The notes under the pieces were generated by a model. The model worked only from the letters and a program-made list of their open reading frames with translations, did not search any database and was not told the origin of the DNA. This document shows positions 1 to 64,000 of a DNA stretch of 64,000 nucleotides, in pieces (the stretch's first letter is position 1; each line of letters begins with the position of its first letter). Origin of the DNA: Streptomyces sp. PH10-H1. GTDB taxonomy: Bacteria; Actinomycetota; Actinomycetes; Streptomycetales; Streptomycetaceae. The position numbers were made by a program, and so were the translations under genes. The DNA is taken from contig NZ_JASISZ010000036.1 in NCBI RefSeq assembly GCF_030063355.1, positions 1 to 64,000 of the forward strand, read 5' to 3'.

Positions 1-1
1 C

Positions 2-1222
2 ACCGGGCGCGCCGCTGCCGACACCCACGCCGCCCGCGAGGCGCTCGGCCTCGCCGAGCGGGAACGCGACCGCCGCACCGTCCAGCGGCACGAGGCGCTC
101 AGCCGCGCCGCCGCCAGAACCTCGCGGCGCGAGGAACTCGACGAGCAGTACGAGCGGCTCGGCGGGCAGCTGCGGCGGGCGCGCGGCACCTTCGTCACCG
201 TGGCCGACCGCAGGGCGCAACTGACCTGGCGGGTGGGGCTGCTGGCCACGGCCGCGCAGGCCGTCGACCGGGAGCACGACGGCGCCCAGCGCCTGAAGGA
301 GGCCGACGCGGCGCTGTCCGACGCCGCGTTCCGCGCGGGCTTCGACACCCCCGGGGACGCGGCCCGCGCGCTGTACGCGCCCGACCGGCGGCTGCGCCTG
401 GAGCGCCTCGTGGCGCAATGGCGTGACGAGGAGGCGGCGGTCGCCGCCGACCTGGCCGGGCCGGGACTCGCGGCGGCCGCCGCCCTGCCGCCCGCCGATC
501 CCGCGCGGGCGCGGGCGGCCGTCGACGCCACGACGGGCCGGCTGCGCGAGGCCGCTGCCGCGCACGCCGCGGCCGGAACCCGTAGCGCCGACCTCGACCG
601 GCTGGGGGCGCAGGTCGCCGCGAAGGCCGCCGAACTCGCCCCGGCCCGCGCCGAGTACGCCCGCATCCGGCGGCTGGCGGACCTGTCGGCCGGCACCTCC
701 ACCGAGAACCAGCTGAAGATGGAGCTGGAGACGTACGTCCTGGCCGCCCGTCTCGAGCAGGTCGCCGCGGCCGCCAGCGTCCGGCTGCAGCGCATGTCGT
801 CGGGCCGGTACACCCTCGTCCACAGCGACGCCAGGTCGGCGGGCCGCTCCCGGTCCGGTCTCGGTCTGATGGCCGTCGACGCCTGGACGGGCACCGAGCG
901 GGACACCGCGACGCTGTCGGGCGGCGAGACGTTCTCCGCCTCGCTGGCGCTGGCGCTCGGCCTCGCGGATGTGGTCACCGACGAGGCGGGCGGCACGCGC
1001 CTGGACACGCTCTTCATCGACGAGGGCTTCGGCAGCCTCGACGAGCAGACCCTGGACGAGGTCCTCGACGTGCTGGACGCCCTGCGGGAACGGGACCGCG
1101 CCGTCGGCATCGTCAGCCATGTCGCCGACCTGCGGCAGCGGATCCCTGCGCAGTTGCGGGTCGTGAAGGGACAGTCGGGCTCCACGGTGGCGCAGGGCGG
1201 CGGCGCCCGCGTCACAAAGTGA
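2..1222 (+). CDS. sbcC: SbcC-type nuclease ATPase subunit, C-terminal part (5' end outside window)
   Basis: This is the C-terminal 406 residues of an SMC/Rad50-like ATPase; the frame is open from base 2, so the start lies upstream. A long Ala/Arg/Glu-rich coiled-coil region (to about base 700) leads into the C-terminal ATPase lobe. That lobe has the ABC signature LSGGE (about 914-928), Walker B LFIDEGFG followed by the D-loop SLDEQTL (about 1009-1050), and a switch His in IVSHV. SbcC pairs with the nuclease SbcD to cut hairpins and protein-blocked DNA ends; sbcD would be expected upstream. The N-terminal Walker A lobe is not in the window. A short basic tail ends the protein. The next gene is convergent, its 3' end overlapping by 11 bases. 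Confidence 0.9.
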   Translation, partial: TGRAAADTHAAREALGLAERERDRRTVQRHEALSRAAARTSRREELDEQYERLGGQLRRARGTFVTVADRRAQLTWRVGLLATAAQAVDREHDGAQRLKEADAALSDAAFRAGFDTPGDAARALYAPDRRLRLERLVAQWRDEEAAVAADLAGPGLAAAAALPPADPARARAAVDATTGRLREAAAAHAAAGTRSADLDRLGAQVAAKAAELAPARAEYARIRRLADLSAGTSTENQLKMELETYVLAARLEQVAAAASVRLQRMSSGRYTLVHSDARSAGRSRSGLGLMAVDAWTGTERDTATLSGGETFSASLALALGLADVVTDEAGGTRLDTLFIDEGFGSLDEQTLDEVLDVLDALRERDRAVGIVSHVADLRQRIPAQLRVVKGQSGSTVAQGGGARVTK

Positions 1223-1658
1223 GCGGGCGGCGGGACAGCGGGGAGGAGTAGACGACACTGGTGGTGACCGAGCCCAGGCCCGAGATCCGGCCTGCGGTCT
1301 CCTCCAGGTGCCGCATCGAGCGGGCCGCCACCTTCATCACGAAGCAGTCGTCGCCCGTGACGTGGTGCGCCTCCAGGATCTCGGGCGTCGACGCCAGCAG
1401 GTCGTGGAACGGCTTGTAGTTGCCGGTCGGATAGCGCAGCCGCACCAGGGCCAGGATCGGCAGGCCGATCCGGTCGTGGTCGATGACCGCGGAATAGCCG
1501 GTGATCACTCCGGTCTCCTCCAGGCGGCGGACCCGCTCGGTGACGGCGCTGGGCGACATGGAGACGGCACGTGCCAGGTCGGCGTAACTGGCCCGGCCGT
1601 CGTGCTGCAGGGCTTCCAGGATGCGCCAGTCGGTTGTGTCGAGGGATTCAGTGGCCAT
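1212..1658 (-). CDS. Lrp/AsnC family transcriptional regulator
   Basis: A 148-residue Lrp/AsnC regulator. It has an N-terminal winged HTH (LDTTDWRILEALQHDGRASY, then the recognition helix around MSPSAVTERVRRLEETG) and a C-terminal RAM/ligand domain with the usual hydrophobic strands (ILALVRLRY, DDCFVMKVAA). I start it at the ATG at 1658 (MATESLD), where family similarity begins, and not at the upstream in-frame ATG. No Shine-Dalgarno precedes this ATG; a TATTCA hexamer ends 6 bases upstream, so the mRNA may be leaderless. It is divergent from a rhodanese gene with about 94 bases between them, so control of that gene, or of itself, by a sulfur amino acid ligand is a reasonable guess. Confidence 0.9.
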   Translation of the reverse strand: MATESLDTTDWRILEALQHDGRASYADLARAVSMSPSAVTERVRRLEETGVITGYSAVIDHDRIGLPILALVRLRYPTGNYKPFHDLLASTPEILEAHHVTGDDCFVMKVAARSMRHLEETAGRISGLGSVTTSVVYSSPLSRRPLTL

Positions 1659-1752
1659 GACTGATGAATAGCAGGGGAAAACCCGGCCGGGCAAGAAGAT
1701 CGCCGGGGAATCTCACTTCCGGGCCGGGACCGGGTTCCGTAGATTTCCAGCC

Positions 1753-2232
1753 ATGACAAAGATGATCGTTTCTGAGAACCCCGTCCTCCGCGTCCCGCCG
1801 GCCACGCCCGCGGCGGCGGCCGCCTACTTCGGCGCCAGCCTCGCCTTCCACGCCGATGTCTCCGACGTCGCGGCCGGTCTGCAGGCCGAGAACCCCGGGT
1901 TCGTCGTGGTCGACTCGCGTAGCACCGAATCGTGGGACCAGGGCCATGTGCCCGGCGCGGTGCACCTGCCGACCGCCCAGATCCCGCAGCTCGCCGCGGA
2001 ATTCCTGGACCGTGAGGTCCCGGTGGTCGTGTACTGCTGGGGCCCCGGCTGCAACGGCGCGACCCGCGCCGCGTACGCCCTGGCCGGACTGGGCTACCAG
2101 GTCAAGGAGATGCTCGGCGGTATGGAGTACTGGATCCGTGAGGGCTTCGCCTTCGAGACCTTCGAGGGCACCGAGCAGCGCGACGCGGACCTGCTCACCG
2201 CTCCGGTCGGCGCCGACGACTGCGGCTGCTGA
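1753..2232 (+). CDS. Rhodanese-like domain protein
   Basis: A 159-residue single-domain rhodanese, so a likely sulfurtransferase or persulfide carrier. The CH2A-like strand VVVDSRSTESWDQGHVPGAVHLP is followed by the active-site loop YCWGPGCNGAT. In that loop the Cys after VVVY is the expected catalytic residue, and a second Cys lies five residues on. The C-terminus carries three further residues of interest, DDCGC, a possible second redox or metal site. No ribosome-binding site is visible; TAGATT ends 7 bases before the ATG, consistent with leaderless translation. It is divergent from an Lrp/AsnC regulator, which probably controls it. The physiological substrate cannot be read from the sequence. 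Confidence 0.85.
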   Translation: MTKMIVSENPVLRVPPATPAAAAAYFGASLAFHADVSDVAAGLQAENPGFVVVDSRSTESWDQGHVPGAVHLPTAQIPQLAAEFLDREVPVVVYCWGPGCNGATRAAYALAGLGYQVKEMLGGMEYWIREGFAFETFEGTEQRDADLLTAPVGADDCGC

Positions 2233-2275
2233 ACGGATCCGACGGCAGAGGGGGTTGCGGCCGGTACCGGGGGAC

Positions 2276-2803
2276 TCAGGCCGTCGGGCCGGCCAGTTCG
2301 AAGGCGCGCAGTTCCCCGCGGTCCGCGACGCGGGTGAAGCCCGCCCGTTCCAGCACCCGCTGGGACGGGAGGTTCTCCGGGTCGGTGGTCGCCAGGAGGG
2401 TCCGGACGCCGGGCCGGCCGAGCGCCCACTCCACCAGTACCCGGAGCGCGTCGGTGGCCCAGCCGGCGCCCCGGGCGGACACCGACAGGTCGTAGCCGAT
2501 CTCGGCCACGCCCTCGGAGGGCGGCCCGTGGAAGCCGATGCCGCCGAGCGCGACCCCGTCCTCGGACCGCTGTATCGCGAACACTCCCCACCCGGGCCGG
2601 TACATCCCCGCCACGCCCGCCGTGACGGTCATCCCGGCGGCGCCGATCGTGCCCTCACCGGGTATGCCGTCGATCCAGACGAGCTCGGCGGGCTTGCCCT
2701 CGGCCAGCAGCGCGCAGTCGGCGGGCAGTTGCTCGCGCAGCGTCACCCGCCCGGAGTCGAGCACCAGCCGGCCGTCGTCGTCGTGGGAGACACGCAGGGT
2801 CAT
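2276..2803 (-). CDS. GNAT family N-acetyltransferase (RimJ/RimL-like)
   Basis: A 175-residue GNAT enzyme. N-terminal strands (GRLVLDSGRVTLREQLPAD) lead to the acetyl-CoA-binding motif A region (EIGYDLSVSARGAGWATDAL) and motif B (TTDPENLPSQRVLERAGFTRV). The ENxxSxRVLERxGF signature is typical of RimJ/RimL and of ribosomal or small-molecule acetyltransferases. I chose the ATG at 2803 (MTLRVSH); an in-frame ATG 30 bases upstream would add a non-conserved leader. It lies 58 bases downstream of an ATP-grasp remnant on the same strand and may once have been in its transcript. The acceptor substrate is unknown. Confidence 0.85.
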   Translation of the reverse strand: MTLRVSHDDDGRLVLDSGRVTLREQLPADCALLAEGKPAELVWIDGIPGEGTIGAAGMTVTAGVAGMYRPGWGVFAIQRSEDGVALGGIGFHGPPSEGVAEIGYDLSVSARGAGWATDALRVLVEWALGRPGVRTLLATTDPENLPSQRVLERAGFTRVADRGELRAFELAGPTA

Positions 2804-2861
2804 GGATCGGAACCGTCCTGTCGAAGAAGGCAAAGGAGCTGCAGAATACCTCCCGCGGACC

Positions 2862-3258
2862 TCAGCCGGAGCTGAGTTCCCTGATCAGCCCGGCCGGGTC
2901 CGTCCCCTGCGGCAGGTCGCTGACCTGCCCGTCCCCAACCTCGACCACCCGCCACCGCCCATCGGTCCGCAACGCCAGATCGGTCGTGACGAACCGGCAG
3001 CCGAGCGCGGCCACCAGCGGCCGTACGCGGTCCGGTTCCGGGGATCATCCAGCCGCGGTACCAGGCGGGTCCCGCGCCGCGCGGGACCCGGCCGACGACG
3101 GCCGCCGGATCCCCGGCGAGCAGCGCGTCGTGGTCGAGCAGCGCGACCGTGATGCCCAGGTCACGCGCGGCCTGCGCCTCGAGTGCGAAGTGCGGGTCGG
3201 GACGCCGCGGATTCAGCGGATCCGCGCAGAAGATGCAGAAGATGATGGTGGCCCCCAT
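2862..3258 (-). pseudogene. ATP-grasp domain protein remnant with internal deletion
   Basis: The first about 70 residues (MGATIIFCIFCADPLNPRRP through a GPAWYRGWMIP motif) match the N-terminus of an ATP-grasp protein of the DUF4343/R2K kind. Reading on in that frame gives Arg/Gly-rich noise. Changing frame near 3045 gives PDRVRPLVAALG, then FVTTDLALRTDGRWRVVEVGDGQVS and a stop at 2862. This is the recognisable C-terminal end of such a protein, including the ExGDGQVS segment that normally holds catalytic metal ligands. The complete family has a central nucleotide-binding region of well over 100 residues, which is absent here. So two ends are joined out of frame by a large deletion and the gene cannot make a working enzyme. 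Confidence 0.8.
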
Positions 3259-3325
3259 ACGGGCAGCCTAGACCGGCCCCGGTGCGCGAAAGCATCGGGT
3301 GGCCCGCGGGCCCGCGAACCCGCAT

Positions 3326-3353
3326 GGCGGCCGGGCCCCGGGGCCCGGCCGCC
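3326..3353 (-). terminator. Hairpin terminator downstream of the DUF885 gene
   Basis: A perfect 14+14 base self-complementary GC sequence lies 8 bases beyond the stop codon of the DUF885 gene. There is no T tract, as is common for actinobacterial terminators. Confidence 0.65.
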
Positions 3354-3361
3354 GGGAAGTG

Positions 3362-5044
3362 CTACAGGGCGGAGAGTTCGGTGACCAGGTCGTCGAGGCC
3401 GAGGGAGCCCTGGGAGAGGGCGGCCATGTGCCAGGCCTTGGCGTCGAAGGCTTCGCCGTGGGCCTTGCGGGCGGCCTCACGGCCGGTCAGCCAGGCGCGC
3501 TCGCCGAGCTTGTAGCCGATGGCCTGGCCGGGCATGCCCAGGTAGCGGATCAGCTCGCTGTCGACGAAGTCGGCGGGGCGGCCGCTGTGCATGCCGAAGA
3601 ACTCCCGGCCCAGCTCCGGCGTCCAGCGCTCGCCGGGGTGGAAGGGGGAGTCGGCGGGGATCTCCAGCTCCAGGTGCATGCCGATGTCGACGATGATCCG
3701 GGTCGACCTCATCATCTGCGCGTCGAGGTAGCCCAGCCGGCGCTCGGGATCGGTGAGGAAGCCCAGTTCGTCCATGAGCCGCTCGGCGTACAGCGCCCAG
3801 CCCTCGGCGTTGGCGCTGACCATGCCGACGGTCGCCTGGTAGCGCGACAGGGTGTCGGCCACATGTGCCCACTGCGCGAGCTGCAGATGATGGCCGGGCA
3901 CGCCCTCGTGGTACCAGGTGGAGACCAGGTCGTAGACGGGGAAGCTGGTCTTGCCCATCGTCGGCAGCCAGGTGGTGCCGGGACGGGAGAAGTCCTCCGA
4001 CGGCTGCAGGTAGTAGGGGGCCGCGGCGCCGCCGGGCGGGGCGATCCGCGACTCGACGCGCTTGACACGGTCGGCCAGTTCGAAGTGGGTGCCGTCCAGG
4101 GCCTCGATGGCCTCGTCCATCAGCGCCTGGAGCCAGCTCCTGACCTCCTCGACCCCTTCGATGTGGGTGCCGTGCTTGTCCAGGTGCGACAGCGCCTCCC
4201 AAGGGGTCGCGCCGGGCAGGATCTTGGCGGCTTCGGTCTTCATCTCGCCGTGGATGCGGTGGTATTCGGACCAGCCGTAGGCGTAGGCCTCGTCGAGGTC
4301 GAGGTCGGTGCCGTTCCAGTACCGCGACCAGCGGGCGTAGCGCTCGCGGCCGACGGTTTCGGGGGCGCCCTCGACGCTCGGCGCGTAGCTGTCACGCAGC
4401 CAGTCGCGCAGTTGGGTGACGGCGTCGGTGGCCGTGGCGGCCGCGGCGTCGAGCTCGCCGCGCAGCTCCTCGGGGCCGCCCGCGGTGAAGTCCGCGAACC
4501 AGCTGCTGTGGGTGCCGATCCACTCCGCCATCTGGCCGATGACGGTCGTCACTTGGAGGGGACCGGCGGGCAGCTTGCGGTCGATGCCCTCGGCGAGCGA
4601 GGCGCGATAGCTCTCCAGCGCCGCCGGGACGGCACGCAGCCGGGCGGCGATCGCGGTCCAGTCCTCGGTGGTCTCGGCCGGAGTGACGGTGAAGACCTCG
4701 CGCACCACATGCAGGGGCGAATGGATGTTGCTGACCACGCGCAGCCCTTCGGACGCCTCGTGCACGGCGAGTTCGGCGTTGAGGCGCTCCCGCAGCAACC
4801 GGGCGCAGCGCCGCTCCGCTTCACTGTCCGCGCCCGGCCTCGCCTCGGCCTCCGTCAGCCGGTCGAGGGTGGCGCGGGCCAGGTCGGCGAGCGCCCGCGT
4901 TCCGGCGGGGGAGAAGTCCGGCAGAAGGGCATTGCACTGCGCCAGGCCGAGGTAGGTACCCATGATCGGGTCGAGTTCGATGAGGTGGTCGACGTAGGTG
5001 TCGGCGACCTCGCGGGGCAGGGGGCTGCTGGTGAAATTGGACAT
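3362..5044 (-). CDS. DUF885 family protein, probable metal-dependent peptidase/hydrolase
   Basis: A 560-residue DUF885 protein of full family length. The N-terminus begins with MSNFTSSPLPREVADTYVD. The central region is helical. Near residue 370 lies the zinc-binding motif WYHEGVPGHHLQLAQ (HExxxGHH, an HExxH-like site), then SANAEGWALYAERLM, whose Glu is a likely third ligand. These are the hallmarks of DUF885, a family related to M32/M3-like metallopeptidases, some of which are carboxypeptidases or dipeptidases. I start at the ATG at 5044; the in-frame ATG 90 bases upstream would run into the promoter of the neighbouring Lrp gene. No signal peptide is seen, so it is probably cytoplasmic. A strong hairpin follows the stop. 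Confidence 0.9.
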   Translation of the reverse strand: MSNFTSSPLPREVADTYVDHLIELDPIMGTYLGLAQCNALLPDFSPAGTRALADLARATLDRLTEAEARPGADSEAERRCARLLRERLNAELAVHEASEGLRVVSNIHSPLHVVREVFTVTPAETTEDWTAIAARLRAVPAALESYRASLAEGIDRKLPAGPLQVTTVIGQMAEWIGTHSSWFADFTAGGPEELRGELDAAAATATDAVTQLRDWLRDSYAPSVEGAPETVGRERYARWSRYWNGTDLDLDEAYAYGWSEYHRIHGEMKTEAAKILPGATPWEALSHLDKHGTHIEGVEEVRSWLQALMDEAIEALDGTHFELADRVKRVESRIAPPGGAAAPYYLQPSEDFSRPGTTWLPTMGKTSFPVYDLVSTWYHEGVPGHHLQLAQWAHVADTLSRYQATVGMVSANAEGWALYAERLMDELGFLTDPERRLGYLDAQMMRSTRIIVDIGMHLELEIPADSPFHPGERWTPELGREFFGMHSGRPADFVDSELIRYLGMPGQAIGYKLGERAWLTGREAARKAHGEAFDAKAWHMAALSQGSLGLDDLVTELSAL

Positions 5045-5091
5045 GCGGCCATCCTCGTACGGATGGGCCGCCGCGTCATCATTCTTACTGG

Positions 5092-5574
5092 TTACGTGCC
5101 TGACATGGGAGGCAGCAGGGGGCCGCAGTCCCATTGCTGGAAGATCAGCCGGGTCTCCACCCGGGCGACCTCGGGGCGGGAGGTGAACTCGTCGATCACC
5201 AGCCGCTGCAGGTCGGCGGTACCGGTCACCGCGACATGGACGAGGTAGTCGTCAGGTCCGGTGAGGTGGAACAGCGCCCGCGACTCGGGGAGGGAGCGGA
5301 TCCGTGCGACGAACGGGCTGATCAGTTCCCTTCGGTGCGGCCGTACCTGCACCGACAGCAGGGCCTCCAGACCGCGCCCGAGCTTGGCCGGATCCAGCCG
5401 CAGCTCGTGCCCGAGGATCACTCCGGTGCGGCGCAGCCGTGCCACCCGGTCCAGGCAGGTGGACGGGGCGACGCCGACCGCCGCCGCGAGGTCGCGATTG
5501 GTGGTCCGGGAATCGTTCTGCAGAAGGCGGAGAATGTCGAGATCGATCGGATCCAGGATGATGGAATCGGTCAT
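5092..5574 (-). CDS. Lrp/AsnC family transcriptional regulator
   Basis: A 160-residue Lrp/AsnC protein with an N-terminal HTH (DPIDLDILRLLQNDSRTTNR, recognition helix VAPSTCLDRVARLRRTG) and a C-terminal RAM domain (LLSVQVRPH, DDYLVHVAV). The start is the ATG at 5574. TACATT ends 6 bases before it and there is no Shine-Dalgarno, suggesting a leaderless mRNA. It is divergent from a trans-sulfuration enzyme gene, 59 bases away. The arrangement resembles the mdeR/mdeA pair of pseudomonads, in which an Lrp-type protein activates methionine gamma-lyase, so it is probably the local regulator of the neighbouring enzyme. Confidence 0.9.
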   Translation of the reverse strand: MTDSIILDPIDLDILRLLQNDSRTTNRDLAAAVGVAPSTCLDRVARLRRTGVILGHELRLDPAKLGRGLEALLSVQVRPHRRELISPFVARIRSLPESRALFHLTGPDDYLVHVAVTGTADLQRLVIDEFTSRPEVARVETRLIFQQWDCGPLLPPMSGT

Positions 5575-5633
5575 CGGCCGAATGTAACACGGGAGGCAAT
5601 CGAACATGACCGCTGATTATTCAGGATCGGGGC

Positions 5634-6806
5634 ATGGAGAACCCAGCTGTGATAACGCCCCGCTCATTGGCCACCGAAGCGGTGCACGCCGGCCGCGAAG
5701 ACCTCGCGGGACTCGGTGTGCATGCCGTGCCCCTGGACCTGTCCACCACCTATCCGTCGTACGACAGCCGCGGTGAGGCCGCCCGGCTCGACGCGTTCGC
5801 GGCCACCGGCGCCCGGCTGGAGGGCCCGCCCGTCTACGGCCGGCTGGACAATCCGACCGTCAGCCGTTTCGAGACCGCGCTGGCCCGGCTGGAAGGCACC
5901 CAGGACGCGGTCGCCGTCGCCAGCGGCATGGCGGCGCTGAGTGCCTGCCTGCTGGCGCGCGGCTCCCTGGGGCTGCGCCATGTCGTCGCGGTGCGCCCGC
6001 TGTACGGGTGCAGCGACCATCTGCTGTCCGGCGGGCTGCTGGGCACCGAGGTGACCTGGGTGGACCCGGCGGGCATCGCCGCCGCGATCCGGCCCGACAC
6101 CGGTCTGGTACTGGTCGAGACCCCCGCCAATCCCACCCTGGCCGAACTCGACCTGCGCGCGATCGCGCACGCCTGCGGGACGGTGCCGCTGCTCGCGGAC
6201 AACACCTTCGCCACGCCCGTCCTGCAGCGCCCCGTCCAACTGGGCGCGAGCGTTGTGCTGCACAGTGCGACGAAGTACCTCGGCGGTCACGGCGATGTGC
6301 TCGGCGGGGTGGTGGCCTGCGACGAGGAGTTCGCCCGGCGGCTGCGCCAGGTCCGGTTCGCCACCGGCGGCGTGCTGCATCCGCTGGCCGGCTATCTGCT
6401 GCTGAGGGGACTGTCGACGCTGCCGGTGCGGATGCGGGCGGCCTCGCAGAGCGCCGCGCTGCTCGCCGGGCGGCTGGCCGACGATCCGCGGGTGGCGGCG
6501 GTCCACTACCCGCGGATCGGCGGGGCCATGGTCGCGTTCGAGGTGTGCGGCGACCCGCACGAGGTGATCGCCGCGGTACGGCTGATCACCCCGGCCGTCA
6601 GCCTCGGCAGTGTCGACACCCTCATCCAGCACCCCGCCTCGATCAGCCACCGCATCGTGGACGAGCGGGACCGCCGGTCGGCGGGAGTCAGCGACCGGCT
6701 GCTGCGGATGTCGGTCGGGCTGGAGGACGTCGAGGACCTGTGGCACGACCTCGACGGGGCGCTGCGGGCCGCGGCCCGCACCCCTGCGGTCACTTCCGGC
6801 TCGTGA
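5634..6806 (+). CDS. Trans-sulfuration family PLP enzyme (cystathionine/methionine gamma-lyase-like)
   Basis: A 390-residue Cys/Met-metabolism PLP enzyme (aspartate aminotransferase fold type I). Visible landmarks are the cofactor loop ASGMAALSA, the tyrosine-bearing VYGRLDNPT segment that contacts the neighbouring subunit's PLP phosphate, and ADNTFATP. The PLP lysine is near residue 214 in HSATKYLGGHGD, and SLGSVDTLIQHPAS in the C-terminal domain is typical of gamma-lyases and methionine gamma-lyases. An upstream AGGA gives a plausible ribosome site. Its Lrp neighbour suggests amino-acid-responsive expression. Methionine gamma-lyase, cystathionine gamma-lyase or homocysteine lyase activity cannot be separated by eye. 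The 3' end overlaps the next, convergent gene by 17 bases. Confidence 0.85.
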   Translation: MENPAVITPRSLATEAVHAGREDLAGLGVHAVPLDLSTTYPSYDSRGEAARLDAFAATGARLEGPPVYGRLDNPTVSRFETALARLEGTQDAVAVASGMAALSACLLARGSLGLRHVVAVRPLYGCSDHLLSGGLLGTEVTWVDPAGIAAAIRPDTGLVLVETPANPTLAELDLRAIAHACGTVPLLADNTFATPVLQRPVQLGASVVLHSATKYLGGHGDVLGGVVACDEEFARRLRQVRFATGGVLHPLAGYLLLRGLSTLPVRMRAASQSAALLAGRLADDPRVAAVHYPRIGGAMVAFEVCGDPHEVIAAVRLITPAVSLGSVDTLIQHPASISHRIVDERDRRSAGVSDRLLRMSVGLEDVEDLWHDLDGALRAAARTPAVTSGS

Positions 6807-8124
6807 CCACGGCCGGGGAGGGCACTTCCGACGCCGACAGCGACGCGGTGATGACCAGCGTGCCGTCCTCGACCTGGTAGTCCAGCGGGAGTCCCAGATC
6901 GCGCATGGTCGCCACCATGCCGGTGTTGGTCGCCTGGGTGACGGCGTAGACGCTGCCCCGGCCCGCCTCGACGGCGAGGCCGACGAGCTTGCGCAGCAGT
7001 TCCGTCCCGATGCCGCGCCGCTGCCAGTCGTCCTCGACCAGCAGGGCGACCTCGTTCTCGTCCCCGTCCCACAGCAGGTGCGCGAGCGCGACCAGCCGGC
7101 CCGACGCCGTCTCGACGGCCAGCGTCCGGCCGAAGCGCGGGCTGAGCAGATGGGTCAGATAGCGGTCCGCGTCGGGAACCGGGCCGTGGTAGCGCTGCGC
7201 GAGGGTCGCGGGGGAGCAGCGCTCGTGCATGGCGCGGGCGGCGGGCAGATCCTCGGGTCCTGCCCGGCGGATCGTGATCTCGTTGCCCTCCGGCAGCGTC
7301 AGCACGTCCTTGCTGTCGGGCATCCGCACGCCCAGCCGCGCGTCGAGCTCCACCAGCGCGCGGGCGCGGGCGAACTCGGTCGGGGTGAACGGCAGATAGG
7401 CCCGCTCGACGGTGATCGTGCCGCTGGACGGGTCGCGCAGCCGCATCACCGTGTCCGTCAGGGAGTCCTCCGGCGGCGCCGAGCCGTCCTTGGCGGCCGG
7501 GACCGAGCGGATCGTGCACCGGCCGAAGAGCTGGCGCAGGGCGAGCGGCAGCTCCGCGGCGTCCAGGGCGGTGCGGGTGGCGAGCGTCAGCATCCGGGTG
7601 GGGGTGTCCACCAGATCGTGGGCGTCGGCACGCTCCGTCCAGGTGTCGCGTCCGCCGGCCGCCCTGACGGCCTCGGCCAGCGCGGTGGCCGGCACCGAGG
7701 CGGGTGCCCGCAGCAGGAACTCGTCCACCGTGCCGTCGGCCAGCGGATGCGTCTGCAGCGTCAGGATGGCGACGCCCGCGTCGGCCAGTGCCATGCATAC
7801 CGCACCGAGGCTCCCGGGGGTGTCCCGCACGGTGGTGCGCATCCGCCACAGGGCCGCCGTGCCCGGCTCTGTCGCGCCGGCCGCGGGGGCCGGGCCGGGA
7901 GGCGAATGGCTGTGGCGGCGTGCCCACCATGTGTGGAATCCGGCCGTCGCCAGCAGTGCGGCGGCCGAGGCGACCAGCAGCACGGGCCCGTCCGGGCCGT
8001 GCGCCACCAGATTGGCCAGCAGGTCGGCGGTGGCCAACGCAGTGAACAGCGCGGCGAGTTCGACCAGGTCGTGCCGCCAGTGGTGGCGGCGGGAACGGTT
8101 CTTCGCAGGAGTCAACTGAGGCAT
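6790..8124 (-). CDS. Membrane-anchored ACT-like/GNAT acetyltransferase
   Basis: A 444-residue multidomain protein. The N-terminus has two hydrophobic segments (about residues 20-65, including DLVELAALFTALATADLLAN and LLVASAAALLATAGFHTWWA), so it is probably membrane-attached. Next comes an ACT-like regulatory domain (about 90-165: TTVRDTPGSLGAVCMALADA). A long middle part follows, and then a C-terminal GNAT domain (about 280-430) with motif A around LVEDDWQRRGIGTELLRKLV, the RxxGIG acetyl-CoA loop. The ACT-GNAT join suggests amino-acid-regulated acetylation, as in actinobacterial protein lysine acetyltransferases, but the acceptor is unknown. The start is the ATG at 8124. Confidence 0.8.
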   Translation of the reverse strand: MPQLTPAKNRSRRHHWRHDLVELAALFTALATADLLANLVAHGPDGPVLLVASAAALLATAGFHTWWARRHSHSPPGPAPAAGATEPGTAALWRMRTTVRDTPGSLGAVCMALADAGVAILTLQTHPLADGTVDEFLLRAPASVPATALAEAVRAAGGRDTWTERADAHDLVDTPTRMLTLATRTALDAAELPLALRQLFGRCTIRSVPAAKDGSAPPEDSLTDTVMRLRDPSSGTITVERAYLPFTPTEFARARALVELDARLGVRMPDSKDVLTLPEGNEITIRRAGPEDLPAARAMHERCSPATLAQRYHGPVPDADRYLTHLLSPRFGRTLAVETASGRLVALAHLLWDGDENEVALLVEDDWQRRGIGTELLRKLVGLAVEAGRGSVYAVTQATNTGMVATMRDLGLPLDYQVEDGTLVITASLSASEVPSPAVVTSRK

Positions 8125-8213
8125 GAGAACACCATGTCGAACGCGTGTTGCGTGATCACGAACGTTCTATGACCGGTGGGTTAAGGGTGGTTCCTGGTGG
8201 TTAATTTGCGCTT

Positions 8214-8780
8214 TCAACTGGTTTGCCGCCCGCCGGCCGCTGACGGTCGTCGGTCACCGCCCGCCAGCCGCCGCAGCACGCGGCCGCACCTGCGCGCGTA
8301 GGCCCGTTGCAGGGCGCGGCCCAGCGGACCCGACGCGCGCATGTACCAGCTCGCCGACCGGCTGAACGCCGTCACGCTCAGCCACGCCGAACCGTCCGGC
8401 AGGCGTTCGACGATGAAGGACTCCTCGCCGCACTCCGGGTGGCCGGCCAGGGTCCCGTACGCGAAACCGGTCCGCTCCTCGTCCCGTACGGTCCACACCA
8501 CCTCGCAGGGCGCCCGGAGCCGCAGCCGTCCGATGCCCAGGCCGACCACGACCCGAACCCCGGGCGCGGCCTCCGGCGCGGTCGCGTCCATCGTCACGCC
8601 CATGGCACGGTGCATCCGCCACTCCAGGACCGCACGCCCTGCCGTCTCCACCAGCCGGGGACCGCTGCCCAGCCGGGTGCGGACCCGGAAGTAGTGGTAG
8701 CCGGGAGGCGGCGACCCGGCGATGTGCCGGGTCGCACCCACCTCCGCGTACGTGAAGGGGGCGGAGCGCTGCGAGGACAT
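8214..8780 (-). CDS. DUF1990 family protein
   Basis: A 188-residue DUF1990 protein. Conserved family landmarks are FTYAEVGATR near the start, GYHYFRVRTRLG, the WRMHRAMG helix, GFAYGTLAGHPECGEESFIVE, and ITAFSR-like SVTAFSRSASWYMR. The fold is SRPBCC-like and no reaction is established. The ATG at 8780 is the start, since similarity begins there. This codon overlaps, on the opposite strand, the ATG at 8779 of the divergent reading frame, so the two starts share two bases and there is no intergenic space for separate promoters. Confidence 0.85.
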   Translation of the reverse strand: MSSQRSAPFTYAEVGATRHIAGSPPPGYHYFRVRTRLGSGPRLVETAGRAVLEWRMHRAMGVTMDATAPEAAPGVRVVVGLGIGRLRLRAPCEVVWTVRDEERTGFAYGTLAGHPECGEESFIVERLPDGSAWLSVTAFSRSASWYMRASGPLGRALQRAYARRCGRVLRRLAGGDRRPSAAGGRQTS

Positions 8781-9173
8781 GGTGCAGACGCTATCGCCGG
8801 CGCTACTGGCCGACGCGTCCGGGCTGGAAGCGTTCCTCCCCTCCGCGGGCGGGCCCGTGGACCGGCGGGCGCTCGAGGCCGCGCTCGGTGAGAGGTGGCA
8901 GTTGGAGGCCGACCGCAAGTGGTGGCCGATCGCCTCGGCCCGGCGGCGTTTCGTCAGGGCGATGGTCTACGTGGCGGCCGGCACCCTCGTCCGGGTCCGG
9001 CTTGTCACCGAAGGGGCACCTGGCACCAGGACGACCGGGGCCACGCCGAGGCGCCTCTCGGCCCGCCGCTGAGCGATGCCGGGATCGCCGGGAAACTGCC
9101 CACACGCGGCCTCCGCATCGGTGACGTGTTCCCGCTCGGGCGCGGGGAGTCCTTCGACTACCTCACGCTGTGA
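8779..9173 (+). pseudogene. Hypothetical protein gene with a frameshift
   Basis: I do not recognise the family. From the ATG at 8779 a coherent frame (LSPALLADASGLEAFLPS, ERWQLEADRKWWPIASARRR, VYVAAGTLVRVRLVTEG) runs to about 9015 and then turns to Arg/Thr-rich noise. The coherent text resumes in another frame (TWHQDDRGHAEAPLGPPLSD, then RGLRIGDVFPLGRGESFDYL) to a stop at 9173. One base lost near the G4 run at 9013-9016 would rejoin the two halves into a protein of about 130 residues. It could be a real mutation or an indel in the assembly. The 3' end overlaps the convergent MFS gene by 11 bases. Confidence 0.6.
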
Positions 9174-10552
9174 CGAGCGCGGCTTGTTCCCCGTGAAGCA
9201 CCGGCTCCGACAACGGTTCCGGCTGGGGCAAGGGCTCCGGCCCGGGCGCCGGTTCCGGCAGGGGATCGTGCACGGGCGCGGTCGCGTCGCCCGGCGGCGG
9301 GCCGACCTCGATGGCGGTCACGACCAGTTCGGTGCCGCCCAGTTCGGGGACCGCACCCGCCGGGGCGCCGGCCGCGCCCGCGACAGCCGCGGCCGCCGCT
9401 CCGCCGCGTCGGCGTATGGCACCGGGCAGCAGCACGCGGCCGCCGCTGTGCAGCGCGACGGCGGTGAGCGGCACGGCGGTGGCGAGCAGCGCGCAGGCCA
9501 GCACCGCTCCCATGACCGGGTAGCCGACGTGGGTGGAGAGCAGCGTCCCGGCCAGTGGTCCGCATGCGACGCCGACATTGGAGGCCGAGCCGGCCAGCAC
9601 GGCCCACCGGCCCTGTCCGTCGAGGGATGCGGCCAGGCCGATCACGTAGGAGAGCACCACCGGGTAGACGGTGTTCCACAGCACCTCGCCGGCGGCGAAC
9701 GGCACGGCTCCGCCGGCCGAGGCGCTCACCGCGACGCAGCAGGCGATGACCGCGGTGCCCACGCCGACCGGGATGGCGCGGCCGAGCCGGGAAGCCGGCG
9801 CGGCCGCCGCCGAGCGCGACGGCGAAGACCAGGCCGAGCGCGGCTTCCGACAGACCGGCCCGGTCGAGGCCGATGCGTCCGCTCACGCCCCACAGGGCGT
9901 TCTGCGCCATCGACCAGCAGAGCATCGCGCCGGCCAGCACGGTGCCGGAGCGCCGGTGCGGCAGCCGGCCCGGGGCGCCGCGCCGTGGTGAGCCGGTCCG
10001 GTCCGGCGCGGACGGGAGCCGGCCCGCCGCGGGGAGGACCAGCGCCGCGGCGCAGGCGATGGCGGCGAACGGCAGCGCGTGGCCGCCGCCGAGCCGCGGC
10101 AGCACCAGGTACAGTGCGCCGGCGGTCGCCGAAGTGGTCAACAGGCCCAGCACCGAGGCACGGTGCGGATCAGGACGGGCGGCGATTCCGACGGCGGCCA
10201 CCGCGGTCGCCGTCCCTGAGCCGAAGCCGCCGATGACGCAGCCGGCGACCACCAGCGGGACGTGGGCGGTCGCGGCGGCCAGCGCGAAGCCGGCCACCAT
10301 GAGGAGGAGCCCGGCACGGGCGAGACGGACGGGCCCGGCGCAGTCCACGCGAGAGGCGAGCGTCAGGCCGGCAGTCGCGGAGGAGAGCAGAAGGGCGCTG
10401 CCGACAGCGCCCGCGTGCGTGGCGCTCAGGCCGAGCCCGCCCGGGGAGGATCCGAGGCGGCCGACGATGGTGGGCAGAAGATAGGCGGCGAGATACCCGG
10501 CGGCGAAGACCACGACCAGGGGCAGGACCGCCGCGCGGGGGCGCGGAGGCAT
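9163..10552 (-). pseudogene. MFS transporter gene split by a single-base frameshift
   Basis: From the ATG at 10552 (ribosome site AGAGG 7 bases upstream) the frame encodes the first half of an MFS transporter with repeated hydrophobic helices (VLPLVVVFAAGYLAAYLLP; VVAGCVIGGFGSGTATAVAA; GTVLAGAMLCWSMAQNALWG), ending in GLVFAVALGG. The second half continues in a different frame (ASRLGRAIPVGVGTAVIACC; VLWNTVYPVVLSYVIGLAAS; GPLAGTLLSTHVGYPVMGAV) to a stop at 9163. One extra base in the GGCGGCGGCC tract near 9805 explains the break. The intact protein would have about 12 membrane segments and 460 residues. Substrate unknown. If the indel is an assembly error, the gene is functional. Confidence 0.75.
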
Positions 10553-10697
10553 GGGCGTACCTCTCAACAGGACGAAGGCCAAAGGGGGGTGGAGCGCCTA
10601 TCGACCGACAGGAACGCGCAGAGCCATATCTATCAAGTGGGAGGACCGCGACAGAAGGTGGTATCGGGAACTTAAACCCACTGTTGCCGATTCGAGA

Positions 10698-12134
10698 TCA
10701 AACGTCCTGCGGCAGCAGTCGTACCGCCCGGTCGATTTCCGCCGGAGACAGGTGCGCGTACCCCATGACCAGGCGTACCCGGCCGTCGTCCCCGCCGGTT
10801 CCGCGGCGGGTGTAGTCGGACAGCGGGCGCACTGCCACGCCCGCCGCCGCGGCCGCGGTGAGGAAGCGCGGCTCGGGCCCGTACCGCGCGGGCAGGGCCA
10901 CGATCACATGCAGCCCCGCCGCGATGCCGCTGACCCGCGCGCCGGGAAAGCGTCGCTCCAGCGCCTCCGCCAGCGCGTTGCGGCGGGTGCGGTAGAGCCG
11001 CTGGCAGCGCCGCAGCTGCCGGTCGTAGTGGCCGCTGACGATGAACTCGGCCAGCACGGCCTGCTCGGTCACCGGATTGCCGAGATCCATGGTCCGCTTG
11101 CGCGCCGCGACCTCGGCCGCCAGGGCGGGCGGCGCCACCAGCCAGCCCAGTCGCAGGCCCGGAGCGAGCGACTTGCTGACCGACCCGGTGTAGGCGACCC
11201 GGTCGGGGGCCAGGCCCTGGAGGGCGCCGACCGGCGCCCGGTCGTAGCGGAAGTCCCCGTCGTAGTCGTCCTCGATCAGCAGTCCGTCGCGCTCCCGGGC
11301 CCAGTCGGCCAGTTCGCCGCGCCGCCGCGCCGTGTACGCCACCCCGGACGGGAACTGGTGGGCAGGCGTGATCACGGCCGCTCGTACCCCGGTGGCGGCC
11401 AGCGCCGCCGGGTCGAGGCCGTCGCCGTCGACCGGCACCGGGACGGCCTCCAGTCCGGCCGCCGCGAACAGCGCCGTGTGCTCGGGGCTGCCGGGATCCT
11501 CCACCGCCACCCGGCGCTCCCCCCGGTCCCGCAGGACCAGACCGATCAGGGTGTGCGCCTGGGCTACCCCGGAGCAGACCACGACCCGGTCCGGGTCCAC
11601 CGCGACCCCGCGGCGGCGGGCCAGCAGATCGGTGAGGGCGGCGCGCAGTTCGGGCAGACCGCGGGGGTCGGGATAGCCGAACGCCCGGTGCGGAAGCCGG
11701 GTCAGGACGCGGCGGTGGGCGGCCGACCAGGCGGCGCGCGGAAAGAGCGACAGGTCCGGCAGTCCGGGCCGGAAGTCCGAAGGACCGCCCCGGTCGTCCG
11801 CCGCGAACGGACCCGGGACGGGCGCCCCGGGGCCCGCGCACACGCTGGTCACCCAGGTCCCGGCGCCCTGCCGGCTGCTCAGATAGCCCTCGGCGGTCAG
11901 CTGCGCGTAGGCGTCCGTCACCAGCCCCCGCGACACCCGCAGATCGGCGGCCAGTTCCCGGCTCGACGGCAGCTGCGTGCCGGGTGTCAGCCGGCCCGCG
12001 CGCACCGCGTCCCGCAGCGCCGCCTGGAGCGCGCGGCCGCGGCTGCGGGCCGGAGCGGCGGCCGAGGGGAGCAGCAGTTCCCAGGCGGCGGTCCCGCCGG
12101 CCCCGGTGTCGGAAGTGGTCCTCGAAGCAGCCAT
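10698..12134 (-). CDS. MocR-family regulator (GntR HTH plus aminotransferase domain)
   Basis: A 478-residue MocR/PdxR-type protein. The N-terminal GntR winged helix (LQAALRDAVRAGRLTPGTQL, PSSRELAADLRVSRGLVTDA) is linked to a fold-type I aminotransferase-like domain with the PLP lysine in YTGSVSKSLAPGLRLGW, plus LLIEDDYDGDFRYDR and VVCSGVAQAH. Such proteins use PLP as an effector and mostly regulate vitamin B6, GABA or amino-acid genes, usually divergent from themselves. Here the divergent neighbour is an EamA exporter 46 bases away. There is no Shine-Dalgarno; TAAGGT ends 8 bases before the ATG, consistent with a leaderless mRNA. Confidence 0.9.
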   Translation of the reverse strand: MAASRTTSDTGAGGTAAWELLLPSAAAPARSRGRALQAALRDAVRAGRLTPGTQLPSSRELAADLRVSRGLVTDAYAQLTAEGYLSSRQGAGTWVTSVCAGPGAPVPGPFAADDRGGPSDFRPGLPDLSLFPRAAWSAAHRRVLTRLPHRAFGYPDPRGLPELRAALTDLLARRRGVAVDPDRVVVCSGVAQAHTLIGLVLRDRGERRVAVEDPGSPEHTALFAAAGLEAVPVPVDGDGLDPAALAATGVRAAVITPAHQFPSGVAYTARRRGELADWARERDGLLIEDDYDGDFRYDRAPVGALQGLAPDRVAYTGSVSKSLAPGLRLGWLVAPPALAAEVAARKRTMDLGNPVTEQAVLAEFIVSGHYDRQLRRCQRLYRTRRNALAEALERRFPGARVSGIAAGLHVIVALPARYGPEPRFLTAAAAAGVAVRPLSDYTRRGTGGDDGRVRLVMGYAHLSPAEIDRAVRLLPQDV

Positions 12135-12180
12135 GGGATTGGACCTTAATCCGGACCGATTCGCTTCATAGCGTCATCCC
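12135..12180. promoter_or_regulatory. Compact divergent promoter between MocR and EamA genes
   Basis: This 46-base gap must hold both promoters. Towards EamA, TAGCGT (12169-12174) ends 6 bases before its ATG. Towards MocR, TAAGGT on the minus strand ends 8 bases before its ATG. Neither gene has a visible Shine-Dalgarno, so both may be leaderless. Two GGACC direct repeats (12141-12145 and 12153-12157) are a possible MocR binding site. Confidence 0.4.
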
Positions 12181-13194
12181 ATGAACTCATTCCAGCGCCG
12201 TGGAGCGCTCCTGGCCGCCCTCGCCTGTGTCCTGGTCGGCGGCTCCTTCACCGCCAATGGCGCACTCACTGGCTACCCGCACGCCGGGGGCCAGGCGCTG
12301 CGATACGGCATCGCCTTCGTCCTGCTCGCCCTGATCACGCTCCGGGGCGCGACGCGTGCGGCCGTCCGGTTGCGTGCGCTGACCGGCCGTCAGTGGCTGC
12401 GGATCGCGGTGCTGGCCGCGACCGGCATGGTCGGCTTCAACCTCTCGATACTCGCCGCCGAGGCCACCGCGGAACCCGCGGTGCCCGGCGTGCTGGTGGG
12501 CTGCGCGCCGATCGTGGTGGCCGTACTGGTGCCGCTGCTGAACGGCAGACGGCCCGAGCGCGCGGTGCCGGCCGGGGCGCTGCTCGTGGCGGGCGGAGCC
12601 TTCGCGGTCCAGGGGTGGGGCGGGACGGACACCGCGGGACTGGTCTGGTCCGTGGCGGCGCTGGCCGGTGAGGTCGCCTTCGCGGTGGTCGCCGTACCGC
12701 TGGTCGGACCGCTGGGTCCGCGACTGCTGTCGACGTGCGTCTGCGGCTTGGCCACCGCCGAGGCCGGGCTGCTCGGCCTGCTGCTCGACGGGCGGGCCGC
12801 ACTGCGGATGCCGGAAGTGAGTGAGGCCGTGGCGCTGGGCTGGCAGGTCGTCGTGGCGACCGTGATCGGCTTCGTGTGCTGGTACGCCGGGATGCAGCGC
12901 ATCGGCGCCGAGCGCGCCACGCTGTTCTCGGGGCTGATCCCGGTCTCCGCGGCCCTGACCGCGCCCCTGGTGGGCGTGGGCACCTTCGGTCCTGGCCGGC
13001 TGGGGGGCAGCCTGCTGGTGGCGGCCGGGGTCGCGGTGGGCTCCGGAATGCTCGCCCGACGCACGCCCAGCGAGCACTCCGGAACCGTGGCAGCCCGGAA
13101 TTCAGCCCCTCCGGCCTACGAGGACAGCGCGGCCGGAGAAACGCGCAACCCGGTGACCCTGCCGGTCACCGCTGGCGGGAGCCGTCCAGGATGA
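12181..13194 (+). CDS. EamA/DMT superfamily transporter
   Basis: A 337-residue drug/metabolite transporter with about ten hydrophobic helices in two EamA repeats (first: LLAALACVLVGGSFTANGAL to LLVAGGAFAVQGWG; second: LVWSVAALAGEVAFAVVAVP to GSLLVAAGVAVGSGML). The hydrophilic C-terminal tail of about 45 residues is unusually long. The family exports amino acids, metabolites or toxic analogues. The divergent MocR regulator suggests control by a PLP-linked or amine metabolite. The 3' end overlaps the convergent hydrolase gene by 29 bases. Confidence 0.9.
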   Translation: MNSFQRRGALLAALACVLVGGSFTANGALTGYPHAGGQALRYGIAFVLLALITLRGATRAAVRLRALTGRQWLRIAVLAATGMVGFNLSILAAEATAEPAVPGVLVGCAPIVVAVLVPLLNGRRPERAVPAGALLVAGGAFAVQGWGGTDTAGLVWSVAALAGEVAFAVVAVPLVGPLGPRLLSTCVCGLATAEAGLLGLLLDGRAALRMPEVSEAVALGWQVVVATVIGFVCWYAGMQRIGAERATLFSGLIPVSAALTAPLVGVGTFGPGRLGGSLLVAAGVAVGSGMLARRTPSEHSGTVAARNSAPPAYEDSAAGETRNPVTLPVTAGGSRPG

Positions 13195-14005
13195 CCCGGG
13201 CCACCAGCGCGGGTTCGTCGTTCATCGGGACATGGCCGCAGCCCGGCAGCCGGATCAGCCGGGCGCCGGGGATGGTGTGCTTGGCGCGGATCCCCTGGCG
13301 GCGCAGCAGGACACGGTCCTGGCTGCCCCAGGCGATGGTCACGGGGACATCGGGGATGTCGTGTCCGAAGACCACGCCCGCGCGGCCCGCCGCCAAGGTG
13401 GCCTCGAAGCCGGCGGCCTCGCGCAGGGCGCGGGTCTCGGCCACCACCGCTTCGGGTGTGCGCAGTCCGGGGCGGGCGTAGATCGCGCTGGTGAGCGCGG
13501 CGCGGCCGGCGGCGCTGCGGGACATCCGCTCGACGGTGGGCGGCGGCAGGAGCCGGGCGCCGCGCCGCATGGCGCCCAACACGGTGAAGGCGTAGCGCCG
13601 TTCCGGCTCGGTCCAGAATCCGGCGGGGGACAGCGCGGTGACACTGCGGACCAGCCGCTCGCGTCCCAGGTGCAGGGCGATGAGCCCGCCGAGGGAATTG
13701 CCGGCCACATGGGGGCGGCCGAGCCCGAGCGCGGCGAAGAAGGCGGCGAGCGCGGCGACGGCCGTCGGCAGGTCGCTGGGCACCGACGAGTGCTGCGCGG
13801 GGGACTGGCCGAAGCCGGGGAGATCCACGGCGATGACGTCCCGCTCGCCGGCGAGCAGGCCGGCCACCGGGTCCCATGCCTGCAGGTGGTGCCCGATGCC
13901 GTGCAGCAGCACCAGCGGCTCGCCTGAGCCGCGCCGCTCGTAGGCGACGGTGACGGGCGGGAGACCGGCGGGGGAGACCTCGATGAGCGAGGCGGTTCGG
14001 GGCAT
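13166..14005 (-). CDS. Alpha/beta hydrolase
   Basis: A 279-residue alpha/beta hydrolase. Visible are the oxyanion region LVLLHGIGHHLQAWDPV, VIAVDLPGFGQSP, the nucleophile elbow VAGNSLGGLIALHLG (GNSLG, Ser), the acid strand PVTIAWGSQDRVLL, and the catalytic His in CGHVPMND. I start at the ATG at 14005, where GGAG sits 8 bases upstream; an ATG 27 bases further upstream is also in frame. Substrate unknown; the sequence looks like the ester-hydrolase/haloperoxidase group. An NCS2 permease remnant lies just upstream. Confidence 0.9.
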   Translation of the reverse strand: MPRTASLIEVSPAGLPPVTVAYERRGSGEPLVLLHGIGHHLQAWDPVAGLLAGERDVIAVDLPGFGQSPAQHSSVPSDLPTAVAALAAFFAALGLGRPHVAGNSLGGLIALHLGRERLVRSVTALSPAGFWTEPERRYAFTVLGAMRRGARLLPPPTVERMSRSAAGRAALTSAIYARPGLRTPEAVVAETRALREAAGFEATLAAGRAGVVFGHDIPDVPVTIAWGSQDRVLLRRQGIRAKHTIPGARLIRLPGCGHVPMNDEPALVARVILDGSRQR

Positions 14006-14130
14006 GCGGCGCTCCTGACCGTTGGTAGACATGACGTCAGGAAGGTTATCGGCGAATCCGGGGGAACTCCTATGGGGCACCGTGAGTTGACTGGATACGG
14101 GCCGGTGCACAGCGGCCGGCCCGGCCAGCA

Positions 14131-14163
14131 GCCCCGACCGGGCGCCCCCGTCTCGGTCGGGGC
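14131..14163 (-). terminator. Hairpin terminator after the NCS2 permease remnant
   Basis: A perfect 9-bp stem (14131-14139 with 14155-14163) with a 15-base loop lies about 50 bases beyond the remnant's out-of-frame stop. It is probably the original gene's terminator, kept after the deletion. Confidence 0.6.
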
Positions 14164-14214
14164 GTCCTCCCGCCGGCGCGCAGCGGCTCATCGCCGCCGC
14201 GCCGCGGCCGTCGG

Positions 14215-14591
14215 CTACTTGGCGCCCAGCAGCGGGGCGCGATCTGGAAGGCGACGACGGCGTTGAGGCCGAGCCCGAGCCCGGCCGCGATCGCCAGCGG
14301 CAGGTTCCCGCCGACACCCATGATCACCGTCATGACGGCGGCGACCAGGGCGGTGGCGGTGACCAGTTGGCCGGTTGACAGATGGTGCCCGAACTTGTCT
14401 GTCGCACTACCGAGGATGATCGGGTTCAGCACGAGGATGTAGGCCATCGTGAAGAACGTGGCGAAGCCGCCCCGCAGCTCCCGGCCGACGCTGGATCCGC
14501 GTTCCGAGATCCGGAAATAGCGGTCCAGCGGGCTGCCGGGCGGCGGGGCGGCGGACAGCGGCGCTGCCGTCTCTATGACAGGTTCTGGCAT
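14215..14591 (-). pseudogene. NCS2 purine permease remnant with internal deletion
   Basis: From the ATG at 14591 about 115 residues match the N-terminus of an NCS2/AzgA-type (hypoxanthine/guanine/adenine) permease: PLDRYFRISERGSSVGRELR, the helix FATFFTMAYILVLNPIIL, TGQLVTATALVAAVMTVIMG and GLGLGLNAVVAFQIAP. The remaining three quarters of a normal transporter (about 450-480 residues) are missing. Immediately after FQIAP, in a shifted frame, PLLGAK and a stop (TAG at 14215-14217) look like the protein's original C-terminus, followed by a hairpin. A large internal deletion therefore joined the two ends. No function is expected. Confidence 0.75.
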
Positions 14592-14750
14592 GGCACTCCT
14601 CGGTGACGCCCTCTGGCGCCGCGCGAGGTTTCGCAGGACGCGGGGCACACGGATTGTGCCTGCCGCAGCGGCTGCGCGGGTTTCCGCCGCGTAACCTCAC
14701 ATCACCTTCACATTGCGGTCAGCGCTGTGGCCATAGCTGTGTCGCCGCTG

Positions 14751-15404
14751 TCAATGGGCTCGGTGCAGGGCGAAGTTGAAGTCGGCGTGCCCCAGCGCGC
14801 CCATCGTCTTCACCCACAGCAGCAGGAACGCCTCGGTGCCGCGCGCCGAGGTGATCCCGCCGAGGTCCACCACCCGCTCGCCCGGCCACCCGAACTCCGC
14901 CAGCAGCGCGGCCGTCTGCTCCTTCGCCGCCGCATCGTCCCCGCTCAGGAAGAGCACGTGCTCACCCGGCACCCGCGAAGGGTCCACCATCACCGCCGAG
15001 TTGACCGTATTGAGCGTCTTCACCACCCGGGCCTGCGGGTACGCCCGCTGGATCCGCTCGCCGAGACTGTCGGAACCGACCGGGTCCAACACCAGCTCCC
15101 CGTCCGCGAACGACAGCGGATTGGCGACGTCGACCAGCAGTTTCCCGGCGAGGTTGGCCGCTCCCGCCGCCTCCAGGGCGTACAGCGACACCATGCCGCC
15201 GGTGGCGTTGACGACCACTTCGCCGAAGGCCGCCGCATCCGCGAAGGTGCCGTTGTGCCCGCCGGGGCCGGCCTCCTGCGCCCAGGCCAGCGCGGCCGCG
15301 TTGTCCTTCGTGCGCGAGCCCAGCGTCACCTCATGCCCCAGCGCGACGAGCTTGCCGGCGATCGTCCGGCCGACCTCGCCCGTACCCAGTACCCCGTACC
15401 GCAT
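14751..15404 (-). CDS. NADPH-dependent F420 reductase-like / NAD(P)-binding oxidoreductase
   Basis: A 217-residue Rossmann protein of the NADP-oxidoreductase coenzyme F420-dependent family. It has the N-terminal dinucleotide loop MRYGVLGTGEVGRTIAGKL (GxGxxG), the NADP-selective LGSRT after beta-2, LVDVANPLSF and VVKTLNTVNSAVMVDP. The short C-terminal part (FLLLWVKTMGALGHADFNFA) matches relatives that reduce or oxidise small substrates with NADP. Whether it uses F420 cannot be told. The start is the ATG at 15404. Confidence 0.85.
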   Translation of the reverse strand: MRYGVLGTGEVGRTIAGKLVALGHEVTLGSRTKDNAAALAWAQEAGPGGHNGTFADAAAFGEVVVNATGGMVSLYALEAAGAANLAGKLLVDVANPLSFADGELVLDPVGSDSLGERIQRAYPQARVVKTLNTVNSAVMVDPSRVPGEHVLFLSGDDAAAKEQTAALLAEFGWPGERVVDLGGITSARGTEAFLLLWVKTMGALGHADFNFALHRAH

Positions 15405-15485
15405 GCGGTTCCCCTTCGTTACCTGCGACGGCCGCCACGACGACGACCCCGCCTCATTGTGCAGCGGCCCCGGCCGCCCCGCCTG

Positions 15486-16183
15486 GACATCGTCCAGGAG
15501 GCGTGGCTGCGCTGGGCCGGGGCCGACCGCACCCAGGTTCGCGAACCGCGCGCCTGCCTGGTCAGGACCGTGTCCCGGCTCGCCATCGACCGGTTGTGGC
15601 ACGTGCAGTCGCGGCGCGAGGCGTACGGGGGGTGCCCGCGCCGGTCGCCACCGACTTCGAACGGACCGTGCCCGACGCGGAGACGCGCGTAGTGCTCGCG
15701 GAGTCCGTCTCCCTGGCGATGCTCGTCCTGCTGGAGTCACTGTCCCCGCTGGAACGCGCGGTGTTCGTCCGGCGCGAGGCATTCGGCTACCCCTACGCGG
15801 AGATCGCCGCCGTCCTCGACCGTGCCGAGCCGGCCGTACGGCAGCCGGCCGGGCGCGGCCGCCGGCACGTCGAGGAGCGGCGTCCGCGTTTCGACGCGGA
15901 CCCGGCCGAGACCGCCCGGGTCAAGGTGGGCCGCTTCCTGAACGCCATCGGCCGGAGCCCGCTGCCCGACCCCGGCTTCGTCTTCCAGGAGATCAACGGC
16001 GCGCCAGCGCTCCTCGTCACCACTGGCGGACGCCCGCACACCGTGCTCTCGCTGGAAGTCGCCGACGGACTCATCGTCCGCGTCTATCTCCTCACCAATC
16101 CGGAGAAGCTCTCCGGCGTGCTGCCGCCCACGGCACGGGCTCAGGCACCTTCACCGGCCCCGGCGGAGCGCGACGTTCCGTAG
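15486..16183 (+). pseudogene. SigJ-like (ECF41) sigma factor remnant
   Basis: Three lesions are visible. The N-terminus is missing: recognisable sequence begins inside sigma region 2 (DIVQEAWLRWAGADRTQVRE, then LVRTVSRLAIDRLW). Near 15640 the frame shifts, losing part of the linker. The second frame carries region 4 (LVLLESLSPLERAVFVRREA, FGYPYAEIAAVLDRAEPAVR) and then the SnoaL-like C-terminal domain typical of ECF41 sigma factors. That domain lacks an in-frame block of roughly 40-50 residues after PAETARV; only KVGRFLNAIGRSPL onwards remains, ending in VYLLTNPEKLSGV. Intact relatives are about 300 residues. No activity is expected. Confidence 0.75.
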
Positions 16184-16246
16184 CGCGGTGTCGTCCCCGT
16201 AGCGCCGCGTCAACATCGCATGAACGTCATGCGTACCAGGCGTCCC

Positions 16247-16303
16247 CTGGTCCGGACCGGATCGATGATTGGTCTTGACCAAGGGGGAGGCCCGCCCTAT
16301 CGT
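16247..16303 (+). promoter_or_regulatory. Promoter with two dre-like operators upstream of the GntR gene
   Basis: A TTGACC -35 (16275-16280) and TATCGT -10 (16298-16303) are 17 bases apart. The -35 lies inside the palindrome TTGGTCTTGACCAA (16269-16282), close to the DasR response element (TGGTCTAGACCA). A second palindrome, GGTCCGGACC (16249-16258), lies one to two helical turns upstream. This arrangement fits repression by a HutC-type GntR protein, perhaps the product of the next gene or DasR. Confidence 0.5.
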
Positions 16304-16392
16304 CGCCTAGTAGTGCAAGGACCTTTAATAAATAGTGGTTCGGAAACAAGGCTGAACAAGGCCCGCACGGGCCCAGCGATTGTGAGGACAGG

Positions 16393-17166
16393 GTGGGGAC
16401 CACGATGCTCGAGGCGACGCAGGAGGTTCAGGAGCCGAAGTACTGGCACCTGAAGACCGTGCTCAATGACGCGCTCGACTCCGAGTTCTCGGTGGGCGAG
16501 ATCCTGCCCAACGAGCGCGACCTCGCCGCCCGTTTCGGTGTCGCCCGGGCCACCCTGCGCCAGGCCCTGGAGCAGCTCGAGCTGGAGGGCCGCCTGCAGC
16601 GCCGTCGCGGCGTCGGCACCACCGTCGCCCCGCCGCGCATGGGCGTCGCCGTCGGACCCGTCCACAACGCCTGGCCCGGTATCGGCACCGACGTGTGGCG
16701 CACGATCGGCTGCGCCGAGGCCGTCGCCCCGGCCGCCGTCGCCCGGCTCTTCGACAGCGGTGACGGTCTGCCGGTGCACACCATCCGCCGCGAGCGCGTC
16801 ATGAACGGTCAGCCGGTCGCCACCGAGCTGCTCTACGTCCCCGCCGAGTCCGTTCCGGGACTGCCCGGCCTGCTCTCACCCGCGAGCCACGCGCCCGCCG
16901 TCCTGCGTGAGCTGCAGCGGCTGGACCTGGAGGGCGAGGACCGCGCCGTGGAACTGGGCTCGGCCCGCGCCGAGGACGCCAAACAGCTCGACCGGCTGCC
17001 CGGCGCCCCCGTCCTCGTCGTGACCACGCGCTACTTCGCCGCCGGCCAGGTCGCCGCCATCGCGGTCTCCACCTACCGCGCGGACACCTGCCGGCTCACC
17101 TTCGGTGACTCCGGCACGGTGGAGGTCACCCCGCACGAGCAGCAGGAACGCCGCCAGGCGTCCTGA
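16393..17166 (+). CDS. GntR family (HutC subfamily) transcriptional regulator
   Basis: A 257-residue HutC-type regulator. The N-terminal winged HTH (HLKTVLNDALDSEFSVGEIL, LPNERDLAARFGVARATLRQ, ALEQLELEGRLQRRRGVGT) is followed by a UTRA effector domain (about residues 85-240; LPVHTIRRERVMNGQPVATE, then APVLVVTTRYFAAGQVAAIA). The layout is that of DasR, but the sequence is clearly a different paralogue. The annotated GTG at 16393 has GAGG upstream; the ATG at 16405 is an alternative. Palindromic sites in its own promoter suggest autoregulation. A ROK regulator is convergent downstream, so sugar or amino-sugar control is plausible but not shown. Confidence 0.9.
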   Translation: MGTTMLEATQEVQEPKYWHLKTVLNDALDSEFSVGEILPNERDLAARFGVARATLRQALEQLELEGRLQRRRGVGTTVAPPRMGVAVGPVHNAWPGIGTDVWRTIGCAEAVAPAAVARLFDSGDGLPVHTIRRERVMNGQPVATELLYVPAESVPGLPGLLSPASHAPAVLRELQRLDLEGEDRAVELGSARAEDAKQLDRLPGAPVLVVTTRYFAAGQVAAIAVSTYRADTCRLTFGDSGTVEVTPHEQQERRQAS

Positions 17167-17180
17167 ACCACCGCACGATT

Positions 17181-17211
17181 GAGCACCGGGCCCGACGGTG
17201 GTCCGGTGCTC
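17181..17211. terminator. Hairpin terminator between convergent GntR and ROK genes
   Basis: A perfect 9-bp stem (17181-17189 with 17203-17211) and 13-base loop lies 14 bases after the GntR stop and 61 bases from the ROK stop. It can serve either strand. Confidence 0.6.
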
Positions 17212-17271
17212 AGTGGTTTCCCGGTCCGGTGACCGGCCCGAGCCCCGAGCCTGAGTGGCGGCAGCGGCTGG

Positions 17272-18429
17272 TCAGCGCCGGGCGAGCGAGGTCTGCTCGA
17301 CGGCGAACAACTGCTCCTCGACGTGGTCGAGCGCCAGCCGCAGCGCGCCGGTGGCGATGGCCTCCTGGCCCAGCGCCGACAACCGCACCTCGGGGGGCCG
17401 CAGGCAGTAGCGCGCCAGCTGGTCGCGCAGCGGCTCCAGGACGCCGTCCAGGCCGGCCGCCCAGCCGCCGATGACGACCAGCTCGGGGTCGAGGGCGAGC
17501 ACCAGCGCCGCCACATCGTGCACCAGCCGCCGCAGGAACCGGTCCACGGCCTCAGTCGCCTGGGAATCGCCGCGCTTCGCGAGCGCGAAGACCCGGGCGA
17601 CGGCCGTCTCGTCCAGCGGATGCAGCGGCGTACCGGTGGTCGACAGCAGATGCTCGGGCGTCACCTCTTGGCCCAGCAGGTGCAGGGCCCCGATCTCGCC
17701 CGCCGCGCCGCCGAAGCCCCGGTGCAGCCGGCCGCCGATCAGCGACCCGGCACCCGGGCTCAGCCCGGCCAGCACGAAGACCATGTCGTCCGTTCCCACG
17801 GCGACGCCCTTCCAGTGCTCGGCGACGGCCGCGACGTTCGCGTCGTTCTCCACCAGCACCGGACAGCGGAACGAACGCTGCAGCCGCTCCCCGAGCGGCA
17901 GTCCCGTCCAGCCCGGCAGCGCCGTGCTCAACCGCACGGCGCCGTCCGCCTCGACGATGCCCGGGCTGCCGACCCCGACCGCCCACAGCGTGCTGCGGGC
18001 CACTCCGCACTTGCGTAGCAGCTCGGCGACCGTGCCGCGGACCCGCTCCAGGCGTTCGTCGGCGGGCGCCGACTCCGACACGTCATGGCCCAGCGAGCCC
18101 AGCACCTGCCCGCTGAGGTCGGACAGCACCGCGCGGACCTGGTGCGCGCCGATCTCGATGCCCAGCAGATGGCCGGCCTCGGCGTGGAACCGGAAGCGGC
18201 GGGCCGGCCGGCCCTGCTTACGGGCGTCGCCGGGCTCGGCCGCGGCCTCCACCACCAGGCGGGACTCCGTCAGCCCCTCGATGATGCCCTCGACGGTCGG
18301 CCGGGACAGGCCGGTGCTGTGCACCAGCTCGGTCAGAGTGGGGGTCTGGGACCCGCGCAGCGCGTGGAGGACCACCGCGGAATTGATCCGTCGCAGCAGG
18401 GACGGGTCCCCGCCGGTGAGCCGCCCCAA
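17272..18429 (-). CDS. ROK family transcriptional regulator
   Basis: A ROK-type repressor of about 385 residues. It has an N-terminal winged HTH (LLRRINSAVVLHALRG, LTELVHSTGLSRPTVEGIIE) and then a sugar-kinase-fold domain with the ATP/sugar motifs GHLLGIEIGAHQVRAVLSDL, VLVENDANVAAVAEH, LIGGRLHRGFGGAAGEIGAL and VVIGGWAAGLDGVL. The classical CxCGxxGC zinc motif of NagC/Mlc is absent. I prefer the TTG at 18429, which has GGGAGG 7 bases upstream and gives the usual ROK length. A GTG at 18573 would add 48 residues of low-complexity Ala/Arg sequence. Ligand unknown, presumably a sugar. Confidence 0.85.
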   Translation of the reverse strand: MGRLTGGDPSLLRRINSAVVLHALRGSQTPTLTELVHSTGLSRPTVEGIIEGLTESRLVVEAAAEPGDARKQGRPARRFRFHAEAGHLLGIEIGAHQVRAVLSDLSGQVLGSLGHDVSESAPADERLERVRGTVAELLRKCGVARSTLWAVGVGSPGIVEADGAVRLSTALPGWTGLPLGERLQRSFRCPVLVENDANVAAVAEHWKGVAVGTDDMVFVLAGLSPGAGSLIGGRLHRGFGGAAGEIGALHLLGQEVTPEHLLSTTGTPLHPLDETAVARVFALAKRGDSQATEAVDRFLRRLVHDVAALVLALDPELVVIGGWAAGLDGVLEPLRDQLARYCLRPPEVRLSALGQEAIATGALRLALDHVEEQLFAVEQTSLARR

Positions 18430-18629
18430 CGTATGTCCTCCCAGCCTGTGCCTGTGTGTGGGCGGATCGTACCTGGCCCGCCGTCGCGCGGCGAGTGCCG
18501 CCACCGCACCGGTCGCACCGGTGGGTGCCGGGGCGCCGCCAATCGCCGTACTGGCGGGGTCCGCTGGGGTCACGGACCCTCACGGAACGCCTTGCCTCGC
18601 TCGACATGACGATTGCGGGCGGGCGTGCG

Positions 18630-19181
18630 CTAGAGTTCCGCCGCCCGCGCGTCGGCGGCGGCGCGCAGCCGTCCGAACTCCTCCGCCATGGCCGCGGCCG
18701 TCCAGTGGGCGTTGAGGCCACTGGGGTTCGGCAGCGCCCAGATCCGGGTCCGTCCGATGGTCCGGTCCTGCGGGCCGATCACGGCGCTCTTCTCGCCGAA
18801 GGCGATCCGGTAGGCCGTGATACCGGCCACGGCCAGCCAGGCGGGCTCCAGCCGGCGCACCTTGGCGTCGAGGATCCGGCCGCCCTCGCGCATCTCCTCG
18901 GCGCTCAGCTCGTCGGCCCGCGCGGTGGCCCGTGCGGCGACGTTGGTGATGCCGAGCCCGTACGCGAGCAGCTCGCGCTGCTCGGACGGGCTGAGGAGGC
19001 GCGGGGTGAAGCCCGAGGCGTACAGCACCGGCCAGAACCGGTTGCCCGGCCGGGCGAAGTGATGGCCGGTCGCCGCGGACAGCAGCCCCGGATTGATCCC
19101 GCAGAAGAGCACACGCAGACCGCCCGCGGCCACATCCTCAATGGTGCGGTCGCGGGCGGCTTCGAGTTCCTCCGGTTTCAG
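18630..19181 (-). CDS. mug: G/U mismatch-specific DNA glycosylase, probable CTG start
   Basis: A Mug/TDG-type uracil-DNA glycosylase that removes U or T opposite G. Motif 1 is VLFCGINPGLLSAATGHHFA (GINPG, with the catalytic Asn), followed by RPGNRFWPVLYASG and motif 2 region WALPNPSGLNAHWT. A GTG at 19133 (504-base frame) is the first normal start, but it has no usable ribosome site. The frame extends upstream as LKPEELEAARDRTIEDV, which looks like the true N-terminus. The first codon of that extension is CTG at 19181, with GGAG 7 bases upstream, and its CTGA overlaps the purB stop exactly as an ATGA junction would. Translation is therefore probably coupled to purB, from a non-canonical CTG. 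Confidence 0.8.
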   Translation of the reverse strand: MKPEELEAARDRTIEDVAAGGLRVLFCGINPGLLSAATGHHFARPGNRFWPVLYASGFTPRLLSPSEQRELLAYGLGITNVAARATARADELSAEEMREGGRILDAKVRRLEPAWLAVAGITAYRIAFGEKSAVIGPQDRTIGRTRIWALPNPSGLNAHWTAAAMAEEFGRLRAAADARAAEL

Positions 19182-20611
19182 AGGATCGCTCCGGGCGTGT
19201 AGGCGGCCGCCTTCGGGTGCCGCTCGGCGACCTCGGCGATCCGCTGCACCACGGCCGCGACCTGACCGGCGGCGGCGCCCGTGAACGACAGCCGGTCGGC
19301 CATCAGCGCGTCCAGCTGCGCCCGGTCCAGCGGCATCCGCTCGTCCTCGGCGAGCCGGTCCAGCAGCTCATTGCGCTCGGCGCCCTTCTCGCGCATCGCC
19401 AGCGCGGAGGCCACCGCGTGCTCCTTGATGACCTCGTGCGCGATCTCGCGGCCCACACCCGCGCGCACCGCGCCCATCAGCACCTTTGTCGTGGCCAGGA
19501 ACGGCAGGTAGCGGTCCAGTTCGCGGGCGATGACGGCCGGGAAGGCGCCGAACTCGTCCAGCACCGTCAGGAACGTTTCCAGCAGGCCGTCGAAGGCGAA
19601 GAACGCGTCGGGCAGCGCGACCCGGCGCACCACCGAGCAGGACACATCGCCCTCGTTCCACTGGTCGCCGGCCAGCTCGCCGACCATCGAGGCGTAGCCG
19701 CGCAGGATCACCGCGAGGCCGTTGACCCGCTCGCACGAGCGGGTGTTCATCTTGTGGGGCATCGCGGACGAGCCGACCTGGCCGGGCTTGAAGCCCTCGG
19801 TGACCAGCTCGTGCCCGGCCATCAGCCGGATCGTCTTGGCCAGCGACGAGGGAGCCGCGGCCAGCTGCACCAGCGCGGTCACCGCGTCGTAGTCCAGCGA
19901 GCGCGGGTAGACCTGGCCGACGGAGGTGAAGGCCCGCGAGAAGCCCAGGTGCCCGGCGATCCGGTCCTCCAGCTCGGCGAGCTTGGCGGTGTCGCCGTCC
20001 AGCAGGTCCAGCATGTCCTGCGAGGTGCCCACCGGGCCCTTGATACCGCGCAGCGGATAGCGGCTGAGCAGGTCCTCGACCCGCTCGAAGGCCACCAGCA
20101 GCTCGTCGGCCGTCGTCGCGAAGCGCTTGCCCAGTGTGGTGGTCTGCGCGGCGACATTGTGCGAACGGCCGGCCATGACCAGCTCGGCGTACTCGGCCGC
20201 GAGCTTCCCGAGCCGGGTCAGCACCGCCACCGTACGGTCGCGGACGTGCTCGAGCGACAGCCGGATCTGCAGCTGCTCGACGTTCTCGGTGAGGTCGCGC
20301 GACGTCATGCCCTTGTGGACCTGCTCGTGCCCGGCGAGGGCGTTGAACTCCTCGATACGGGCCTTCACGTCGTGCCGGGTGACCTTCTCGCGCTCGGCGA
20401 TGGAGGCGAGGTCGACCCGATCCAGCACCCGCTCGTAGTCGGCGAGCGCCTGCTCGGGGACCTCGATGCCGAGGTCCTTCTGCGCCCGCAGGACGGCGAG
20501 CCACAGGCGGCGCTCCAGCACCACTTTCTGCTCGGGGGACCACAAGGTGGCGAGCTCCGCCGAGGCGTAGCGGCCGGCCAGGACGTTCGGGATACGAGGC
20601 TTAGCAGTCAC
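19178..20611 (-). CDS. purB: Adenylosuccinate lyase
   Basis: A 477-residue fumarase/aspartase-superfamily enzyme. It converts SAICAR to AICAR and adenylosuccinate to AMP in purine synthesis. Three family regions are visible: EQVHKGMTSRDLTENVE, MAGRSHNVAAQTTTLGKR (general acid His in GRSH), and the signature VGSSAMPHKMNTRSCERVNG, whose flexible loop carries the catalytic Ser. Length and actinobacterial sequence fit PurB. The start is the GTG at 20611 (VTAKPRIPNVLAGRYAS). The downstream mug gene overlaps its stop codon, so the two are very likely co-transcribed. Confidence 0.95.
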   Translation of the reverse strand: MTAKPRIPNVLAGRYASAELATLWSPEQKVVLERRLWLAVLRAQKDLGIEVPEQALADYERVLDRVDLASIAEREKVTRHDVKARIEEFNALAGHEQVHKGMTSRDLTENVEQLQIRLSLEHVRDRTVAVLTRLGKLAAEYAELVMAGRSHNVAAQTTTLGKRFATTADELLVAFERVEDLLSRYPLRGIKGPVGTSQDMLDLLDGDTAKLAELEDRIAGHLGFSRAFTSVGQVYPRSLDYDAVTALVQLAAAPSSLAKTIRLMAGHELVTEGFKPGQVGSSAMPHKMNTRSCERVNGLAVILRGYASMVGELAGDQWNEGDVSCSVVRRVALPDAFFAFDGLLETFLTVLDEFGAFPAVIARELDRYLPFLATTKVLMGAVRAGVGREIAHEVIKEHAVASALAMREKGAERNELLDRLAEDERMPLDRAQLDALMADRLSFTGAAAGQVAAVVQRIAEVAERHPKAAAYTPGAIL

Positions 20612-20726
20612 GTGCAGAGAGTCTACTGCGCGTCGGCGCAGGCCAGCGCCGGGCCGGGATCGGGCTCCGTCAGGCCCTGCGGACACGGGTCAGCTCGTCT
20701 GACCTCATCAACCTCATCAGATCTCG

Positions 20727-21497
20727 TCAGCCCTCGTACGGGAGCAGCTCGCCGCGCTTGGGCGGCATCCCGTCGCCCGAGGAGCGGCCGGTCAGCCGCC
20801 TGCCGATCCACGGCACCAGGTGCTCACGCGTGAAGCGCAGGTCGGCGTTGCGCCGCGTCACCCACCCCGGCGGCACCGCGGGCGGCAGCAGGTCGGTCCA
20901 GTCGGACTCCGCCTCGTGCCCGAGCGCCTGCCAGACCGCCTCGGCCACCCGCCGGTGGCCCTCGGCGTTCAGATGCAGCCGGTCATCGGCCCACAGCTGC
21001 GGATCACCCAGCACCTCGGCCCCGTACAGGTCCACGACCACCGCCCCGTGCCGCTCCGCCAGCGCGTCGATGAAGGCGAACAGCTGCTCCATCCGCGGCA
21101 GGAACCGCGTGGCCACCGGGCCGCGCCGCGCGGGGCTGCGCATCAGCACCAGCTGTTCGCAGCTCGGTGCGAGTTTCTCCACGGCACGCTCCAGCAGCGC
21201 GCACACGGCGTCCACGTCGCACTTCGGGCGCAGCACATCATTGAGCCCGCCGACCAGCGTGACCAGGTCGGCGCCCATCGCCGCGGCCACCTCCGCCTGC
21301 TCGTCCGCGATCTGCCGGATGAGCTTGCCCCGCACCGCGAGGTTGGCGTACTGGAAGCCGGGCGCACGGGCGGCGAGACGACCGGCGACCAGATCGGCCC
21401 ATCCGCGGTACGAGCCGTTCGGGAGGGCGTCCGACATACCTTCGGTGAAGGAGTCGCCGACCGCGACAAAGCTGGTGTATGTGGCATTCATCTGCAT
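20727..21497 (-). CDS. SGNH/GDSL hydrolase family protein
   Basis: A 256-residue SGNH hydrolase. Block I is YTSFVAVGDSFTEGMSD (GDSFTEG, nucleophile Ser), block II YANLAVRGKL (Gly/Arg), block III LVGGLNDVLRP (GxND) and block V WADDRLHLNAEGHRRVAEAV (DxxHxN). The C-terminal about 60 residues (PPGWVTRRNADLRFTREHLV) are typical of a Streptomyces cytoplasmic subgroup. No signal peptide is seen. I start at the ATG at 21497; the ATG at 21491 is equally possible. Likely a carboxyl-ester or O-acetyl esterase; substrate unknown. Confidence 0.9.
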   Translation of the reverse strand: MQMNATYTSFVAVGDSFTEGMSDALPNGSYRGWADLVAGRLAARAPGFQYANLAVRGKLIRQIADEQAEVAAAMGADLVTLVGGLNDVLRPKCDVDAVCALLERAVEKLAPSCEQLVLMRSPARRGPVATRFLPRMEQLFAFIDALAERHGAVVVDLYGAEVLGDPQLWADDRLHLNAEGHRRVAEAVWQALGHEAESDWTDLLPPAVPPGWVTRRNADLRFTREHLVPWIGRRLTGRSSGDGMPPKRGELLPYEG

Positions 21498-21612
21498 GGC
21501 GCGGGCGATATTACCCGCCTTTCCCGATCCGCTCGACCTTGGTGCCGGATGCGGGACCATGGATGGAGTACCCGCCGACCGCTGGCGGGGCCGCACCAGC
21601 ATCGGAGGCCCC

Positions 21613-21843
21613 ATGGCCCGTACCCGCCGCGACCGCCCCGGTCCCGTTACGACCGCTCTCCACCGCGCCACGGACGCGCTGAGCCGTGCGGTCGGCCGGC
21701 AGCCGTGGCTGGCCGTGCTCTGCGGCCTGATCGCACTGGCCATCGTGTACCTGGCGCTCGGCAACACGACCGGGCTGATCATCACGCTCGCCTGCATCGG
21801 CGTCGCCGCGGCCGCGGCCGCCGTCGTCACCCACCACCGCTGA
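21613..21843 (+). CDS. Small single-helix membrane protein
   Basis: A 76-residue protein starting at the ATG at 21613, with GGAGG 5 bases upstream. A basic N-terminus (MARTRRDRPG) and amphipathic stretch precede hydrophobic segments (PWLAVLCGLIALAIVYLALG and LIITLACIGVAAAAAAVV), so it probably spans the membrane twice as a hairpin. I do not recognise a family. It is divergent from the SGNH hydrolase. Confidence 0.65.
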   Translation: MARTRRDRPGPVTTALHRATDALSRAVGRQPWLAVLCGLIALAIVYLALGNTTGLIITLACIGVAAAAAAVVTHHR

Positions 21844-21943
21844 ACTCCGGCCGTTGTCAGTGCCGCCCCTTAGCCTGGACCCAACCTATTCACCGCTGGC
21901 TGCGGTCGGGCCGCCCCGCCCGTTGAGGGGCGGGGCCACACTC

Positions 21944-21977
21944 CTCGAAGTACCCGTATCCTCGAAGTACCCGTATC
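21944..21977. repeat. Perfect 17-bp tandem duplication
   Basis: CTCGAAGTACCCGTATC occurs twice head to tail (21944-21960 and 21961-21977) in the spacer before the remnant patch. It is outside any supported gene. Confidence 0.9.
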
Positions 21978-22037
21978 ATCCGGCGCGTTGGGCCGCCGGT
22001 ACGGGCACATCCGACTACGGGCACATTCGAGGCGGTG

Positions 22038-22250
22038 CTACTCGCCGGCCTCCCGTACCGCCACGAGCGCCATCTCCCACGGATAGTCGCCCGGCTGCTC
22101 CTGACCCGGCTGGTCCCGCATGAAGCCGCCTTCCCCGTACAGCACGTTCACCCCCGCCAGCCGGAGCTCGCCGATGGACCGCTCGAACTGAGGGTGCTGG
22201 ACGTAGGCGGCGTTCGCGCACGGCATCGTCACCATCGGAATCCGCTTGCC
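22038..22250 (-). pseudogene. Flavoprotein (PPCDC-like) C-terminal remnant
   Basis: About 70 residues on the minus strand match the C-terminal end of a flavoprotein/phosphopantothenoylcysteine decarboxylase-like protein: DIGKRIPMVTMPCANAAYVQ, HPQFERSIGELRLAGVNVLY, YPWEMALVAV and a stop at 22038. Similarity stops abruptly at about 22250. The N-terminal two thirds, with the FMN-binding motifs, are gone. The sequence beyond belongs to a plus-strand gene, so a deletion has fused the two. Confidence 0.65.
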
Positions 22251-23058
22251 GATGTCAACCTCGACGACCTGCGGGCGATGCTCCGTGACGGCGGGAGTGA
22301 GGGCGGGAGTGACGGTGGGAGCCGGCGGATGTGGTCCCACGAGCACGAGCAGACCGTCCTCGCCATCCAGGACGTCGTCGTGGACAACACCCACCTGACG
22401 CCGCGCATCCCCGAGCGGCTCAAGGCCGCAGTCGCCGGGCAGGCGGCCTTCGTCATCCACGACCACCGACGTGCCGCTCGATGAATGCCTGCGCCGCGAC
22501 GCGGCCCGCGACAACCCCGTGGGCGAGGACATCATCCGCCTCTTGGACGGCAAGCGCATCAAGGCCGCCCGGAGCGGCTGGCGGCTCACGGACGACTGGA
22601 TGAACGACACTCCCGCCGTCGAGCCCTACATCGCGGACGAAACGCTCCCCGCCGCGGTGATGTGCGACATCGACGGCACCCTCGCGGTCAACCTGAACCG
22701 CAACCCCTACGACTTCACCCACTGCGAGCGGGACGGCCTGAACACCTCGGTGCGCGACGCCCTCGTCGCGTTCCAGCAGGCGAACTGCGACCGGATCGTG
22801 CTGCTGTCGGGATGCGGTGAGGAGTTCCGGCCGCAGACGGAGGCCTGGATCGCGGCGCACGCCGTGCCCTGCGACGAACTGTGGATGCGGCACGCGGGCG
22901 ACGCGCGCCGCGAAGACATCGTCAAGGCCGAACTCTTCGACGCGCACCTCCGCCACCGGTACAACGTTCGCGTCAGTCTTGATGACCGCGACAGAGTTGT
23001 AGCGATTTGGCGCCGTATGGGGCTGCCAACCTGGCAGGTGAACCACGGAGACTTCTGA
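22251..23058 (+). pseudogene. Polynucleotide kinase-phosphatase (Pnkp-like) remnant
   Basis: The plus-strand frame from about 22251 has VNLDDLRAMLRDGG, then HEQTVLAIQDVVVDNTHLTP, which is the lower half of a phage T4 Pnk-type kinase domain. The P-loop and start are missing. Near 22470 the frame shifts (about two bases lost) and continues as DVPLDECLRRDAARDNPVGE, then a linker and a nearly complete HAD phosphatase domain with motif I VMCDIDGTLAVNLNRN (DxDGT), motif II LLSGC, and the motif IV-like SLDDRDRVVAIWR, ending WQVNHGDF. Intact homologues are about 300 residues and repair RNA or DNA ends. The phosphatase part could in theory be expressed alone, from an internal ATG such as 22600. Confidence 0.7.
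22287..22322 (+). repeat. 12-bp tandem repeat (x3) inside the Pnkp remnant
   Basis: Three imperfect 12-base units (22287-22298, 22299-22310, 22311-22322) encode DGGS-EGGS-DGGS in the kinase frame, between DDLRAMLR and the WSHEHEQTV helix. Confidence 0.8.
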
Positions 23059-23061
23059 GGG

Positions 23062-23331
23062 GCGGTCTGCTGCCGCGCCGATGGGCGGCTGAAGCGGATG
23101 CCCTCGTCCTCCAGGGGGCCGCGCCGCAGTATGAGGATGTCGCGCGGGTAGTTCTGATGGAGCCGCCAGGGCGCGGACGGCCCCTGTTCGGGCAGGGCGC
23201 GCTGCGCTTGTACATAGCGCCTCCAGGATTGCGAACGTCTTGCCCGGGGTCTCCCGCCGGAGGCGGCAGGCGGCAGCGATGCCGGACAGGCCGGCACCGA
23301 CGATCAGCACATCGACGTGTTCCGCCGGCAT
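23062..23331 (-). pseudogene. Flavin-containing monooxygenase remnant with internal deletion
   Basis: The ATG at 23331 opens MPAEHVDVLIVGAGLSGIAA, a GxGxxG FAD-binding start of a flavin-containing (Baeyer-Villiger type) monooxygenase, and continues ETPGKTFAILEA. Similarity stops near 23217. In another frame the next recognisable text, PWRLHQNYPRDILILRRGPL then EDEGIRFSR, looks like the C-terminal end of the same family. About 400 residues between are missing. No stop of the original gene is left; the tail runs into the Pnkp remnant. Confidence 0.7.
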
Positions 23332-23367
23332 GCCGTTCCCCCCTCGCCTCCAGGAGCGTCCAAGCGG

Positions 23368-23568
23368 CTATTCGTCCGGTTCCGACCGGGACAGCGCCGC
23401 CGCGGGCGGCGACGGCTTCGGCCGCCGAGGCTCCCGGACACCGGCGGGCGGCGGACCGCCGGGACCCCCGCCGCCCGGACGGATCCGCCGCCGGAACAGT
23501 CTGAGGAGAGCCATCAGCGGAATGAGCGGCAGGACGAGCCACAACCATGGTTTCTTCTTCCTCTGCAT
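23368..23568 (-). CDS. Small membrane protein, unknown
   Basis: A 66-residue protein with a basic start (MQRKKKPW), one hydrophobic helix (LWLVLPLIPLMALLRLF) and a Pro/Gly/Arg-rich tail. GGAG lies 9 bases before the ATG. No family recognised. It could be a small membrane anchor; coding support is codon usage and the ribosome site only. Confidence 0.5.
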   Translation of the reverse strand: MQRKKKPWLWLVLPLIPLMALLRLFRRRIRPGGGGPGGPPPAGVREPRRPKPSPPAAALSRSEPDE

Positions 23569-23789
23569 CCTTCAACACTCCGCCCGGCGCCCGGTCCGCG
23601 CCATAGCCCCTCCGGGCCAAGGGGTCCCCTAAGGGCTGAAGCGCGTCGCGGTGTCGTGCGGGGCGCCCCTCGCGGCAGGGTGGTCCCCGACGCGCTGAGC
23701 GCGCGTTTCCGCGGCCGGCAGGCAGCCCTGATCGTCGCCGCTGTGGCACTGTGGAGGGCTGCGCAGGCGATCGGAGGCTGAACCAACCC

Positions 23790-24281
23790 GTGACCGCGAT
23801 CATCTGGATCACCGAGGGCACGTGGCAGGCGACGGTGGACGCCGCGCGCGCCCACGTCCCCGACGCGGCGGACATCACCTTGCTGTATGTCACCGGTGAC
23901 GATGCCGAAGCCGCCGCGCACGGCGCGTTCGCGGGTCTGCTCGGCCGGGGCCATCGCGAGCGCGACCCCGGCGACTACCTGGAGGCCCTGTCCGCGACGG
24001 CGGCCGCCGAACTCCTGGGCGTGGCGGCCGACCGGCTGGGCCGGCCCGTGAGCCGGCGTCAGCTTCACGGGCGCGTCGCACGCGAGGTCGTGCGCGCGGC
24101 CGAGGGCGCCGACCTCCTGATCTGCGCGCGGGACGGTGACCGCCGGCGGCTGGGTCCGCGGAGCCTGGGGCCCGCCACCCGATTCGTCGTCGACCACGCG
24201 CCCTGCCCCGTCCTGCTGGTGTGGCCCGAATCCGCACCCGGTATCGGTTCGATCCCGCCTCCGCCGCACCGGCATCCCTGA
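23790..24281 (+). CDS. Universal stress protein-like protein
   Basis: A 163-residue UspA-like protein starting at the GTG at 23790 (GGAGG 12 bases upstream). The first strand is VTAIIWITEGTW, followed by ITLLYVTGDD. The C-terminal part has REVVRAAEGADLLICARDGD and LGPATRFVVDHAPCPVLLVW, the usual end of a Usp domain (G-x9-G(S/T) region followed by CPVLLV). The GxGS nucleotide motif is only partly conserved (LGPRSLGPATR), so ATP binding is uncertain. Convergent with the next gene, 18 bases apart. Confidence 0.75.
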   Translation: MTAIIWITEGTWQATVDAARAHVPDAADITLLYVTGDDAEAAAHGAFAGLLGRGHRERDPGDYLEALSATAAAELLGVAADRLGRPVSRRQLHGRVAREVVRAAEGADLLICARDGDRRRLGPRSLGPATRFVVDHAPCPVLLVWPESAPGIGSIPPPPHRHP

Positions 24282-24299
24282 CGAGCTGCCGGCCGCCGT

Positions 24300-25316
24300 T
24301 CAGAGTGTGATGGCCCAGCGGGCCTTGTACAGGCTGGACCCGGGGAGGGTCTCCACGTCGGCTGGGGCCTGGAGGCGGACGGTGGAGGTGCACCAGGTGC
24401 AGGGATTGTCGGTGTCGGGTGCCACGGAGAGGATCTGGCCCGTCAGGGGGTCGTCGCCGATGCTCTTGACGAGGGGGCGGTCCACGGCCGCCTGTTCGCT
24501 GTACGACACGAAGGTACGGGTGGCGAGGGAGAACTGGCGGACGTGGGTCATGGTGGTCACCCACAGTCGGCTCGGGTCGAGGGCGACGGTGCCCAGATCG
24601 TGTCCGCCGGTCTCGGGCAGCGGTACGGTCGACACCGCGGTGATCTGCGGCAGTTGCGGGGTGCCGCTGATGGCGAGGGACACCAAATGGTTGTCACCGA
24701 CGGCCCAGAGCACCTGGTGCAGCGGGTCCCATTGCAGGCCGTGGGCGCCGGGCAGGGCGAACTCCGCATGGTCGGTGCGACGGGGCCCGGTCGAGGCGGC
24801 ATACACGCGGACGAAGCCGCCCGTGCTGGCGGCCACCGCGATGTTGCCGTCGGGGAGCACTTCCATGGTGTGGAGGTTGCCGGGAATGGCGGCGGCCCAG
24901 TAGGCGCGCCCGCCCGGGTACTCCACGACCGCTGCGAAGCCGTCCGAGGCACAGGTGAGCACCCAGGTCCGGTGGGCGCCGACGTGCCACTTGGCTTCGC
25001 TGACATTGCGCCAGGTCAGCTCCGGCTGCAGGTCGCTGAATTCCGTCAGCGTTCCGGGCGACCAGGTCCAGACCGAGGCCAGGGTCGACAGAGCGGCCCG
25101 TCTGCCGCGCAGGGTTGTTGTGTTGGGGTCGAGCAGCAGGACACGGCGCGACGCCTGATCGGCGGCGATGATCAGGCTCCGCTTGCCGGTCGTCCTGCCG
25201 GGTGACCAGGGCGCGGCGTGGGCGACAGCCGAGGGCACGGCGAGGGCCAGCGCCGCGGAGGCGGCCGTCCGCAGGGTGGCCCTGCGAGTGGGGCGGTCTG
25301 CGGAACTCGTGGACAT
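24300..25316 (-). CDS. Secreted DUF6528-like beta-propeller protein
   Basis: A 338-residue exported protein. The N-terminus has a twin-arginine-like signal (PTRRATLRTAASAALALAVP, cleavage after AHA about residue 34). The mature part has propeller-like repeats: SLIIAADQASRRVLLLDPNT, DGFAAVVEYPGGRAYWAA, HTMEVLPDGNIAVAASTGGF, HGLQWDPLHQVLWAVGDNHL and GTVALDPSRLWVTTMTHVRQ. It resembles the DUF6528 family. No enzyme motif is evident; ligand or surface binding is possible. The start is the ATG at 25316. Confidence 0.7.
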   Translation of the reverse strand: MSTSSADRPTRRATLRTAASAALALAVPSAVAHAAPWSPGRTTGKRSLIIAADQASRRVLLLDPNTTTLRGRRAALSTLASVWTWSPGTLTEFSDLQPELTWRNVSEAKWHVGAHRTWVLTCASDGFAAVVEYPGGRAYWAAAIPGNLHTMEVLPDGNIAVAASTGGFVRVYAASTGPRRTDHAEFALPGAHGLQWDPLHQVLWAVGDNHLVSLAISGTPQLPQITAVSTVPLPETGGHDLGTVALDPSRLWVTTMTHVRQFSLATRTFVSYSEQAAVDRPLVKSIGDDPLTGQILSVAPDTDNPCTWCTSTVRLQAPADVETLPGSSLYKARWAITL

Positions 25317-25388
25317 GAGGGCGCTCCCGTGCGGGTGGTGTGGTGGTTGTCACGGATCTGACCGGCTGACCTGACTCACGCACGTCAG

Positions 25389-25440
25389 TCGTGGACCTGA
25401 ATCGTGGACTTGAGATGTGGACCTGGGTCGTGGTCTGACG
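25389..25440. repeat. Degenerate 13-bp tandem repeat (x4)
   Basis: Four 13-base units based on TCGTGGACCTGAA run from 25389 to 25440, between the secreted protein gene and the phosphodiester glycosidase gene. They are non-coding. Confidence 0.7.
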
Positions 25441-25467
25441 TCGCAGACCGGCGATCGCGGACCCGCG

Positions 25468-26889
25468 TCACGGAGTGAGGAGCACGCCCACGCCGTTCGG
25501 CACCGGACGTTCCGCCACGCCCGTTGGGTGGTTCCGCACGGTGCTGTGCGTACTGCCCGGGGTCCGGGTGACGAGCGTGGACGAGCCGCCGCCGTCGAGG
25601 TCGACGGCGTGCTCGGCCCCGAGGCCGAGCAGGAGGCGGGCAAGTTCGCCGAGGGTCAGCCCGGCACCGCTCTCGGTCCCGCCGTCCAGGGCGAGCAGGT
25701 ACAGCCGGTGGCCGTCGTCGCCGATACCGGCGGCGGTACGGGTGGCGGCGACGGTCTCGTTGAGGCCGTCGAGCGGGACGCCGTCACGCAGGATCGGATA
25801 TCCGCCCACCGCGAAGGCCAACGGGTCGTCTCCGGTGCCCTGGAGCCGGTGCCGGATGTGGACCCTGTCGCCGGGCCTCAGGTGCCGCAGTGTCTGCGCG
25901 CCGGCCTCGCGTCCGACCAGCACGACCGAGCCGCGTGGAATGGCGCCTTTCCCCGGGGCGGCCGAGACCGCGGTGACGGTGTCGCCGTGCACCGTCACTT
26001 CATACGTGTCGGCGCTGCAGGCGGCGCCGCGGTCGGTATCGGTACCGCAGGTGGCGCGTAAGCGCGAAGCGGGCCCCCACGCGGGGGTGTACGCGCCGAC
26101 ACCGTCCACGGGCAGCGCGTACTCATTCAATCCGTCCAGGGCCGACGCCCCGGCCTTCGTGACGATGACGCCCTGCAGCGTCAGCCGGTCCAGCCGGGCC
26201 ACATGGTCGGCGCCGATGCCCAACACGTCCTCAGCGGTGGTACCCGGCACCAGCGCGGGACCGAACCGCTGGCCGTCCGGGACGGCGGCTTTCAGCTGTC
26301 GTCCGCCGGCGATGGCCGGGCCCACCGCGGAGAAGGTCGGGTCGACACCGGGATGCTGGCTCTCGGAGATGTTGAAGAAGTCGCCATTGACGGCGGCGAC
26401 GGCGCCGCGCGCGTCGGCCAGCCGTGACACCGGTGCCCGCGCGTCGGCCGCACCCGGCCGGAGCAGATCGACCCTTACGTGGTCGTTGTCCAGATCGACC
26501 GTCAGAAGGTGGCCGTGTGCAGTGCCGTGGGAGGCGGGCAGCGAGAACGTCTCATAGACCACACCGGGCGCGAGACGTGTCACGCCCGCGCGCTGCGGAC
26601 GTGACACGTCGGCGACGGCGTTCGCCGGGGACGCGGTGAGGACCAGGGCGCTCCAGGCGGCGGCCACGATCAGCGCCGTACGCACCCGGTGCCGGGGCCC
26701 GGGCCGCCCTCCGGCATGGGAAGGGGGGCGGCGGCTGCGGAGCGGGCCGGACCGGCGGGCGGAAACGCGCGAGGTGGCAAGGGGCAAGAGCCCGAACCCT
26801 TTCTGCCAGTGCAGCGACAACAGCGAGCTTCTCGGGCTCCGACGCGGGTCGGTGCGGCCGGTCTCAGCGATCTCACGTGCTCGGCACAC
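25468..26889 (-). CDS. Secreted phosphodiester glycosidase (NAGPA domain) family protein
   Basis: A large exported protein (up to 473 residues). A hydrophobic signal segment (VRTALIVAAAWSALVLTASP, then ANA) starts about residue 70 of the longest frame. The mature part ends in a NAGPA/phosphodiester glycosidase domain with AAVNGDFFNISES, LLALDGGTESGAGLTLGELA and HAVDLDGGGSSTLVTR, the last two being the family's signature. The family cleaves phosphodiester alpha-N-acetylglucosamine or acts on cell-wall glycans. The start is uncertain: the ATG at 26889 gives a long basic leader, while a TTG about 100 bases downstream with AAAGG is another possibility. Confidence 0.75.
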   Translation of the reverse strand: MCRAREIAETGRTDPRRSPRSSLLSLHWQKGFGLLPLATSRVSARRSGPLRSRRPPSHAGGRPGPRHRVRTALIVAAAWSALVLTASPANAVADVSRPQRAGVTRLAPGVVYETFSLPASHGTAHGHLLTVDLDNDHVRVDLLRPGAADARAPVSRLADARGAVAAVNGDFFNISESQHPGVDPTFSAVGPAIAGGRQLKAAVPDGQRFGPALVPGTTAEDVLGIGADHVARLDRLTLQGVIVTKAGASALDGLNEYALPVDGVGAYTPAWGPASRLRATCGTDTDRGAACSADTYEVTVHGDTVTAVSAAPGKGAIPRGSVVLVGREAGAQTLRHLRPGDRVHIRHRLQGTGDDPLAFAVGGYPILRDGVPLDGLNETVAATRTAAGIGDDGHRLYLLALDGGTESGAGLTLGELARLLLGLGAEHAVDLDGGGSSTLVTRTPGSTHSTVRNHPTGVAERPVPNGVGVLLTP

Positions 26890-27154
26890 TCAGCGCGCTC
26901 AGGGTGTCTAACGCGCCGAACAGGCTTCGGGCACTTCATGTACTTCGCCTGGCTCAAAGGCCCCTACAGGCGGCCGATACCGCGGGCGGCGCGCCGCACC
27001 GTCGCGCGCGGGAAGGCCACCGGAACCTGCGCAGCCCGTACACCACTGGGCAGCTCACCGACTGTCTGGGCGCGACCGACTGGGCACTCACCGGCGAGCA
27101 CCGCGCACAACGGTTCCGCCCCGTCCGCCCTCCGTCTCCCACATGCGGATACGA
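26890..27154. other. Non-coding spacer
   Basis: With the terminator that follows, this makes about 310 bases without a supported gene. Plus-strand reading frames here are Pro/Arg/Thr-rich and match nothing I recognise. It holds the upstream region of the glycosidase gene. Confidence 0.5.
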
Positions 27155-27186
27155 CAGTGCCCCGGGATCGCGCTCCCGGGGCACTG
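27155..27186 (-). terminator. Hairpin terminator of the flotillin operon
   Basis: A perfect 13-bp stem (27155-27167 with 27174-27186) and 6-base loop begins 15 bases after the flotillin stop codon on the minus strand. Confidence 0.75.
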
Positions 27187-27201
27187 CGTCGGGACGGACC
27201 G

Positions 27202-28419
27202 CTAGTCGATCTTGATCGGACCGTCGGCCGGCTTGTCCGGGCCGTCCTTCTTCGACGGGTTCTCCGACGGGTTCTCCGACGGCTTCAGGTACCCCTGCAG
27301 CGCGACCAGCCCGTTGTCCTTGCCCGGGCGCTGCTCGGTGGAGCCACTCAGGTTCTTCCGGACGGAGTCCAGGATCGTCAGGCCCTGGCCGACCAGGCCC
27401 GCCGCGATCTCGCTGAGGCCCTCGGCGCCGTTGAGCACGTTGACATTGGCACCGGCGAGGCCGGTGGCGGCCTCCTTGACGATCAGCGGCAGTTGATCGA
27501 TCAGCATCCGGTCGAGTGCCACCCGGTCGTACGACGCCGCGGCCTCGGCCTGGATCTTCATCCGTTCCGCTTCGGCTACCGCCAGCACCCTGATCCGTTC
27601 GGCCTCGGCCTCGGCGGGCTTCACGATCTCGGCCCGCAGCTGCTGCTGGCGGAGCTCGGCCGCACGTTCGGCCAGTTCGGTCTGCGCGATGAGCACCTCT
27701 TGCGTCGCGTGCGCCTGCGCCAGCGGTCCGGCCTGCGCGGCCTTCGCCTGCGCGCGCTCCACCTCGGCCGAATACTCGGCCCGCACCACGGCGGTCTGCC
27801 GCGCGTATTCGGCCTGGTTCCGTGCGGCAAACTGCTCCGCCTCGACCGAGGCCTGGGTGGCCCGGGCCTGGGCGATCTGGGCCATCTGCTGGATGGACGC
27901 CTTGTGCGGTGCCGACATCGCGTCGATGTATCCGGTGTTGCCGTCGTCGATCGACTGGATCTGCAGCGAATCCACGGTCAGACCGATTTTCGCCATCTCG
28001 GTCTTGGAGGTCTCCAGGACTGCGGTGGCGAGCTTCTGCCGTTCGGTGATGATCTCCTCGACCGTCATCGAGCCGATGATGGAGCGCAGATGCCCGGCGA
28101 AGATCCGGCCGGTGAGCACCGACATCTGGTCCTGGTCGGAGAGGAACCGCTGACCGGCGTTGACGATGCTCTCGGTGTCGTTGCCCACCTTGAAGGCGAT
28201 CACGGCGCGGACCGTCAGCGCGATGGCCTGCCTGGTCACGCAGGTCTCGGAGACCTCGGCCTCGCACATCGCCAGCGTGAGAAAGCGGGTCTTGCGGAAG
28301 ACCGGGAGTACGAATTTGCCGTGGCCGGTCACGACACGGAACGGCGCACCTTCGAGTCCCCGCCTGCCGCCCGAAATCAGCATCGCCTCATCAGGGGCTG
28401 GAACGCGATAACCGAACAT
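27202..28419 (-). CDS. Flotillin-like SPFH domain protein
   Basis: A 405-residue SPFH/flotillin family protein starting at the ATG at 28419, with a strong AAGGAG 8 bases upstream. The SPFH domain (about residues 20-190) includes EAEVSETCVTRQAIALTVRA, GHLRSIIGSMTVEEIITERQ and LQIQSIDDGNTGYIDAMSAP. A long Ala/Glu/Gln-rich coiled coil (about 195-310; repeated EAERI/EAERM) and a flotillin C-terminal region follow. The tail is a short Pro/Ser/Glu repeat (PSENPSENPSK). No N-terminal hydrophobic hairpin is obvious. Flotillins organise membrane microdomains. The preceding OB-fold gene is 10 bases upstream, recalling the NfeD-FloT operons of Bacillus. Confidence 0.9.
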   Translation of the reverse strand: MFGYRVPAPDEAMLISGGRRGLEGAPFRVVTGHGKFVLPVFRKTRFLTLAMCEAEVSETCVTRQAIALTVRAVIAFKVGNDTESIVNAGQRFLSDQDQMSVLTGRIFAGHLRSIIGSMTVEEIITERQKLATAVLETSKTEMAKIGLTVDSLQIQSIDDGNTGYIDAMSAPHKASIQQMAQIAQARATQASVEAEQFAARNQAEYARQTAVVRAEYSAEVERAQAKAAQAGPLAQAHATQEVLIAQTELAERAAELRQQQLRAEIVKPAEAEAERIRVLAVAEAERMKIQAEAAASYDRVALDRMLIDQLPLIVKEAATGLAGANVNVLNGAEGLSEIAAGLVGQGLTILDSVRKNLSGSTEQRPGKDNGLVALQGYLKPSENPSENPSKKDGPDKPADGPIKID

Positions 28420-28429
28420 TTTCGTCTCC

Positions 28430-28678
28430 TTAACGGGCGTCGCCGACGCCACCCAACGCATCAAGGGGATCTTCCCACTTGATGACGCCAACCTGCCGAG
28501 TGCCACGGGATTCGATCACGAGCACCGTCGTCCCCCTCGGCAAGGGCTCCTCGGACCACGCGAGAAAGGTCTCGGTTCCGCCTCTGATGCGCACCAGGAT
28601 CTCGCCGGGTCCGGCAGATCCACGAGTGCCGATCAGAAGTTCCCCCGTGCAGCCGATAACGGCCTCGTCCTGCGCCAT
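28430..28678 (-). CDS. Small OB-fold protein, NfeD-like partner of flotillin
   Basis: An 82-residue protein (MAQDEAVIGCTGELLIGTRG, ILVRIRGGTETFLAWSEEPL, GTTVLVIESRGTRQVGVIKW). The strand pattern, glycine positions and G-T/A-V-L-V-I/V-x-x-V core are those of the soluble OB domain of NfeD proteins, without the membrane helices. It lies 10 bases ahead of the flotillin gene on the same strand, the classic NfeD-flotillin pairing. The ATG at 28678 with GAGGGGG upstream is preferred. Assignment rests on pattern and context. Confidence 0.65.
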   Translation of the reverse strand: MAQDEAVIGCTGELLIGTRGSAGPGEILVRIRGGTETFLAWSEEPLPRGTTVLVIESRGTRQVGVIKWEDPLDALGGVGDAR

Positions 28679-28701
28679 TTCCGACTGCCCCCTCATCATT
28701 G

Positions 28702-28720
28702 TGGTCCTGGATTATGACCA
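28702..28720 (-). promoter_or_regulatory. Possible promoter/operator of the flotillin operon
   Basis: TGGTC and GACCA (28702-28706 and 28716-28720) are inverted around 9 bases. On the minus strand CATAAT (28716-28711) is a good -10 about 33 bases before the start codon. The inverted repeat would cover the -10 and start site. Confidence 0.35.
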
Positions 28721-28899
28721 TAGCCCCACCACTTACCGGCGGCCTATCCGCGGGCGCCCGGTGGGTCGCCGGCAGTGCCGGCATCGCCGGTCGCCGGCGG
28801 GCGGCGGCGCCCCCGGCGGGGGACTACATGCGGCTGGTGCGTGCCGAGGTCCGCACCAGCCGCACCCGGCACGCTGGACGAACGCCGGTGTCCGGACGG

Positions 28900-29646
28900 T
28901 TAGTTGACGGGGGGAGCGAATTCGTAGACGAGCTGGGCCGGTCCTGGCGGCAACTGGAGGTCCGTGACTTCCAGGAGGCGGCCGTGCTGGTCGGCGATGG
29001 TCCGGCGGATGGTCAGCTTCGCCTGGTCCGGCGTGGCCGGCCGTGGGCCGAACGGCGGGGCCAGGGCGATGATGTCGCGCCGGTGGGGGCGCAGATCGGC
29101 GTCGATCATCCACTGGTAGAGGCCACGGAGGTTGCCGCGGTGGGGCTCGGACGAGGAGCGGCGGTGCTCGGCCAACTGGGGAATCTCGGCGATCGCGACC
29201 GGGGAGAAGTAGGACGTGGCGTCCGCCAGCTGGGCGCCGGGCGCGTGCTCGACCCGTTGGTGGACCAAGGTGGTGGTGCCGGGACTGAGGCCGAGCAGGC
29301 AGGCGATGTCGACGGGCGCGGGCGCGTTCCGGAGCACCCCGCAGTCGTCGTCGAGTCCTTGCGGGGTGACGGCCGCCTCGCGGATCAGCCGGACCGGTAT
29401 CCCGGGCGTGACGGCTGCGGCGCGGGTGCCTCTGCGGCCGGTGGTGACCATGCCGCGGTCACGCAGGAGTTGCAGGGCCTGGCGCACGGTCTGCCGGTTG
29501 ACGCCGAAGCGCTCGGCGAGAAGCCGCTCGGCGGGCAGCCGGTCGCCCGGTGCGATACGGCCCTTGTCGAGATCTGCCTGGATGCGGGCGGCGATCTGCT
29601 GATAGAGCGGGCGTACGGGCGGGGCGGGACGGGAGGGTTGGGGCAC
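28900..29646 (-). CDS. GntR family (HutC subfamily) transcriptional regulator
   Basis: A 248-residue HutC-type regulator: winged HTH (LYQQIAARIQADLDKGRIAP, LPAERLLAERFGVNRQTVRQ, ALQLLRDRGMVTTGRRGTR) then a UTRA domain (VDIACLLGLSPGTTTLVHQR, ADATSYFSPVAIAEIPQL, LTIRRTIADQHGRLLEVTDL). It is typical of the many Streptomyces GntR proteins tied to conjugation or sugar genes. The GTG at 29646 with AAAGGG 10 bases upstream is used. A HutC-type operator (GTCTATAC, 29723-29730) lies about 80 bases upstream, so autoregulation is likely. Effector unknown. Confidence 0.9.
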   Translation of the reverse strand: MPQPSRPAPPVRPLYQQIAARIQADLDKGRIAPGDRLPAERLLAERFGVNRQTVRQALQLLRDRGMVTTGRRGTRAAAVTPGIPVRLIREAAVTPQGLDDDCGVLRNAPAPVDIACLLGLSPGTTTLVHQRVEHAPGAQLADATSYFSPVAIAEIPQLAEHRRSSSEPHRGNLRGLYQWMIDADLRPHRRDIIALAPPFGPRPATPDQAKLTIRRTIADQHGRLLEVTDLQLPPGPAQLVYEFAPPVN

Positions 29647-29722
29647 GGTGGGTGATCCCTTTCCGTGAGGAGTGACGCATGGTGATCGCACATGAGTGAT
29701 CCGTTTCCCATACCTATCATTG

Positions 29723-29730
29723 GTCTATAC
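29723..29730. promoter_or_regulatory. HutC-type GntR operator
   Basis: GTCTATAC matches the HutC-subfamily consensus GTMTAKAC exactly; the wider context TGGTCTATACCTG extends the symmetry. A second inverted element, CGCCA-N5-TGGCG (29756-29770), lies upstream. Both are in the promoter region of the adjacent GntR gene. Confidence 0.55.
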
Positions 29731-29846
29731 CTGTCGCGAGGGTTACTCGCCAGTACGCCATATATTGGCGCGAACTCGCAGTTACCGGGCCCGATCCGGC
29801 AAGGACCGTGAAACTCCGTCAACTCGCGGGCCGTCACCGGACCCCG

Positions 29847-30359
29847 TCATTGGACCCGCTGCTCCCGCTCGTCGTCCTCGTCGTCCTCCTCGTCGGGCAG
29901 CTTCACATCGCCGACCGCGACATTGACCTCGACGACCTCAAGACCGGTCATCCGCTCCACCGCCGCGATCACGTTCTCCCGCACCGCGCGCGCCACATCG
30001 ACGATGGACACCCCGTACTCGACGACGATGTCCAGGTCGAGTGCGGTCTGCACCTCCCCGACCTCCGCCTTCACACCCCGGGCGACGGATTGGCCGCCGC
30101 CGGGCACCCGGTCGCGCACGGCGCCGAAGGTGCGGGCGAATCCGGTGCCCATGGCGTGCACGCCCAGCACATCACGGGCGGCGAGTCCGGCGATCTTCTC
30201 CACCACGCCGTCGGCGATGGTGGTACGGCCACGGGTCGCGGGATCACCCAGCGGCGCCCGCTTGCCGGCCGGCTTCGCGCCCTTGTCCAGGGTCCTGCCT
30301 TCGCTCCCGGGATTCGAACGGTCGGGCCCGGGGCTGTTCCGATCTGCGGCGTCACTCAT
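29847..30359 (-). CDS. Asp23/Gls24 family envelope stress protein
   Basis: A 170-residue Asp23/Gls24 protein. After a Pro/Gly/Lys-rich N-terminal tail of about 45 residues comes the domain: GRTTIADGVVEKIAGLAARD, VLGVHAMG, then VSIVDVARAVRENVIAAVER and VVEVNVAVGDVKLP. A very acidic tail (EEDDEDDEREQ) closes it. Such proteins associate with the membrane through Asp23-anchoring partners and respond to envelope stress. Gene neighbours do not include the usual amaP partner. The start is the ATG at 30359. Confidence 0.85.
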   Translation of the reverse strand: MSDAADRNSPGPDRSNPGSEGRTLDKGAKPAGKRAPLGDPATRGRTTIADGVVEKIAGLAARDVLGVHAMGTGFARTFGAVRDRVPGGGQSVARGVKAEVGEVQTALDLDIVVEYGVSIVDVARAVRENVIAAVERMTGLEVVEVNVAVGDVKLPDEEDDEDDEREQRVQ

Positions 30360-30425
30360 GATGGGTCGTCCCTTCGTCTGGGCTCCGGGCACCATGGACT
30401 CCGGTACCGACCGAAGAGGAGCCGG

Positions 30426-30878
30426 ATGATGACACAGGTGATGGTGCGCATCGTGGGCCGGGACTTGCCCGGAGCCGACTGCGGTGACCATCAGGACGTC
30501 CATGTGGGAATGCAGCGGGGGACGGTGCAGGACGCCGTGGTCTCCGCGGACGCCGGCGAGGTGGTCTTCGAGGCCCCCGTCACCCTCGTCACCGCTCCGG
30601 ACGGCACGGCCGACTTTCGCGGGCCGCACGTGCAGGGCCGCCGTGGCGGCCGGTTCCTCTACCTCACATGGGGAGAGCAGCCGCCCGGCGGAGCGTTCAC
30701 GATGTTCCGCCGGGCCAAACTTCACCTGGCCGACATTCCCGCCACCGACCTGACGGCCGCGCGCGACGGAGGCGGCTGTCTCCAAGGAGCCCTGGGACTG
30801 ACCGACGCCTCAGGGCTTCCGCTGTGCGCCTCCGTTCACCCGCCCCAGGTGGCCTGGAGCGTTGTTCCTGTCCGCTGA
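30426..30878 (+). CDS. DUF5990 family protein
   Basis: A 150-residue DUF5990 protein. Family landmarks are VRIVGRDLPGADCGDHQDVH, VGMQRG, TADFRGPHVQGRRGGRFLYL, MFRRAKLHLADIPA and LGLTDASGLPLCASVHPP. Biochemical function unknown; the all-beta pattern suggests a compact cytoplasmic domain. The ATG at 30426 follows GAGGAG. Divergent from Asp23. Confidence 0.8.
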   Translation: MMTQVMVRIVGRDLPGADCGDHQDVHVGMQRGTVQDAVVSADAGEVVFEAPVTLVTAPDGTADFRGPHVQGRRGGRFLYLTWGEQPPGGAFTMFRRAKLHLADIPATDLTAARDGGGCLQGALGLTDASGLPLCASVHPPQVAWSVVPVR

Positions 30879-30950
30879 CTCGTAGGGGGCCGCGGATCGG
30901 TCGTCGTCCTGGACGGCGTCCTGGGCGGCGTCATCGTCGGCGTCAGCCGG

Positions 30951-31142
30951 TTACTTGCCGGCCTCGTCCGTGGGCGGGCGGTCGCCGAGCTGCTCGTTCA
31001 GCTTCTCCTGGGCCATGTCGGCCTGGCCGCTGTACTTGTTGTCAGTCTTCTGGTCGACGAAGTCGCCGGCCTTCTCGACTCCCTGTTTGGTCTGGTCCTC
31101 GTGACCCTTGAGCATGCCTTTGAGCTTGTCGAACATGGACAT
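30951..31142 (-). CDS. MT0933-like antitoxin family small protein
   Basis: A 63-residue protein, MSMFDKLKGMLKGHEDQTKQ followed by GVEKAGDFVDQKTDNKYSGQ and ending in DEAGK. This is the MT0933 (Rv0909)-like antitoxin/CsbD-like pattern: amphipathic lysine-rich helix, then KAGDxxDxKTxxKYxxQxD. AAGGAGG lies 6 bases before the ATG at 31142. No toxin gene is adjacent (the mycobacterial partner is a SRPBCC protein), so it is probably a stand-alone stress-related protein here. Confidence 0.8.
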   Translation of the reverse strand: MSMFDKLKGMLKGHEDQTKQGVEKAGDFVDQKTDNKYSGQADMAQEKLNEQLGDRPPTDEAGK

Positions 31143-31291
31143 GTCGGACCTCCTTGCGTGGTGGACAACACCTTCAGCATCCACGCAGTCGCCCGGGTCC
31201 GCATTCCGGGCCTTCCGGGCGGGCTCGGCCGGGAGCTCAGGCCGACCGCCCATGCGGCCAGCCCCACCACGGCCAGCAGGATGTGGCCGGC

Positions 31292-31597
31292 GGCCAGCAG
31301 CCGCCATGCCGTCGGCGTGGAGGCCACCGGGCCGAACACCTCGCGCTGGTCCCGCAGAACGGCCAGATCCGCGATCGCCTCGCCGCCGTCGGCGAGCATC
31401 ACTGCGAGATCGGTGGCGATCCGGCCTGGGTCATGGCCGGTCCCGGGCGGCCGAAGCGGCCGGAGCACGGTGGAATACGCCGCCGTCAGCCCGGTCGCTT
31501 CGGCGAGGTCCGCCAGCAACCGTGCTCCGGCGTGCCCGACCACCCCCGACCCGTCAGCGGACACCACAAGCCGGGGCCGCGAACCGAAATCCTTCAC
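31292..31597 (-). pseudogene. IS1380 transposase, N-terminal fragment
   Basis: About 102 residues (MKDFGSRPRLVVSADGSGVV, GHAGARLLADLAEATGLTAA, DPGRIATDLAVMLADGGEAI, DLAVLRDQREVFGPVASTPT) match the N-terminus of IS1380 DDE transposases. Similarity ends at WRLLA near 31292. The frame then runs into an unrelated hydrophobic stretch (GHILLAVVGLAAWAVGL) and the leader of the antitoxin-like gene. A normal transposase has about 460 residues, so this cannot be active. Confidence 0.8.
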
Positions 31598-31671
31598 GCA
31601 GAAAGTGCCTTCCCCTGGCGACGACAGAACCCCTAGACAAGGTCCATCGTCCCAGCTCAGGAAGGCACTTT
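31292..31671 (-). mobile_element. IS1380-family insertion sequence remnant
   Basis: It consists of the 5' part of an IS1380-type transposase gene plus its upstream region. An 11-bp perfect inverted repeat (AAAGTGCCTTC at 31602-31612, complement at 31661-31671) precedes the transposase. The rest of the element, about 1.1 kb, including the catalytic core and the other end, is absent. Confidence 0.65.
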
Positions 31672-31926
31672 TGCGTTTCTACCCAACCCTCAGCCGCACC
31701 CCAACCGAAACGGCGAGGTTAGTCCGAAAGGATGAACGGGAGCGGTCTCGCCCGGGCAGCGGAGCGGCACTGCGCCAGCGGTTGGCGTCGGCGCTGGCAT
31801 TGGCGGCAGCAACGGCAGTCCGAGATGGGCGCGCTGGGCGGCGGCCCGTTCCTCGTAGGGCTACCGGATGGTGCGGTGAGCCACCGTCCACAGGCCGCCC
31901 CCGGCCCCATGGTGCAGACTCGTTCC

Positions 31927-32691
31927 GTGAGGAAGATCATTGTGATCGGTATCGGAGCGGGCGACCCGGACCATCTGACCCTGCAGGCGGTCAAGGCCCT
32001 CAACCAGGTCGACGTGTTCTTCATCCTGGACAAGGGTGAGGAGAAGTCCGACCTCGTCCAACTGCGCCACGACATCATCGAACAGCATGTGACGCGCCCG
32101 CACCGGCTCGTGTCGGCCCAGGACCCGCCCCGGGACCGCACGGCGCCGGATCCGGCCTACGCGTCCGCGGTCGGGGACTGGCGCCATCATCGTGGTGACA
32201 TCTACGAGCACTTCATCGGCACGGACCTCGCGGACGGAGAATGCGGTGCCTTCCTGGTGTGGGGCGATCCCGCCCTGTACGACAGCACCCTCGGCATCCT
32301 GGAGGACGTTCGCGACCGCGGGACGGTGGCGTTCGACTACGAGGTGGTCCCCGGCATCAGCAGCGTCTCGGCGCTGGCCGCCAAGCACCGGACCGGACTG
32401 AACCGGCTCGCGCGGCCCGTGCAGATCACCACCGGCAGACAGCTGGCCGAAGGCTTCCCCGAAGGAACCGACGACGTCGTGGTCATGCTGGACGCACACC
32501 AGGCATTCGCCGGCATCGAGGACGAGGACGTCAGCATCTTCTGGGGCGCGTACCTGGGAACACCGGACGAGCTCCTCGTCGCGGGACGACTGGCCGACGT
32601 CGCGGGCCGGATCCAGACGCTGCGTGCCGAGGCCCGCGCGCGCAAGGGATGGATCATGGACACGTATCTGCTGCGCCGTGACCGCGACTGA
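31927..32691 (+). CDS. cobF: Precorrin-6A synthase (deacetylating)
   Basis: A 254-residue SAM-dependent methylase of the uroporphyrin/corrin (tetrapyrrole methylase) fold. CobF methylates C1 of precorrin-5 with loss of acetate in aerobic cobalamin synthesis. The N-terminal KIIVIGIGAGDPDHLTLQAV (GxGxGDPxxLT), GAFLVWGDPALYDSTLGILE, EVVPGISSVSALAAKHRTGL and IFWGAYLGTPDELLVAGRL are diagnostic, and the length is right. The start is the GTG at 31927. No other cobalamin gene is in the window, so it is separated from the rest of the pathway, as often happens in Streptomyces. Confidence 0.9.
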   Translation: MRKIIVIGIGAGDPDHLTLQAVKALNQVDVFFILDKGEEKSDLVQLRHDIIEQHVTRPHRLVSAQDPPRDRTAPDPAYASAVGDWRHHRGDIYEHFIGTDLADGECGAFLVWGDPALYDSTLGILEDVRDRGTVAFDYEVVPGISSVSALAAKHRTGLNRLARPVQITTGRQLAEGFPEGTDDVVVMLDAHQAFAGIEDEDVSIFWGAYLGTPDELLVAGRLADVAGRIQTLRAEARARKGWIMDTYLLRRDRD

Positions 32692-32740
32692 GCCGACGGC
32701 TGTGTGACGGGCACACGGGAACAGGGTGTGTTCGCTCCGG

Positions 32741-32820
32741 CTGGACCCCGCGACACTGGACCCCGCGACACTGGACCCCGCGACACTGGACCCCGCGACA
32801 TCGGACCCCGCGACATCGGA
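32741..32820. repeat. 15-bp tandem repeat array
   Basis: Five full copies of CTGGACCCCGCGACA (the last with TCG for CTG) run 32741-32815, plus a partial copy to 32820. The array abuts the modBC stop codon (32821-32823) and lies 50 bases after cobF. Read on the minus strand in the modC frame, the units would encode SDVAG/SSVAG beyond the stop. Confidence 0.9.
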
Positions 32821-34791
32821 TCAGAGGGTGACGAGGCTGACCTCGGTGGCCTTGATGCTGGTCCAGACGGTGGTGCCGTCGGTGAGGCCGAGTTCGGTGG
32901 CGGCGTGGGGGGTGATCTCCGCGACGAGGTCGGGGGCCCGGTCGGAGGTGATGAGCAGGCGCAGCCGGCTGCCGGCGGAGGTGATCTCGCGAATGGTGCC
33001 GGGCCAGACGTTGCGAGGGCTGCCGCCGGGTTTCTCGCGGTGCACGGAGACGGCCTCCGGCGCGATGATCGCCAGCGCCCGGGTTCCGTCGGTGAGGGTG
33101 TCGGCGACGACGAGGTGTCCGCCGCCGGCCAGCGCGAGGCCGTCGGTGGTGGCGGTGCCGGGCCAGGCGTTGCGGCCGAGCATGCGGGCGACCCAGGGCG
33201 AGCGGGGATGACGGGTCACGTCGGCGGGTGAGGCGTCCTGCAGAGTGCGGCCGTCCTCGAGGACGAGGACGCGATCGGCCAGGGCGACGGCTTCTACCGG
33301 GTCGTGGGTGACGATGAGGCAGACGCCGCCGAAGCCGTCGAGGTGGGTGCGCAGGGTGTGGCGGACATGGGCGCGGGTGGTCTGGTCGAGGGCGGCGAGG
33401 GGTTCGTCGAGGAGCAGCAGCCGGGGGCGGGCGGCCAGCGCCCGGGCGAGGGCGACACGTTGGGCCTGGCCGCCGGAGAGCTGGGCGGGTTTGCGGTGGG
33501 CGAGATGGCCGACGCCCAGCCGGTCGAGCCATTGCTGGGCGGCGCGGCGCGCCTCGGCGCGCGGGACGTGGTGGGTGCGCAAGCCGTAGGCGGTGTTGGC
33601 CAGCGCCGTCAGGTGCGGGAAGAGGGCGCCGTCCTGCGGGACCCAGGCGACACCCCGCTTGTGCGGGGGCAGGGCGCTCACATCGGTGTCACCGAGGCGG
33701 AGTTCGGCGTAGGCGCGGGGAGTGAGGCCCAGGAGGGCGCGCAGAAGAGTCGTCTTGCCTGCGCCGTTGGGTCCGACGACCGCGATGGTGGTGCCGGGTT
33801 CCGCGTCCAGCGTGAGCTGGTTGGATCCGGTGACGTCGGTGTGCAGGGACCAACGCTCCGGCGCCGCCAGGGGCTTGGCCGTGAGGGATGCGGCAGTGAG
33901 GGATGCGGCGGTGAGGGACGTCGCCGCGCCGGCCGGCGGCTGCGCATCGTCGGCGGGGCGTTCGGGGGAGGAGCCGGCGCGGTCGGTGGTCGCGCCGGTC
34001 CAGCGGCCCCGCAGGCCGATCAGCACGGCCATGGCGATGGCGAGCAGCAGGAGGGACACGGAGGTCGCGGCCTCAGGTGAGTCCTGGAGCAGCAGATAGA
34101 CCTGCAGCGGCAGGGTCTGGGTGGTGCCGGGGAGATTGCCGGCGAAGGTGATGGTGGCACCGAACTCGCCCAGCGCGCGCGCCCAGGCCAGGGCGGCTCC
34201 GGCGGCCAGGCCGGGGGCGACCATCGGCAGGGTGACGGTGAAGAACACCCGCACCGGTGAGGCCCCCAGGGAGGCGGCGGTCTCCTCGTAGCTGGGGCGC
34301 AGTCCGGCGAGGGTGCCCTCCAGGCTGATGATCAGGAACGGCATCGCCACGAAGGTGGCGGCCACCACCGCGCCGGAGGTGTGGAACGGCAGCACGATCC
34401 CGAAGGTGTTCTCCAGCCAGGGACCGAGCAGGCCCCGCCGGCCGAAGCCCAGCAGCAGGGCGACGCCGCCGACGGTGGGCGGCAGCACCATCGGCAGCAG
34501 CACCAGGGAACGCACCAGTGTCTTGCCGGCGAAGTCCACCCGGGCCAGCAGCCACGCGAGCGGCACGCCGAGCACCAGGGACAGGCCCAGCGCCCAGAAC
34601 GAGACGAGCAGGGACAGCTTCAGGGCCTCGGTGACGCCCGGGCTGGTCAGATGGGTGCCGATCTCGCCCCAGGACGTGCGGGCGAGGATGCCGATCAGCG
34701 GCATGAGCAGGAACGCGATCGCGAGCAGTGCGGGCAGTGCCAGCGCGACGGGAGTGCGCGCGCCGCGCGCCCGGCTGCGGATGCGTCTCAT
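32821..34791 (-). CDS. modBC: Fused molybdate ABC permease-ATPase (ModB-ModC)
   Basis: A 656-residue fusion. Residues about 10-255 are the permease, with six or so helices and the EAA loop GASPVRVFFTVTLPMVAPGL. A linker of about 60 residues with five-residue repeats (SLTAA) follows. The ATPase has Walker A VVGPNGAGKTTLLR, Q-loop VPQDGALFP, signature LSGGQAQRVALARAL, Walker B LLLLDEP and H-loop VTHD. A TOBE domain (TIREITSAGSRLRLLITSD, ending IKATEVSLVTL) senses molybdate. It imports molybdate with ModA. The ATG at 34791 follows AGGAA. Located 112 bases after modA with a hairpin between. Confidence 0.95.
   Translation of the reverse strand: MRRIRSRARGARTPVALALPALLAIAFLLMPLIGILARTSWGEIGTHLTSPGVTEALKLSLLVSFWALGLSLVLGVPLAWLLARVDFAGKTLVRSLVLLPMVLPPTVGGVALLLGFGRRGLLGPWLENTFGIVLPFHTSGAVVAATFVAMPFLIISLEGTLAGLRPSYEETAASLGASPVRVFFTVTLPMVAPGLAAGAALAWARALGEFGATITFAGNLPGTTQTLPLQVYLLLQDSPEAATSVSLLLLAIAMAVLIGLRGRWTGATTDRAGSSPERPADDAQPPAGAATSLTAASLTAASLTAKPLAAPERWSLHTDVTGSNQLTLDAEPGTTIAVVGPNGAGKTTLLRALLGLTPRAYAELRLGDTDVSALPPHKRGVAWVPQDGALFPHLTALANTAYGLRTHHVPRAEARRAAQQWLDRLGVGHLAHRKPAQLSGGQAQRVALARALAARPRLLLLDEPLAALDQTTRAHVRHTLRTHLDGFGGVCLIVTHDPVEAVALADRVLVLEDGRTLQDASPADVTRHPRSPWVARMLGRNAWPGTATTDGLALAGGGHLVVADTLTDGTRALAIIAPEAVSVHREKPGGSPRNVWPGTIREITSAGSRLRLLITSDRAPDLVAEITPHAATELGLTDGTTVWTSIKATEVSLVTL
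33881..33925 (-). repeat. 15-bp in-frame repeat in the ModB-ModC linker
   Basis: Three 15-base units (33881-33895, 33896-33910, 33911-33925, the last diverged) encode the repeated SLTAA of the linker between permease and ATPase. Confidence 0.8.
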
Positions 34792-34826
34792 CAGGGGTTC
34801 CTGCGATCGGGTCGGAGAAGGTGCTG

Positions 34827-34875
34827 ATGCCGCGGGGGCTGTCCGGTCCCCCGATCCGGACAGCCCCCGCGGCAT
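34827..34875 (-). terminator. Large hairpin between modA and modBC
   Basis: A perfect 20-bp inverted repeat (34827-34846 with 34856-34875) with a 9-base loop starts 28 bases after the modA stop and ends 36 bases before the modBC start. There is no T tract. It probably works as a partial terminator or 3' stabiliser that sets a high ModA:ModBC ratio. Confidence 0.7.
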
Positions 34876-34902
34876 GCGGCGTTACCGCTGTTGGGGGAGG
34901 GG

Positions 34903-35712
34903 TTACGGCTTCTGGAAGCCCGCGTCCTGCAGGATCTTCTGCGCTTCGGGGGTGCTCAGCCAGGCCACGAACGCGGTGGCGGCCTCGGTGTTCTTGGAGG
35001 CCTTCAAGGTGGCGGCCGGGTACGAGGCGACGGCGTTCTGCGCGTCGGGGATCTCGATGGCGTCGACCTTGTTCGTGGCGGTCGCCGCGTCGGTGGCGTA
35101 GACGATGCCGGCGTCGGCTTCGCCGAGTTCGACCTTGCTCAGCACGGCGCGGACGTTCGGCTCCTGCGAGACCGGCTTCACGGTGATCTTCTGGGCGTCC
35201 AGGACCTGCTTGCTGTACCGGCCGACCGGGACCTCGGGCGCGGCCAGCACGACCTTGAACTTGGTGTCGGCGAGGTCCTTGAGGGCCGTGATCTTCAGCG
35301 GGTTGCCTTTACCGGTGGCGATCACCAGGCGGTTCTTGGCGATGACGGCCGGTGTGCCGGTGTCGCTCTTCAGGCCGGTCATGGTCTTGGTGTCCGCGGT
35401 GACGAGGGCGTCGGCGGGGGCGCCCTGCTTGACCTGGGCGGCGAGTTCCTGCGAGCCGGCGAAGGAGAACTTCACCGTGGTGCCCGGGTGGCTCTTCTCG
35501 TACGCGGCACCGGCGGTCTTGAAGACGTTGGTGAGTGAGGAGGCCGCCAGCACCGTCAGGGCGGCCTTGGGCGCGCCGGTGGCGGACGGGGTCGCCGTGG
35601 ATCCGGTGTCCTTCTTGCTGTCGCTGCTGCTGCAGGCTGCCGCGAGCGGGACGAGGAGGGCAACGGTCACGATCGCGGCGGCGGCGCGGCGTCTGCTGAA
35701 GGCGAGAGACAC
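34903..35712 (-). CDS. modA: Molybdate-binding lipoprotein
   Basis: A 269-residue periplasmic-type binding protein of the ModA family. The lipoprotein signal ([20 protein letters not shown] then Cys, lipobox LAAAC) is followed by [20 protein letters not shown] (the Ser-Ser oxyanion site), [44 protein letters not shown] and [16 protein letters not shown], all typical of ModA. It captures molybdate or tungstate outside the membrane and delivers it to ModBC. First gene of the operon. Confidence 0.93.
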
Positions 35713-35812
35713 GAGGGTGGAACTCCTTGAAGATACGGGCCGACTGATGTCGCCCGAGCGGGTGGGACAGGCCGCGTCGGGGACGGGCGACGCCGCTGGG
35801 TCGAGCGATCGG

Positions 35813-36208
35813 TCAGGCGCGGTCGATGTGCACGCTGGTGGACTTCACGCGGGCGGTGGCCTGCATGCCGACCTCCAGGCCGAGTTCCTCCACGGCTTCA
35901 CGGGTCAGGAGGGAGACCAGCCGGTGCGGTCCGGCCTGGATCTCGACCTGGGCGGCGATGTCACCGAGTTTCACGGCGGTGACGATGCCGGGGAAGGCGT
36001 TGCGGGCGGAGGTGTAGGAGGCGTCCTCCTCACCGGTGCCGCTCTGGGCGACCTCGATGGAGAACGCGGCCAGTGCCCGTCCGTCGATGAGCCGGCGGCC
36101 GCCTTCGTCGCGGTGGGTCGCGACGCGCCCGGCGTCCGCCCAGCGACGCGCGGTATCAGGGCTGACGCCGAGCAGCCTCGCCGCCTGGCCGATCGTGTAG
36201 GACTGCAT
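35813..36208 (-). CDS. HTH-TOBE molybdate-responsive regulator
   Basis: A 131-residue protein. The N-terminal excisionase/MerR-like HTH is [40 protein letters not shown], then a linker and a C-terminal TOBE/Mop domain ([60 protein letters not shown]). The TOBE domain binds molybdate, so this should be a ModE-like regulator, though its DNA-binding part is unrelated to ModE's. It lies just upstream of modA on the same strand, 100 bases away. A paralogue lies at 39383-39790. The start is the ATG at 36208. Confidence 0.85.
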
Positions 36209-36441
36209 GTGCGACAAGGTAGGGGCTATCAGCTGGCATTTGCAATTCATCGGGTGAAACTCCATAGCAGTTGCCCCCTCCATCGGTGAAAGGTCCAATA
36301 GCCCGGACCCGGCGCCATTCGCCCCGGGTATCCGACACTGCGTTGCCTCTGGTTTGCCGGGCGGCTTCCTCGGTCCTGGTGGTGTTTGCGATGCGTGCCC
36401 GGACGGATGCGCGGAGTGTGGCTACAGTGCTGATGACACGG

Positions 36442-36455
36442 CAGGTGTAAACCTG
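36442..36455. promoter_or_regulatory. Inverted repeat upstream of the molbindin gene
   Basis: CAGGT-N4-ACCTG lies 31 bases before the di-TOBE start, downstream of a TACAGT (36423-36428) that could be a -10. A candidate operator for the HTH-TOBE proteins; not tested by comparison with other sites. Confidence 0.3.
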
Positions 36456-36485
36456 GCATTCCGCTCCATATGTGAGGCGCCCTTC

Positions 36486-36905
36486 ATGAGCCTGAGCATT
36501 CGCAACCAGATCCCCGGCACAGTCACCGCCGTCACGCCCGGCGAGGTCATGGCGACTGTCAAGGTTCGCCTGAACGGCGGCCAGGAGATCACGGCCGCCA
36601 TCACGCTGGAGGCCGTGAAGGAGCTGGGCATCGCCGAGGGCACGGCGGTCCGCACCCTGGTGAAGTCCACGGAGGTGTCGCTGGCCACCGGGCCGGTGGC
36701 GGGCCTGAGCATTCGCAACCAGATCCCCGGCACGGTCTCCGACGTCGCCAGCGGCGGCGCCATGTCGAGCGTCAAGGTCAACGTCGCGGGTGGCGAGCTG
36801 ACCGCTGCGATCACCAAGGACGCTGTCGCGGACCTGGGTCTGGCCGCCGGTACCTCGGTCGTCGCGCTCATCAAGTCCACCGAGGTCGCCCTCGCCACCG
36901 TCTGA
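36486..36905 (+). CDS. Di-TOBE molybdate-binding protein (molbindin)
   Basis: A 139-residue protein made of two Mop/TOBE domains (LSIRNQIPGTVTAVTPGEVM ... LVKSTEVSLATG and LSIRNQIPGTVSDVASGGAM ... LIKSTEVALATV), like the molbindin ModG. Such proteins assemble into rings that bind several molybdate ions and buffer or store cytoplasmic molybdenum. GAGG precedes the ATG at 36486. It is divergent from the HTH-TOBE regulator. The two domains start with an identical 31-base sequence, so the duplication is recent or has been homogenised. Confidence 0.9.
   Translation: MSLSIRNQIPGTVTAVTPGEVMATVKVRLNGGQEITAAITLEAVKELGIAEGTAVRTLVKSTEVSLATGPVAGLSIRNQIPGTVSDVASGGAMSSVKVNVAGGELTAAITKDAVADLGLAAGTSVVALIKSTEVALATV
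36490..36733 (+). repeat. 31-bp exact direct repeat marking the TOBE duplication
   Basis: An identical 31-base segment occurs at 36490-36520 and 36703-36733, at the start of each TOBE domain, 213 bases (71 codons) apart. The remaining parts of the domains have diverged. Confidence 0.9.
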
Positions 36906-36992
36906 GTGCGCCGACAGGTCGGTGCGTCGGCCGGCCGGTTCGTCCGCCGGTCGGGCTCCGGACGGTCTTCGCTCCGGCCGGCCGGGCGGGTG

Positions 36993-37511
36993 CTAGGCGG
37001 TCAGCAGGGCCAGTCCGATCCGGCTCTGGAAAACGCTCCAGGTGGAGATCTCCGCTCCGTACACACCCGGCACGGGAATGTCGTCGCTCATGGGATGGCA
37101 CAGGGCGACGACCACATAGCCCGCAGGAGTACCGCCCACGACCCCGACGTTCAGACCGGTGCGCTCGCAGATCAGGGGCGTTGCCCACAGGTCCGCTCCG
37201 CCGGCGATCACGCCGATCGTGACTCTCCGGCCGCACAGCGCGAAGGCATCCGGCACGGCGGGTCCGCCGCGCGCCGCGTCCCGCACGATCAGCGCGGCCG
37301 CGGCGTCCTCGGCGCGGAAGTACCCTGACCCGTCGTCCCCGGCCGTTGCCGACGCGGTGCGCACATACGCGCCGTCGGGGCCCAGCAGCGCGGCGGCGTA
37401 GGCCACCCCCGGCTCCTCGATGATGCCGGTCCGCAGGAAGTCGTCCCACGCGTCAGCGGAACTCCGCACGACCGCCCCCTTCGGTGTTCCGTCCCGGGGC
37501 CGGTACGTCAT
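36993..37511 (-). CDS. Hypothetical protein, weak profilin-like pattern
   Basis: A 172-residue protein I do not recognise with confidence. After a polar start it reads AWDDFLRTGIIEEPGVAYAA, ALLGPDGAYVRTAS, FRAEDAAAALI, LCGRRVTIGVIAGGADLW, TGLNVGVVGGTPAGYVVVAL. The order of elements (W-x3-L, AAxxGxDG, FxxED, then alternating strands with central glycines) is reminiscent of profilin or Roadblock-like folds, but this is only a visual impression. The ATG at 37511 overlaps the 3' end of the Moco protein gene by 59 bases, so the two are probably co-transcribed. Confidence 0.6.
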   Translation of the reverse strand: MTYRPRDGTPKGAVVRSSADAWDDFLRTGIIEEPGVAYAAALLGPDGAYVRTASATAGDDGSGYFRAEDAAAALIVRDAARGGPAVPDAFALCGRRVTIGVIAGGADLWATPLICERTGLNVGVVGGTPAGYVVVALCHPMSDDIPVPGVYGAEISTWSVFQSRIGLALLTA

Positions 37512-37989
37512 CGGGCGCCGGGCACGCTGCGACCCACACGCTGGTGATCGCGCTGACGTAGCGGGCCCCGCAGCGGTCGGAGGGCACCACCAGCTGGCTG
37601 CCGGCGATGTCCAGGGCACCGCCGTCCATGACCGTGGCCAGCAGGATGGGCGCGTCCCCGAAGTCGGCGTCGATCTCCGCCCAGGAGAGCACTGTGTGAT
37701 GCCCGTCGCCGCCGGTCACCGCCAGCAGGAAACGTGACCGGTCCTTGCGCCGCCGGGCGTCGAACGCCGGTTCCGCGGAGGCGACGACCTCCCGCAGCAG
37801 CGGTCCCTCGAAGCTGTGGTGCTGCGGCCCGTTGGTCGCGCAGTCGAAGACCACATCGGCACGGTGCTGCTCCCAGCCGTCCCGCAGATCGGCGACGGTC
37901 AGGGTCGTCGGCCGGTGCACCTCGCCCCGCAGGAGGAAGGACCGGGTGCGGGGCGGGGCGGCGAGAGGTGGCGTCCTGAGTCGGCTCAT
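37453..37989 (-). CDS. Sulfite-oxidase-like molybdopterin-dependent protein
   Basis: A 178-residue Oxidored_molyb (sulfite oxidase Moco domain) protein. Visible are SFLLRGEVHRPTTLTVADLR, VVFDCATNGPQHHSFEGPLL (the Cys in DCATN is at the position of the Mo-ligating Cys, normally CAGN), LLREVVASAEP, and the late VMDGGALDIAGSQLVVPSDR, CGARYVSAITSVWV. It is shorter than full SUOX/YedY proteins and lacks a dimerisation domain. It probably binds Moco and lies in a molybdenum locus; substrate unknown. The ATG at 37989 is used. Confidence 0.75.
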   Translation of the reverse strand: MSRLRTPPLAAPPRTRSFLLRGEVHRPTTLTVADLRDGWEQHRADVVFDCATNGPQHHSFEGPLLREVVASAEPAFDARRRKDRSRFLLAVTGGDGHHTVLSWAEIDADFGDAPILLATVMDGGALDIAGSQLVVPSDRCGARYVSAITSVWVAACPAPDDVPAPGRNTEGGGRAEFR

Positions 37990-38103
37990 CCGATTCCCCC
38001 TCGGGCGGTCCACGCGGCGGCTGCTTCCCAGTCATGCCCAATCGTCCTGCCAGGAAATCGTGGATGCTAACCAAAAGTATGTCTTCTCCTCGTGGATGGT
38101 AGG

Positions 38104-39322
38104 TCAGGACGAGATCTTTCGCGGCAAGCGCGGTTCGCGGCGGAACGCGGCTGTGGTGACCTCGCCGCGCTCGTCGAGGCGGACGTTCTCGAAGAGCGTG
38201 GCGCCCAGCGCCTGGGCGACACCGCCTTCGACCTGGTCCCGGCACTGCATCGGGTTCATCACCTTGCCGGCGTCCGCGGCGTGGACGCTGCGCAGGATCC
38301 GGATCTCCCCGGTGCCGGGGTCGACGGCGACCCGGAACCACTGCGCATTGAAGGCGACCGAGCGGGGAGTGCCGCCGAAGTGCCCGTCGGCGGCCAGCTC
38401 CTGCCCGGCCGTCCGAGCCGCCTCGTACAGCTCTTTGAGGGACACGATCCGCCCGGCGCCCTCGACGGCCTCCTCGGTCAGCCGGCAGCCCGCCCGGGGG
38501 ACACCCAGGTGGCGGGCGGCGAAGTCGAGGAGGTGCCCGGCCAGAGCCTGCGATGCCCGGAGCGTGGCCTTCCCCGCGACGACGGTGCCGGTGGAGCCGA
38601 ACGCACCGGTGTCGTGCCGGACCAGTCGGTGTCCGACTGGCGGATCGTGATCCGCCCGGTGGTACTGGCCAGCTCGCCGGCGGCGATCTGCTGGTGGACG
38701 GTGGTGGTGCCGTTGCCGAACTCGGCGGTGCCCACCGCCAGATCGAAGGTGCCGTCCTCGAGCAGCGTGATGCGGGCATCGGCGATGTGGCCGCCGGGCG
38801 GACCGGTCGCGATCACCGACAGCGCCGAGCCCTCGCCCACCAGCCAGCCCTCCGGCGCCGGTCCCGGCTCCGCGGCCTGTGCGGCGCGGACGATGCCCAG
38901 GCACTGATCGAGGCCGTAACTGGCGATGTGCAGATCCTCCTCCTCGCCGCTGGGCGTGATCATCGGCTCGCCGGGGCCGATGATGTTGCGCTCGCGCAGC
39001 ACGAGCGGATCGATGCCGAGGCGGCGGGGAGCTCGTCCAGGACCGATTCCATGGCGAAGACGACCTGGCCGAGCCCGTATCCGCGGAACGCGCCGGCCGG
39101 CACGGTGTGGGTGTAGACGGCGTAGCCGTCGGCCTTCTTGTTGGGGCAGCGGTACACCGACAGCGATTCGCCGCAGGCGTGGAACATCACCGCCGGGCCG
39201 TGATTGCCGTACGCGCCCGTGTTGGACACCACCCGCAGTTCCAGCGCGGTGAGCGTGCCGTCCCGCCGGGCGCCGGCCTTCACGTCATCGCCCAGCACCA
39301 CGACAACCTCGCCCGTGCCCAC
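38104..39322 (-). pseudogene. Molybdenum hydroxylase large subunit (xanthine dehydrogenase-like) remnant
   Basis: Three frames together give the C-terminal half of a XdhB/CoxL-type subunit: frame A (39322 to about 39025) with GDDVKAGARRDGTLTALELR, NTGAYGNHGPAVMFHACGES and VPAGAFRGYGLGQVVFAMES; frame B with LGIDPLVLRERNIIGPGEPM, GLDQCLGIVRAA and GTAEFGNGTTTVHQQIAAGE; frame C with HDTGAFGSTGTVVAGKATLR and VHAADAGKVMNPMQCRDQVE. Frameshifts lie near 39025 and 38610 (the latter looks like one lost C). The N-terminal half and the last part, with the catalytic Glu region, are missing. Not functional. Confidence 0.8.
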
Positions 39323-39382
39323 GCGATCAGCCGCCGAGCGGCCGAGCGCTGTGCCGTCGCCCGGCGGGTCCGCCGGCTCCGG

Positions 39383-39790
39383 TCACGTCCTGTGGCCAGG
39401 CCGATCGACGTGCACATTCGTCGACTTCACCCGCGCTGTCGCCATGACCCCGACCTCCAGTCCCAGCTCCTCCACGGCCTCCCGCGTCACCACCGACACC
39501 ACGCGGTGCGGCCCCGCCTGGATCTCCACCTGGGCGATCACGTCGTCGAATGTCACAGCGGTCACGATCCCGACGAAGGCGTTGCGCACCGACGTCGACA
39601 CCTCGTCAGGGACCGTCTCCGCACCCGCGGCCCGCTCCTTGGCGAACGCCGCAAGACTGACCCCGTCGATGACCCTGTTCCCCGGTCCATCGCGGTCCAT
39701 CCGCACCTGGCCGCCGTCAGCCCACCGCCTGACGGTCTCCGGACTCACGCCCAGCAGTTTCGCTGCCTGGCCAATGCTGTACGTCGGCAT
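39383..39790 (-). CDS. HTH-TOBE molybdate-responsive regulator (paralogue)
   Basis: A 135-residue protein, clearly a paralogue of the one at 35813-36208: MPTYSIGQAAKLLGVSPETV, RRWADGGQVRMDRDGPGNRV for the HTH, and ARNAFxGIVTAV-like [60 protein letters not shown] for the TOBE domain. It lies directly upstream of the hydroxylase remnant on the same strand and probably regulated it. With its target decayed, its present role is uncertain. Confidence 0.85.
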   Translation of the reverse strand: MPTYSIGQAAKLLGVSPETVRRWADGGQVRMDRDGPGNRVIDGVSLAAFAKERAAGAETVPDEVSTSVRNAFVGIVTAVTFDDVIAQVEIQAGPHRVVSVVTREAVEELGLEVGVMATARVKSTNVHVDRPGHRT

Positions 39791-39814
39791 GCCCGCACAC
39801 TAACGGTGGCGGCC

Positions 39815-40072
39815 TCAGCCGCGGTGCACGCTCACGCCGCCGAGCAGTCCGTACACGTTCACCCGGACGGTGGGCCCTCCCGGTTCGCTGGGGCCGTCGT
39901 CGCTGACTCCGCCCAGGCGGATGCCGCTGACCACCTGTACGTCCGGGCGCACCCGGAGCGTCACGCCGCCGACCAGGCTGAGTCTGGTGATGCGCAGCTC
40001 CGCGCCGTCGGGGATGTCCAGCTCGGTCAGTGCGAGGCGGCAGTGCCTGGCGTAGGGCTTCTGGCGTGACAT
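39815..40072 (-). CDS. Short LiaF/DUF1707-like C-terminal domain protein
   Basis: An 85-residue protein with LDIPDGAELRITRLSLVGGV, TLRVRPDVQVVSGIRLGGVS and PTVRVNVYGLLGGVSVHRG. The repeated GGV turn and V-x-V strands are those of the beta-helical C-terminal domain of LiaF-like or DUF1707 proteins, which usually follow a DUF1707 domain and membrane helices. Those are missing, so it is either a stand-alone domain or a truncated gene. The ATG at 40072 gives an unrelated basic start (MSRQKPYARHC). Confidence 0.5.
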   Translation of the reverse strand: MSRQKPYARHCRLALTELDIPDGAELRITRLSLVGGVTLRVRPDVQVVSGIRLGGVSDDGPSEPGGPTVRVNVYGLLGGVSVHRG

Positions 40073-40145
40073 CTGTCAGGCCGGGGTTCCGTGCTCCGCC
40101 GGTACTGGCGGGGGCGTTGTCGGAGGGTCTCCTGGGGCCGGTCCG

Positions 40146-40631
40146 TCAGTCCGGCGCGGGCGCCAGCGCGTCCGTCACCGCGTCCATCACCGATCGCCAG
40201 TGGAGGCGCTGAGCCTCCCGCTCGGCCGCGTCGGCCAGCCGCTCCTGGTGGAAACGCAGCATCGTTCCGTCGCCGCTGGGGGTCACGGTCACCTGGAGGG
40301 TGGTCTCGTACGGCCGGCCGGCGGGGCGGTGGGTGAGGCGGATACGGGAACCGACGTGGTAGCCGCGGATCTCGCCGGTCGTACCGTCGGCCGTCGAGTA
40401 GACCGCTCCGCGCTCCGCTCCGAGCCGGGCACCGGCGCCGAGCCACAGGGCGATGCCTTCGGGGCCGGTGAGGAACTGCCAGACCAGCCGCGGGGGTCGC
40501 CGGAGGGTCTTGGACACACCGACCTGGAATCCGGCGTCCTGGGTGAGCCCTGTGACATGTGCGGACCGGGCGGGGGCCGTGGCGTCATGAGGTCGGTGCC
40601 TCCTCGAGTTCGCGGCGCGCGCGCAGCGCAC
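40146..40631 (-). CDS. SRPBCC (START/AHSA1-like) protein
   Basis: An SRPBCC-fold protein: DAGFQVGVSKTLRRPPRLVW, QFLTGPEGIALWLGAGARLG, EIRGYHVGSRIRLTHRPAGR, TTLQVTVTPSGDGTMLRFHQ, ERLADAAEREAQRLHWRSVM. AHSA1-like proteins bind hydrophobic ligands or act with Hsp90/CGNR regulators. The only in-frame ATG (40631) is 47 bases inside the preceding CGNR gene. An ATGA junction at 40588, the normal coupled start, is in the +1 frame. A one- or two-base indel near the N-terminus is therefore suspected; the conserved domain itself is intact. Confidence 0.75.
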   Translation of the reverse strand: MRCARAANSRRHRPHDATAPARSAHVTGLTQDAGFQVGVSKTLRRPPRLVWQFLTGPEGIALWLGAGARLGAERGAVYSTADGTTGEIRGYHVGSRIRLTHRPAGRPYETTLQVTVTPSGDGTMLRFHQERLADAAEREAQRLHWRSVMDAVTDALAPAPD

Positions 40632-41199
40632 GCACCTTGTGGCGGTTCCCGCAGCGCTCCATGGCGCACCATCGGCGGCGCCCCGGGCGGGAGGTGTCGA
40701 CGAAGATCAGGTAGCAGTCATGGGCGCCGCATTCGCGGATCCGGTTTGCGAACGGGCCGGTGAACAGGTCGATGGCATCACGGGCGAGGGTGGAGACCGC
40801 CTGGCCGCCGGTGGCCGGCAGGGTCCACACACGCGCGCCGTCCGGGGCGAACCGCGGGACCAGCGGGGCGCCGGTGGCGGCGTCATTGACCGTCGCCAGG
40901 TCGTCCGGCCCGTCGGGGTGGCCCTGCGCACGGCCGCGGGCCAGCCGCCACAGCGCGTCGCGCAGCCGTCGCGCCCGGAGCAGTTCGTCCGCGGTGATCT
41001 GAACGCGGGAGGGATCGAGGCGCAGCCGGGACAGGGCGAGCCAGCCGGCCAGATTGCCGGGCTCGTGCAGGACCTCGTGGCGGGCCAGTGCACCGGGTCC
41101 CCCGGTGGTGAGGAATTCCAGGCACAGGGTTCCGGGGTCGAAGTGATAGCTGGTGCCCTCGGGTGGGTGGAGCACCAGTCCGGTTGCCGGCTCAGTCAT
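40585..41199 (-). CDS. CGNR zinc finger domain regulator
   Basis: A 204-residue protein of the ABATE/CGNR family. The N-terminal stress domain (YHFDPGTLCLEFLTTGGPGA, ALWRLARGRAQG) is followed by a C-terminal zinc finger RIRECGAHDCYLIFVDTSRP, RRRWCAMERCGNRHKVRALR (C-x4-C ... C-x4-C with the CGNR motif). These are putative DNA-binding regulators. It overlaps the SRPBCC gene and is divergent from a VOC gene. The ATG at 41199 lies 6 bases after TATAGT on the minus strand and has no Shine-Dalgarno, so its mRNA is probably leaderless. Confidence 0.9.
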   Translation of the reverse strand: MTEPATGLVLHPPEGTSYHFDPGTLCLEFLTTGGPGALARHEVLHEPGNLAGWLALSRLRLDPSRVQITADELLRARRLRDALWRLARGRAQGHPDGPDDLATVNDAATGAPLVPRFAPDGARVWTLPATGGQAVSTLARDAIDLFTGPFANRIRECGAHDCYLIFVDTSRPGRRRWCAMERCGNRHKVRALRARRELEEAPTS

Positions 41200-41218
41200 G
41201 TAACCACTATAATTGGTT
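41184..41218. promoter_or_regulatory. Overlapping divergent promoters of the CGNR and VOC genes
   Basis: On the plus strand TTGCCG (41184-41189) and TATAAT (41208-41213) are 18 bases apart. On the minus strand TATAGT (41211-41206) is the likely -10 of the CGNR gene, so the two -10 elements overlap. AACCA and TGGTT (41202-41206, 41214-41218) are inverted around them and may be an operator. Confidence 0.5.
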
Positions 41219-41269
41219 TCACGACGGCTGGGCTGGAGCGCTCCGGCCCGCTGATACCAGGAGGAACTC

Positions 41270-41719
41270 ATGGCCGTGCACTGGAAACTCGTCATCGACT
41301 GTGCGGATCCGCTGCGGCTCGCCGGATTCTGGGCACAGGCGCTGGGCTATGAGGTCGAGGACAACAGCGTGCTCATCGACCGGCTGCTCGGTCTCGGGGC
41401 CATCGGGGACGGCGACTTCGTCCTGGCCGACGGCCGCCGGGCCTGGCCGACATTGGCGGCGGTACGGCACCCGGAGGACCCGGTGGACCCCGCCAGCGGA
41501 ACCGGCCTGGGCCGGCGGCTGCTCTTGCAGGCCGTTCCGGAGCCCAAGCAGTGCAAGAACCGTCTGCACATCGACCTCCACGTCGGTGCGGAGGCCCGGG
41601 AGGCCGAGGTCAAGCGGCTGGAAGGGCTCGGCGCCACCGTCCTGCACGTGGTGGCCGAGCACGGCAGCAGCCACGTCACCATGGCCGACCCGGAGGGCAA
41701 CGAGTTCGACGTCCAGTAG
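41270..41719 (+). CDS. VOC family (glyoxalase-like) protein
   Basis: A 149-residue vicinal-oxygen-chelate protein: WKLVIDCADPLRLAGFWAQA, LGYEVEDNS, then NRLHIDLHVGAEAREAEVKR, LEGLGATVLHVVAEHGSSHV and TMADPEGNEFDVQ. This is the Glyoxalase_6 type common in actinobacteria. The HIDLHV and DPEGNEFDV segments hold the usual metal-ligand positions. Function is unassigned; antibiotic or aldehyde detoxification are family themes. GGAGG precedes the ATG. Its promoter overlaps that of the CGNR regulator. Confidence 0.85.
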   Translation: MAVHWKLVIDCADPLRLAGFWAQALGYEVEDNSVLIDRLLGLGAIGDGDFVLADGRRAWPTLAAVRHPEDPVDPASGTGLGRRLLLQAVPEPKQCKNRLHIDLHVGAEAREAEVKRLEGLGATVLHVVAEHGSSHVTMADPEGNEFDVQ

Positions 41720-41796
41720 GACGGCGGAGAGGGCGCGCCCAGGAATCTTTGAGCAGGACTGCGGACCGGACTGGAGACCCCGTTGCCGCCGGTTCG

Positions 41797-42588
41797 TCAG
41801 CCGACGGCGATCACGGGGTGCTGCGCCGGGTCGATCCAGCGCATGACGCTCGTGAGGACCGCCTGGGGGAGGGCGACGCAGCCCGCGGTGGGGCCGGCCG
41901 CGGGCCCGAGCGCGTGCAGGAACATGCCGGCGCCCCGGCCCTTGACCGCGGGACGGTTGTTGAAGTCGATGACCAGGGCATTGCGGTACTGGACCGGGTA
42001 GTTGACCAGGCGTTCGCTGCCGTGATCGCCCTTCTCCGTGAGGGGGAAGCCGCCCTGCTCGGCCCGGCGCATCCGGTTGTAGTAGGCAGAGTCGGGGTCC
42101 TCCACCCACCAGTCCGCCGCGGTGACCTGGTGATACGGCATCTTCGTACCGGGGTTGGCGGCGACCCCGAAGCCCTGGCTGACGGTATAGGTGCCGGTCG
42201 GCGTCGTGTAGGTGCCCTGCTTGCGGGTGGCGCCGTCGGTGATGCCGTGCGAACCCACCCTGGCCGCCGTGGTCGTGTACCGCTTCACCCAGATGGCGCC
42301 CGTCTTCTGCCAGGCGATGACGGTCGCGTAGGTTCCCCGCGCCTGGACGCTGATCACCTGGCCGGCCGTGCCCACCATCACCGGCACCGGGAAGTGCGGT
42401 GCGGGAACGGGCGGCGGCGTCGCGCCCTGTGCCGGGCCCGACCCGAGCAGGATGCCGGCAACGGCCCAGGCGGTGACGGCGCCCGCCGCGGCGGTCCTCG
42501 CCGCGCGCGGCGAGCGGGCGTCGGCGTGCCGTCGGGAACGGGACCCGGGTGATACGAGACCGGTCCCGGTGGGATGCGTGCGGGCCAT
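41797..42588 (-). CDS. Secreted L,D-transpeptidase family protein
   Basis: A 263-residue exported YkuD-like protein. The long N-region and signal helix (TAAAGAVTAWAVAGILLGSG, cleavage after AQG/A about residue 55) precede the domain: TGTYTVSQGFGVAANPGTKM, QYRNALVIDFNNRP and the active-site segment FLHALGPAAGPTAGCVALPQ (H-x11-GC). Instead of the canonical HG...S(H)GC, the site reads HALGPAAGPTAGC with Thr-Ala before GC. It may crosslink peptidoglycan, or act as a carboxypeptidase. The start is the ATG at 42588. Confidence 0.8.
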   Translation of the reverse strand: MARTHPTGTGLVSPGSRSRRHADARSPRAARTAAAGAVTAWAVAGILLGSGPAQGATPPPVPAPHFPVPVMVGTAGQVISVQARGTYATVIAWQKTGAIWVKRYTTTAARVGSHGITDGATRKQGTYTTPTGTYTVSQGFGVAANPGTKMPYHQVTAADWWVEDPDSAYYNRMRRAEQGGFPLTEKGDHGSERLVNYPVQYRNALVIDFNNRPAVKGRGAGMFLHALGPAAGPTAGCVALPQAVLTSVMRWIDPAQHPVIAVG

Positions 42589-42892
42589 CGCATCACTGTA
42601 GGGCGGCACGGTCCCGGGCGCGCGCTCTACTTGGGGCCCACCGTTTTGGTACTCGGCCACCGACGCGCTGCGCGGGAGCCCCGCCCGCGCTCCCGGCCAC
42701 GCGTGCGGACTCGCCGACCCCCGGTCGGACGACAACCCGAAAAGACCGAATGGGCAGAACGATTCTTGTCGATTCCGTAGAATAATCATGAAATTCTGCT
42801 CTACTCTCCATTTGGCCAGCAAGTAAGCAGCCCATCCAGACGCACTCGGATCTAAAAGTGCGGCCCGGAGGGCGCAATGGGGGAGTTCGATC
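42589..42892. other. Spacer with a local drop in GC content
   Basis: About 300 bases. From about 42740 the composition becomes markedly more AT-rich than the rest of the window, continuing into the next small gene. ATTCT and AGAAT (about 42764 and 42778) are inverted there. No gene is supported in it. Confidence 0.5.
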
Positions 42893-43185
42893 ATGGCTGA
42901 GCCGAGTCGATTTTTGACGTCGTCGAAGACGCTGTTGGTGCAGCCCTGGGTGGCTTTGCGGGATACGTCTTCGCTCAACGCTATTCGGCTAAAGACCCGC
43001 AGCTCATGGCCATTGTCGGGGCCACGCTGTCCATGATCGTCAACGATGTCGCCAAGAAGATCCTCGCCGAGGACAGGAAGATGATCACAGATATTCAGGC
43101 TCAGGAAAGGCTCATGGGCGAACTGAGAAGGAATATTGAATTCCAAAAGAGGATGAGCGAGTATCGCGCCGCCTTGGGTCAGTGA
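42893..43185 (+). pseudogene. Small low-GC gene with a T-run frameshift
   Basis: The ATG at 42893 has GGGGGAG 7 bases upstream and encodes MAEPSRF before the frame leaves the coherent one. If the T5 run (42911-42915) were T6, the reading would continue FFDVVEDAVGAALGGFAGYV, FAQRYSAKDPQLMAIVGATL, SMIVNDVAKKILAEDRKMIT, DIQAQERLMGELRRN and EFQKRMSEYRAALGQ to the stop at 43183-43185 (about 97 residues). The product would have a glycine-zipper hydrophobic helix and a charged coiled coil. Family unknown. Codon use and base composition are unlike the neighbours, suggesting recent transfer. Confidence 0.6.
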
Positions 43186-43506
43186 TCCTTTCCGGGCGTA
43201 GGCCGTGAGGCCAAGATCGTGGCGACGGCCGGCGTGAGCCGGTTCGGGCTTCCGCAGGGTTATCACTTCACGGGGGAGTGAATTCATCCAGTCCGGTCAC
43301 GCGCACTGCGGTGCCAGGGATGGCCGTCACGTCCGCCGTCAACCCCGCGCGTGGTTTCGCCGCAGGCCCGGTTCCGCCGGGCCTGCCGGCATGTCCGCCG
43401 TGCGGCGGCGAAGCGGCACCGCGCCGGGGCGGGGGACGGCTTAGGATGTGGCGTTCTGTAGATGGCCACGGCGGGTGGCGTACTCCGACGGATGTGGGAG
43501 GCGGAT

Positions 43507-45480
43507 GTGGCAGACGGTTCCAGCGCTGAGCATCCGGATTCCGACGCCGGGCAGGCCCGGCTGCAGGCATTGCGCGAGGCGGGCCTGACGGCGTCCTCGG
43601 ACGCGGACATGGAACGGTTCGCCCAATTGGTGGCGCGCAGCCTGCGCGTACCGATGTCGCTGGTGTCCCTGGTGGGGGAGGACCGTCAGGTCTTTCCCGG
43701 GATGGTCGGACTGGCCGAGCCGTGGGCCACCCGCCGTGAGACCCCGCTGACCCACTCGCTGTGCCAACACGTCATCGCCACCGGGCGTCCCCTGGTCCTG
43801 CCGGACGCCCGGCGTGACGCGCGGACGTGCGACAGCCTGGCCATCCCCGACCTCGGGGTCGTCGCCTATGCCGGAATGCCGCTGACCGACGGGAACGGAC
43901 ACGTCCTGGGGTCGCTGTGCGCGATCGACACCACGGTGCGGCAGTGGACCCCGCGCGAACTCCAGGACCTGGCCGACCTGGCGGCGGCCTGCTCGGCGGA
44001 ACTGCGGCTGCGCATCGTCTCCCAGCACGCCGTCTACGCCCAGGGGCTCGCGGAGGACGCGCGACGGGAAGCGGAGTCGGCCCGAGCGGCGGCCGAACTG
44101 GCCCGGCGGGAGGCGGAGGAGGCGCGCGGCCTTGCGCAGGGACTGGCCCGGACGGCCCACCAGGCGCTCAAGAGCGCGGAGCTCCTGCTGCGTGCCGCGG
44201 AGGACCTGACGGGCACCACGAGCGTGGAGGATGTGCGGCGCCAGGTCGGAGAGCTGGTCAGCGGGGACCTCAAACCGACCTACGTGGGCCTGATCCTCCT
44301 GGAGGGCGACCAGTTGCGGCGCGTGCAGGACCCCGACGCGCCCCACGCGGTGGAGTCCGACTTCGAGGTGTTCGGCCTGGACGCCGATTTCCCCACTGCG
44401 CGGGCCCTGCGTGAGCGGCGGATGATCACCGTCCCGGACCGCGCCCACATGATGAGCCGTTACGGGCCCGACGCGGTCGACGGGTTCGACTCCCTCGGCC
44501 TGCAGTCCGCCGTCTGTCTGCCGCTGTCCGCCACCCGGGGCCCGGTTGGGGTCCTGATCCTGGGCTGGGGCGAACCGCACGCGGTCGACCTGCAGGAGAG
44601 CGCCGTCCTGACGTCGGTGGCCGGATACACCGCGCAGGCCGTGGAACGCGCGGTCTTCCTCGGCGAACGCATCAACGTCGCCCATCAGCTGCAGCGTGCC
44701 ATGCTCACCGATCTCCCTGCCGTCGCGTACCTGGACTGCGCGGCCCTGTACCTGCCCGCGGCGATCGACGACATGGTCGGCGGCGACTGGTACGACAGCT
44801 TTCCGCTCCCCACGGCCCCCGGCCACGGCCCCGCGCTGGCGGTGACCGTCGGTGACATCACGGGACACGATGTCCACGCGGCCGCCATCATGGGACAGGT
44901 CCGCAGCATGCTGCGCCAGTCCGTCCTGGACCACCCCGCCCAGGGCCCCGCGGCAGCGCTGTCCGCCCTGGAGCAGGCCTGCGCGACGCTGTCGCTGCAC
45001 GCCAGCGGCACCGTGGTGCACGCCCACCTCGAGCGGCAGGGTGACGCCTGGTCACTGACCTGGACCAACGCCGGCCACCCGCCACCGCTGCTGCTGCATC
45101 CGGACGGCCGCACCACCCTCCTGGACCAGCACGACATGATGCTCTACCCCGGCCTGGACCACGCCCCGCGTGCCGACCACCATCTCCTGCTGGAACCCGG
45201 TTCCACCCTCTTGCTCTACACCGACGGACTCGTCGAGCGCCGGGACCGCGGCATCACCGCCTCCCTCGAACGCACCGCCGAACTGCTGGCCGCCCACCGT
45301 GACCTGCCGCTGCCGCAGCTCCTCCAGCGGCTGGCCCGTGAAGTCGCGGGCCCCGACAACAGCGACGACATGGTGCTGCTCGCCCTGCGCACCGACGGAG
45401 GGGTCCCCAGGAGACGGTTCCGCCGGGCCCGAACCGCCCGCGCCGCCCCAGCATCCGCCCCGGAAGAGGGAGCGCAGTGA
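43507..45480 (+). CDS. GAF-GAF-PP2C serine phosphatase (RsbU/SpoIIE type)
   Basis: A 657-residue sensor phosphatase. The first GAF domain (about residues 30-165) has VVAYAGMPLTDGNGHVLGSL CAID. A coiled coil (about 180-220) follows, then a second GAF (about 230-385) and a C-terminal PP2C/SpoIIE domain with VGGDWYDSFPL, VTVGDITGHDVHAAAIMGQV (metal Asp residues), WTNAGHPPPLLLHPDGRTTL, LLLYTDGLVERRDRG and DNSDDMVLLALR. It would dephosphorylate a STAS antagonist to release a sigma factor. The GTG at 43507 has GGGAGG 5 bases upstream; an ATG at 43462 is in frame but lacks a ribosome site. It overlaps the STAS gene start. Confidence 0.9.
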   Translation: MADGSSAEHPDSDAGQARLQALREAGLTASSDADMERFAQLVARSLRVPMSLVSLVGEDRQVFPGMVGLAEPWATRRETPLTHSLCQHVIATGRPLVLPDARRDARTCDSLAIPDLGVVAYAGMPLTDGNGHVLGSLCAIDTTVRQWTPRELQDLADLAAACSAELRLRIVSQHAVYAQGLAEDARREAESARAAAELARREAEEARGLAQGLARTAHQALKSAELLLRAAEDLTGTTSVEDVRRQVGELVSGDLKPTYVGLILLEGDQLRRVQDPDAPHAVESDFEVFGLDADFPTARALRERRMITVPDRAHMMSRYGPDAVDGFDSLGLQSAVCLPLSATRGPVGVLILGWGEPHAVDLQESAVLTSVAGYTAQAVERAVFLGERINVAHQLQRAMLTDLPAVAYLDCAALYLPAAIDDMVGGDWYDSFPLPTAPGHGPALAVTVGDITGHDVHAAAIMGQVRSMLRQSVLDHPAQGPAAALSALEQACATLSLHASGTVVHAHLERQGDAWSLTWTNAGHPPPLLLHPDGRTTLLDQHDMMLYPGLDHAPRADHHLLLEPGSTLLLYTDGLVERRDRGITASLERTAELLAAHRDLPLPQLLQRLAREVAGPDNSDDMVLLALRTDGGVPRRRFRRARTARAAPASAPEEGAQ

Positions 45481-45863
45481 TGAGCGCCGTGCACGACGAT
45501 CCGGAGGAAGAGGCCTTCGGCGAGGCGTTCGCCGCCCACTACGACCACGGTGACGACGCGCATGTGATCGTGCTGCGGGGGATCCTCGACTGGCGGACCG
45601 AGGAGTTCCTGCGCGACGCCATCGAGCACGCCCGCCGCAGTCACCGCCGTCTGGTGGTTGATCTGTCGGGCGTCAGCTACGCCAACATCGACGTCCTCGC
45701 CCTGTTCCTCGCCGCACGCACCAGCCCGGGCCTCAGCTTCACCGCTCCCGTGCCGGAGCCCATCGCGAAGTTGCTGGACACCACGGGTACCACCGAGGTC
45801 TTCACCGTCCATGCCACCCTCGCCGACGCTCTCAGCCGTCCGCCGGGCGCTCCCCGGGCCTGA
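45477..45863 (+). CDS. STAS domain anti-sigma factor antagonist
   Basis: A 128-residue STAS protein: DDAHVIVLRGILDWRTEEFL, RDAIEHARRSHRRLVVDLSG, VSYANIDVLALFLAAR, then FTAPVPEPIAKLLDTTGTTE and VFTVHATLADAL. In SpoIIAA/RsbV the segment after DLSGV is xFMDSSGL, whose Ser is phosphorylated by the anti-sigma kinase. Here it reads SYANIDVL, so the phosphorylated Ser appears to be replaced by Asp. Its GTG/ATG (45477/45480) overlaps the phosphatase stop (GTGATGA), so translation is coupled. Confidence 0.85.
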   Translation: MMSAVHDDPEEEAFGEAFAAHYDHGDDAHVIVLRGILDWRTEEFLRDAIEHARRSHRRLVVDLSGVSYANIDVLALFLAARTSPGLSFTAPVPEPIAKLLDTTGTTEVFTVHATLADALSRPPGAPRA

Positions 45864-45883
45864 CGGTGCGCTGAGGGGGCGGG

Positions 45884-46746
45884 TCAGCAGGTGCCGGCGA
45901 GCATGCCCCGGCGCAGCCGGGTCAGGACGGAGTTGAGCAGGCGGGAGACGTGCATCTGGGAGACACCGAGTTCCTGGCCGATCTGTGCCTGCGTCAACTC
46001 GTCGCCGAAGCGCATCTGCAGGATGTGGCGGTCGCGTTCACCCAGCCGGGCCATCAGAGGCTTGAGGGTCTGCAGGTTCTCGATGCCGGTCATGGCGGGG
46101 TCCAGATCGCCGATCCGGTCGGCGAGGCCGCCGCCCCTCTCGTCGTCCTCGGAGGTGGGGGTGTCCAGCGATCCGGCGGTGTAGCCGTTGCTGGCGACCA
46201 GTCCCTCGATGACCTCTTCGGAGGTCAGCTGCAGGTGGGCGGCCAGCTCGGCGGTGGTGGGGGAGCGGTCCAGGCGGGCGGACAGCTCATCGACGGCCTT
46301 GGCCAGCGACAGTCGCAGCTCCTGCAGGCGGCGCGGTACATGGACGGCCCAACTGGTGTCGCGGAAGAACCGCTTGATCTCACCGATGATGTACGGCACG
46401 GCGAAGGTGGGGAACTCTACCTCGCGCGACAGGTCGAAGCGGTCGATGGCCTTGATCAGTCCGATGGTGCCGACCTGGACGATGTCCTCGAAGGGCTCGG
46501 ACCCCGGTTGCGGAAGCGCCGGGCGGCGAACTTCACCAGGGCCATGTTCAGCTCGATCAGGGTGTTGCGCGCGTACTGGTGGTCGCGCGTGCCCTCGTCG
46601 AGGGTCCGCAGCCGGTCGAAGAAGATCTTCGACAGTGCCCTCGCGTCGGCCGGAGCGACCGTGCCGGCATCCTCCACCCAGGGCAGCTCCCGCTCCGGCG
46701 CGATTCCAGTGAGCGCTCGGACCGTCGCCTTGGCTGCAGTGCCCAT
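45884..46746 (-). pseudogene. SigB/SigF-type sigma factor gene with a frameshift
   Basis: From the ATG at 46746 (MGTAAKATVRALTG) the frame covers region 1.2/2 (DHQYARNTLIELNMALVKFA, ARRFRNRG), then loses sense. The rest follows in another frame: EPFEDIVQVGTIGLIKAIDR, FDLSREVEFPTFAVPYIIGE, IKRFFRDTSWAVHVPRRLQE, region 3 LDRSPTTAELAAHLQLTSEE and region 4 LGERDRHILQMRFGDELTQA, QIGQELGVSQMHVSRLLNSV, to the stop at 45884. The break is at the G4 run about 46503-46506 and needs one base lost (or two gained). Intact, it would be a full-length group 3 sigma of about 285 residues. Programmed frameshifting is less likely than mutation or a base-calling error. Confidence 0.8.
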
Positions 46747-46890
46747 GAGGTGAATCTCCCAGTGCGGTTGGCATTCGCTCGGTCCGACGACCGTTCGTCT
46801 GCCCGCGATCCCCGACTCCATGCCCCTGTGACGTCCCCGGATATCCCGCTGATGCCCCGGCCCGCCCGGCACTTCCTGAACGGGACGGAC

Positions 46891-47271
46891 TCAGCCGGCC
46901 GCGGTGCCGGCCGCCGGGCGCCACCACTGAGCGCGAACCGCCTTGCCGCCGGGGCGCTGTACGACCTCCACGGTGGTGGTGAGGGCGCGCACCACGGTCC
47001 ATCCCAGGCCGCCGCCCCCGGACAGATCGGGGATGCGCGCGGTGGGCGGGGTGTGGCTGGAGTCGTCGACCCGTACGGTCAGGCGGTCGCGGCGTCCGTC
47101 CACACTGAGCTGCCACCAACCGGTGGTGTGCCGTACGGCGTTGGTCACCAGTTCGGAGACGACCAGGACCACCGCGTCGAGATCGGCCCATGGGCACACC
47201 CGGGCCACGAACAGGGCCGTCGCGTCACGGGCCTCAGCGGTGTCGCCCGTCTCCGAATCCATGAGGATCAT
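46891..47271 (-). CDS. Anti-sigma factor/ATP-binding protein (RsbW-like HATPase)
   Basis: A 126-residue single-domain GHKL ATPase of the Streptomyces RsbW-like type. It has an N-box helix LDAVVLVVSELVTNAVRHT, VRVDDSSHTPPTARIPDL with the first G box, GGGGLGWTVVRALTTTVEVV and a C-terminal strand GGKAVRAQWWRP. Such proteins bind a sigma factor or phosphorylate a STAS antagonist. It lies upstream of the sigma gene on the same strand and near the phosphatase and STAS genes, so it completes the partner-switching set. The start is the ATG at 47271. Confidence 0.85.
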   Translation of the reverse strand: MILMDSETGDTAEARDATALFVARVCPWADLDAVVLVVSELVTNAVRHTTGWWQLSVDGRRDRLTVRVDDSSHTPPTARIPDLSGGGGLGWTVVRALTTTVEVVQRPGGKAVRAQWWRPAAGTAAG

Positions 47272-47568
47272 GAATGTGTGACTCCTTCCGGCAGACGGAG
47301 TCCGGTCGCAGCCGCCGGCCTGCCGGCAGTCACAAGATGCCTTCCGTTGCCCTTCGCATCGTGCGGGAGAGCTCGTCCGGAAGCTGTCCGGAAACTGGAT
47401 GAGCGTGTCCCGATAGCGCGCCTGCCCCACGATCCCGGGCGCACACCCCGCCGCGCGCCCCGCGCACCACCTCCCGGTGCGGCCCGGTACGTCAAACCCC
47501 CTGCCTCGCGGGGCGCTTCATGGCACGATGCTGTCTCTGCGATCACGCTCGCCGCGAGGGGGACCGGC

Positions 47569-49599
47569 ATGGTGCAGGCGCCACCCCCTGGGCTGGGCGA
47601 GATCGACGCCCTGGTGCACGAATGCTGGTCGCGACCGCCCCGCGCACCGGATCGGGCGCTGCCGGTGATAGCCCTGCTGGGACGGCCCGGCAGCGGCAAG
47701 ACGTTCGCGCTCGACCACTTCGAGGCCGTGACGCGCGGGGCCCCGGCCGCCCGGGTCGACTTCGCCGCCGCGGACGAACAGCGGCCGTACGAAGTCGCCG
47801 TGCATCTCGCGTTCCTGCTGGCGCGCCGGCACAGCGGCCTCAAGCCGCTGCGCTTCCCCCGGCTGCTGCTCGGGCTGCTCGCCGTACAGCCCGAGCTGTC
47901 GCTGATCGACCGGGAACAGGCCACCCGCGAACTGCGCAAGGCGCTTCGTCAGGCACGCAGCCGGGGCGTCTCGGTCGACGCGGGCGAGGTCAGCTCGATC
48001 ATCGATTCGCTCGGCCTGTCCCCGATTCCCGGTACCGACCTCATCATCGGTGTGCTGCTGCGCGGATTCGAGTACATGCCGACCCGCACCTTCCTCAACC
48101 AGACGTACCACTGGTACGGAACGCTCGGACCGCCCACCGCGATGGACGAACTGGTCGAGCTGAACCTGCGCAGCCGCAGCACGACGGAGGAGCACCGCGA
48201 GGCCGTGGACCGGCGGCTGTGCGAGGCCTTCCTCGCCGATCTGCGCGCCGCGTACGGCCACGCCCGCCGCGACCACAACTGCCTGGTGCTGCTGGACAAC
48301 ATCGACCACAGCCACGGCACCCGCTTCCTCGACCTGCTGGTACGGCTGCGCGCCGAGCACGCCGTGTCGCACCCCGGCACCTACGATCCGCTGCTGATCG
48401 TGGCGACCAGCGCCACCACCCGCGCGGTCCCGGGCCCCGCCGACGGCCGGCCCTCGGACCCCCATATCCAGGTGGCCGACCGCGCCTCGTACGCCGACTG
48501 GCGGCCGCGCGCCGACGCCCCGCCCGCGGACTGGTGGTACCCGGTCCGGTTACGCGACCTGTACGAGGTCGAGGTGTCACTGGAGGCGGGGCGGCATCCC
48601 CTGCACGCCACGCAACTCGCCCGCGCCACCCCGCTGGTGCACCGGCTCACCTACGGCCACCCGTGGAGCGTCCAGCAGGTGCACACCGCCATCGGCGAGC
48701 TGCTCGCCGCGGGTGTCTCGGACCGCGATCTGTACGGTCTGCTGGACCCCCCGGTCCCGGGCGCGGACGGCGATCCGGCCCACAGGCCGCCGCTGGGCGC
48801 CGTGGTCCGCGATTACCTGCTCAGCGGACTGACCGCCGACCAGCGGGCCGCCGCGATACCGCTCGCCGCGGCCCGGACCCCGTCGGCCGCTGTCAACTCC
48901 GGTCTGCTCAATGACCTGTCCGAGCACGCCCGGGACACCGTCATGCTCGAACTGCGCAACGAGCTGTGGCTGTTCGCGCCGGTACCGGAGGACGCCAACA
49001 CCCGCGGTGGCCGCGGCCCGTCCGGCTATCTCCTGCCGGCCGATGCCCCGGAGGAGCGGCCCGTCCTGCATCCATGGCTGCGGCTGCTGCTGCTCGAGGA
49101 GCTGGCCGGGTCGTCGGCCCGGGCCGACGACCCGGCCGCCTGGCAGCAGGCGCACCACGCGCTGCGCGCCTGGCACGAGCGCCACGGCCGCCCGCTGGAC
49201 GCCCTCTACCACCGGCTGGCGCTGAACGAACTCGACGCGGTGGTAGAGCATTTCGCCCAGGGTTTCGGCGCCGCCGACGCGGCGCCGTGGCTGCGCGAGC
49301 TCTACCACGTCACCGCGGCCCCCATGCACCGTGTGCAGCTGACGGACGCCCAGCCGTCGCACAACGCGGGCCGGCTGGCCCGCGAGCACGCGCCGGCCGC
49401 GTACGCCGAGCCGGTCACCGGCCGGCCCCTGGCCGAACTGACCGCCGCGCTGTGGCTCGCGGGCGACCCCCGTAACCGGCTGCCACCGGGCCGTCCCGAA
49501 CTCAACTACAAGATCAGCGCCATGTTCCGGCAGCTGGCGCTGGCGGCGGACGCCGACACCGACACGCTGCTGGACGAGGCCGCCCGGTTCACCGACTGA
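47569..49599 (+). CDS. P-loop (STAND-like) ATPase of unknown function
   Basis: A 676-residue soluble protein. Walker A is VIALLGRPGSGKTFALDHFE (residues about 34-52). Walker B is NCLVLLDNIDHSHGTRFLDL (about 237-256), followed by a sensor-like YDPLLIVATSATTRAV. After the NTPase core come a winged-helix-like region (LTYGHPWSVQQVHTAIGELL) and a long helical C-terminal half with LHPWLRLLLLEELAGS and ALRAWHERHGRPLDALYHRL, resembling the helical arms of STAND regulators. No membrane segment or nuclease motif is seen. The ATG at 47569 has GAGGGGG upstream. It is 52 bases ahead of a membrane-anchored binding protein and surely co-transcribed. Confidence 0.75.
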   Translation: MVQAPPPGLGEIDALVHECWSRPPRAPDRALPVIALLGRPGSGKTFALDHFEAVTRGAPAARVDFAAADEQRPYEVAVHLAFLLARRHSGLKPLRFPRLLLGLLAVQPELSLIDREQATRELRKALRQARSRGVSVDAGEVSSIIDSLGLSPIPGTDLIIGVLLRGFEYMPTRTFLNQTYHWYGTLGPPTAMDELVELNLRSRSTTEEHREAVDRRLCEAFLADLRAAYGHARRDHNCLVLLDNIDHSHGTRFLDLLVRLRAEHAVSHPGTYDPLLIVATSATTRAVPGPADGRPSDPHIQVADRASYADWRPRADAPPADWWYPVRLRDLYEVEVSLEAGRHPLHATQLARATPLVHRLTYGHPWSVQQVHTAIGELLAAGVSDRDLYGLLDPPVPGADGDPAHRPPLGAVVRDYLLSGLTADQRAAAIPLAAARTPSAAVNSGLLNDLSEHARDTVMLELRNELWLFAPVPEDANTRGGRGPSGYLLPADAPEERPVLHPWLRLLLLEELAGSSARADDPAAWQQAHHALRAWHERHGRPLDALYHRLALNELDAVVEHFAQGFGAADAAPWLRELYHVTAAPMHRVQLTDAQPSHNAGRLAREHAPAAYAEPVTGRPLAELTAALWLAGDPRNRLPPGRPELNYKISAMFRQLALAADADTDTLLDEAARFTD

Positions 49600-49651
49600 G
49601 GACCCGACCGCAGTTCTGATCCGCTCTGTTCCGTCTGAGGAGGAACGCGCT

Positions 49652-51181
49652 ATGCCGACCCGGGGCCAATGGGTGACCGGCAGCCGCCTGTGGATACGGT
49701 GGCCGTGGAACGTGGTGCTGGCCGTTCTGGTGCTCGCGCTCGCCGGCTCCACCGTCACCTGGGTGCTGTGGCCGAAGGACACCTCATGCGCTGCCGCCGT
49801 GCGGCAGGTGGGGGCCGACGGGCAGTGCGTCGGCGTGACGGACGGCTCGTACCACTTCTCCGACAACCTGGCGGCGGTCTCCGACCTGATCCGTACGCAG
49901 AACGAGGCGGTCGACAAGGACGGCCGGTCCTTCGTGAGCATCGTCTACCTCATGCCGATGATCCCCGGCCCCAAGGACACCACCACCCCCGACTCCGTAC
50001 GGCACGAGGTCCAGGGCGCCTATTCCGCCCTGTACGAGGCCGACAACAAACTCGGCGGCGGCGATGTCCCCCGTATCCGGCTGCTGCTGGCCAACTGCGG
50101 CGGTACCGATGAGCAGCGGGACGCCGCGCTGGAGGAGATCCGCGGCCGGATCGGCCCGGACCATATCGTCGCTGTGGCCGGACTGGGCACCAGTACCGAC
50201 GAGACCGCGAGGATGATAGGGAAGGTGACGGGTGACCCGGAGTCCGGCGGACTGCAGCTGGCCGCGGTCGGCTCCGTCATCACCGCGGACACCCTCGCCA
50301 AGATCCACGGGCTGGTCCGCACCGCCCCGACCAACGCCGACGAGGCGGCGGCCGCCGCCTCGTTCCTCAAGCAGCCGCCGTACGCCGGGTTGAAGGTCCT
50401 GATGGTCCAGGACGCCCGCGCCGACGACCAGTACAGCCGCACTCTCGGCGCGGCGTTCCTGGCGGTCCTCCCGTCCGAACGGCTGGCCGGACAGGTCGAG
50501 CAGTACGACTCCTCGCAGGACGGCGTCGCCACCGCGTTCGCGACCCGGATGGCGAATCTGTGCGCGGTGAAACCGGATGTCATCTACTTCGCCGGCCGCG
50601 GTGTGGACCTGCCCAGCTTCCTGGCCCCGCTCAAGAACCGGCCCTGCCCCGACCGCAAACTCATCGTGCTGTCCGGCGACGACGCCTCGCAGGTTGCCCA
50701 GGCCGCCGGCTTCGACGAGATAAAGGAGACCCTGCGGAGCGGCACCGTCCGGCTGCTGTACACCGGCCTCGCCCACCCCGAGGCCTGGGCCAGGCGTCCC
50801 GCCGCGTTCCCGGCCCCGGTCACCGGTGCCTCCGGCACCCTCGGCAGAAAGGGCTACTTCCAGGCGACGTTCCCGCTGGAGTCGCTCGACGACGGTCAGG
50901 CGATCATGGGCTATGACGCCGTCACCACAGCTGTCGTGGGAGCCCGTCTGGACTCCAGGACATCCAACGGCCGGGTGACCGGCTCCCGGATGATCCAGAT
51001 CTGGCAGTCGCTGCACCGGGTCGACGCGGTGCATGGCGCCAGCGGGTACATCTCCTTCGGCAATGACGGCTCTCCCCAGGACAAGGCCGTCCCCGTCATC
51101 GAGATCGGCGCCGACGGATTGGTCCACACGCTCGCTGTCTCCTCTCGAACGGGCACTCCGTTCGTCCCGAAGCAGGACTGA
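49652..51181 (+). CDS. Membrane-anchored type I periplasmic-binding-like receptor
   Basis: A 509-residue protein with one N-terminal membrane helix (WPWNVVLAVLVLALAGSTVT, about residues 18-42) and an extracellular two-lobe ligand-binding domain of the branched-chain amino acid/ANF-receptor type: VSIVYLMPMIPGPKDTTTPD, VPRIRLLLANCGG, VAVAGLGTSTDETARMIGKV, PPYAGLKVLMVQDARADDQY, PDVIYFAGRGVDLPSFLAPL and HGASGYISFGNDGSPQDKAV. It has no lipobox and no downstream kinase or permease, so it is not a standard ABC binding protein. GAGGAGGAA precedes the ATG. It probably senses a ligand for the partner ATPase. Confidence 0.8.
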   Translation: MPTRGQWVTGSRLWIRWPWNVVLAVLVLALAGSTVTWVLWPKDTSCAAAVRQVGADGQCVGVTDGSYHFSDNLAAVSDLIRTQNEAVDKDGRSFVSIVYLMPMIPGPKDTTTPDSVRHEVQGAYSALYEADNKLGGGDVPRIRLLLANCGGTDEQRDAALEEIRGRIGPDHIVAVAGLGTSTDETARMIGKVTGDPESGGLQLAAVGSVITADTLAKIHGLVRTAPTNADEAAAAASFLKQPPYAGLKVLMVQDARADDQYSRTLGAAFLAVLPSERLAGQVEQYDSSQDGVATAFATRMANLCAVKPDVIYFAGRGVDLPSFLAPLKNRPCPDRKLIVLSGDDASQVAQAAGFDEIKETLRSGTVRLLYTGLAHPEAWARRPAAFPAPVTGASGTLGRKGYFQATFPLESLDDGQAIMGYDAVTTAVVGARLDSRTSNGRVTGSRMIQIWQSLHRVDAVHGASGYISFGNDGSPQDKAVPVIEIGADGLVHTLAVSSRTGTPFVPKQD

Positions 51182-51193
51182 GCCCGGCGCGGC

Positions 51194-51228
51194 GGAGCGG
51201 CGGCCGTCGGAAGGACGGCCGCCGCTCC
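51194..51228. terminator. Bidirectional hairpin terminator
   Basis: A perfect 15-bp stem (51194-51208 with 51214-51228) and 5-base loop sits between the receptor gene (stop 51181) and the convergent fucosidase gene (stop 51240). It can end both transcripts. Confidence 0.8.
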
Positions 51229-51239
51229 CGGTCATGCGG

Positions 51240-53087
51240 TCAGAACGGGTACAGCGCGCTTGCCGGCACGATGCGCTGTGCCTCGTCGGGGGCATACCAG
51301 AGCAGTTTCATGGCCGCTTCACCGGTGCGTTCGGTGAAGTCGACGCGGATGGAGTACTTCTTTCCGGCCTGCAAAGCCACCGTGCCGGTGTCGACGGCGG
51401 CGTCATGCGGAGTGGTGTTGCTGATGAGCTGCTTGCCGTCGATCCAGACCTGCACCGTGTCGTCGGAGACGGTGAGGAAGGTGTACGCCTGGCTGTACCG
51501 GGGCTGGATCGATCCGGTCCACCGGGCGGAGAAGTTGTCGGTCGGAACGGCCGGGTCGGGCGAGCCGAGGTAGCGCCATACGAAGTTCAGCGTCTTGTCG
51601 GTGCGGGTCACCTTCGGGCTTCCGCTGAACGAGGCGTTGTCCCAGTACTGCGCGGTCAGTCCGGTGCCGTTACCGGTCGCCGGCCGCGGCGGGGCGTAGG
51701 TCAGCTCGATGACGGTGGCAACCGCGTTCGTCGCCGATCCGGACGGCGTGATGTCGTAGCCGTCGCCCGCCGCCTTCCAGGTGACCTGCTGACCGCTGCC
51801 GAGTACCCGTGCCCCGGTGATGGCCAGGGCCGCGGTGGCGGTCAGGTGCAGCGGTTTACCGGCGCCCGGCCAGGAGTAGACCGATGCCTCGAGCTTGTTG
51901 CCCGGTGCGGCGGCCACCGCTCCCCATGAGGGCGTGGCCACGTTCCTGGCCGCGCTCGCGCCGTGGACCGCGGCGCCCTGCCCGTTGCCGGCGAGCCAGG
52001 ATCCCATCGAACGCAGCCGGTCGGCCGCCGCCGCGGGCACCGCACCGGTCTTGTCGGGACCGATGTTGAGGAGGTAATTGCCGCTGCGGGAGGCGATGTT
52101 GATGACGTTGCGGGTCAGCGTGGTCGCGGACTTCCAGTTGGTGTCGTAACTGGCGTAACCCCAGTGGTCGTTGAGGGTCATGCAGGATTCCCAGAGCTGT
52201 CCGCCGACCGGGGCCGAGGGGATCTCCTGTTCCGGGGTGCCATAGTCGCCGTCGGCGATCCGGCGCTTGTCGACCCGGTTGTTGATCACTAGATTGGGGT
52301 CGAGGCCGTGCAGATAGGTCTGCAGCGCCTCGCCGTCGGCGCTCGACCACGGGTTGGCCGGGTTGTCGGTCGCCCACTCGCCGTCGAACCACAGGACCGC
52401 CGGGTGGTAGTTGTCGACCAGCTCCTTGAGCTGGGCGTACATGTCTTTCTTGTACTGCGTGAAGTCGGCGGTGAAGTTCGGGTTGTGCCAGTCCCAGATC
52501 GAGTAGTAGAGGCCGAACTTGATCCCCTGGGAGTCGGCGGCGGCCTTCATCTCGGCCAGCATGTCGCGGCTCTTGCTGAACGACGAATGGTCCCGCAGAT
52601 TCCAGGTGTTGACCTTCGTCGGCCACATCGCATAGCCCTCGTGGTGCTTGGCCGTCTGCACGATGTAGCGCTGGCCCGAGTCCTTGGCCAGCTTCACGAT
52701 CGCGTTCGCGTCGAAGGCCGCGGGGTTGAACCGGGCGGCGATGTTCTCGTACTCCGGCTTCGGGATGGCGCAGTTGCGCTCGATCCATTCGGCGTCCCGG
52801 CACACCGTCCCGTCGGGGCGGGTGTACGACCCCTGCAACTGGGAGTAGGCGCCGTAGTGGATGAACATGCCGAACCGGTCGTCGCGCCACCACTGGGTGC
52901 GCGCGCTGGTGAAGGGATCGTCGTAGGCGTAGTTCGTGCCGGGACCGGCGACGGCCGGTGCGGCGGCCCGAGTTGTGGACGCGGCGGCCGACGCGGCGGT
53001 GGCCGGACCGCCGGCCAGGCTCAGGGCCGCGACCAGCGCGACCACGAAGGCGAGTACCAGGTGGAGCGTGCGTGCTGAGCGGATCAT
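51240..53087 (-). CDS. Secreted GH29 alpha-L-fucosidase with PA14 domain
   Basis: A 615-residue exported enzyme. A signal peptide (LHLVLAFVVALVAALSLAGG, cleavage about residue 31) is followed by the GH29 barrel: WWRDDRFGMFIHYGAYSQLQ, YIVQTAKHHEGYAMWPTKVN (the conserved KHHxGxxxW), LYYSIWDWHNPNF and the nucleophile segment PAVLWFDGEWATDN (Asp). A beta-sandwich domain follows, then a PA14 domain (about 470-615: GTGLTAQYWDNASFSGSPKV, YTFLTVSDDTVQVWIDGKQL). It releases alpha-L-fucose from glycans; PA14 probably binds carbohydrate. The second ATG (53087) has GGAG 6 bases upstream and is preferred. Confidence 0.92.
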   Translation of the reverse strand: MIRSARTLHLVLAFVVALVAALSLAGGPATAASAAASTTRAAAPAVAGPGTNYAYDDPFTSARTQWWRDDRFGMFIHYGAYSQLQGSYTRPDGTVCRDAEWIERNCAIPKPEYENIAARFNPAAFDANAIVKLAKDSGQRYIVQTAKHHEGYAMWPTKVNTWNLRDHSSFSKSRDMLAEMKAAADSQGIKFGLYYSIWDWHNPNFTADFTQYKKDMYAQLKELVDNYHPAVLWFDGEWATDNPANPWSSADGEALQTYLHGLDPNLVINNRVDKRRIADGDYGTPEQEIPSAPVGGQLWESCMTLNDHWGYASYDTNWKSATTLTRNVINIASRSGNYLLNIGPDKTGAVPAAAADRLRSMGSWLAGNGQGAAVHGASAARNVATPSWGAVAAAPGNKLEASVYSWPGAGKPLHLTATAALAITGARVLGSGQQVTWKAAGDGYDITPSGSATNAVATVIELTYAPPRPATGNGTGLTAQYWDNASFSGSPKVTRTDKTLNFVWRYLGSPDPAVPTDNFSARWTGSIQPRYSQAYTFLTVSDDTVQVWIDGKQLISNTTPHDAAVDTGTVALQAGKKYSIRVDFTERTGEAAMKLLWYAPDEAQRIVPASALYPF

Positions 53088-53330
53088 GGGCATCTCCGTT
53101 GATGCGTGGATACAGGGTTCATCCGAATAACGGGAGCGGGAACTTTCATCCGATGTCTAGTGGGCGTCAGCGATGCCCGTCAAGAGAAGTTGCCGGAAAA
53201 ACGCCAATCCCCGGCGATTTTCAGGACCCTTGCTCCGCGCGATATGGGAAGTCATCCAATCTTTCCAGCGGAATCGCCACCTCCGAGTGCGCGGACTGTG
53301 GTTGCGGCCCCCGACAGTTGTGGCGCACGG

Positions 53331-54284
53331 CTACCAGGTGCGGCCCGCCCGGAGAAGGTGGTCGCGGACCAGGGCGACGTGCGGGAGTTCGCCGGCGCCG
53401 GGGCGCTGGGCGAGGTACCCGGTGTTGATCGGGGGTTCGCCGGGTTCCAGGAGCGCGACGATGGCGCCCGAGGCGAGTTCGCCGAGGCACAGATAGCGCG
53501 GGAGGACGCTGAAACCGGCGCCGGCGACGACCGCGGCGAGGACGCCGCGAAGGTCGGGGATGGTGATGGCGGCCTGTCCGGTCAGCCGGGTGCCGAAGAC
53601 GTGGCGCCAGTAGCGGCGGGCGATGGGCAGGTCGTCGGCGTAGCTGATCAGCGGAGCGTCGCGCAGTGCGGACGGTCCCTCGGCGGCGACGCGGCCGGGA
53701 CCGATCCGCTCGGCCCAGGCGGGTGCCGCGACGAGGACGAACTCCTCGTCCATGAGAGGGACCGCGGTGACGCTGCGTCCGCGGGGCCGGGTGGTGGAGA
53801 CGACCAGGTCGTAGCGGCCCGCGCGGAGTCCCTCGAGCAGGTCGTCGGTGAGGCCGGTGGTGATCCGCAGCCGGACGCCCCGGTCGGCCAGCGGAGCCAG
53901 GGCCGGCAGCGCGAGGACACACAGCAGCTCGGCGGGACCGGCCAGGTGCACCGGCTCGGCGGGTATCCGCCGGTCGAAGTGGTCACGGCCGCCGGCGACC
54001 GCGGCAAGGGCGTCCAGCGGGCCCGCGACGTCGGCCGCCAGTTGGTCGGCGACCGCGGTGGAGGCGACTCCGCGGGGGAGGCGTTCGAAGAGCTGACGCC
54101 CCAGTCGCTCCTCCAGGGCGCGCACCTGGGTGGTCACGGTCGGCTGGGACAGGCCGAGCAGCTTCGCGCCGGCGGTGAAGGAGCCGGCGCGGTGCACGGC
54201 CAGGAAGGTCCGCAGCAAGGTGAGGTCCACGGGTCCCGTCCCCGGGCCCGGCGGCTCCGATCCATTGGGATTTCTATCGGTCAT
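53331..54284 (-). CDS. LysR family transcriptional regulator
   Basis: A 317-residue LysR protein. Its winged HTH is DLTLLRTFLAVHRAGSFTAG, AKLLGLSQPTVTTQVRALEE, RLGRQLFERLPRG, followed by the effector-binding domain (LRITTGLTDDLLEGLRAGRY, DLVVSTTRPRGRSVTAVPLM, GFSVLPRYLCLGELASGAIV). Divergent from a DJ-1/PfpI gene 113 bases away, which it probably controls, perhaps in response to an electrophile or oxidant. The start is the ATG at 54284. Confidence 0.92.
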   Translation of the reverse strand: MTDRNPNGSEPPGPGTGPVDLTLLRTFLAVHRAGSFTAGAKLLGLSQPTVTTQVRALEERLGRQLFERLPRGVASTAVADQLAADVAGPLDALAAVAGGRDHFDRRIPAEPVHLAGPAELLCVLALPALAPLADRGVRLRITTGLTDDLLEGLRAGRYDLVVSTTRPRGRSVTAVPLMDEEFVLVAAPAWAERIGPGRVAAEGPSALRDAPLISYADDLPIARRYWRHVFGTRLTGQAAITIPDLRGVLAAVVAGAGFSVLPRYLCLGELASGAIVALLEPGEPPINTGYLAQRPGAGELPHVALVRDHLLRAGRTW

Positions 54285-54301
54285 GGTGGTGATTCTATTG
54301 G
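54272..54301. promoter_or_regulatory. Direct repeats at the LysR/DJ-1 divergent promoter
   Basis: TTCTATCGG (54272-54280) and TTCTATTGG (54293-54301) are 21 bases apart, two helical turns, and flank the LysR start codon. They are candidate LysR half-sites. Confidence 0.35.
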
Positions 54302-54397
54302 ATTTCGATGGATCGACGGCCTACGTTCGACGTCAACAGCGGGCTGACCTTCCGCGTGCGGAACGTCAGCCCGTCGCCCCCCGTGGAGAGATGTGAC

Positions 54398-55093
54398 ATG
54401 GCAAAGATCCTGTTCGTGATGACCGGTGCCGACCACTGGACGCTGGCCGACGGCACCCGGCACCCCACCGGATTCTGGGGCGAGGAAGCCGTGGCTCCCT
54501 ACCGCGCCTTCACCGCGGCAGGTCACGAGGTCGTGGTCGCCACACCCGGCGCGGTGGTCCCCACGGTCGACCGGGCAAGCCTGGCTCCAGAGGTGAACGG
54601 CGGTCAGGAGGCCGCCGACGCGATCGCCGCCGAGCTGGCCGCGATCCCCGCCCTGCGGCAGCCGGTCGCGCTCGAGAAGGTCGAACTCGCCGACTACGCG
54701 GCGGTCTTCTACCCGGGCGGGCACGGCCCCATGGAGGACCTGGCCGTCAACACCGACTCCGGCCGCCTGCTGACCGCAGCCCTGGACTCCGGCAAGCCGC
54801 TCGGTGTGGTCTGCCACGGCCCGGCCGCCCTGCTCGCGGCCGCACGCCCCGACGGCACCTCGCCGTTCGCCGGCTACCGGCTGACCGCTTTCACCAACGC
54901 CGAGGAGACCCAGGCGGGCTTCGCGGACAAGGCCGAGTGGCTGCTCCAGGACCGGCTCGTCGCGCTCGGCGCGGACTTCCAGGAGGGCGAACCGTGGGCG
55001 CCGTACGTGGTCGTCGACCGGAACCTGATCACCGGGCAGAACCCGGCCTCGTCCGCACCCCTCGCCGCCGAACTGCTCAAGGCCCTGAGCTGA
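54398..55093 (+). CDS. DJ-1/PfpI family (class I glutamine amidotransferase-like) protein
   Basis: A 231-residue DJ-1/PfpI superfamily protein of the Hsp31/YDR533c type: MAKILFVMTGADHWTLADGT, GFWGEEAVAPYRAFTAAGHE, VVVATPGG-like VVVATPGAVVPTVDR, AAVFYPGGHGPMEDLAVNTD, and the nucleophile elbow PLGVVCHGPAALLAA (Cys). The Glu in the GFWGEE segment and the elbow Cys fit glyoxalase III or deglycase-type members. GGAGAG precedes the ATG. Probably a protective enzyme against reactive aldehydes under LysR control. Confidence 0.88.
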   Translation: MAKILFVMTGADHWTLADGTRHPTGFWGEEAVAPYRAFTAAGHEVVVATPGAVVPTVDRASLAPEVNGGQEAADAIAAELAAIPALRQPVALEKVELADYAAVFYPGGHGPMEDLAVNTDSGRLLTAALDSGKPLGVVCHGPAALLAAARPDGTSPFAGYRLTAFTNAEETQAGFADKAEWLLQDRLVALGADFQEGEPWAPYVVVDRNLITGQNPASSAPLAAELLKALS

Positions 55094-55206
55094 CCGCACC
55101 AGGGTCAACGACCGGCTGACCGCGGTGCTGGACGCACCGGCCACGACGTCGCCGTCCACGACGCCTGCGGCCCGCTGAACGGGCCGCACGGGCGCGGCGC
55201 CGGTGG

Positions 55207-57504
55207 CTACTGGTCCAGCCCTTCCGGCAGTTCGCCGGTGTGCACCACGCCCAGCGAACGGGTGGCACGGGTCAGGGCGACATAGAGATCGCTGGCGCCG
55301 CGGGCCGAGCCGGAGACGATGAGCGCGGGCTCGACGACGATCACCGCGTCGAACTCCAGCCCCTTGGCCTGCCGGGCGTCGAGCAGGACCAGCGGCTGCG
55401 TCAGATCGGGCTCCTCGCCCGCCGTCACGCCGGGCAGCTTCCCGGCCAGCGCTTCGTGGAGCGCACGCGGCGCGATCACCGCGAGGCGGCCGTCGTCCGG
55501 GGTCTCTCCGGACACGGCCTCCGCGACCGTGCGGACCAGGTCGTCCGTGGCGCGAATCCAGGGGCGCACCCCCGTGGAGCGTACGGAGCGCGGCGGCTCG
55601 TACGACGGGTCGGCGGCGCGGGCCACGCCGGCCGCCATTTCCATGATCTCGGCCGGAGTGCGGTAGTTGACGCCCAGGCGCACATGGCTCCAGCGGTCCC
55701 CGACGTACGGGTCGAGGATCTGCTGCCAGGAGGCGCAGCCCGCCGGGTCGCCGGTCTGGGCGGGGTCGCCGACCAGGGTCAGCGAGCGCGTCGGGCAGCG
55801 GCGCATCAGCAGCCGCCAGGCCATCGCGGACAGCTCCTGCGCCTCGTCCACGATGATGTGGCCGAAGGCCCAGGTGCGGTCGGCGGCGGCGCGTTCCGCG
55901 GCGCTGCGGTGGTCGGTCTCCTCGTGGCGTTCGGCAAAGCGTTCGGCGTCGATGAGGTCGTGGGCGGACAGGATCTCCGATTCCTCGCCCTCGAACTCGA
56001 AGGTGCGCGAGCCGTAGGACAGTTCCAGCACCCCCTGGGCGTAAGCCACTTGCTCGCCCCGTTCCCGCGCGGCCGCGGCGCGCGCGGCGCGCTTGTCCTC
56101 GCCGAGCAGCTCGGCGGCCTCGTCGAGGAGCGGAATGTCGCTCGCCGTCCATGCGCCGCCGGTACGGCGGATCAGTGCGGCGTCGGTGTCGGGCAGCTGG
56201 ACGGGGTCGGCGAGGAAGTCGCTGATCAGCTGCTGCGGGGTGAGGTACGGCCAGAACGTGTCGATGGCGGCGTGCACCTCGGGGTTGGCGTCCAGTTCGT
56301 TGCCCAGCTGCTCGACCTCGTCCGGGTCGAGGAGGTTCTCGCCGTCGTACGGGTCGGTGCCGAGCCGTTCGGCGAGCTGGGCGGTGAGCGCGTCGAGGAC
56401 GAAGCGGCCGAAGTGGGCGCGGGCCAAGTTGTGCGGCAACCGGGTCTCGCGCGCGCAGTGCCGGGCGTCCTCGGCGGCGGCGCGCTCCAGCAGCAGCGTC
56501 TCGCGCTCGTGCCGGATGACGAGGAACGGGTCGGGGACGGTCTGCCGGTCCCGCAGGACCCGCGTGAGGACATCGGCCATGCCGGCCCGGCCCTTGACGG
56601 CGGCGGCCCCGGCACGGTCGGTGCCCGTGGCCCGCACACCGGGGAAGAGTTCGTCCACGGTGGACAGCAGCACACCGGTCTCGCCCAGTGAGGGCAGCAC
56701 CTCGCCGATGTATCCGAGGAAGGCCGGGTTGGGCCCGATGATCAGTACGGCCCGGCGGGCGAGCTGCTCGCGGTGGGCGTAGAGCAGATAGGCCGCCCGG
56801 TGCAGTGCGACGGCGGTCTTGCCGGTTCCGGGCCCGCCTTCGACGACGAGGACGCCCCGGTGCGGAGCGCGGATGATCTCGTCCTGCTCGGCCTGGATCG
56901 TCTGCACGATGTCGGCCATGCGCCCGGTGCGGGCGGCGCCGAGGGCGGCGAGGAGCACCGCGTCGCCGCGCGGGTCCTCGTATCCGGTACGGACCGCGTC
57001 GGCGAGGTCCAGGACCTCGTCATGGAGCGCGGTGACGGTGCGCCCGGAAGTGGTGAGGTGGCGACGGCGGCGCAGGCCCATCGGGGAATGCCCGGTGGCG
57101 AGATAGAAGGGACGTGCGACGGGGGCCCGCCAGTCGACGATGAGCGGGGTGTGCGCATCGTCGTCCTGCCGGATTCCGATACGCCCGATGTGGTGGCTCA
57201 TTCCATCGGCGAAGTCGATCCGTCCGAAGCAGAGTCCGGATTCCACGGAATTGAGCGCGGAGAGCAGTCCGGTCCGCTCGGTGACCGTCACATCGCGCTC
57301 GACGCGGGCCTGGAGGCCCTTGCCGACCTGGGCAAAGGAGGCCAGGACTGTGGCCTCGGCCTGCTCGCGGAGCGTGTCGAGGCGCTCGTAGAGCCGTGAG
57401 ACGAATTGCTGTTCATTCTGCAATTCCTCGGTTGACAATTCAGCTCCTGACGCGGTACAGTGTCCACATAAGACTTCTCTGCGCTGTTTTCTGCGCGAAG
57501 ACAT
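55207..57504 (-). CDS. HelD-type helicase-like ATPase (RNA polymerase recycling)
   Basis: A UvrD/HelD-like SF1 protein (765 residues from the ATG at 57504). It has an N-terminal antiparallel coiled coil (QNEQQFVSRLYERLDTLREQ), Walker A VVEGGPGTGKTAVALHRAAY, a large insertion between helicase parts, Walker B FGHIIVDEAQELSAMAW and motif VI-like LYVALTRATRSLGVVHTGEL. Actinobacterial (class II) HelD proteins bind stalled RNA polymerase and some protect it from rifamycins. The TTG at 57438 (LSTEELQNEQ...) has AGGAG 6 bases upstream and matches the usual N-terminus better than the ATG at 57504, so the true protein may be 743 residues. Confidence 0.88.
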   Translation of the reverse strand: MSSRRKQRREVLCGHCTASGAELSTEELQNEQQFVSRLYERLDTLREQAEATVLASFAQVGKGLQARVERDVTVTERTGLLSALNSVESGLCFGRIDFADGMSHHIGRIGIRQDDDAHTPLIVDWRAPVARPFYLATGHSPMGLRRRRHLTTSGRTVTALHDEVLDLADAVRTGYEDPRGDAVLLAALGAARTGRMADIVQTIQAEQDEIIRAPHRGVLVVEGGPGTGKTAVALHRAAYLLYAHREQLARRAVLIIGPNPAFLGYIGEVLPSLGETGVLLSTVDELFPGVRATGTDRAGAAAVKGRAGMADVLTRVLRDRQTVPDPFLVIRHERETLLLERAAAEDARHCARETRLPHNLARAHFGRFVLDALTAQLAERLGTDPYDGENLLDPDEVEQLGNELDANPEVHAAIDTFWPYLTPQQLISDFLADPVQLPDTDAALIRRTGGAWTASDIPLLDEAAELLGEDKRAARAAAARERGEQVAYAQGVLELSYGSRTFEFEGEESEILSAHDLIDAERFAERHEETDHRSAAERAAADRTWAFGHIIVDEAQELSAMAWRLLMRRCPTRSLTLVGDPAQTGDPAGCASWQQILDPYVGDRWSHVRLGVNYRTPAEIMEMAAGVARAADPSYEPPRSVRSTGVRPWIRATDDLVRTVAEAVSGETPDDGRLAVIAPRALHEALAGKLPGVTAGEEPDLTQPLVLLDARQAKGLEFDAVIVVEPALIVSGSARGASDLYVALTRATRSLGVVHTGELPEGLDQ

Positions 57505-57527
57505 GAAGCACCTAATATACGCAGTGG

Positions 57528-57564
57528 AATACCCAGGACGTCAATGCGTCCGGGGTATTTTTTT
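57528..57564 (+). terminator. Hairpin with T tract between CNNM and HelD genes
   Basis: A 13-bp stem with one mismatch (57528-57540 with 57547-57559), 6-base loop and T7 tract (57558-57564). The T tract makes it an intrinsic terminator on the plus strand. The flanking genes are on the minus strand, where the hairpin lacks a U tail, but it sits between the CNNM stop (57585) and the HelD start. Confidence 0.6.
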
Positions 57565-57584
57565 GTGCTGGGCCGGTATCCGGA

Positions 57585-58625
57585 TCACCGGGAGTGGTCG
57601 GCGTCCCTGCCGGTCGCGGCCGGACCGACCAGTTCCTTCAGGACGTCGGCCATCGTGACGAGGCCGATGCCGCGGCCCGTCTCGTCGACCACCGAAGCCA
57701 GATGGGCCCGGCCGGCGCGCATGGCGGTGAGGACGTCGTCGAGGGGAGTGGCGGCGCGGACCGTGGTGATGCGCCGCAGGGCCTCGCCGGGGAAGGACCG
57801 GTCCCGCGGCTGGGTGAACAGGGCGTCCTTGACGTGCAGATAGCCCAGCAGCCGGCCGTCGGCGCCGGCCACCGGAAAGCGGGAGAAGCCGGATTGCGCG
57901 GACAGCCGCTCCAGGCCCTCGGGCGTGATGCCCAGCGGGGCGCGGACGACGCGGTCGGTGTGCAGAACGATCTCTCCGACGGGCCGGCGGCCGAGTTCCA
58001 GGGCGTCCTGCAGGCGTTCGGCGGCCCGCGAGTCCAGGAGTCCGGCCTGGCCGGCGTCGGTCACCATCCGGGACAGCTGGTCGTCGGAGAACACCGCCGC
58101 GACCTCGTCCCTGGTCTCGACGCGCAGCAGTCTCAGGAGGGTGTTCGCGAAGGCGTTGATCGTGAAGATGACCGGGCGCAGGGCCCGGGTGACGGCGACC
58201 AGCGGCGGGCCGAGCGCCAGCGCGCTGCGCGCGGGCGCGGCGAGGGCGATGTTCTTGGGGACCATCTCGCCGATGAGCATATGGAGATAGGTGGCGACCG
58301 TCAGGGCGATCACGAACGCGATCGGGTGGATGAGCGCCCCGGGCACGCTGACCGCGTGGAAGACCGGTTCGAGCAGCTGCGCGAAGGCCGGTTCCGCGAC
58401 GATGCCCAGGACCAGGGTGCAGACGGTGATGCCGAGCTGGGCCGCGGCGAGCAGCGGCGACAGGTGTTCCAGGCCCCAGATGACGCTGAGGGCACGGCGG
58501 TCGCCGCTGGCGGCGCGCGTCTCGATCTGGCTGCGGCGTACGGAGATCATCGCGAACTCGGCGCCGACGAAGAAGGCGTTGACGACGAGGGACAGGGCGC
58601 CGATGAGGAGCTGCAGGGCGGTCAT
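57585..58625 (-). CDS. CNNM/CBS domain membrane protein (hemolysin C-like)
   Basis: A 346-residue CNNM-family protein. The N-terminal CNNM transmembrane domain (LLIGALSLVVNAFFVGAEFA, LGITVCTLVLGIVAEPAFAQ, HPIAFVIALTVATYLHMLIG, EMVPKNIAL) is followed by two CBS motifs (about 205-335: VLHTDRVVRAPLGITPEGLE, HVKDALFTQ, HLASVVDETGRGIGLVTMAD). The C-terminal CorC_HlyC domain of its neighbour is missing. CNNM/CorC proteins handle Mg2+ or Co2+ efflux. Its ATG (58625) overlaps the upstream CNNM gene stop by 4 bases, so the two are translationally coupled and may form a heterodimer. Confidence 0.9.
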   Translation of the reverse strand: MTALQLLIGALSLVVNAFFVGAEFAMISVRRSQIETRAASGDRRALSVIWGLEHLSPLLAAAQLGITVCTLVLGIVAEPAFAQLLEPVFHAVSVPGALIHPIAFVIALTVATYLHMLIGEMVPKNIALAAPARSALALGPPLVAVTRALRPVIFTINAFANTLLRLLRVETRDEVAAVFSDDQLSRMVTDAGQAGLLDSRAAERLQDALELGRRPVGEIVLHTDRVVRAPLGITPEGLERLSAQSGFSRFPVAGADGRLLGYLHVKDALFTQPRDRSFPGEALRRITTVRAATPLDDVLTAMRAGRAHLASVVDETGRGIGLVTMADVLKELVGPAATGRDADHSR

Positions 58626-59971
58626 CGGGAGGTCTCCCCGTCCGGTGCGGACCGGTCGCCGGCGGCGGGCGGCGAGATCAGCCGGACACGGGCGGCGCGG
58701 CGCCCGGTCGCCTCGGTGACCTCGAGTCGCCAGCCGTCCAGTTCTACGGTGTCGCCGAGGGCCGGGATCCGGCCGAGGCGCTGGGCGACGAGGCCGGCGA
58801 GGGTCTCGTACGGTCCGTCGGGGGCGTGCAGGCCGATCTCCTCCAGCTGGTCCTCGGTGCGGGTCGCGCCGTCGGCGTCGTAGATCCGGCGGCCGTCCGC
58901 GTCCTCCCCGACGAGGGTCAGGTCGGACAGCTCGTGCGGGTCGTGCTCGTCGCGGACCTCGCCGACGACCTCCTCGACGATGTCCTCCAGGGTGACGACG
59001 CCGGCCGTACCGCCGTACTCGTCGATGACGACGGCCATGGACTGCTTGCCGCCCAGCCGGTCCAGCAGCCGGTCGACGGTCAGCGACTCGGGCACCAGCA
59101 CGGGTTGGCGCAGCAGCGACGTGACCGGGAAGTGGGGGCGGCGCTCGGCGGGGACGGCCAGCACGTCCTTGATGTGCGCGGTGCCGATGACGGAGTCGAG
59201 GGTGCCGCGGTAGACCGGGAAACGGGACAGTCCGGTGGCGCGGGTGGCGTCGGCGACGTCCTCGGCGGTGGCGCGCGAGTCGAGCGCGGTGACCTGGACA
59301 CGGGGCGTCATCACGTTCTCGGCGGTGAGATCCGCCAGGTTCAGGGTGCGGACGAACAGCTCCGCGGTGTCCGCCTCCAGGGTGCCGGCCTTGGCGGAGT
59401 GCCGGGCCATGGCCACCAGTTCCTGCGGGCCGCGCGCGGAGGCCAGCTCCTCGGCGGGCTCCAGGCCCATGCCGCGCAGGATCCGGTTGGCGGTGTTGTT
59501 CAGGTGCCGGATCAACGGGCCGAACGCGGCGGTGAAGGCCCGCTGCGGGGCGGCGACGGCCTTGGCGACCGGTAGTGGCCGGGAGATCGCCCAGTTCTTG
59601 GGGACGAGTTCGCCGACGACCATCAGCAGCACGGTCGATAGCGCCGTGCCCAGGATCAGCGCGGCGGAGGTGGACGCGGACTCCGGCAGCCCGGCGGCTT
59701 CCATCGGCCCGGTGAGCAGCTTGGTGATCGACCCCTTGGAGAGCATGCCGATGACCAGGCCGGTGACGGTGATGCCCAGCTGTGCGCCGGACAGCTGGAG
59801 GGTCAGGGTGCGGACCGCCTCCAGGGCGGCGGACGCGCCGCGCTCGCCGGCCTGCTCCGCGCGTTCCAGCTCGCCGCGTTCGATGGTGGTGAGCGAGAAC
59901 TCGGCCGCTACGAAGACACCGCAGGCGAGGGTGAGCAGCAGAGCGACCACCAGGAGGAGCACTTCGGTCAT
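58622..59971 (-). CDS. CNNM/CorC family transporter (full length)
   Basis: A 449-residue CNNM-CBS-CorC_HlyC protein. Transmembrane region (LLLVVALLLTLACGVFVAAE, FSLTTIERGE, LGITVTGLVIGMLSKG, LIL GTALSTVLLMVVGELVPKN), CBS pair (ENVMTPRVQVTALDSRATAE, SRFPVYRGTLDSVIGTAHIK, MAVVIDEYGGTAGVVTLEDI VEEVVGEV) and C-terminal CorC_HlyC domain (ETLAGLVAQRLGRIPALGDT). Predicted divalent cation (Mg2+/Co2+) exporter. The ATG at 59971 is used. The coupled short paralogue follows. Confidence 0.92.
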   Translation of the reverse strand: MTEVLLLVVALLLTLACGVFVAAEFSLTTIERGELERAEQAGERGASAALEAVRTLTLQLSGAQLGITVTGLVIGMLSKGSITKLLTGPMEAAGLPESASTSAALILGTALSTVLLMVVGELVPKNWAISRPLPVAKAVAAPQRAFTAAFGPLIRHLNNTANRILRGMGLEPAEELASARGPQELVAMARHSAKAGTLEADTAELFVRTLNLADLTAENVMTPRVQVTALDSRATAEDVADATRATGLSRFPVYRGTLDSVIGTAHIKDVLAVPAERRPHFPVTSLLRQPVLVPESLTVDRLLDRLGGKQSMAVVIDEYGGTAGVVTLEDIVEEVVGEVRDEHDPHELSDLTLVGEDADGRRIYDADGATRTEDQLEEIGLHAPDGPYETLAGLVAQRLGRIPALGDTVELDGWRLEVTEATGRRAARVRLISPPAAGDRSAPDGETSR

Positions 59972-60378
59972 CGGGTCACCTCCGTCCCATGATCGGACAG
60001 CGGCGGACGGTTCGCACGGCACCGGCTACGGGGAGGGTCGTCCATGGAGGGACGTTCACGCCTTTCCTCGAGGGGCTGCCTTGGGGGCGGTCATACGGGT
60101 TGTCATGCCGGCTGTCCCGGGGGACGCGGATCATGCTCATAGTAAAGGAAAGGCAAAGCGGCGGCGTGGCGCGGGGGCACGGGCGCAGCGCCCGCTCCTG
60201 GATCGCCGCCGCGCGCGGGCTACCGGAAGGCGTTGTGCGAACGCGTACGGTGATTGTCCCAGGTCACTGTTTCACCCCGTTTCCGATCATGTCCGAAGGG
60301 CCGAATCCGGGGCTCGGGGGAGGGTGCCGAGGGATAGGGTGGAGGCTTCCCGCGACCCGCCCCGGAGGTGCCTGCCCG
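59972..60378. other. Divergent promoter region of CNNM and dnaE
   Basis: About 400 bases with no supported gene. It must hold the promoters of the CNNM pair (minus) and dnaE (plus). I see a purine-rich stretch around 60140-60165 but no clear -10/-35 pair or riboswitch-like structure. Confidence 0.5.
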
Positions 60379-63300
60379 GTGTCCGACAGCTTTGTCCACC
60401 TGCACAATCACACCCAGTTCTCGCTTCTCGACGGCGCGCAGAAACTGCCCATCCTCTTCAAGAAGATCGAGGAGGAGGGTATGCCGGCGGTGGCCATGTC
60501 GGACCACGGCAACATGTTCGGCGCGTACGAGTTCTTCCAGGTGGCGAAGAAGGGCCCGGTCAAGCCGATCATCGGCATCGAGGCCTATGTGGCGCCGTCC
60601 TCCCGGCGCAACCGGAAGCCGGAGTTCTGGGGTCCCGGCGGGCAGCGGGCCGTCTCGGACGACGGTGAGGGCAGCAAGGACGTCAGCGGCGGCGGCCGCT
60701 TCACCCATATGACGATGTGGGCCGAGCACGCGCAGGGTCTGCGGAACCTCTTCCGCCTCTCCTCGCTCGCGAGCTTCGAGGGCTTCTACGGAAAGCCCCG
60801 GATGGACCGGGAACTGATCGCCCAGCACGCCTCGGGAATCATCGCGACGACCGGCTGCCCGTCGGGCGAGATCCAGACCCGCATCCGGCTCGGCCAGTTC
60901 GACGAGGCCCTCAAGGCCGCCTCCGACTTCCAGGACATGTTCGGCAAGGAGAACTATTTCCTGGAGCTGATGGACCACGGCCTGGATCTGGAGCGGAACG
61001 TCCGCGAGGACCTGCTCAGGATCGCCGAACAGCTGAAGATCCCGCTGCTGGCGACCAACGACTCGCACTACGTGCACGAGAGCGAGGCCGACTCGCACGA
61101 CACCCTGCTGTGCGTCGGCGTCGGCAAGAACAAGGACGACCCGGCCCGGTTCCGGTTCAACGGGACCGGCTACTACATCAAGACCGCGGCCGAGATGCGC
61201 GAGCTGTTCTCGGAACTGCCCGACGCGTGCGACAACACGCTGCTGATCGCCGAGCGCATCCAGCCGTACGACGAGGTCTTCGCCGAAGTCAACCAGATGC
61301 CGCAGTTCGACGTGCCCAAGGGCGAGACCCAGGAATCGTGGCTGCGCAAAGAGGTCATGAACGGTCTGGTGATGCGCTACGGCGACCCCATCCCCGATGC
61401 CGTCATGGAGCGGTTCGAGACCGAGATGAAGATCATCGGTCCGATGGGGTTCTCCAGCTACTTCCTCGTCGTCGCCGACATCTGCAAGCACGCGCGTGAC
61501 AACGACGTGCCCGTCGGCCCCGGCCGTGGCTCGGCGACCGGCTCGATCGTCGCCTACGCCACTCGCATCACCGAGCTGTGCCCCCTGGAGCACGGCCTGC
61601 TGTTCGAGCGGTTCCTGAACCCCGAGCGGATCAACCCGCCCGACGTCGACCTCGACTTCGACGACCGCCAGCGCGACCGGATGGTGCGCTACGTCACCGA
61701 GAAGTACGGGGAGGAGTACACCGCCCAGGTCAACACCTTCGGCACCATCAAGGCCAAGGCCGCGGTCAAGGACTCCTCCCGGGTCCTGGGCTACCCCTTC
61801 GCGATGGGCGACCGCATCACCAAGGCCATGCCGGCCGACGTGATGGGCAAGGGCGTTCCGCTCACCGGCATGTTCGACCCCTCGCACCCCCGCTACGGCG
61901 AGGCGGGCGAGATCCGGCAGATGTACGAGAACGAGCCGGACGTCAAGCGGGTCATCGACACCGCGAAGGGCATCGAGGGCCTGGTACGCGGCACCGGTGT
62001 GCACGCGGCCGCGGTGATCCTTTCGAAGACGCCCCTGCTGGACCTGATCCCGATGCACCGCCGGGACAAGGACGGCGTGATCATCACGGGCTTCGACTAC
62101 CCCAGTTGCGAAAACATGGGGCTGGTCAAGATGGACTTCCTGGGTCTGCGGAACCTGGGCATCATCCATCACGCCCTGAAGATCGTGAAAGAGAACCGGG
62201 GCGTCGACCTCAAGACCGAGACCATCCCGCTGGACGACACCACCACCTACGAACTGCTGGCGCGCGGCGACACCCTGGGCGTCTTCCAGCTCGACGGCGG
62301 CAACATGCGCGCGCTCCTGAAGCTGATGGAGCCCACCCGGTTCGAGGACATCGCCGCCGTCCTCGCCCTGTACCGGCCCGGCCCGATGGCCGCGAACGCG
62401 CACACCAACTACGCGCACCGCAAGAACGCCCGCCAGGAGATCGAGCCGATCCATCCCGAGCTGCGCGAAGCGCTCGAACCGATCCTGGGGACCACCTTCC
62501 ACCTGCTCGTCTACCAAGAGCAGATCATGGCCATCGCCCGGGAACTGGCCGGCTACAGCCTCGGCGGCGCCGACCTGCTGCGCCGCGCCATGGGCAAGAA
62601 GAAGCCGGAAGTGCTGGCGGCCGAGTGGGAGAAGTTCCACGGCGGTATGCACGACAACGGCTACAGCGAAGAGTCGATCAAGGCGCTGTGGGACGTCATG
62701 CTCCCGTTCTCCGGCTACGCCTTCAACAAGTCGCACACCGCCGGCTACGGCCTCGTCTCGTACTGGACCGCCTACCTCAAGGCGAACTACCCCGCCGAGT
62801 ACATGGCGGCGCTGCTCACCTCGGTGGACGACGACAAGGACAAGGCCGCCATCTATCTGGCCGACGCCCGCAAGATGGGCGTCAACGTACTGCCGCCGGA
62901 CGTGAACGAGTCCACCGCCGACTTCACCGCCGTCGGCGACGATGTGCGGTTCGGCCTGAAGTCCGTCCGCAACGTCGGCACGAACGTCATCGAGTCGCTG
63001 GTCGCCTCGCGCAAGTCCAAGGGGAAGTACAGCGCCTTCAGCGACTTCCTCGACAAGGCGGAGATCAACGCGCTCAACAAGCGGGCCGTGGAATCCCTGA
63101 TCAAGGCCGGTGCGTTCGACTCCCTCGGGCACACCCGCAAGGGGCTGTCCGCGGTCCACGAGGACGCCATCGACGCGATCATCCCGGTCAAGAAGGCCGA
63201 GGCGTACGGGCAGGACGACCTCTTCGGCGCGCTCGACAGCGGCGATGACGGCGGCTCGGGCTTCGGCCTGGACTTCAAGATCGGCGAGGACGAATGGCCG

Positions 63301-63933
63301 CGCAAGCAACTGCTGTCGACCGAGCGGGAGATGCTGGGCCTGTATGTCTCCGCGCACCCGCTGGACGGTGCGGAGCACATCCTCGCCCGTAACCGCGACA
63401 CCTCCATCGCCGATCTGCTCGGCTCGGGGCAGACTCAGGGCGTGGTGAAACTCGCCGGGCTCATCACCACCGTCGAGCGGCGGATGACGAAGCAGGGCAA
63501 CGCCTGGGCGATCGTCCAGCTCGCCGACCGTGACGCCACGATGGAGATCTGCTTCTTCCCCGCCTCCTACCAGCTGGTGCAGCACGCGCTGATCCCGGAC
63601 ACGGTGGTGGCGGTGACCGGACGGATCAACGACCGGGACGGCGCGATCAACATCGCCGGCCAGGAACTGATGGAGCTGGACATCTCCTCCGCCGAGTACG
63701 GCGGCAAGCCCCCCGTCCAGTTGTTCATGCGCGCCCACAAGCTCAACCAGCCGGCCATCACCGAACTCAAGCGCATCCTGCGCGCCCATCCGGGCGAAAG
63801 CCCCGTCCGCATGCGCGTCCGCGGCCCGGAGAAGACCACCGTCTTCGAGCTGGGATTCCTGGTGAACCACGAGACCATCGCCTCCGACATCAAGGGCTCC
63901 TTCGGCGCGGAGACCTGGCTGGGCGTGGCGTGA
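60379..63933 (+). CDS. dnaE: DNA polymerase III alpha subunit
   Basis: A 1184-residue C-family replicative polymerase of the DnaE1 type. Its N-terminal PHP domain starts SFVHLHNHTQFSLLDGAQKL and includes VAMSDHGNMFGAYEFFQVAK. The palm and fingers carry VGPGRGSATGSIVAYATRIT, PDVDLDFDDRQRDRMVRYVT (catalytic DxD) and GVFQLDGGNMRALLKLMEPT. The helix-hairpin-helix region and a C-terminal OB domain (GVVKLAGLITTVERRMTKQG) follow. It is the main chromosomal polymerase. The GTG at 60379 has GGAGGTG 9 bases upstream and gives the usual length. Confidence 0.96.
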   Translation: MSDSFVHLHNHTQFSLLDGAQKLPILFKKIEEEGMPAVAMSDHGNMFGAYEFFQVAKKGPVKPIIGIEAYVAPSSRRNRKPEFWGPGGQRAVSDDGEGSKDVSGGGRFTHMTMWAEHAQGLRNLFRLSSLASFEGFYGKPRMDRELIAQHASGIIATTGCPSGEIQTRIRLGQFDEALKAASDFQDMFGKENYFLELMDHGLDLERNVREDLLRIAEQLKIPLLATNDSHYVHESEADSHDTLLCVGVGKNKDDPARFRFNGTGYYIKTAAEMRELFSELPDACDNTLLIAERIQPYDEVFAEVNQMPQFDVPKGETQESWLRKEVMNGLVMRYGDPIPDAVMERFETEMKIIGPMGFSSYFLVVADICKHARDNDVPVGPGRGSATGSIVAYATRITELCPLEHGLLFERFLNPERINPPDVDLDFDDRQRDRMVRYVTEKYGEEYTAQVNTFGTIKAKAAVKDSSRVLGYPFAMGDRITKAMPADVMGKGVPLTGMFDPSHPRYGEAGEIRQMYENEPDVKRVIDTAKGIEGLVRGTGVHAAAVILSKTPLLDLIPMHRRDKDGVIITGFDYPSCENMGLVKMDFLGLRNLGIIHHALKIVKENRGVDLKTETIPLDDTTTYELLARGDTLGVFQLDGGNMRALLKLMEPTRFEDIAAVLALYRPGPMAANAHTNYAHRKNARQEIEPIHPELREALEPILGTTFHLLVYQEQIMAIARELAGYSLGGADLLRRAMGKKKPEVLAAEWEKFHGGMHDNGYSEESIKALWDVMLPFSGYAFNKSHTAGYGLVSYWTAYLKANYPAEYMAALLTSVDDDKDKAAIYLADARKMGVNVLPPDVNESTADFTAVGDDVRFGLKSVRNVGTNVIESLVASRKSKGKYSAFSDFLDKAEINALNKRAVESLIKAGAFDSLGHTRKGLSAVHEDAIDAIIPVKKAEAYGQDDLFGALDSGDDGGSGFGLDFKIGEDEWPRKQLLSTEREMLGLYVSAHPLDGAEHILARNRDTSIADLLGSGQTQGVVKLAGLITTVERRMTKQGNAWAIVQLADRDATMEICFFPASYQLVQHALIPDTVVAVTGRINDRDGAINIAGQELMELDISSAEYGGKPPVQLFMRAHKLNQPAITELKRILRAHPGESPVRMRVRGPEKTTVFELGFLVNHETIASDIKGSFGAETWLGVA

Positions 63934-63983
63934 GCGACCAGTGGTTTCCGTCCGGCCACGGCCGGGCGGAAACCACTGGTCGC
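63934..63983 (+). terminator. dnaE terminator hairpin
   Basis: A 22-bp stem (63934-63955 with 63962-63983), one G-T wobble, 6-base loop, beginning directly after the dnaE stop codon. No T tract. Confidence 0.85.
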
Positions 63984-64000
63984 GGGCAGCGGCGGCGCGG

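Follow-up and report, generated by a model that had tools for sequence, protein, structure and literature searches.

An amino-acid sensing cascade of actinobacteria, GlnH-GlnX-PknG, has been described (PMC6069109, PMC9769921), and the Venus kinase receptors of invertebrates are single-pass proteins with a flytrap domain outside the cell, in which Ser165 is kept, and a catalytic output inside (PMC2680970). System 4, as outlined by Kaur et al. in 2020, is a two-gene, membrane-associated arrangement prevalent in actinobacteria, some versions of which carry transmembrane (TM) helices and an extracellular periplasmic-binding protein (PBP) domain (PMC7159879). Here we describe two adjacent genes in a 64,000-nucleotide stretch of the Streptomyces sp. 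PH10-H1 genome (the window; all features below lie on the forward strand), which encode a STAND-type NTPase and a single-pass Venus-flytrap receptor. The pair is a conserved two-gene unit carried by many Streptomyces-type soil bacteria, and our search of the open-licence PMC literature found no earlier description of it.

The upstream gene (47569..49599) encodes the NTPase, a protein of 676 amino acids whose structure was modeled with a pLDDT of 86 and a pTM of 0.89. The ATPase alignment places a Walker A motif, GRPGSGKT, at residues 38 to 45 (47680..47703), with the lysine present in the window copy; a Walker B motif, LVLLD, at residues 239 to 243 (48283..48297), followed by Asn244; and a GxP-type motif, a mark of STAND proteins, at residues 363 to 365 (48655..48663). 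Across the 94 aligned rows, D243 and G363 are invariant, N244 is found in 86, and P365 is found in 90. STAND NTPases were the top VIA-align matches of the model (RPP1, Z = 13.4, 296 residues aligned, rmsd = 4.5; WRR4A, 13.3; CED-4, 12.4; PABY2304, 12.2), with Cdc6 below them (Z = 10.8, 239 aligned); Z values under about 13 may be middling for helical folds, and the match is therefore of moderate strength. On this modeled structure, we have moderate confidence that the ATPase fits the NTPase-helical-winged-helix arrangement of STAND NTPases. VIA-align was preferred because Foldseek, which put HslU first and CED-4 and the NLRs lower, gave poor TM-scores (0.16 to 0.21 by query length). When the ATPase profile was searched against PDB sequences, most matches were generic P-loop ones, the best being adenylate kinase 9 (E = 4.6e-5), and no effector domain was recognized in the protein. 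Pfam AAA_16 scored 24.3 bits, below its cutoff of 32.6; the ATPase is a distant member at most. The initial annotation, made from the DNA letters alone, had called this product a 676-residue, STAND-like P-loop protein; its length and P-loop are as described, and the fold comparison upholds the STAND assignment even though AAA_16 falls short of its cutoff.

The receptor gene (49652..51181; 509 amino acids) follows after 52 nt from stop to start (49600..49651), with a ribosome-binding site, gaggagga, ahead of its ATG (49637-49644). Both the structure model (pLDDT = 93), at residues 17 to 39 (49700..49768), and hydropathy, at residues 13 to 31, give a single transmembrane helix; three Lys/Arg residues stand among the 16 ahead of it, a pattern consistent with a predicted N-in/C-out topology. 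Beyond the helix, from about residue 46 to residue 500 (49787..51151), the model, Foldseek, and the alignment all indicate an extracellular type I PBP domain. The model matches Leu/Ile/Val-binding proteins and metabotropic glutamate (mGlu) receptors and has the two-lobed type I fold (4n0q, E = 1.3e-17; 3td9, E = 2.0e-17; TM-scores by target, 0.79 and 0.81). No lipobox pattern occurs in the first 60 residues of any of the 98 receptors under 560 amino acids, the window receptor included. The 52-base gap, the single N-terminal helix, the type I fold, and the lack of a lipobox had all been claimed beforehand, and each agrees with these results. Pfam, NCBIfam, and PADLOC returned no family above cutoff for either window protein, and scans for promoters and terminators found nothing.

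Relatives of the two genes are widely paired, and the co-occurrence check that the initial annotation had proposed shows that they are not mostly separated. Of 79 named receptor loci, 71 have the ATPase gene immediately upstream and in the same orientation (median gap, 5 nt; gap of zero or less in 12 of the 71); so do 19 of 20 further loci sampled down the order-wide list (17/18 without two that repeat named loci) and 26 of the 29 loci from the window's genus, one of the 26 being a contig-edge fragment. Flanking genes vary by clade while the pair stays, and no neighboring gene family is shared between clades among the named receptor loci compared; in one clade the pair sits at a single locus, with the same neighbors in 15 to 18 loci. 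Four other genomes of the genus carry close orthologues of the two genes, arranged in the order seen here, and diverged pairs are widespread, so the window pair is not a chance arrangement. One of these four (G021) has a broken receptor frame, and another genome (G195) has the ATPase without the receptor. In a plasmid collection, four records match the receptor and one the ATPase, none of them annotated; Embleya has both, adjoining. Receptor-profile matches were found in 314 of the 391 genomes of the order examined, a count that mixes pairs, fusions, and weak matches, the last probably ordinary binding proteins, and antibiotic producers may therefore have a sizeable sensing route that annotation has missed.

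Most exceptions to the ATPase-upstream layout are receptor fusions. The receptor is fused to the ATPase itself in Kutzneria sp. 744; ATPase, TM helix, and receptor make up a single 1,158-residue chain (L136). Elsewhere the receptor is fused, in the same order, to a Ser/Thr kinase, or forms single chains with a P-loop-less relative of the NTPase domain (hhalign, 99.2%, E = 1.1e-19); these chains have no Walker A motif even when their starts are extended upstream to the previous stop. The hhalign control for this fused N-terminal domain was clean once the receptor alignment was trimmed of fused proteins; the comparison of ATPase with receptor was also high (99.5%), which we ascribe to the L136 fusion, still included in the ATPase set. 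An HTH-like domain suspected by eye at the N terminus of one protein (L161) was not found by Pfam. The statement that the system has no kinase thus holds at the window locus only, since homologues of the receptor domain at other loci are joined to kinases. The accompanying statement that there is no ABC permease holds for LivH and LivM, the classes screened: no homologue at E ≤ 1e-5 was found among the 1,319 genes of the loci, which show no constant pairing with these permeases.

The Walker A lysine is kept in 54 of the 89 readable ATPase rows, including the window copy, and lost in 35, so nucleotide switching cannot be general. The plain reading of the ATPase as a switch accordingly does not suit every relative; some lineages look, from their motifs, as if they carry a pseudo-STAND partner, a dead ATPase. 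Some partners in other loci are short or interrupted.

Alignment with mGlu receptors points to the class of ligand. Ser181 (50192..50194) aligns with mGlu Ser165, which contacts the ligand carboxylate, Thr211 (50282..50284) with Thr188, Asn228 (50333..50335) with Asp208, and Tyr261 (50432..50434) with Tyr236; the pairing was read from the mGlu5 row, and the spacings of 23, 20, and 28 agree with mGlu1 numbering. These residues would thus occupy the positions that bind the amino-acid part of glutamate in mGlu1, with Asn at the Asp208 position. Arg316 (50597..50599) is present in all 111 aligned receptor rows, and D343, outside the displayed alignment, is a candidate for mGlu Asp318 by position only. 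The six-residue set STNYRD is found in 92/111 rows, with every Walker A class represented. An alpha-amino acid, or a derivative of one, is the likeliest ligand, and the residue match opens a direct test of this idea.

We consider it probable that the two genes form one signaling unit, in which an amino-acid-type receptor signals through a STAND or pseudo-STAND partner. Folds, topology, linkage, fusions, and residue conservation back this unit by computation; we infer the ligand class, the physical contact, and the direction of the signal. Linkage and fusions give good support to the functional tie between receptor and cytoplasmic STAND-like ATPase that the initial annotation had suggested, but not a plain ATPase switch in relatives without the lysine. 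The extracellular flytrap domain would bind a small ligand, and closure of its cleft would move the membrane helix and the short cytosolic tail, which in turn would alter the state of the STAND protein encoded just upstream. In the window copy this change could be one of nucleotide state or assembly, and in lineages without the Walker A lysine the STAND protein may be a scaffold only; it would then act on some effector. The chances seem to us about even that these proteins constitute a widespread and so far undescribed class of transmembrane receptor in actinobacteria, in which a flytrap amino-acid sensor works in trans with a dedicated STAND protein that has become a pseudo-NTPase, fused, or kinase-replaced in different lineages; the receptors would then be a modular bacterial family whose outputs are interchangeable.

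STAND folds are common in defense and cell-suicide systems, and the STAND protein could be an Avs- or NLR-like executioner with a receptor that senses an outside threat. Avs3 is among the VIA-align matches of the ATPase (Z = 9.3), and in System 4, as presented by Kaur et al., some versions have TM helices and an extracellular PBP domain fused downstream of caspases (PMC7159879). We regard this reading as unlikely: PADLOC matched neither window protein, the Pfam scan of partner and fusion proteins recognized no caspase or nuclease, the sole toxin name, Zeta_toxin, came from a subthreshold match to the P-loop of L136 (E = 0.0067), and the fixed locus in one clade is unlike mobile defense islands. 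That the ATPase instead assembles or loads the receptor is decidedly improbable; tight linkage and gene order would suit cotranslational assembly too, but an NTPase domain fused to the receptor, or a kinase in its place, argues for signal output, and the loss of the lysine in many partners also weighs against a loading factor.

Genes for a SpoIIE phosphatase, a STAS protein, an anti-sigma-type ATPase, and a sigma factor adjoin the pair on its upstream side (43507-47271), and a sigma-factor-like gene does so in the four closest relatives too (Pfam-checked in L068 only), but other pairs have very different neighbors and the window's own sigma-factor gene has a broken reading frame; we give little credence to the idea that the pair feeds this partner-switching system. 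We disfavor, as very improbable indeed, the idea that the receptor is a binding protein for nutrient uptake that works with an ABC transporter encoded elsewhere, its linkage to the ATPase being incidental. The receptor does share its fold with the binding proteins for branched-chain amino acids, and distant relatives (L165, L167) adjoin permease- and ABC-ATPase-like genes; against this, a membrane helix replaces the lipobox, LivH and LivM are not nearby, receptor domains are fused to kinases, and the window genome has a separate LivK-like protein adjoining permease-like genes (L212).

The proposed signaling unit resembles several known systems in part. Leu/Ile/Val-binding proteins (LivJ/LivK), which serve ABC importers, share the fold and distant sequence similarity with the receptor, but the latter is membrane-anchored, without a lipobox or a LivH/LivM permease. 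The constant parts of System 4, as that system is outlined, are EACC1 and a caspase, whereas the partner here is a STAND NTPase, a kinase, or a pseudo-NTPase, and Pfam recognized no caspase family in the partners and fusions scanned. Like GlnH-GlnX-PknG in its published descriptions, the unit has conserved gene neighbors in actinobacteria and a binding-protein fold outside, here a probable amino-acid sensor, with a proposed signal across the membrane to a cytosolic partner. In that cascade, however, the sensor GlnH is a lipoprotein of its own, GlnX crosses the membrane with four segments, and the output is the kinase PknG (PMC6069109, PMC9769921). The window system instead combines sensor and one helix in one protein and has a STAND NTPase as partner. 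The bacterial receptor-kinase fusions found here are built of the same elements as Venus kinase receptors, but the latter are animal tyrosine kinases, and the window receptor has no kinase. Chain order differs as well, the flytrap coming first in Venus kinase receptors, opposite to the bacterial fusions. With STAND NTPases (CED-4/Apaf-1, plant NLRs, archaeal PABY2304, MalT, and Avs) the ATPase has in common the NTPase, helical, and winged-helix-type arrangement, with Walker A and B in the window copy, although many of its relatives lack the Walker A lysine. STAND proteins usually sense inside the cell with their own C-terminal domains; this ATPase has no recognized effector or sensor domain, and sensing appears to have been handed to a second, membrane protein, which would tie the sensing of small molecules outside the cell to the family of NLR-like switches.

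The ATPase gene (47569 to 49599, 676 aa) and the receptor gene (49652 to 51181, 509 aa) lie on one strand of a contig from an 8.5 Mb draft genome, exactly where the initial annotation had placed them; 52 nt separate them, and a ribosome-binding site precedes the receptor gene. Among named loci, the most similar receptors (80 to 82% identity) come from Streptomyces fildesensis, Streptomyces sp. H39-S7, and Streptomyces sp. SPB162. In a close relative (locus L071, genome G021), the receptor gene is frameshifted into two pieces in different frames. Family profiles match one ATPase and two receptors in the window genome, the second receptor match (E = 3.0e-9) being a LivK-like protein adjoining permease-like genes (named by eye).

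In single-sequence searches of 35 genomes of the genus, 25 gave a receptor match and 14 an ATPase match. The ATPase has diverged further than the receptor, and profiles detect it beside most receptors. When genes were called around each of 29 receptor places in the genus, including the window, an ATPase homologue lay directly upstream in 26 (most of the gene is present in 25, and the remaining one is a fragment at the edge of a contig), and the other three were a kinase fusion (L050), a receptor remnant (L065), and a single-chain form (L066). A scan of the genomes' contigs found a relative encoded in 167 stretches, from which the best 79 loci were used, so that the sample is biased towards receptors resembling the window's; it comprises 71 pairs, six proteins of 780 to 787 aa whose receptor domain starts at about residue 306, one ATPase-receptor fusion (L136), and one N-terminally short receptor without a partner (L118). 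Intergenic gaps in the 71 pairs have a median of 5 nt (12 zero or negative, 33 of 1 to 20 nt, 24 of 21 to 145 nt, 2 longer), and called partners are short or interrupted at some loci (e.g., L094, L099, L123, L129, L133, and L134). Another 20 matches, sampled along the strong end of the order-wide receptor table among the matches listed, gave 19 pairs, two of them repeating named loci, and one protein with a kinase-like N terminus. Across the phylum, six genomes had an ATPase match at E ≤ 1e-70, with a receptor adjoining in five and not in the sixth (G195). The pair is a real, conserved unit.

Against curated libraries, the ATPase matched only AAA_16 and AAA_22, both below threshold, and the receptor had no match at E ≤ 0.001. 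AlphaFold2 models, built from alignments of 47 (ATPase) and 54 (receptor) rows, were confident for both proteins (mean pLDDT 86.0 and pTM 0.89; mean pLDDT 93.3 and pTM 0.90, respectively). The top VIA-align rows for the ATPase were the plant NLRs RPP1 (Z = 13.4) and WRR4A (13.3), CED-4 (12.4), and archaeal PABY2304 (12.2), with about 300 to 320 aligned residues for top STAND rows versus 239 for Cdc6 (Z = 10.8). The earlier designation "STAND-like" therefore holds by fold comparison, although family libraries offer it only those sub-threshold hits. For the receptor, Foldseek ranked Leu/Ile/Val-binding proteins highest (E = 1.3e-17 and 2.0e-17), followed by mGlu5 and taste receptors, and profile searches of PDB sequences were consistent with the structural matches. 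Its sequence has a single membrane helix, a short basic N-terminal tail, and no lipobox, and the architecture first proposed, a one-helix protein with a type I PBP fold, agrees with sequence, model, and Foldseek alike.

In the profile alignment, the mGlu5 residues opposite receptor S181, T211, N228, and Y261 are spaced (23, 20, 28) exactly like mGlu1 Ser165, Thr188, Asp208, and Tyr236, the residues by which glutamate is bound at its carboxylate and amine (PMC2680970). Together with R316 and D343, these positions read STNYRD in 92 of 111 receptor rows and DSDYRD in the single-chain proteins L066, L156, and L157. The predicted ligand, judging from these residues, is an alpha-amino acid or a derivative.

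The six-residue set is also kept in receptors whose ATPase lacks the Walker A lysine (22/24 with alanine and 9/9 with glycine there). The window's ATPase retains this lysine (GRPGSGKT), as do 54 of the 89 rows readable at this position among 94 aligned; the others have A (24), G (9), T (1), or R (1). Asp243 is kept in all 94 rows, followed by Asn in 86. A quick tree built from the 89 readable rows, which carried long-branch warnings, requires three changes of the K/non-K label (a G clade of 9, an A/T clade of 25, and L137). Since the lysine-less clades have diverged and yet remain paired, their ATPases look functional without the lysine.

Neighboring genes, named from sequence by eye unless Pfam confirmed them, differ between groups, and hence the pair rather than its surroundings is what is conserved. 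One group of 15 to 18 loci shares genes resembling those of cytochrome c biogenesis (ccs). A DnaK-like gene lies directly downstream of the pair in nine loci, and seven have two DUF4139 genes downstream (Pfam-confirmed in L063). Two genes, each of a single family, come after seven lysine-less pairs (L058, L062, L063, and L073 to L076), and both are DUF4139/DUF4140 in L063. In four genomes of the genus (L053, L054, L055, and L060), the pair sits in a ter-like cluster, with TerD Pfam-confirmed in L053 only. The window's group adjoins a sigma-factor gene (Pfam-confirmed in the window and L068). A search of all 1319 genes called across the loci and the window revealed no LivH or LivM homologue at E ≤ 1e-5. 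At L211, an ATPase gene (6687 to 8774) sits without a receptor, bounded by the neighbors that the pair has in the ccs-type group; this is a natural case of receptor loss.

Directly upstream of the window's pair, a partner-switching cluster (43507 to 47271) encodes a GAF-SpoIIE phosphatase, a STAS protein, a sigma factor, and a HATPase anti-sigma-like protein. Its SigB/SigF-type sigma-factor gene (45884 to 46677, reverse strand) is split over two reading frames, with regions 3 and 4 in one piece only, and the L068 counterpart is a single intact 271-aa frame with regions 2 to 4; the split is either a real pseudogene or a sequencing error. Just downstream of the receptor gene and convergent with it is an alpha-L-fucosidase gene with a PA14 domain (51240 to 53093, reverse strand).

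Fusions point to a signaling role. All three kinase fusions scanned (L050, L104, and L121) match Pfam Pkinase (E = 1.6e-40, 9.5e-45, and 2e-41), and five more proteins appear to be of this type (L107, L120, L122, L124, and L186). L136, from Kutzneria sp. 744, joins a P-loop NTPase, a membrane helix (677 to 695), and the receptor in one 1158-aa chain. A more distant single-chain class is common in Streptomyces-type genomes: 20 loci taken from a search of 40 genomes with a weak best match (E = 5.1e-21 to 1.7e-54) yielded chains of 826 to 983 aa in 19, L201 being called short. The N-terminal parts of 24 single chains (these 20 loci plus L066 and L156 to L158) align with the NTPase domain of the split ATPase (hhalign 99.2%, E = 1.1e-19, 333 columns) and match neither the trimmed receptor (1.4%) nor kinase domains (0.1%); no Walker A pattern occurs in 25 single chains read upstream to the previous stop. 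The order in fusions is an N-terminal output part, the membrane helix, and a C-terminal flytrap. At L161 (7794 to 10133, reverse strand), the receptor domain is fused to an unrecognized N-terminal region of ~270 aa whose start appears HTH-like by eye.

Matches to the receptor profile occur in 314 of 391 genomes of the order and, counting the window's own genome, in 12 of 396 across the phylum. Of these 12, four are weak, with E = 3.9e-7 to 7.7e-4, and three of the four (L165 to L167) adjoin genes resembling branched-chain amino acid transporter parts; these neighbors, and the assignment of the L165 protein to Peripla_BP_6 by Pfam, indicate a relationship to binding proteins of that kind. The figure for the order is therefore a mixture of pairs and fusions with, among its weakest matches, what are probably ordinary binding proteins.

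From the computed folds, linkage, and fusions, the best reading of the pair is a Venus-flytrap receptor and its STAND or pseudo-STAND partner, and we infer physical contact within this unit, its ligand, and its output. The open-licence PMC papers searched yielded no earlier description of the pair, and neither "PBP" nor "periplasmic" appears in a term search of the main text of Kaur et al. 2021. Kaur et al. 2020 (PMC7159879) mention transmembrane helices with extracellular PBP domains as a variable component of a caspase system. The nearest actinobacterial analogue is GlnH-GlnX-PknG, in which amino acids are sensed by a binding protein (PMC6069109, PMC9769921).
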